A stretch of DNA of 16,170 nucleotides from an uncultured Roseovarius sp. (GTDB taxonomy: Bacteria > Pseudomonadota > Alphaproteobacteria > Rhodobacterales > Rhodobacteraceae): assembly GCA_934501475.1 (NCBI GenBank), contig CAKSUL010000042.1, positions 1 through 16,170 on the forward strand, read 5' to 3'. The notes beneath the pieces are model-generated. The model was not told the DNA's origin, did not search any database, and saw only the letters and a program-made list of their open reading frames with translations. The position numbers were made by a program, and so were the translations under genes. The stretch's first letter is position 1, and every line of letters begins with the position of its first letter. Shown here one piece after another: positions 1 through 16,170 of the stretch.

Positions 1-90
1 CAGATGCTTGCCCTGCGACAAAACATCCTTCTTTTGAAAACAAGTACTTGCCGGGGTGCCCAAAAAACAGGCAAATCAGGGAAGCCTGCC

Positions 91-99
91 TGATATAAC
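91..99 (+). promoter_or_regulatory. candidate extended -10 promoter of uvrC
   Basis: The sequence TGATATAAC carries a TG one base before a hexamer, TATAAC, that matches 5 of 6 positions of the sigma-70 consensus. This is the extended -10 arrangement, which can work with a poor -35, and no convincing -35 is visible 16-18 bases upstream. Transcription would begin near 106 and give a leader of about 115 bases before the uvrC ATG. The position also argues against the longer GTG-started reading frame at 56, which would begin upstream of this promoter. The call rests on the motif alone. Confidence 0.45.
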
Positions 100-113
100 G
101 GAAATTCCCGGCT

Positions 114-157
114 TGTGGATTGTTGCCCCCAGACTTATCCACAGAAACCGTGGACAG
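114..157. promoter_or_regulatory. DnaA-box-like cluster / competing hairpins in the uvrC leader
   Basis: TTATCCACA at 135-143 is identical to the consensus DnaA box. TGTGGATTG at 114-122 and CGTGGACAG at 149-157 are weaker copies in the opposite orientation. In RNA, 114-120 pairs perfectly with 137-143 over 7 bp with a 16-nt loop. Bases 138-142 can instead pair with 150-154 over 5 bp with a 7-nt loop, so the two stems exclude each other. The site could bind DnaA, shape the leader RNA, or be coincidental. The sequence matches are seen directly; the function is inferred. Confidence 0.4.
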
Positions 158-220
158 GTTCGCCCTTGCCTTGAGGGCTATAAGATTGCAGCCCTCGCAA
201 AGAATCATATCTTGAGTCCC

Positions 221-2092
221 ATGACCGAAACGCCCGCCCCTTCCTCGCCGCCGCAAACCGGCCATACCGTGATCCAGTCCTATCTGCGCACGCTTGACAA
301 TTCGCCCGGCGTTTACCGGATGCTGGATGCGCAGGCGCGTGTTCTCTATGTGGGCAAGGCGCGCAACCTGCGCGCGCGGGTCAGCAGCTATGCGCGCCCC
401 ACCGGCCATACCGGGCGCATCGCGCGCATGATCGCCGCCACCGCGTCGATGATGTTCCTGACCACGCGCACCGAGACCGAGGCATTGCTGCTTGAGCAGA
501 ACCTGATCAAGCACCTCAAGCCGAAATTCAACGTGCTGCTGCGCGACGACAAGAGCTTTCCCAATATCCTCGTGACGCAGCACGATTTTCCGATGATCAA
601 GAAACATCGCGGGGCCCGGCGCGAGAAGGGCACCTATTACGGCCCCTTCGCCAGTGCCGGCGCCGTCAACCGGACACTGGCCCAGTTGCAGCGCGTGTTC
701 CAGCTGCGCAATTGCAACGACGCGATGTTCGAGAGCCGCACGCGCCCCTGTCTGCAATATCAGATCAAACGCTGCACCGCGCCTTGTGTCGGGCTGATCA
801 GCCAGGCGGAATACGCCGTGCAGGTGCAGGACGCCGAACGCTATCTGTCCGGGCGCTCGACCGAGATTCAGGAAAAGCTGGCCGCGCAGATGGCCGAGGC
901 GTCGGACGCGATGGAGTTCGAGCGCGCCGCCGCCCTGCGTGATCGGATCAAGGCGATGACGCAGGTGCAGACGGCGCAGGGCATCAATCCGCGCACCGTG
1001 ACCGAGGCCGACATCATCGCGCTGCATCTCGAAGACGGGCAGGCCTGCGTGCAGGTGTTCTTCATCCGCGGCGGGCAGAACTGGGGCAACCGCGATTTTT
1101 ACCCCCGTGTCGGCGTCGATGTGGATCTGGCCGAGGCGCTGGAGGCGTTTGTCGGGCAGTTCTACGACTCAAAGGAACCGCCGCGCCAGTTGATCCTGTC
1201 CAACGCGCTGGACAACCCCGACCTGATGGCCGCCGCGCTGAGCGAGAAACTGGGCCGCAAGGTCGAAATCCTGGTCCCGCAACGCGGCGAAAAGGCCGAG
1301 CTGGTCGAGGCCGCGATGCGCAATGCCCGCGAAAGCCTGGCGCGCAAGATGGCCGAGAGTGCGACGCAGGTCAGGCTGCTGCGCGGTCTGGCCGAGGCGT
1401 TCGATCTGCCCCATACCCCCCGGCGGATCGAGGTGTATGACAACAGCCATATCCAGGGCAGCCACGCCGTCGGCGCGATGGTGGTGGCCGGTCCCGAGGG
1501 GATGATGAAGAACCAGTATCGCAAGTTTGATATCAAGGGTGACGATCTGACCCCCGGCGATGATTTCGGCATGATGAAAGAGGTGCTGACGCGCCGGTTC
1601 AAGCGGCTGCTGAAGGAGGATCCTGACCGTGAAAACGGGCTGTGGCCGGATTTGTTGCTGATCGACGGCGGCGCGGGGCAGGTCAGTGCGGTGCGCGCGA
1701 TCATGGATGAAATGGGCGTCAGCGACATCCCGATGGTCGGCGTGGCCAAGGGCATCGACCGCGATCAGGGCAAGGAGGAATTCCACCGCACCGGCAAGCG
1801 CGTGATGGCGTTGCAGCGCAATGATCCGGTGCTCTATTTCATCCAGCGGATGCGCGATGAGGCGCACCGTTTTGCGATCGGGGCGCATCGCGCGAAACGC
1901 TCGAAGGCGATCGGGGCCACGCCGCTGGACGATGTTCCGGGCGTCGGGTCGGCGCGAAAACGCGCCTTGCTGGCGCATTTCGGCTCGGCCAAGGCGGTGT
2001 CGCGCGCCAATCTGGCGGACCTGTGCGCGGTGGATGGCGTGTCGGCGGGGCTGGCGCAGAAGATCTATGACTTCTTCCATGAAAAGGGCTGA
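221..2092 (+). CDS. uvrC: UvrABC excinuclease subunit C
   Basis: UvrC makes the dual incisions of nucleotide excision repair after UvrA/UvrB damage recognition and acts in the cytosol. Starting at the ATG at 221 gives 623 residues, normal for the family. The order is an N-terminal GIY-YIG nuclease (GVY at 30-32, YVGK at 43-46), a cysteine-rich stretch (RPCLQYQIKRCTAPC), a UVR motif for UvrB contact around residues 221-250, the RNase H-like nuclease starting at EVYDNSH (Asp407) with a later LLLIDGG, and C-terminal helix-hairpin-helix repeats around 568-620. A frame continuation upstream to a GTG at 56 would add 55 residues lacking family resemblance and would start upstream of the putative promoter, so I reject it. 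The Shine-Dalgarno sequence is weak. pgsA follows after 45 bases and is probably cotranscribed. Confidence 0.97.
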   Translation: MTETPAPSSPPQTGHTVIQSYLRTLDNSPGVYRMLDAQARVLYVGKARNLRARVSSYARPTGHTGRIARMIAATASMMFLTTRTETEALLLEQNLIKHLKPKFNVLLRDDKSFPNILVTQHDFPMIKKHRGARREKGTYYGPFASAGAVNRTLAQLQRVFQLRNCNDAMFESRTRPCLQYQIKRCTAPCVGLISQAEYAVQVQDAERYLSGRSTEIQEKLAAQMAEASDAMEFERAAALRDRIKAMTQVQTAQGINPRTVTEADIIALHLEDGQACVQVFFIRGGQNWGNRDFYPRVGVDVDLAEALEAFVGQFYDSKEPPRQLILSNALDNPDLMAAALSEKLGRKVEILVPQRGEKAELVEAAMRNARESLARKMAESATQVRLLRGLAEAFDLPHTPRRIEVYDNSHIQGSHAVGAMVVAGPEGMMKNQYRKFDIKGDDLTPGDDFGMMKEVLTRRFKRLLKEDPDRENGLWPDLLLIDGGAGQVSAVRAIMDEMGVSDIPMVGVAKGIDRDQGKEEFHRTGKRVMALQRNDPVLYFIQRMRDEAHRFAIGAHRAKRSKAIGATPLDDVPGVGSARKRALLAHFGSAKAVSRANLADLCAVDGVSAGLAQKIYDFFHEKG

Positions 2093-2137
2093 AACCGCCC
2101 GCTTCCCATTGGCATCCGATCACAGTAGAACCATCAC

Positions 2138-2803
2138 ATGAGATGGAACGTTCCCAACATCCTGACTCTGTTGCGCCTGATCGCCGCCCCGGCGGTTGCG
2201 GTGATGTTTCTCTATTTCACAAGACCTTATGCAGACTGGTTTGCCCTGTTGCTGTTCATCACCGCCGCGATAACCGATTGGTTCGACGGGTATCTCGCGC
2301 GCACATGGCGCCAGGAGACCAAACTGGGCGCGATGCTGGACCCGATTGCCGACAAGGCGATGGTGGTGATCGCGCTGATGGTGATCGTGGGCTATTCCAG
2401 CATGTCACCCTGGCTGGTCCTGCCCGCGACGATGATCCTGTTCCGCGAAGTGTTCGTGTCGGGCTTGCGCGAGTATCTCGGCGACACGGCCGGCACGCTC
2501 AGGGTGACGCGGTTGGCCAAGTGGAAAACCACCGCGCAGATGATCGCGATTGCGGTGCTGTTCGCCCAGGGCGTGTTCGAGCATTATCTGGGCATGTCGA
2601 TCCTGGGCATGGATGAGGTGCTGGTCGGCGAAATCCTGGCCGGGCGCGAAGAGGATATTCACGGGCTGTGGTGGAAACTGCGCGGCATGGTCTGGGCGGG
2701 TCATGCGGGGCTGTGGCTGTTGTGGCTGGCCGCCGCATTGACGATGATCACCGGCGTGGACTACCTTGCCAAGGCAATGCACCATCTGAAGGAGGATAAC
2801 TGA
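2138..2803 (+). CDS. pgsA: CDP-diacylglycerol--glycerol-3-phosphate 3-phosphatidyltransferase
   Basis: This membrane enzyme condenses CDP-diacylglycerol with glycerol 3-phosphate to phosphatidylglycerophosphate, the committed step to phosphatidylglycerol and cardiolipin. The 221-residue protein carries the complete CDP-alcohol phosphatidyltransferase signature D-x2-D-G-x2-A-R-x8-G-x3-D-x3-D: Asp47, Asp50, Gly51, Ala54, Arg55, Gly64, Asp68 and Asp72. Hydrophobic segments flank it around 10-28, 32-47, 74-104 and near the C-terminus. The N-terminal RWNVPNILTLLR is typical of PgsA and supports this start. An insert with charged residues before the last membrane segment is somewhat longer than in short homologues. 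The stop overlaps the moaD start by one base, so the two are translationally coupled. Confidence 0.95.
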   Translation: MRWNVPNILTLLRLIAAPAVAVMFLYFTRPYADWFALLLFITAAITDWFDGYLARTWRQETKLGAMLDPIADKAMVVIALMVIVGYSSMSPWLVLPATMILFREVFVSGLREYLGDTAGTLRVTRLAKWKTTAQMIAIAVLFAQGVFEHYLGMSILGMDEVLVGEILAGREEDIHGLWWKLRGMVWAGHAGLWLLWLAAALTMITGVDYLAKAMHHLKEDN

Positions 2804-3048
2804 TGGATGTTCTCTATTTTGCATGGGTCCGGGAACGGATCGGGATGCCGCGCGAAAAGGTTCAGACCGACGCTGCGACCGTGCAGGATCTGGTGACGGA
2901 ACTGTCGGCGCGTGAACCGCGCTATGCTGCCGCCTTTGCCGATATCTCGGCGCTGCGGGTGGCCGTCGACCAGGAATTGACCGGGTTCGATGCGCCGCTG
3001 GCCGGTGCGCGCGAAGTGGCCTTCTTTCCGCCGATGACCGGGGGCTGA
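2803..3048 (+). CDS. moaD: molybdopterin synthase small (sulfur carrier) subunit
   Basis: MoaD is the ubiquitin-fold sulfur carrier of molybdopterin synthase. Its C-terminal glycine is adenylated and converted to a thiocarboxylate that supplies the dithiolene sulfurs of the molybdenum cofactor. The 81-residue protein is the usual length and ends in the required Gly-Gly, preceded by a conserved VAFFPP-type strand. The start ATG shares its A with the pgsA TGA (ATGA overlap) and has a strong AAGGAGG at 2789-2795. moaE follows after 5 bases, so the two subunits are made from one message. Linkage to pgsA rather than to other moa genes suggests a housekeeping operon arrangement. Confidence 0.95.
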   Translation: MDVLYFAWVRERIGMPREKVQTDAATVQDLVTELSAREPRYAAAFADISALRVAVDQELTGFDAPLAGAREVAFFPPMTGG

Positions 3049-3053
3049 ACGCC

Positions 3054-3506
3054 GTGGATATCCGCGTGCAGGAGGCGGCCTTTGATCTGGGGCATGAAAC
3101 CAACGTCTTTGCCGACCGACAGGCGGGCATGGGCGCGGTCGTGACCTTTGCCGGGATCGTGCGCGACATCGCCGGGGGGCTGGATCACATGCAGATCGAG
3201 CATTACCCCGGCATGACCGAAAAGGCGTTGACGGCCATCGCCACGGATGCCTGCGCCCGCTGGGATCTGGGCGATGTGCTGATCATTCACCGCCATGGCC
3301 GCCTTGCACCCAATGACCGCATCATGATGGTCGCCACCGCCTCGCGTCACCGCGCGGATGCGTTTCAGGCGGCGGAATTCCTGATGGATTTCCTCAAATC
3401 TCGCGCGCCGTTCTGGAAGAAAGAGACCAGCGGCGACGCCGTCGGCTGGGTCGCCGCGCGCGACGAGGACGAGGCCGCGCTGGAAACATGGACGCCAAAG
3501 GCATGA
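3054..3506 (+). CDS. moaE: molybdopterin synthase large (catalytic) subunit
   Basis: MoaE converts precursor Z (cyclic pyranopterin monophosphate) to molybdopterin with sulfur from the MoaD thiocarboxylate, in a MoaD2-MoaE2 heterotetramer. The protein has 150 residues with a GTG start just after moaD. The catalytic region LKSRAPFWKKE contains Lys115 and Lys122, with the same spacing as the two catalytic lysines of E. coli MoaE. The segment VVTFAGIVRD and the IIHRHGRL strand are also typical. The GTG is favoured because no ATG precedes the conserved IRVQEAAF beginning, and a G-rich ribosome-binding stretch lies at the end of moaD. Confidence 0.95.
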   Translation: MDIRVQEAAFDLGHETNVFADRQAGMGAVVTFAGIVRDIAGGLDHMQIEHYPGMTEKALTAIATDACARWDLGDVLIIHRHGRLAPNDRIMMVATASRHRADAFQAAEFLMDFLKSRAPFWKKETSGDAVGWVAARDEDEAALETWTPKA

Positions 3507-3523
3507 CGCCACGTCGCAGTTGA

Positions 3524-3540
3524 GCCCGCGACAGCCGCGG
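3524..3540 (+). other. GC-rich hairpin downstream of moaE
   Basis: CCCGCG at 3524-3529 pairs perfectly with CGCGGG at 3535-3540 around a 5-base loop. It lies in the 63-base gap between moaE and the SCP2 gene. No U-tract follows, so it is not a classical intrinsic terminator. It might stabilise the upstream message, or attenuate read-through weakly. Confidence 0.4.
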
Positions 3541-3569
3541 GTAAGAGTGCGCAAAAACAAAGGCGTATC

Positions 3570-3860
3570 ATGTCCGATCTTATCCAGGATTACATCACCA
3601 CCCTGACCCCCAAGGCCAGGGGCGCGATCAAGGGCACGGCCAAGCTGATGATCGACGGCGTGGGCAGTGTCATGCTGAACGCCGAGGGCGCATATGCGGG
3701 CGACGATGCGGCGGATGTCACGTTGAAGGCGTCCGATGCCACGTTCCGCGCCATCCTCAGCGGCGATCAGAACCCGGTCATGGCCTTCATGTCCGGCAAG
3801 CTGAAGGTCGATGGCAACACCCAACGCGCCCTCAAGGTCAGCGCGATCCTGACCGGCTGA
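3570..3860 (+). CDS. SCP2 sterol-binding-domain protein (small, stand-alone)
   Basis: This 96-residue protein consists of one SCP2-like fold that binds a lipid or acyl ligand in a hydrophobic cavity. The native ligand in bacteria is usually unknown. Evidence is the overall pattern: a charged N-terminal helix, then strands ending in the hallmark FMSGKLKVDGNTQRALKV near residues 70-90, where SCP2 proteins have a conserved G-K/R-L-K-V-x-G-D/N segment. There is no signal peptide or membrane segment, so it is cytosolic. The start ATG is preceded by an AAAGG-type site. It is separated from moaE by a hairpin-containing gap and converges with the next gene, leaving only 12 bases between stops. Family membership is fairly secure, the role is not. 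Confidence 0.85.
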   Translation: MSDLIQDYITTLTPKARGAIKGTAKLMIDGVGSVMLNAEGAYAGDDAADVTLKASDATFRAILSGDQNPVMAFMSGKLKVDGNTQRALKVSAILTG

Positions 3861-3872
3861 CCGGCGCGCGGG

Positions 3873-4235
3873 TCATTCGCCCGCAGCACTTTCGCCCAGG
3901 GTGCTTTGCATCGCCGACAGGATCAGCATCAGCGCATCGGACTGGTTGCGCGTCATTTCTGACAGGCGCGCATGGGCCAGCAGGGGGGCCGGATCGTCGC
4001 GATATCCCAGCACGTCGTCGGCCGTCATGTCGGGGGCAAGGCGACAGGCCAGATCACTGTAGAAACGCTCGTTCAGATAGCCTGCCCAGCCTGCGATCTG
4101 CGGATCGCTGGCGGTGCTCAGCACCTCATGGATGGCAGCGCGCAGCGCGCTGTCGGGCGTCTCGCAGGGGGCGGCATGGGCCGGGATCGCGCCCATAATG
4201 GACATGAAAATCAGGCATTTGATCAGGTTGCGCAT
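3873..4235 (-). CDS. small secreted protein, unrecognised
   Basis: This is a 120-residue protein I cannot assign to a family. It begins with a Sec signal peptide (basic MRNLIK, hydrophobic core, AHA|A cleavage after residue 21). The mature part is about 99 residues, predicted helical and rich in Ala, Leu and acidic residues, with two cysteines (24 and 64) that could form a disulfide in the periplasm. No catalytic motif is evident. It lies 3 bases downstream of the preceding - strand gene and is surely cotranscribed with it, and it converges on the SCP2 gene. The signal peptide and base composition like the neighbours support a real gene; function is unknown. Confidence 0.7.
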   Translation of the reverse strand: MRNLIKCLIFMSIMGAIPAHAAPCETPDSALRAAIHEVLSTASDPQIAGWAGYLNERFYSDLACRLAPDMTADDVLGYRDDPAPLLAHARLSEMTRNQSDALMLILSAMQSTLGESAAGE

Positions 4236-4238
4236 CGC

Positions 4239-4817
4239 TCATGACTCCGGCTTGGGGGCGGTAAGGTTGGTCTGGACCTCATCGAGGTATTGGGCAAAGA
4301 AATCCTCGGCGCGGCCCGAGGATTGCACGATCTTGGAATAATAGGGGGTTTCGATCCGCTGCACGAAACCGGCGGCCTCCATCGCCTCGATCACGCGCCG
4401 CCCGGTCTCGGGGGAAAACAGCAGGATGGTCAGGCGCTGGATATCGGCCTGATCCAGCCCCGGCGTGGCGCTGACAAGATTGGCCTTTGCCTTGTGAATC
4501 TGGATGGCGCTGAAAATCCCGCGTTTGAGGCGCGGCACCTCAAGGCCCATCAGCTTGCGCCGCTCGGGCGTGTCGATCAGATCAGTGAGTTGACGGTTAT
4601 GGGTCAGGATATAGGTCTCAAGCCGGTCGGGGCGGGCGATCAGATCAAAGCTGCGCAGCAGGAAAAAGAACTCGGACAGCACGAAAACATTCTCGCTGCG
4701 CAGCTTTTGCAGCAGAGTGGGATCGGGGTTGCACGAGGCGAGACATAATTTGTTGTGGAATTCTGTCTTGGCTCGTCGCAAACTCTCGAGAATGCGTATG
4801 TGTGTGGTCTGTGTCAT
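4239..4817 (-). CDS. hypothetical cytosolic protein
   Basis: With the ATG at 4817 the protein has 192 residues; a TTG three codons upstream (4826) is an alternative start and neither has a strong ribosome-binding site. I do not recognise the family. It has no signal peptide or membrane span, is mostly helical with many Leu, Arg and Lys residues, and has segments such as ETGRRVIEAMEAAGFVQRI that could belong to a winged-helix-like DNA-binding fold, although no clear helix-turn-helix is visible. It is the first gene of a two-gene - strand unit that diverges from the secreted-protein cluster across a 158-base spacer. That makes a regulatory role possible but unproven. Confidence 0.7.
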   Translation of the reverse strand: MTQTTHIRILESLRRAKTEFHNKLCLASCNPDPTLLQKLRSENVFVLSEFFFLLRSFDLIARPDRLETYILTHNRQLTDLIDTPERRKLMGLEVPRLKRGIFSAIQIHKAKANLVSATPGLDQADIQRLTILLFSPETGRRVIEAMEAAGFVQRIETPYYSKIVQSSGRAEDFFAQYLDEVQTNLTAPKPES

Positions 4818-4907
4818 GTCTGCCAACAGAGTGGGGCCAGTTACAGGAGATGAAAATGCCTGCTAAAAATTAGTTGGGCAACCTGAAATCAGTATGGCCT
4901 GCCATGA

Positions 4908-4936
4908 TTGAGCGGCGTGGCCATTCCGTCTATCTT
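4908..4936 (+). promoter_or_regulatory. candidate sigma-70 promoter of the secreted-protein operon
   Basis: TTGAGC (4908-4913) and TATCTT (4931-4936) are separated by exactly 17 bases and each matches the consensus at 4 of 6 positions. Transcription would start near 4943, about 33 bases before the ATG of the first gene. The first transcribed bases overlap TTTTCCACA (4935-4943), one mismatch from a DnaA box. The surrounding 16 bases (4934-4949) match 14 of 16 positions of a segment in the uvrC leader (134-149). No other candidate of equal quality was seen in this divergent spacer. Confidence 0.4.
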
Positions 4937-4975
4937 TTCCACAGACACCCCGATATTTTTCAAGGATGCAAGATC

Positions 4976-5569
4976 ATGTTCGACGCCATCAAGATCACCG
5001 CCACCGCATTTCTGATTGCCGCCGCCCCGGCCGCCATGGCCGACACTGCCGGTCTGGACAGCTTTCGCGCCCTGACCGCCGTTGAGGTGGCCGAGGCCGA
5101 AATCACCGCCACGCTGAAGCCCGTGACCGTCGCCGATGAGGCCAGCGCCGCCAAGGGCGTGCTGAGCGCGGGTGACCGGGTCGCCTTTGAGATCGGCGGC
5201 GTCGAGGGGGCCAAGGTCTATATCCTCAACATGGATTCCGCCGGCACCATTCAGATGATCTATCCCAACCGCTTTGTCGAAGGCGGTGTGCCGCAGGTCG
5301 AGGACACGCTGATGGTGCCCGCCGAGGGCGACACCTATGAATTCGAGGTCAGCGGCGAGGGCGGCACCGAGGTGGTCAAGGTGATCGCGATCGACGGCGA
5401 CACCACCGCGTTCGAGGCGCTGGTTGCCGCGCTGTTCGACACCGAAAAGGCATTCCCGCGCGCCATTCAACCGGCCGAGAAGACGACACAGGACCTGGCG
5501 GACTTCTTTTCGGGCTCCGCAGCTTCGCAGATCCGCGAAGCCACACTGGAATATGTGATCGCCAAGTGA
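4976..5569 (+). CDS. secreted DUF4384-like protein
   Basis: This 197-residue protein begins with a signal peptide (cleavage after AMA, residue 22). A domain around residues 65-140 matches my knowledge of DUF4384: a strand-rich segment with 'YILNMDSAGTIQMIYPNRF', followed by a VPAEG turn and an EFEVSGEGG...KVIAI strand pair. The domain is found in bacterial surface and signalling proteins, often next to proteases or caspase-like enzymes, and its biochemical role is not known to me. There are no cysteines at all, unlike the second DUF4384-like protein of the cluster. The frame stays open upstream, but the ATG at 4976 with AAGG ten bases before it and an immediate signal peptide is the best start. 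It leads the operon; the OmpA-like gene follows after 37 bases. Confidence 0.8.
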   Translation: MFDAIKITATAFLIAAAPAAMADTAGLDSFRALTAVEVAEAEITATLKPVTVADEASAAKGVLSAGDRVAFEIGGVEGAKVYILNMDSAGTIQMIYPNRFVEGGVPQVEDTLMVPAEGDTYEFEVSGEGGTEVVKVIAIDGDTTAFEALVAALFDTEKAFPRAIQPAEKTTQDLADFFSGSAASQIREATLEYVIAK

Positions 5570-5606
5570 TCGCGCGCGCCGCGCAAAGGCATTTGAAAGG
5601 GCTGAC

Positions 5607-6182
5607 ATGACGATACCCGCGTTCATCCGACGGCCCTTTTTGCCGGGCATGGCCTGCGCGATCATCCTCGCCGCGCTGTCCGTCCCGTCAGGCCCGGCCC
5701 ATGCCGAGGACTGCGCCGATCTTCCTTCCGTTCTGGGCGAGGGCGCGGATAAATCGCAGATCCGCTGCGCGCTGCGCGCGGCGCAACAGAAATCCATGAC
5801 GCGCGGCATCTCGATTGTCGAGACCGATGCCGCGGTCGAGGCGGTGTCCTTTGCGATCAATTTTGAGTTCGCAAGCGCCCGGATCACGCCCGCCTCGCAG
5901 ATGTTGCTGATGGCGGTGGCGCAGGTGATCGCCGAAGACGCGGATCTGCGCCGCGCGGCCTATTTCATCGACGGGCACACCGATGCCGTCGGGTCCGAGG
6001 CCGCCAACATGACGCTGGGACTGAAGCGCGCGCGTGCAACCGCCGAACAGTTGCAGGACGCGCTTGGGTTCGAGGTGACAATGAATGTGCGCAGCTATGG
6101 CGAAACCCGCCTGATCCAGCCGGATGCGCCCGAATCCGGCGAAAACCGCCGCGTCGAAATCACACCCGTTTCACTGGAGTAG
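5607..6182 (+). CDS. OmpA-C family peptidoglycan-binding protein
   Basis: This is a 191-residue exported protein (signal peptide ending in AHA, residue 33) without a beta-barrel. A short N-terminal part contains Cys36 and Cys54, probably a disulfide. An OmpA-C domain fills about residues 80-188: FEFASARIT, DGHTDAVGSEAAN, LGLKRARA, SYGE and ENRRVEI. Asp126 and Arg141 align with the pair that holds diaminopimelate of peptidoglycan in OmpA, so wall binding is expected. It is a soluble periplasmic wall-tethering protein unless held by a partner. The ATG is preceded by GAAAGG. The lipoprotein gene follows after 5 bases, suggesting that wall and membrane anchors are made together. Confidence 0.9.
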   Translation: MTIPAFIRRPFLPGMACAIILAALSVPSGPAHAEDCADLPSVLGEGADKSQIRCALRAAQQKSMTRGISIVETDAAVEAVSFAINFEFASARITPASQMLLMAVAQVIAEDADLRRAAYFIDGHTDAVGSEAANMTLGLKRARATAEQLQDALGFEVTMNVRSYGETRLIQPDAPESGENRRVEITPVSLE

Positions 6183-6187
6183 ATCAA

Positions 6188-6736
6188 ATGACGATGCCCC
6201 AACCCCGCTTTCCGTCCCGCCGCAGCGCCGCCACGGCTCTGGGCGCTGTGTCGCTGGCCCTGATCGTGGCGGGGTGCACCGATGGTGAACCGCAATCCAT
6301 GCGCGCCAATCCCACCCCGGCCGAGCAGGTCGTCACTGCCCAGCCCGCCCCGGCAACCCCGGCGGCGACCGCAACCAGGAAACCCGGCAAGACAAAGGCC
6401 GCGCAAACCATGACACGCAGACCCCCCGAGGCCCCGGCGCGGACCAACCTGGACCTGAATGTGAGCTATATGGTGCGTATCCTGGTCCCGGCGGGATCGG
6501 AGCTGAGCCTGCGCGCCCAGGGCGCGGGTGATGCGCCGCCCGCGTTGAAAACCGTCAAGATCGAGTCGGGCCCGCCCTATTCGGTCAGCCTGCCGGTGCA
6601 ATCCGGCGCTGCGGCCTATCCGATGGAGGTCACCGCCACGCTGACCTCAACCATCGGGCATGTCCTGAGCGGCGCCATCACGCTGAGCGCGCCGCCAACC
6701 GGCCCGGTGGAAATCACCATGAGTCCGCAGTCCTGA
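6188..6736 (+). CDS. lipoprotein with YbaY/YscW-like beta domain
   Basis: This is a 182-residue protein with a lipobox (IVAGC; lipidated Cys30). The residue after Cys is Thr, not Asp, so by the E. coli sorting rule it would go to the outer membrane. A low-complexity Pro/Ala/Thr linker spans about 41-86, and a compact beta-rich domain spans about 87-180. The line VRILVPAGSELSLRAQGAGD, then strands and a final VEIT, resembles the YbaY/YscW (type III secretion chaperone-like) lipoprotein domain of the form 'LPPGAVLxVxLxD'. That assignment is by eye and only moderate. Before the hydrophobic core is SRRSAA, a twin-arginine-like motif. ATG is chosen by GGAG eight bases upstream; Met3 is an alternative. 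Confidence 0.75.
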   Translation: MTMPQPRFPSRRSAATALGAVSLALIVAGCTDGEPQSMRANPTPAEQVVTAQPAPATPAATATRKPGKTKAAQTMTRRPPEAPARTNLDLNVSYMVRILVPAGSELSLRAQGAGDAPPALKTVKIESGPPYSVSLPVQSGAAAYPMEVTATLTSTIGHVLSGAITLSAPPTGPVEITMSPQS

Positions 6737-6766
6737 TCCTTGGCGCCGATATATGAAAGGTCCGTT

Positions 6767-7309
6767 ATGAAAACCAAGATGATTGCAATGCTTTGCGCCG
6801 GTTTGGCGACGGTGCCGATCACGGCAACCGCCCAGTGCATCGACGCCTTCATGACCGGGTTTGACGAATATGAGCAGGGGCAACTGAGCGCCAAGGCGTC
6901 CTTCCGGGTCAATGAATTGCTGGTCCTGTGCTTTACGCCTGCACATTCGGGTTTCGTGTCGGTCTTTGATGCGCCGATCGAGGGCGATTTTCAGCAGCTT
7001 TATCCAAATGCCCTGACCCATCCGGGCGGCGAAACCTATGCCCCCGTCGAGGCGGGCACGCAATATTGCTTTGGCGGGCGCGACAGCTTTCCGCTGTATC
7101 ATCCCCCCGAGGAGGGGATCGGACTGGGCAAGATCTCGATCGCGCTGACCAGCAAGGAGGAATTTCAGCTGGATGACAGCGACTATGCCATTCCGGGTCA
7201 GAAGGTGAACAGATCCACCATGAACCTGCATCTGAGCAACCATCAGAAATCAGCGGCCAAATGCTCGGCGCGTGACGTGACCTATCTTGATTACCGCATC
7301 ACCAATTGA
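6767..7309 (+). CDS. secreted cysteine-containing DUF4384-like protein
   Basis: This is a 180-residue protein with a signal peptide (ATA|Q, after residue 22). The mature protein follows the DUF4384 strand order: SFRVNELLVLCFTP, GFVSVFDAPIEGDFQQLYPN, YAPVEAGTQYCFG, then a GLGKISIALTSKEEF strand. The LYPN hallmark is at 78-81. Four mature cysteines (24, 55, 101, 166) imply two disulfides, so this is a periplasmic or extracellular variant quite diverged from the first DUF4384 gene. The start is the ATG at 6767 with GAAAGG six bases upstream; a TTG nine codons earlier lacks these features. The trypsin gene follows after 13 bases, so a partner or regulatory role for the protease is plausible but inferred. 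Confidence 0.75.
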   Translation: MKTKMIAMLCAGLATVPITATAQCIDAFMTGFDEYEQGQLSAKASFRVNELLVLCFTPAHSGFVSVFDAPIEGDFQQLYPNALTHPGGETYAPVEAGTQYCFGGRDSFPLYHPPEEGIGLGKISIALTSKEEFQLDDSDYAIPGQKVNRSTMNLHLSNHQKSAAKCSARDVTYLDYRITN

Positions 7310-7322
7310 TCGGAGAAGAGTG

Positions 7323-8171
7323 ATGAAGACCCTTGTTTCCAAGTTTCTGACCACGGCCGTGATGGTGATCGGCCTCGGGTCGGTGGCCGTGGCACAGGCG
7401 CAGATGGAATGCGTTGATCCCAAATCGGGTCAACCGGCGCTGCGCATCGTCAACGGGGACCGCGCCAAGCCCGGCGACTGGCCGTTCATCGTCGCGCTTT
7501 ATCATCAGGGGCAGGGGTTTCAGTATTGTGGCGGCTCGCTGATCAATCAGGAATGGGTTCTGACGGCGGCGCATTGCTGGCCCGGTGACAACGATCCGGC
7601 CAACACATCCGTTCATCGTGCGGCCAGCACCGGCGAACTGGAGCCCAGCGGGCGCGGCATCGACAGGCTGATCGTGCATCCGGGCTATGACGCGCAGGAT
7701 GCCAATGTGCATGACATCGCCCTGCTCAAGCTCAGCCAGCCGTTCGACATTCCCAACAGTCAGCTTGCCATCCTGCCCACCAAGGCGGTCGAGGCCAAGC
7801 TGGCGGCGGTGCGCACCTGTTCCGAAGTGGCCGGATGGGGCACGCTGGAATACGGCGCGACCAGCGGATCGCGCTATCTGATGTCGGTGGATGTGCGTCA
7901 GTTGGAGACCGAAGTCTGCCGTGCCAGCTATGGTGCCCAGATCCGCAGCGGCAATGGCCCGCATCTGTGCGCCGGGTTCAAGGAGGGCGGCAAGGACAGC
8001 TGCCAGGGCGATAGCGGCGGCCCGCTGATCGTGCGTGACGGGCCGACCGGGTTCTTGCAGGTTGGCGTGGTCAGTTTTGGCAAGGGCTGCGCCTGGGAGG
8101 GGTTTCCCGGTGTCTATGCGCGCGTGTCCGATCACCGCGACTGGATCTTTGAGACGATCGAGGCGAACTGA
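7323..8171 (+). CDS. secreted trypsin-family (S1A) serine protease zymogen
   Basis: This 282-residue protein consists of a signal peptide (to about residue 27), a short propeptide, and a full chymotrypsin-fold domain beginning at Ile42 (R41|IVNG, the classic activation cleavage). The triad is His84 (LTAAHC), Asp131 (HDIALLKL) and Ser231 (GDSGGP). Asp225, six residues before Ser231, is the S1-pocket Asp, and the pocket glycines are present (SFGKGC, PGVY), so cleavage after Arg/Lys is expected, including possible self-activation. Cys69-Cys85, Cys199-Cys216 and Cys227-Cys256 are standard pairs. Cys30 (propeptide) and Cys166 are left over and could tether the propeptide. The ATG is preceded by GGAGAAGAG. 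It acts in the periplasm or outside the cell. Confidence 0.95.
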   Translation: MKTLVSKFLTTAVMVIGLGSVAVAQAQMECVDPKSGQPALRIVNGDRAKPGDWPFIVALYHQGQGFQYCGGSLINQEWVLTAAHCWPGDNDPANTSVHRAASTGELEPSGRGIDRLIVHPGYDAQDANVHDIALLKLSQPFDIPNSQLAILPTKAVEAKLAAVRTCSEVAGWGTLEYGATSGSRYLMSVDVRQLETEVCRASYGAQIRSGNGPHLCAGFKEGGKDSCQGDSGGPLIVRDGPTGFLQVGVVSFGKGCAWEGFPGVYARVSDHRDWIFETIEAN

Positions 8172-8174
8172 TCC

Positions 8175-8828
8175 ATGCGTCCGGGGCTGGCATATCTGGG
8201 CGCGGCGCTGATCGGATCGGCGCTTGCCGGTGGGTCGGCGCAGGCCGGGTGCGCGGGTCCGTTCCAGTTTCCGGTCGAGGAAATGGAGCAAAGCGTGTTC
8301 CAGCAGATCCTGCTGGCCACCCGGGGCGAGCTTGAGCATTTCTTTGATTTTTCCTTCGCGGCCTTCTGCATGGACGAAGAGGAATACGGCGCCTATTATG
8401 ACGTGCAGGAAAATACGCTGGTTGTCGGGGCGCAGTTCTTTCTGGATATCGCCAACCCGCCGGGCAACATCAACCGCGCGATTGCGGTCATCGCCCATGA
8501 GGCCGCCCACGCCTTTCAGACCAAGCACGGGCTGCTGAACATGCTGGTCGAGACCAATCCGCATCGGGTGAAATGCATCGAGTTGCACGCCGATTTTCTG
8601 GCCGGGGGCTATATGGGCTGGCGGGCGCGGCAATATGATGTCGATGCCAACAACATGGCCGAGATGTTCTATACCCTGGGTGACGGGGCAACGGGAAATG
8701 ACGGCCATCACGGGTTGGGGCCCGAGAGGTTCCTGTCGTTCAGGCAGGGGTTTCTGACGGTGACGGAAGATGAGATAACACTTTCAAGTATGGGGATTGC
8801 ATATGTTTCTCAAGCGAAATGTGACTGA
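8175..8828 (+). CDS. secreted HExxH zinc-metallopeptidase-like protein
   Basis: This is a 217-residue protein with a signal peptide (AQA|G, after residue 24). The AVIAHEAAHAFQ helix gives His108, Glu109 and His112 of an HExxH zinc site. Downstream CIELHADFLAGGY (Glu136, Asp140) resembles the ELQADCxAG motif that supplies the third ligand in neutral zinc metallopeptidases of the YpfJ/PF04228 type. The final GHHGLGPERFLSFRQGF matches their HG-x2-x-R-x3-F-x2-G-F ending. The four cysteines at 26, 65, 134 and 216 may form disulfides. Substrate unknown; peptidase activity is inferred from the motifs only. The ATG is 3 bases after the protease stop with GAGG upstream, and the end overlaps the next gene by 26 bases. 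Confidence 0.82.
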   Translation: MRPGLAYLGAALIGSALAGGSAQAGCAGPFQFPVEEMEQSVFQQILLATRGELEHFFDFSFAAFCMDEEEYGAYYDVQENTLVVGAQFFLDIANPPGNINRAIAVIAHEAAHAFQTKHGLLNMLVETNPHRVKCIELHADFLAGGYMGWRARQYDVDANNMAEMFYTLGDGATGNDGHHGLGPERFLSFRQGFLTVTEDEITLSSMGIAYVSQAKCD

Positions 8829-9528
8829 ATTTCAACGCCTTGTCGCAGGCGCCGTGATGGCGTTTGCCATGCTGGCCGGCGCGCCCGCACTGGCGCAGCA
8901 ATTCAAGATGAACCTTGGTTGCCCGACATTGGGCAGCGCCAATATCGGCCAATACACGATTGATGAGCTGAACGACCTTTGCCACAACAACACCGGGGCC
9001 GGGACGGTCAGCAGCAGCGGCGGCGGCGGCACCCAGCCGGCGCAGCAGGAATTCTCGGCCGCCGAAAACGGTGCTGCGCTCAGCTGTGGGCAGCACAAGG
9101 CGCTGGCGGCCTTTGCGCGCATGAACCCCGGTTTCGTCGAGGGAACGACCTCGCAGGCGGTGGTGGATAAATATTGCGGCGGCAAACCCGACAATGCGCT
9201 GCCCGAGGGCAGTCAGGTCGGCGGCGATCTGCTGTCGGGGATCTTCCGGTTCGAGCGCGGCTATCACACCCAGTATTCCGGGGCCAAGGCGCGGATCTGT
9301 CAGCCCTATTATTCGGGCGATGTGTTCATTGACCGGGGTCGGGTGCAGTTCACCTCGGGGGGGCATACATGGAAGGGCACGATCGCCAATAATTCCTACA
9401 TCTCGATCACCCGCGACGGCGTGACGCCGCGCCCCAAGAACCACACGGTGATCAGCGGCCCGATGACCGATGCGGAGCTATATAACGGCTATTGCGGCAG
9501 CGGGTTCTTCCGCCTCTCAGCGAAATAG
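8803..9528 (+). CDS. secreted cysteine-rich protein, unrecognised
   Basis: I cannot place this 241-residue protein in a known family. After a signal peptide (ALA|Q, residue 31) come a short segment with Cys40 and Cys60, a Ser/Gly-rich linker (about 65-80), a helical stretch with Cys95 and Cys125, and a beta-rich domain (about 145-240) with Cys166 and Cys231. This last part, with Trp190 and alternating strands closing at YCGSGFF, resembles in layout small lipocalin/avidin-like periplasmic domains, but that is a weak visual impression. Six mature cysteines suggest one disulfide per part. The ATG at 8803 lies inside the end of the previous gene. A GTG at 8821 is in frame but would leave the signal peptide short of basic residues. 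It could be a substrate, inhibitor or binding partner of the neighbouring hydrolases. Confidence 0.75.
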   Translation: MFLKRNVTEFQRLVAGAVMAFAMLAGAPALAQQFKMNLGCPTLGSANIGQYTIDELNDLCHNNTGAGTVSSSGGGGTQPAQQEFSAAENGAALSCGQHKALAAFARMNPGFVEGTTSQAVVDKYCGGKPDNALPEGSQVGGDLLSGIFRFERGYHTQYSGAKARICQPYYSGDVFIDRGRVQFTSGGHTWKGTIANNSYISITRDGVTPRPKNHTVISGPMTDAELYNGYCGSGFFRLSAK

Positions 9529-9535
9529 GTGATTG

Positions 9536-10441
9536 ATGATCAAGTATCTGACGGGACTGGCCAAAGCGGTGGCCATCTGCGCGGCGGCCATCTTTGCGCT
9601 GAGCGGCGCGGTGGCCTACGCCCAGGGCAGTGAGGGCTGTCTGGCCGCCGCCGATCTGCGCGACAAGGACATTCACCGCCATGCCGGGGTGCTGGATGGC
9701 AACCCGGATCTGTGCCTGTCGGAATTCCAATTCGAAGAGAACGGCCTGAACTGGCAGTTGACGATCATCGCCAACACAAGGCATGAGGCGGGCCCGACGA
9801 TCTATCTGCTGCATGACAATGAGAATGCCGCCTTTGACACGGCGATCTACAGCCTGCTGAAATACGGCGGCAAGCTGATCGCGGTCGAGGCGGCGGACGG
9901 GCGCGAATTCAACGGCCAGGACCCCAACCGCAATTTCGGCATGACCAAACCCGATACCGCGTCCTGCACGCAGATGAAGCGCAAGCCGGCGCCGATCTTT
10001 ACCCAGATGATGATGGATCTGCGCAACCGTTCGCAGGGCTTTATCCTGACGATGCACAACAACGCCGATGGTCATACCGGCAACGGTGGCAGCGGCGGCA
10101 TCAGTGCCGCGCGCCAGAGTGCGGTCATGAAGGGGATGATGGCCCCCAATGGCGGCGACGAGGACGACGCGATCCTGCTGGCCGGCACCACCCCGTTCGA
10201 GCAGGACAGCCGCGCGAAAAAGGCGACTGAGTTCTTTCACAAATTGGGCATCAACGTGATCTATGAGCATGTCACCCCCGAACGCAACGATTGTTCGTTC
10301 TCGAACCATGTCGTGCTGAAGGGCATCGCGCCCTATTACAACATCGAAGCCGAGCACGGCCATGTCGCCCAGCAAAAACACATGCTGGATGCGATGATGA
10401 AATTTCACCGCATCAAGGTGCGCAATGCCGGGGTAAAGTGA
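9536..10441 (+). CDS. secreted M14-carboxypeptidase-like metallohydrolase
   Basis: This is a 301-residue protein with a signal peptide (AYA|Q, residue 29). The motif order matches the M14 / succinylglutamate-desuccinylase superfamily: LLHDNE gives the H-x2-E zinc pair (His93, Glu96), DPNRNF (129-134) is the N-R substrate-binding motif of carboxypeptidases, TMHNN gives the third zinc ligand His174, and a late Glu (271 or 273, in NIEAEHGH) may be the general base. Cysteines 35, 60, 144 and 253 could pair. A role in trimming peptides or amidated wall material is an inference; the substrate is unknown. The start is the ATG at 9536, seven bases after the previous stop; a TTG one codon earlier is less likely. 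It is the last gene of the cluster, abutting the convergent UbiH-like gene with no gap. Confidence 0.8.
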   Translation: MIKYLTGLAKAVAICAAAIFALSGAVAYAQGSEGCLAAADLRDKDIHRHAGVLDGNPDLCLSEFQFEENGLNWQLTIIANTRHEAGPTIYLLHDNENAAFDTAIYSLLKYGGKLIAVEAADGREFNGQDPNRNFGMTKPDTASCTQMKRKPAPIFTQMMMDLRNRSQGFILTMHNNADGHTGNGGSGGISAARQSAVMKGMMAPNGGDEDDAILLAGTTPFEQDSRAKKATEFFHKLGINVIYEHVTPERNDCSFSNHVVLKGIAPYYNIEAEHGHVAQQKHMLDAMMKFHRIKVRNAGVK

Positions 10442-11662
10442 TCAGCCGCGCATCAGGGCGGGCAATTCACCGGTCAGCCCCGCCGCCTCGCGGATGAAAC
10501 CACGGCGCAGGGCCGGCACGGCGTTGATCGCCCCCATGCCCAGATTGCGCCCCAGCCGCAGCAGCGGGTTGTCATTTGAAAACAAACGGTTGCTGAGGTC
10601 GGTCGCGATGGCCAGCGTCATCGTGTCAAAGCGGCGCCATTGCTCGTAACGGGCTAGGACATCGGCGGCGGCGATGTCCTCGCCGCGTTGGCGCGCCTCA
10701 TCCAGCACCTGCGTGAGCGCCGCGACATCGCGCAGCCCCGCGTTCAGCCCCTGGCCGGCAATCGGGTGCATCCCATGCGCTGCGTCCCCGATCAGCGCCA
10801 CCCGATCCGCGATGAAACGGTCGGCGATGGTCAGGCCCAGCGGGTAGCTGAACCGCTTGCCGCGCAGCGAAATATCCCCCAGAAACGAGCCGAACCGCGG
10901 CTTGAGCACCTCAAGAAACGCGTCATCGTCCAGGGCAGCGAATTCGGCGGCGGTGGCGTTGGCCTCGCTCCAGACGATCAGCGACACATTGCCCGGCAGC
11001 GGCAGGATGGCCAGCGGACCGGCGGGCATGAAGAACTGATGCGCGACGCCGTGATGGGGCAGGGCGTGTTCAACCGCACAGACCAGCGCGGATTGCGCGT
11101 AGTCCCACCCGGTGCGGGTGATCCCTGCGCGCGTCGCCGTTCCCGAGGCCCGCCCGTCCGACCCCACCAGCAGCCGCGCCGTCACGCTCCCGCCGGATTT
11201 CAGCGTGACCGAGACGTGATCGCCAAACACCTCCTGCGCGGTGACACTATCGCCAGAGATCTGGGTGATCCGCGGTTCGGCGTCCATCGCATCCAGAAAG
11301 GCGCGGCGCAGGAACCTGTCCTCGCACATATGGCCCATCGGGCCTTCTTCGATCTCGCCGTGGTCGAACTGCATGAAGAACGGCGATGCCGGCCCGCTTC
11401 CGGCATGGCCGTCGCTGACCTTGATGTCCAGCATCGGCTGGGCATTGTCGCCAATGCGCGCCCAGACGCCGATCGCGCGCAGCAGCCTGACCGATGCCAG
11501 CGCCAGCGCATAGGCGCGCCCGTCGAAATCGGCATCCTTGCGGACCTTCTGGCTGAGGGCGTCGATCACCGTCACGCGGAACCCCGCCTGCGCGGTGGCA
11601 AGGGCAAGGGCCGGACCGTTCAGCCCGCCGCCCACAATCACGATATCGCTGTCATATGTCAT
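10442..11662 (-). CDS. UbiH/UbiF/Coq6-family FAD-dependent hydroxylase (ubiquinone biosynthesis)
   Basis: This is a 406-residue flavoprotein monooxygenase, expected to hydroxylate the ubiquinone precursor ring using NAD(P)H and oxygen. It has the GxGxxG dinucleotide fold at the start (VIVGGGLNG, residues 8-16, with Asp34 ending the second strand), the DG motif (LLVGSDGRAS, 164-173) and the GD motif (ALIGDAAHGMHPIAGQG, 289-305), the last being characteristic of ubiquinone hydroxylases. The ring position cannot be told from sequence alone, so I give no symbol; alphaproteobacteria may use one enzyme for several positions. The ATG at 11662 starts immediately before the fold, while the frame continues upstream without homology. 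It is divergent from the amidase gene. Confidence 0.9.
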   Translation of the reverse strand: MTYDSDIVIVGGGLNGPALALATAQAGFRVTVIDALSQKVRKDADFDGRAYALALASVRLLRAIGVWARIGDNAQPMLDIKVSDGHAGSGPASPFFMQFDHGEIEEGPMGHMCEDRFLRRAFLDAMDAEPRITQISGDSVTAQEVFGDHVSVTLKSGGSVTARLLVGSDGRASGTATRAGITRTGWDYAQSALVCAVEHALPHHGVAHQFFMPAGPLAILPLPGNVSLIVWSEANATAAEFAALDDDAFLEVLKPRFGSFLGDISLRGKRFSYPLGLTIADRFIADRVALIGDAAHGMHPIAGQGLNAGLRDVAALTQVLDEARQRGEDIAAADVLARYEQWRRFDTMTLAIATDLSNRLFSNDNPLLRLGRNLGMGAINAVPALRRGFIREAAGLTGELPALMRG

Positions 11663-11689
11663 GCCCCAAATATGGCCGCAGATGCGGGA

Positions 11690-11718
11690 TTGTCCATGCG
11701 CCCCGGTGCCGCTAGGGT
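11690..11718 (+). promoter_or_regulatory. weak candidate promoter of the amidase gene
   Basis: TTGTCC (11690-11695) and TAGGGT (11713-11718) are spaced by 17 bases in the 94-base divergent gap, matching the sigma-70 consensus at 4 and 3 of 6 positions. Transcription would start about 30 bases before the amidase ATG. The match is weak, and no clear partner on the - strand was found. Confidence 0.25.
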
Positions 11719-11756
11719 CAAATTCTGACGGATTTCGCAAGAAAAAGGGGCGGGCA

Positions 11757-13085
11757 ATGCAGGACTGGCTGTATATGAGCGCGGGCGACCTCGGGCGTGG
11801 CATCGCCAGCGGCGAGATTGACGCCGAGGCGCTGACGCGGACCTATCTGGATGCCATCGCCGCGCATCCATCGGCGCCGGACATCTATTCCGCCATCACC
11901 GAAAGCCGCGCCCTGAGCGAGGCGCGCGCAGCGGGCGAGCGTGCCCGCGCCGGGCGGCGTCTTGGGCTGTTGGATGGGGTGCCGATCAGCTGGAAAGACC
12001 TGTTCGACAGTGCCGGCACCGCGACCGAGGCCGGCAGCGCGCTGCTCAAGGGGCGCGTTCCCGCGCATGATTGCCGGGTGCTGCGCGACGCCACGGCGCA
12101 GGGTCTGGTCTGCCTTGGCAAGACCCATATGAGCGAATTCGCCTTTTCCGGTCTGGGGCTGAACCCGATAACCGCGACCTCGCCCAATGTGAACGACCCC
12201 GAGGCGGTGCCGGGGGGATCATCGTCGGGCGCGGCGGCCAGCGTGGCCTTTGGCCTTGCCGCCTGCGGAATCGGCAGCGACACGGGCGGGTCGGTGCGCC
12301 TTCCGGCGGCGTGGAACGATCTGGTGGGGTTGAAAACCACGTCGGGGCGGATCTCGCTTGAGGGGGTGGTGCCGCTGGCGGCGCGGTTCGACACGATCGG
12401 CCCGCTCTGCCGCAGCGTCGAGGACGCCGCGCTGATACTGGCGGTGCTGACGGCGCGCGCGCCGGTCGATCTGCGCGGGGCAACGCTGCGCGGGATGCGC
12501 TTTGCGGCGCTGCAGACCGTGGCGATGGAGGATATGCGCAAGGCGCCGCTGGCCGCCTATCAAGGCGCGGTCGAGCGGTTGCAGGCCGCTGGCGCGACGG
12601 TGGAAAAGCTGGAATCGCCCGAAGTGGCCGAAGCGATGCCGATGTCTGCCCTGTTGTTCAGCGCCGAGGCCTATGGCACCTGGGGCGAGTTGATCGAGTC
12701 CGACCCCGAGGCGATGTATGCCCCGATCCGCGACCGGTTCCGCGGCGGTGCGCTGTTCAAGGCGTCCGATTACGTCGCCGCCTGGCAGCGCCTCGATGCG
12801 CTGCGCGTCGATTGGGCGGCGCGGGTGGCGGGCTATGACGCGGTGATCATGCCATCCTCGCCGATCCTGCCGCCCAATCGGGCGCAGTTGCTGGCCGAGA
12901 ACGACTATTACGTGACCGAGAACCTGCTGGCGCTGCGCAACACGCGGATCGGCAACATGATGGGGCTGAGCGCGATCAGCCTGCCCACCGGCGTGCCCAG
13001 TTGCGGGATCATGCTGTGCGGCGTGGCAAACGGCGAAGAACGGTTGCTGCGGATCGCCAGTGCGGCCGAGGATGCGCTGGCTTAA
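11757..13085 (+). CDS. amidase-signature family amidohydrolase
   Basis: This is a 442-residue enzyme of the amidase signature superfamily, which hydrolyses carboxamides with a Ser-cisSer-Lys triad. Lys80 (ISWKD), Ser155 (PGGSSSG) and nucleophile Ser179 (SDTGGS) have exactly the 75- and 24-residue spacings of fatty acid amide hydrolase and GatA. The glycine/serine-rich signature region runs about 150-195. It lacks the extra features and gatB/gatC linkage that would make it GatA, so a small-molecule amidase is more likely; the substrate cannot be predicted. The ATG at 11757 has an AAGGGG site six bases upstream. The frame remains open much further upstream into the divergent gene, but that part is not family-like. 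No signal peptide, hence cytosolic. Confidence 0.92.
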   Translation: MQDWLYMSAGDLGRGIASGEIDAEALTRTYLDAIAAHPSAPDIYSAITESRALSEARAAGERARAGRRLGLLDGVPISWKDLFDSAGTATEAGSALLKGRVPAHDCRVLRDATAQGLVCLGKTHMSEFAFSGLGLNPITATSPNVNDPEAVPGGSSSGAAASVAFGLAACGIGSDTGGSVRLPAAWNDLVGLKTTSGRISLEGVVPLAARFDTIGPLCRSVEDAALILAVLTARAPVDLRGATLRGMRFAALQTVAMEDMRKAPLAAYQGAVERLQAAGATVEKLESPEVAEAMPMSALLFSAEAYGTWGELIESDPEAMYAPIRDRFRGGALFKASDYVAAWQRLDALRVDWAARVAGYDAVIMPSSPILPPNRAQLLAENDYYVTENLLALRNTRIGNMMGLSAISLPTGVPSCGIMLCGVANGEERLLRIASAAEDALA

Positions 13086-13098
13086 AGCGTTGGATTCA

Positions 13099-13110
13099 GG
13101 TATTTTTACC
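13099..13110. repeat. GGTA-N4-TACC motif, copy 1
   Basis: GGTATTTTTACC begins 13 bases after the amidase stop codon and is followed by the A-rich AAGAAAAAG. It differs at one of 12 positions from the copy at 13190-13201. The outer GGTA/TACC arms are self-complementary around a T-rich core. Its place behind a stop recalls 3'-end intergenic elements I associate with Rhodobacterales genomes; that is recollection, not a search. Confidence 0.5.
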
Positions 13111-13189
13111 AAGAAAAAGCCCGATCTGCCAAAAATGCCACAATCGCGCGGGGCCGGCGCGGTTTTGCTGGACCTGAAAGCCGGATTTC

Positions 13190-13201
13190 GGTAGTTTTAC
13201 C
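13190..13201. repeat. GGTA-N4-TACC motif, copy 2
   Basis: GGTAGTTTTACC lies 91 bases after copy 1 and 43 bases before the aminotransferase start codon. The 10-base palindrome GATCATGATC follows at 13213-13222. The pair could be operator half-sites for a regulator of the aminotransferase-ftsK transcript, or parts of an intergenic repeat. No convincing -35/-10 pair was seen between the copies and the gene. Confidence 0.45.
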
Positions 13202-13244
13202 GCAAACGGGGCGATCATGATCCCGGTATCTGAGGCAGTATTCA

Positions 13245-14423
13245 ATGTATCCCGAGCGGTTTTCGAACCTTCCGGCCTATGCGTTTCCGCGTCTGCGCGC
13301 CTTGCTTGACAGCCATGCGCCGGGCGGTGACGTGTTGCATATGACCATCGGTGAGCCGAAACATGCGTTTCCGGTCTGGATCACCGATATCATCATGCGC
13401 AGCGCGCATGAGTTCGGGATGTATCCACCCAATGACGGCACCCCGGAATTGCAGGGTGCGATTGCGGATTGGGTGAAGCGCCGCTTTGGTGTGACTCTGG
13501 ATGCGGGCACGCAGGTGATGGCGCTGAATGGCACGCGCGAGGGGCTGTATAACACGCTGATGGCGCTGTGCCCCGAGCAAAAGGCGGGCGGGCGGCCTGT
13601 CGTGTTGCTGCCCAATCCATTTTATCAGGTTTACATGGTGGCCGCGATTTCGGTCGGGGCGGAGCCGGTATTTGTGCCTGCGACGCGCGAAACCGGGTAT
13701 CTGCCGGATTATCGCGCCTTGCCCGAAGAGGTCCTGAACCGGGTGGCGGTGGCCTATCTGTGTTCGCCCAGCAACCCGCAGGGGGCGGTGGCGGGGCGCG
13801 AATATCTGGCCGATCTGCTGGACCTGGCCGAGCGCCATGATTTCCGCATCTTCGCCGATGAGTGTTACAGCGAGATTTACCGCGACATGCCCCCACCCGG
13901 CGCGTTGGAAGTGGCGCAGGCGCGTGGTGCGGATCCTGAGCGCGTGCTGGTGTTTCACAGCCTCTCGAAGCGGTCGAACCTGCCGGGGCTGCGCAGTGGT
14001 TTTGTGGCCGGGGGCCCTGAGTGCATCCGGCGTTGCAAGCAGTTGCGCGCCTATAGCGGTGCGCCATTGCCCCTGCCGTTGCAGCGTGTGGCCGAAGCGG
14101 TGTGGGGCGAAGATGACCATGTGATCGAGAACCGCCGCCTTTACGGCGAGAAATACGCCATGGCCGATGATATCCTGGGCGATGTGCCCGGCTATGTCGG
14201 CCCCGAGGCCGGATTTTTCCTGTGGCTGGCAGTGCCCGACGGCGAGGCGGCGGCGTTGCATCTGTGGCAACAGACCGGCGTGAGGGTGCTTCCGGGGGCC
14301 TATCTGAGCCGCGATACAGAGGCCGGCAACCCCGGCAAGGCATATATCCGGGTCGCCATGGTGGCCCCAAAAGACGAGATGGCGCGCGGGCTGATCCGCC
14401 TGCGCGACTGTCTTTATAGTTAG
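13245..14423 (+). CDS. PLP-dependent class I/II aminotransferase
   Basis: This 392-residue fold-type I aminotransferase has its Schiff-base lysine at Lys242 in HSLSKRSNLPGLRSG, PLP contacts at Asn177 (SPSNPQG), Asp205 and Tyr208 (FADECYSE), and a substrate-carboxylate arginine near 372 (AYIRVAMV). The SKRSNLPGLRSGF segment and total length are typical of the DapC-like group (N-succinyldiaminopimelate aminotransferase), which would tie it to lysine and peptidoglycan precursor synthesis. Other amino-acid aminotransferases share these features, so I keep the general name. The start ATG has GAGG nine bases upstream. ftsK follows after 13 bases and is probably cotranscribed, which fits a cell-wall/division link but does not prove it. 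Confidence 0.9.
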   Translation: MYPERFSNLPAYAFPRLRALLDSHAPGGDVLHMTIGEPKHAFPVWITDIIMRSAHEFGMYPPNDGTPELQGAIADWVKRRFGVTLDAGTQVMALNGTREGLYNTLMALCPEQKAGGRPVVLLPNPFYQVYMVAAISVGAEPVFVPATRETGYLPDYRALPEEVLNRVAVAYLCSPSNPQGAVAGREYLADLLDLAERHDFRIFADECYSEIYRDMPPPGALEVAQARGADPERVLVFHSLSKRSNLPGLRSGFVAGGPECIRRCKQLRAYSGAPLPLPLQRVAEAVWGEDDHVIENRRLYGEKYAMADDILGDVPGYVGPEAGFFLWLAVPDGEAAALHLWQQTGVRVLPGAYLSRDTEAGNPGKAYIRVAMVAPKDEMARGLIRLRDCLYS

Positions 14424-14436
14424 AACGAGGGACGAG

Positions 14437-16170
14437 ATGGCATATCAGGCACGCGGGCGCGATCCGCTATTGGACAGCAACATGGCCGAGGCGATTGAAA
14501 AGCGCGGCAAGGAATTGCTGGGGCTTGCCCTGATCGGGCTGGCGGTGATTGCGGCGATGATCTTTGCCTCTTATTCGCCGGATGATCCCAGTTGGCTGTC
14601 GGCGGTGGACACACCCGCGCAGAACTGGCTGGGCCAGAGCGGCGCGACGATTGCCGCGACGCTGTTCATGGTCGTGGGCTGGGGTGCGTGGGGCGTTGCG
14701 GTCACGCTGGCGGTCTGGGGCGTGCGGTTCATCCTGCATCGCGGGCAGGACCGGGTCATGGCGCGTCTGATCTTTGCGCCGATCTGGATTGCGGTGCTGT
14801 CGCTTTATGCTGCGTCGCTGACGCCGGGGGCGCAGTGGTATGCGACCCACAGCTTTGGTCTGGGCGGGATCTTTGGCGATACGGTTCTGGGCGCGTTGCT
14901 GGGCATTCTGCCGTTCGGACCGGCGGCGGGGCTGAAGATCCTGTCACTGGCGATGGGGATTCTCATGCTGGTGCTGGGCGGGTTCGTCCTGGGGTTTGAT
15001 CGCCGCGAAGTGGTGCGTGGTGCGCGCTTCTTGATGGTGGCGCTGATCATGAGCTACAGTACCCTTTTGACGCTGATGAACCGGGGGGCCGCCGGGGCGG
15101 CGCAGGCCGCGCGTGCGCGCCAGGAGCGCCGCCAGGAGCGCGCCGCGCTGAGCGCCGAACAGGACAGCGCCGCGCGTGTGCAGGTGGTTGCGCCGCGCAT
15201 GTCGCGCAACACGGGCCGCGTGATTGATGAGCCGACGCCGCACCATGCCCCATATGCCGCAGAAAAGCCCGCAGGTGGCCTGCTGTCGCGGATGCCGTCG
15301 CTGATCCGCCGCCACGATCCCCTGCCCGAGCCTGAACTGGTCGAGCAGCCCCCGACCACCAATCTGGCCGACATGCCCGGCGAGGACCGGATCAGGGCCA
15401 AGATCAGTGACGTGATCAAATCACGCGTGCGTCACAGCAACGCCATCCATGTCGAGGCGGTGACCCCGCTGACCAAGGGGCGCGGGCGTGGTCCCGATCC
15501 GCTGGTTCTGAACCTTGCGCCCCGGACCGCCCTGCCGCCCGAGCCGCCGCTGACCGCCTCGCTTGGGCGCGTGGCCGAGCCGCCCCTGACGGCGGCGCAT
15601 GTGACCGCCCCCGCCCGTGCCGCCGCGCCGATGCATTTCGAGGCCGCGCCCGATGAGGTGCTGGACATGTCCGACGCCGATCAGGACTGGATGCACGAGC
15701 CCGAATATGGCGCCGAGCCGCCGCTGAGCGCCGCGCCGCGCATCCCGGTTCCCGAGCCGCGCAAGGTGGTGCAGCATACCATGCGCAAGGCACCGCAGCC
15801 CTCGACGCGCGCCGTTGCCGAGGCGCAGCCGACGCTGCAATTCGATGAGCGGGCCAAGGTCGAGTTCGAGTTGCCGCCGCTCAGCCTGTTGTCCAATCCG
15901 GAAAAGATCACGCGCCATCATCTCAGCGATGAGGCGCTTGAGGAAAACGCGCGGATGCTGGAATCGGTGCTGGACGATTACGGGGTGAAGGGCGACATCG
16001 TGTCGGTGCGTCCCGGCCCCGTCGTCACCATGTATGAGCTTGAGCCCGCGCCGGGCCTCAAGGCCAGCCGGGTGATCGGGCTGGCCGATGACATCGCGCG
16101 CTCGATGTCGGCGCTGTCGGCGCGGGTCTCGACCGTGCCGGGGCGCAGCGTCATCGGGATCGAACTGCCC
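14437..16170 (+). CDS. ftsK: DNA translocase FtsK, 5' part (runs off the window)
   Basis: This open frame starts at the ATG at 14437 (AGGGA site just upstream) and continues without a stop for 578 codons to the window edge. FtsK couples cell division to chromosome segregation at the septum. The N-terminal part has several hydrophobic membrane segments between about residues 27 and 214, followed by a cytoplasmic linker rich in Pro, Ala and Arg (about 218-478). The start of the FtsK alpha domain follows (about 479-578: LLSNPEKITRHHLSDEALEENARMLE is the recognisable region, shortened here to its first parts LLSNPEK and DDYGVKGDI, then PGPVVTMYELEPAPG). The Walker ATPase and gamma domains lie beyond the window. 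The truncation is an artefact of the window, not damage to the gene. Confidence 0.95.
   Translation, partial: MAYQARGRDPLLDSNMAEAIEKRGKELLGLALIGLAVIAAMIFASYSPDDPSWLSAVDTPAQNWLGQSGATIAATLFMVVGWGAWGVAVTLAVWGVRFILHRGQDRVMARLIFAPIWIAVLSLYAASLTPGAQWYATHSFGLGGIFGDTVLGALLGILPFGPAAGLKILSLAMGILMLVLGGFVLGFDRREVVRGARFLMVALIMSYSTLLTLMNRGAAGAAQAARARQERRQERAALSAEQDSAARVQVVAPRMSRNTGRVIDEPTPHHAPYAAEKPAGGLLSRMPSLIRRHDPLPEPELVEQPPTTNLADMPGEDRIRAKISDVIKSRVRHSNAIHVEAVTPLTKGRGRGPDPLVLNLAPRTALPPEPPLTASLGRVAEPPLTAAHVTAPARAAAPMHFEAAPDEVLDMSDADQDWMHEPEYGAEPPLSAAPRIPVPEPRKVVQHTMRKAPQPSTRAVAEAQPTLQFDERAKVEFELPPLSLLSNPEKITRHHLSDEALEENARMLESVLDDYGVKGDIVSVRPGPVVTMYELEPAPGLKASRVIGLADDIARSMSALSARVSTVPGRSVIGIELP

Follow-up and report, generated by a model that had tools for sequence, protein, structure and literature searches.

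Several described systems resemble parts of the locus analysed here. In the cited part of their account, alphaproteobacterial QC pseudo-orthocaspases carry an N-terminal trypsin, a pseudo-caspase and a C-terminal DUF4384 in one chain, and orthocaspases are said there to cleave after positively charged residues (PMC6426788). Trypsin and caspase are mutually exclusive in the intracellular MoxR-vWA/VMAP conflict systems, according to the section of the source cited (PMC7159879), and Csd4, as presented in the part of its description cited here, cleaves gamma-D-Glu-mDAP (PMC4220969). A literature text search found no paper on the gene set described below, in line with the first-pass annotation of this DNA, which knew of no named system of this composition. 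Within the window, the whole stretch of 16,170 nucleotides that we analysed from an uncultured Roseovarius sp., eight co-oriented genes (g1-g8) and two divergent upstream genes form a conserved unit whose members are for the most part inherited and lost together and whose promoter region is also conserved, a result that leaves us almost no doubt.

The genes g1-g8 all lie on the forward strand and are separated by 37, 5, 30, 13, 3, -26 and 7 bases; these coordinates and gaps reproduce those first annotated. The leading gene, g1 (4976..5569), encodes an exported DUF4384 protein (Pfam 47.4 bits, cut-off 27, E=2e-12), and g4 (6767..7309) an exported Cys-containing protein that is weakly DUF4384-like (20.6 bits, below the cut-off of 27), so that one of the two DUF4384-like proteins originally listed holds at the profile level and the other falls short. 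The proposed wall binder is borne out by g2 (5607..6182), an exported protein whose OmpA-C domain (Pfam OmpA 55.7 bits, cut-off 27.2, E=6.7e-15) is presumably of the peptidoglycan-binding type, and the lipoprotein by g3 (6188..6736), a putative lipoprotein of no known family with a lipobox-like VAGC and a conserved C-terminal half. They are followed by a trypsin zymogen (g5, 7323..8171; Pfam Trypsin 177.3 bits, cut-off 20.6), an exported HExxH putative metalloprotease with no Pfam match above cut-off (g6, 8175..8828), an exported Cys-rich protein with a C-terminal beta-barrel-like domain at about 9238-9516 (g7, 8803..9528; hereafter the end domain) and an exported hydrolase that appears M14-like by predicted fold and residues (g8, 9536..10441). 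No Pfam family was matched by g3, g7 or g8 at E up to 1, and the closest named matches of the window's g7 and g8 are Roseovarius and Pseudohalocynthiibacter proteins.

By a crude hydropathy script, used in place of a signal-peptide predictor, each of g1-g8 has a hydrophobic stretch near its N-terminus and, after it, sites with small residues, consistent with the earlier view that every product is exported; the n-region of g1 has a net charge of 0. Nine of the ten module proteins look exported. Pfam searches found no Peptidase_C14 (caspase p20) and no NTPase family in the ten module proteins, and neither MoxR ATPase nor vWA in these or in six scanned flanking proteins. The flanks are of housekeeping type (ThiS/MoaD-like, MoaE, SCP2, an FAD monooxygenase matching Pfam FAD_binding_3, which we take to be UbiH, an amidase and an aminotransferase), and the cluster separates them as a block, as had been noted, the unit being inherited between housekeeping genes.

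Contrary to the first view, the unit does not begin at g1; its ten genes include two on the reverse strand upstream. One (3873..4235) encodes a small exported protein of 120 aa without a Pfam family, with tblastn matches at the same place in seven related loci (L001-L006 and L051). The other (4239..4817), the signature gene of the module, encodes an orphan protein of 192 aa from its ATG, with no export signal and no significant Pfam or PDB relative; in a set of 5.8 billion proteins it matched 26 clusters at E≤0.001, counting that of the window itself. Both precede the block in L001-L006 and L051, and neither was seen in L010, where the contig begins just before g3. We consider the orphan a candidate regulator at a little under even confidence; its product would repress or activate the module through three boxes, possible operators, at 4862-4874, 4881-4893 and 4901-4913 on the forward strand (spacing 19 and 20 bp). 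This spacing is kept in seven of eight loci (the window, L001-L006 and L051, with L005 failing), boxes 2 and 3 having been located within a few bases as the best fit to a hand-entered consensus. In an alignment of six loci, 24 of the 56 columns at 4860-4915, between the orphan and g1, do not vary, compared with 13 of 102 elsewhere in the alignment. The third box overlaps the first hexamer of a promoter-like pair, TTGAGC-N17-TATCTT (4908..4936, forward strand), which matches 8 of 12 positions and is kept in 7/8 loci as TTGAG[TC]-N17-TATCTT, with GATACT in L051. The single candidate promoter announced for the region thus has this conserved pair in its favour and a consensus scan of 6.1 kb against it: the scan did not list the pair and found one promoter, at 8371, where 1.5 were expected.

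A g8 profile search of an 84,980-species collection, from which the best 80 of 100 relatives were kept, recovered g3-g8 in order in eight of the 80 g8 loci (L001-L006, L010 and L051), the conserved gene order that the first-pass annotation had proposed as a check. The full g1-g8 order is present in five of the eight (L002, L003, L004, L006 and L051); g1-g2 are absent from L001 and L005, and in L010 (Pseudoponticoccus) they lie beyond g8 on the opposite strand. Among cultured carriers, Roseovarius nubinhibens ISM has g3-g8, and Roseovarius spongiae and Pseudohalocynthiibacter aestuariivivens have the complete set of ten. All ten genes occur in L051 from Nitratireductor (Phyllobacteriaceae), which we take to belong to a different order from Roseovarius. 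The recurrence of the g3-g8 order is, as far as sequence comparison can tell, more than chance. At position 8 Nitratireductor encodes a g8 from another family branch (L051:9365-10768; 36% identity, against 57-67% for g4-g7), as if the original had been replaced by a cousin. L010 has two g3-like segments, at 5598-5990 and 346-633, one of them in frame behind OmpA-C.

A survey of 84 genomes from the genus of G004 sharpened this picture. The full-length orphan, g4 and strong g6 matches are confined to one and the same set of seven genomes; the g7 end domain is found in these seven and, as a stop-containing fragment, in G457, and g8 in the seven together with G457, G480 (one TGA inside) and G295 (a 36-residue end). 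Weak or short orphan matches appear in G449, G432, G477 and G457. Because g1 is present in five of the seven module genomes and also in G295 and G480, it is less tightly bound to the module. In a family-wide sample of 394 genomes, at least three have the g7 end domain.

The trypsin g5 has the Pfam score, His-Asp-Ser triad, Ile activation N-terminus and S1 Asp of an S1 trypsin. Its H84, D131 and S231 (which we take as the catalytic triad), R41 and I42 (presumably the activation site, and the basis on which a zymogen had been called) and D225 (presumably the S1 residue) are invariant in 10/10 sequences, and the trypsins of relatives are 53-77% identical to it. Tandem trypsin genes lie inside the module in L002:6793-8587 and L163:6520-8314, the copies sharing 77% and 64% identity with g5. 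The HExxH motif reported for g6 is present in 9/9 sequences (HEAAH, or HETAH in L051) together with ELHAD, at 57-79% identity between relatives and the window. Assignment of g6 to the YpfJ-type neutral zinc metallopeptidases was rejected, since NF050010 (Zn_HExGHH) gave 24.1 bits against a cut-off of 250, a weak likeness. The g6 profile also detects a further exported HExxH gene, distantly g6-like (L210:5476-6783, L212:5488-6735, L213:5750-6998 and L214:5985-6740), in five of the seven module genomes and none of the 77 others; in L210, L212 and L213 it adjoins a small exported gene and another labelled aroA-like from its sequence.

The assignment of g8 survives in part. Its predicted fold is the M14 fold, and HxxE, NR, His and Glu, which we take to be the motif list of M14 metallocarboxypeptidases, occur in that order in 79-81 of 81 sequences. 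Pfam PF00246 does not match the window's g8, a PF00246 search of 11 genomes found two other genes and no g8 locus, and hhalign of g8 with PF00246 aligned the NRNF motif only; g8 is thus M14-like by predicted fold and residues and not by Pfam profile. A MurE-cluster gene stands before g8 in 15 of the 80 loci, immediately adjacent in 14 and two ORFs away in L053. Its representative falls in the MurE subfamily (312 bits, cut-off 257), and, with first possible starts, 12 of the 15 loci have overlapping reading frames for this gene and g8. On the g8 tree the MurE-linked members form two separate groups, 12 of Chromatiaceae type, ten of which have a lipobox-like motif in g8, and three from Sulfurovum, whose genomes have the g8-linked MurE as the only MurE over cut-off. 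Five genomes have a second MurE elsewhere that scores higher than the g8-linked one, and in seven, several of them incomplete assemblies, the g8-linked MurE alone passes the cut-off. By analogy with the bond cleaved by Csd4, this neighbourhood suggests that wall peptide is the substrate of the g8 family, at least in the MurE-linked groups; for the lineage of the window we find the same substrate conceivable and somewhat doubtful. One well-supported clade of g8 relatives in Xanthobacteraceae/Hyphomicrobiales-type genomes (L064-L067, L070, L071 and L073) precedes FHA and VWA-FHA genes.

Of the 80 g8 loci, 19 have the g7 end domain, and in all 19 the ORF that bears it stands just before g8 on the same strand and ends no more than 220 bases from the g8 ORF, an adjacency likelier here than in a free search, since the loci were picked through g8. 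The bearer belongs to a trypsin module in eight loci, is a caspase in eight and is another protein in three (of cytochrome-c type in L016, short in L018 and L078). GHG and DACR motifs are present in all eight caspase bearers, and the four scanned with Pfam (L012, L013, L014 and L034) all match Peptidase_C14. As a less biased check, we searched 19 whole genomes for the end domain: 17 have a single copy, G017 has two in one protein, and G016 has two, the second in a long protein without g8 within the 3.3 kb seen. By these counts, none of the 19 genomes has both a trypsin-type and a caspase-type bearer. The pairing of a protease with an M14-like enzyme is, in our judgement, probable.

The caspase-type partner and the MurE neighbours narrow the likely role to that of a protease directed at basic residues and coupled with an M14-like enzyme. 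We favour, at short of even confidence, a ten-gene envelope proteolysis module in which an Arg/Lys-specific protease and its dedicated M14-like partner act on envelope peptides. The DUF4384, OmpA-C and lipoprotein components would hold the enzymes at the wall and outer membrane, and might sense or inhibit; the trypsin zymogen would be cut after Arg41 and process g7 and/or envelope proteins through its Lys/Arg-specific activity; the g7 end domain would hand over to g8 or restrain it; and g8 would remove a terminal basic or diamino residue, namely Arg, Lys or, in wall stem peptides, diaminopimelate. A secreted caspase with the same end domain would replace the trypsin module in relatives, keeping cleavage after basic residues. 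The proteolytic module originally proposed is in keeping with the export-like, wall-binding and lipoprotein parts and the conserved catalytic residues; for predation, one of the roles then offered, there is a weak pointer in three distant g8 relatives of Bdellovibrionota (L068, L072 and L074), which occur without the module.

The same enzymes could serve nutrient scavenging, the trypsin cutting outside proteins with help from the second metalloprotease and the M14-like enzyme trimming C-terminal Lys/Arg as in a digestive-like set. An endopeptidase and an exopeptidase could fit each other in this way, and the export-like N-termini and the frequent loss of what is an accessory locus also speak for scavenging; however, no transporter family is matched by any of the ten genes, the unit includes orphan proteins, OmpA-C and two DUF4384-like proteins, and the caspase that relatives have next to these partner genes would be unusual for digestion, so we regard scavenging as unlikely. 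A bolder form of the envelope proteolysis reading seems to us less probable again: a periplasmic protease switch in which trypsin or caspase, by lineage, would control a new family of M14-like enzymes through the shared beta-barrel domain, stem peptides being cut at the MurE-made bond under a module-specific regulator, as an extracytoplasmic counterpart of the trypsin/caspase conflict systems.

A further alternative is an envelope conflict or self-destruction system in which damage or attack would activate the protease and unleash a wall-cutting g8. Patchy presence fits this idea, as do trypsin/caspase mutual exclusion in intracellular conflict systems and the joining of DUF4384, trypsin and pseudo-caspase in one chain, so far as the cited parts of those accounts go (PMC7159879, PMC6426788). 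Against it, the module sits at a single fixed site in the Roseovarius-type genomes examined, transposase-like ORFs (a label from sequence) were seen only beside the rearranged L010, g6 has no plasmid match and g8 no phage match, and PADLOC returned shared-domain matches only (g2 to the MotB-like ZorB, best 2.4e-7; g5 to LmuA, 9e-4); we think a conflict system decidedly improbable. The UbiH-like gene that lies downstream of the module is present in 81 of the 84 surveyed genomes. At its site L160 (G457) retains g3, g8 and the end of g7, with g1, g2 and g4-g6 gone, whereas g1, g3 and the last part of g8 survive in L161 (G295). On a UbiH tree with 81 rows (the window and 80 genomes), a single-gene proxy for the species tree, the eight carriers require four changes, at least three forced by well-supported branches, and carriers plus remnants (11 rows) also four, at least two forced, counts that long branches (G001, G005, G006 and the window) make unsure and by which parsimony alone does not separate gain from loss. 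Because remnants stand at the same site in other genomes, the distribution suggests repeated loss rather than mobility.

We give still less credence to a g7 maturation or export line, in which the proteases would process an otherwise structural Cys-rich surface protein: g7 is Cys-rich and its conserved end domain accompanies g8, but the fusion of that domain to caspases and a cytochrome c protein suits a tethering or regulatory domain better. A chance cluster without common function, which the looser inheritance of g1 might favour, is scarcely credible given the co-inheritance, co-loss, cis block and occurrence in another family. Nor are the orthologues scattered at random or confined to near-identical strains, the outcomes that the first-pass annotation had named as contrary, since trypsin and g6 are 53-79% identical, carriers stand in several places on the UbiH tree and Nitratireductor is among them.

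The ten-gene unit joins several unexplained exported families, namely the DUF4384-like proteins, the orphan end domain and a Pfam-undetected M14-like family, in one co-inherited unit. The occurrence of the trypsin module or a caspase, by lineage, with the same partner genes offers a direct test of the role of secreted bacterial caspases, and a wall substrate open to assay is suggested by the MurE genes that accompany the M14-like enzyme in two separate clades.

Among known systems, CphZ, a cyanophycin dipeptide hydrolase (8eip), is the top Foldseek match to g8, at a low TM-score, but g8 looks exported and no cyanophycin gene is among the ten. Csd4 and the M14 murein carboxypeptidases, as far as the cited part of their description extends (PMC4220969), do not share a sequence profile with g8, which nevertheless resembles them in its predicted fold and in the MurE neighbours of its relatives. 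Measured against the cited text on QC pseudo-orthocaspases (PMC6426788), the module likewise links a trypsin of intact triad to DUF4384, yet it does so in separate exported genes, with no caspase and with OmpA-C, HExxH and M14-like proteins in addition. The MoxR-vWA/VMAP systems are NTP-dependent in the portion of their account cited (PMC7159879), unlike this module, with nine exported-looking proteins and no NTPase family match, and they have in common with the module family a trypsin/caspase swap beside a second hydrolase.
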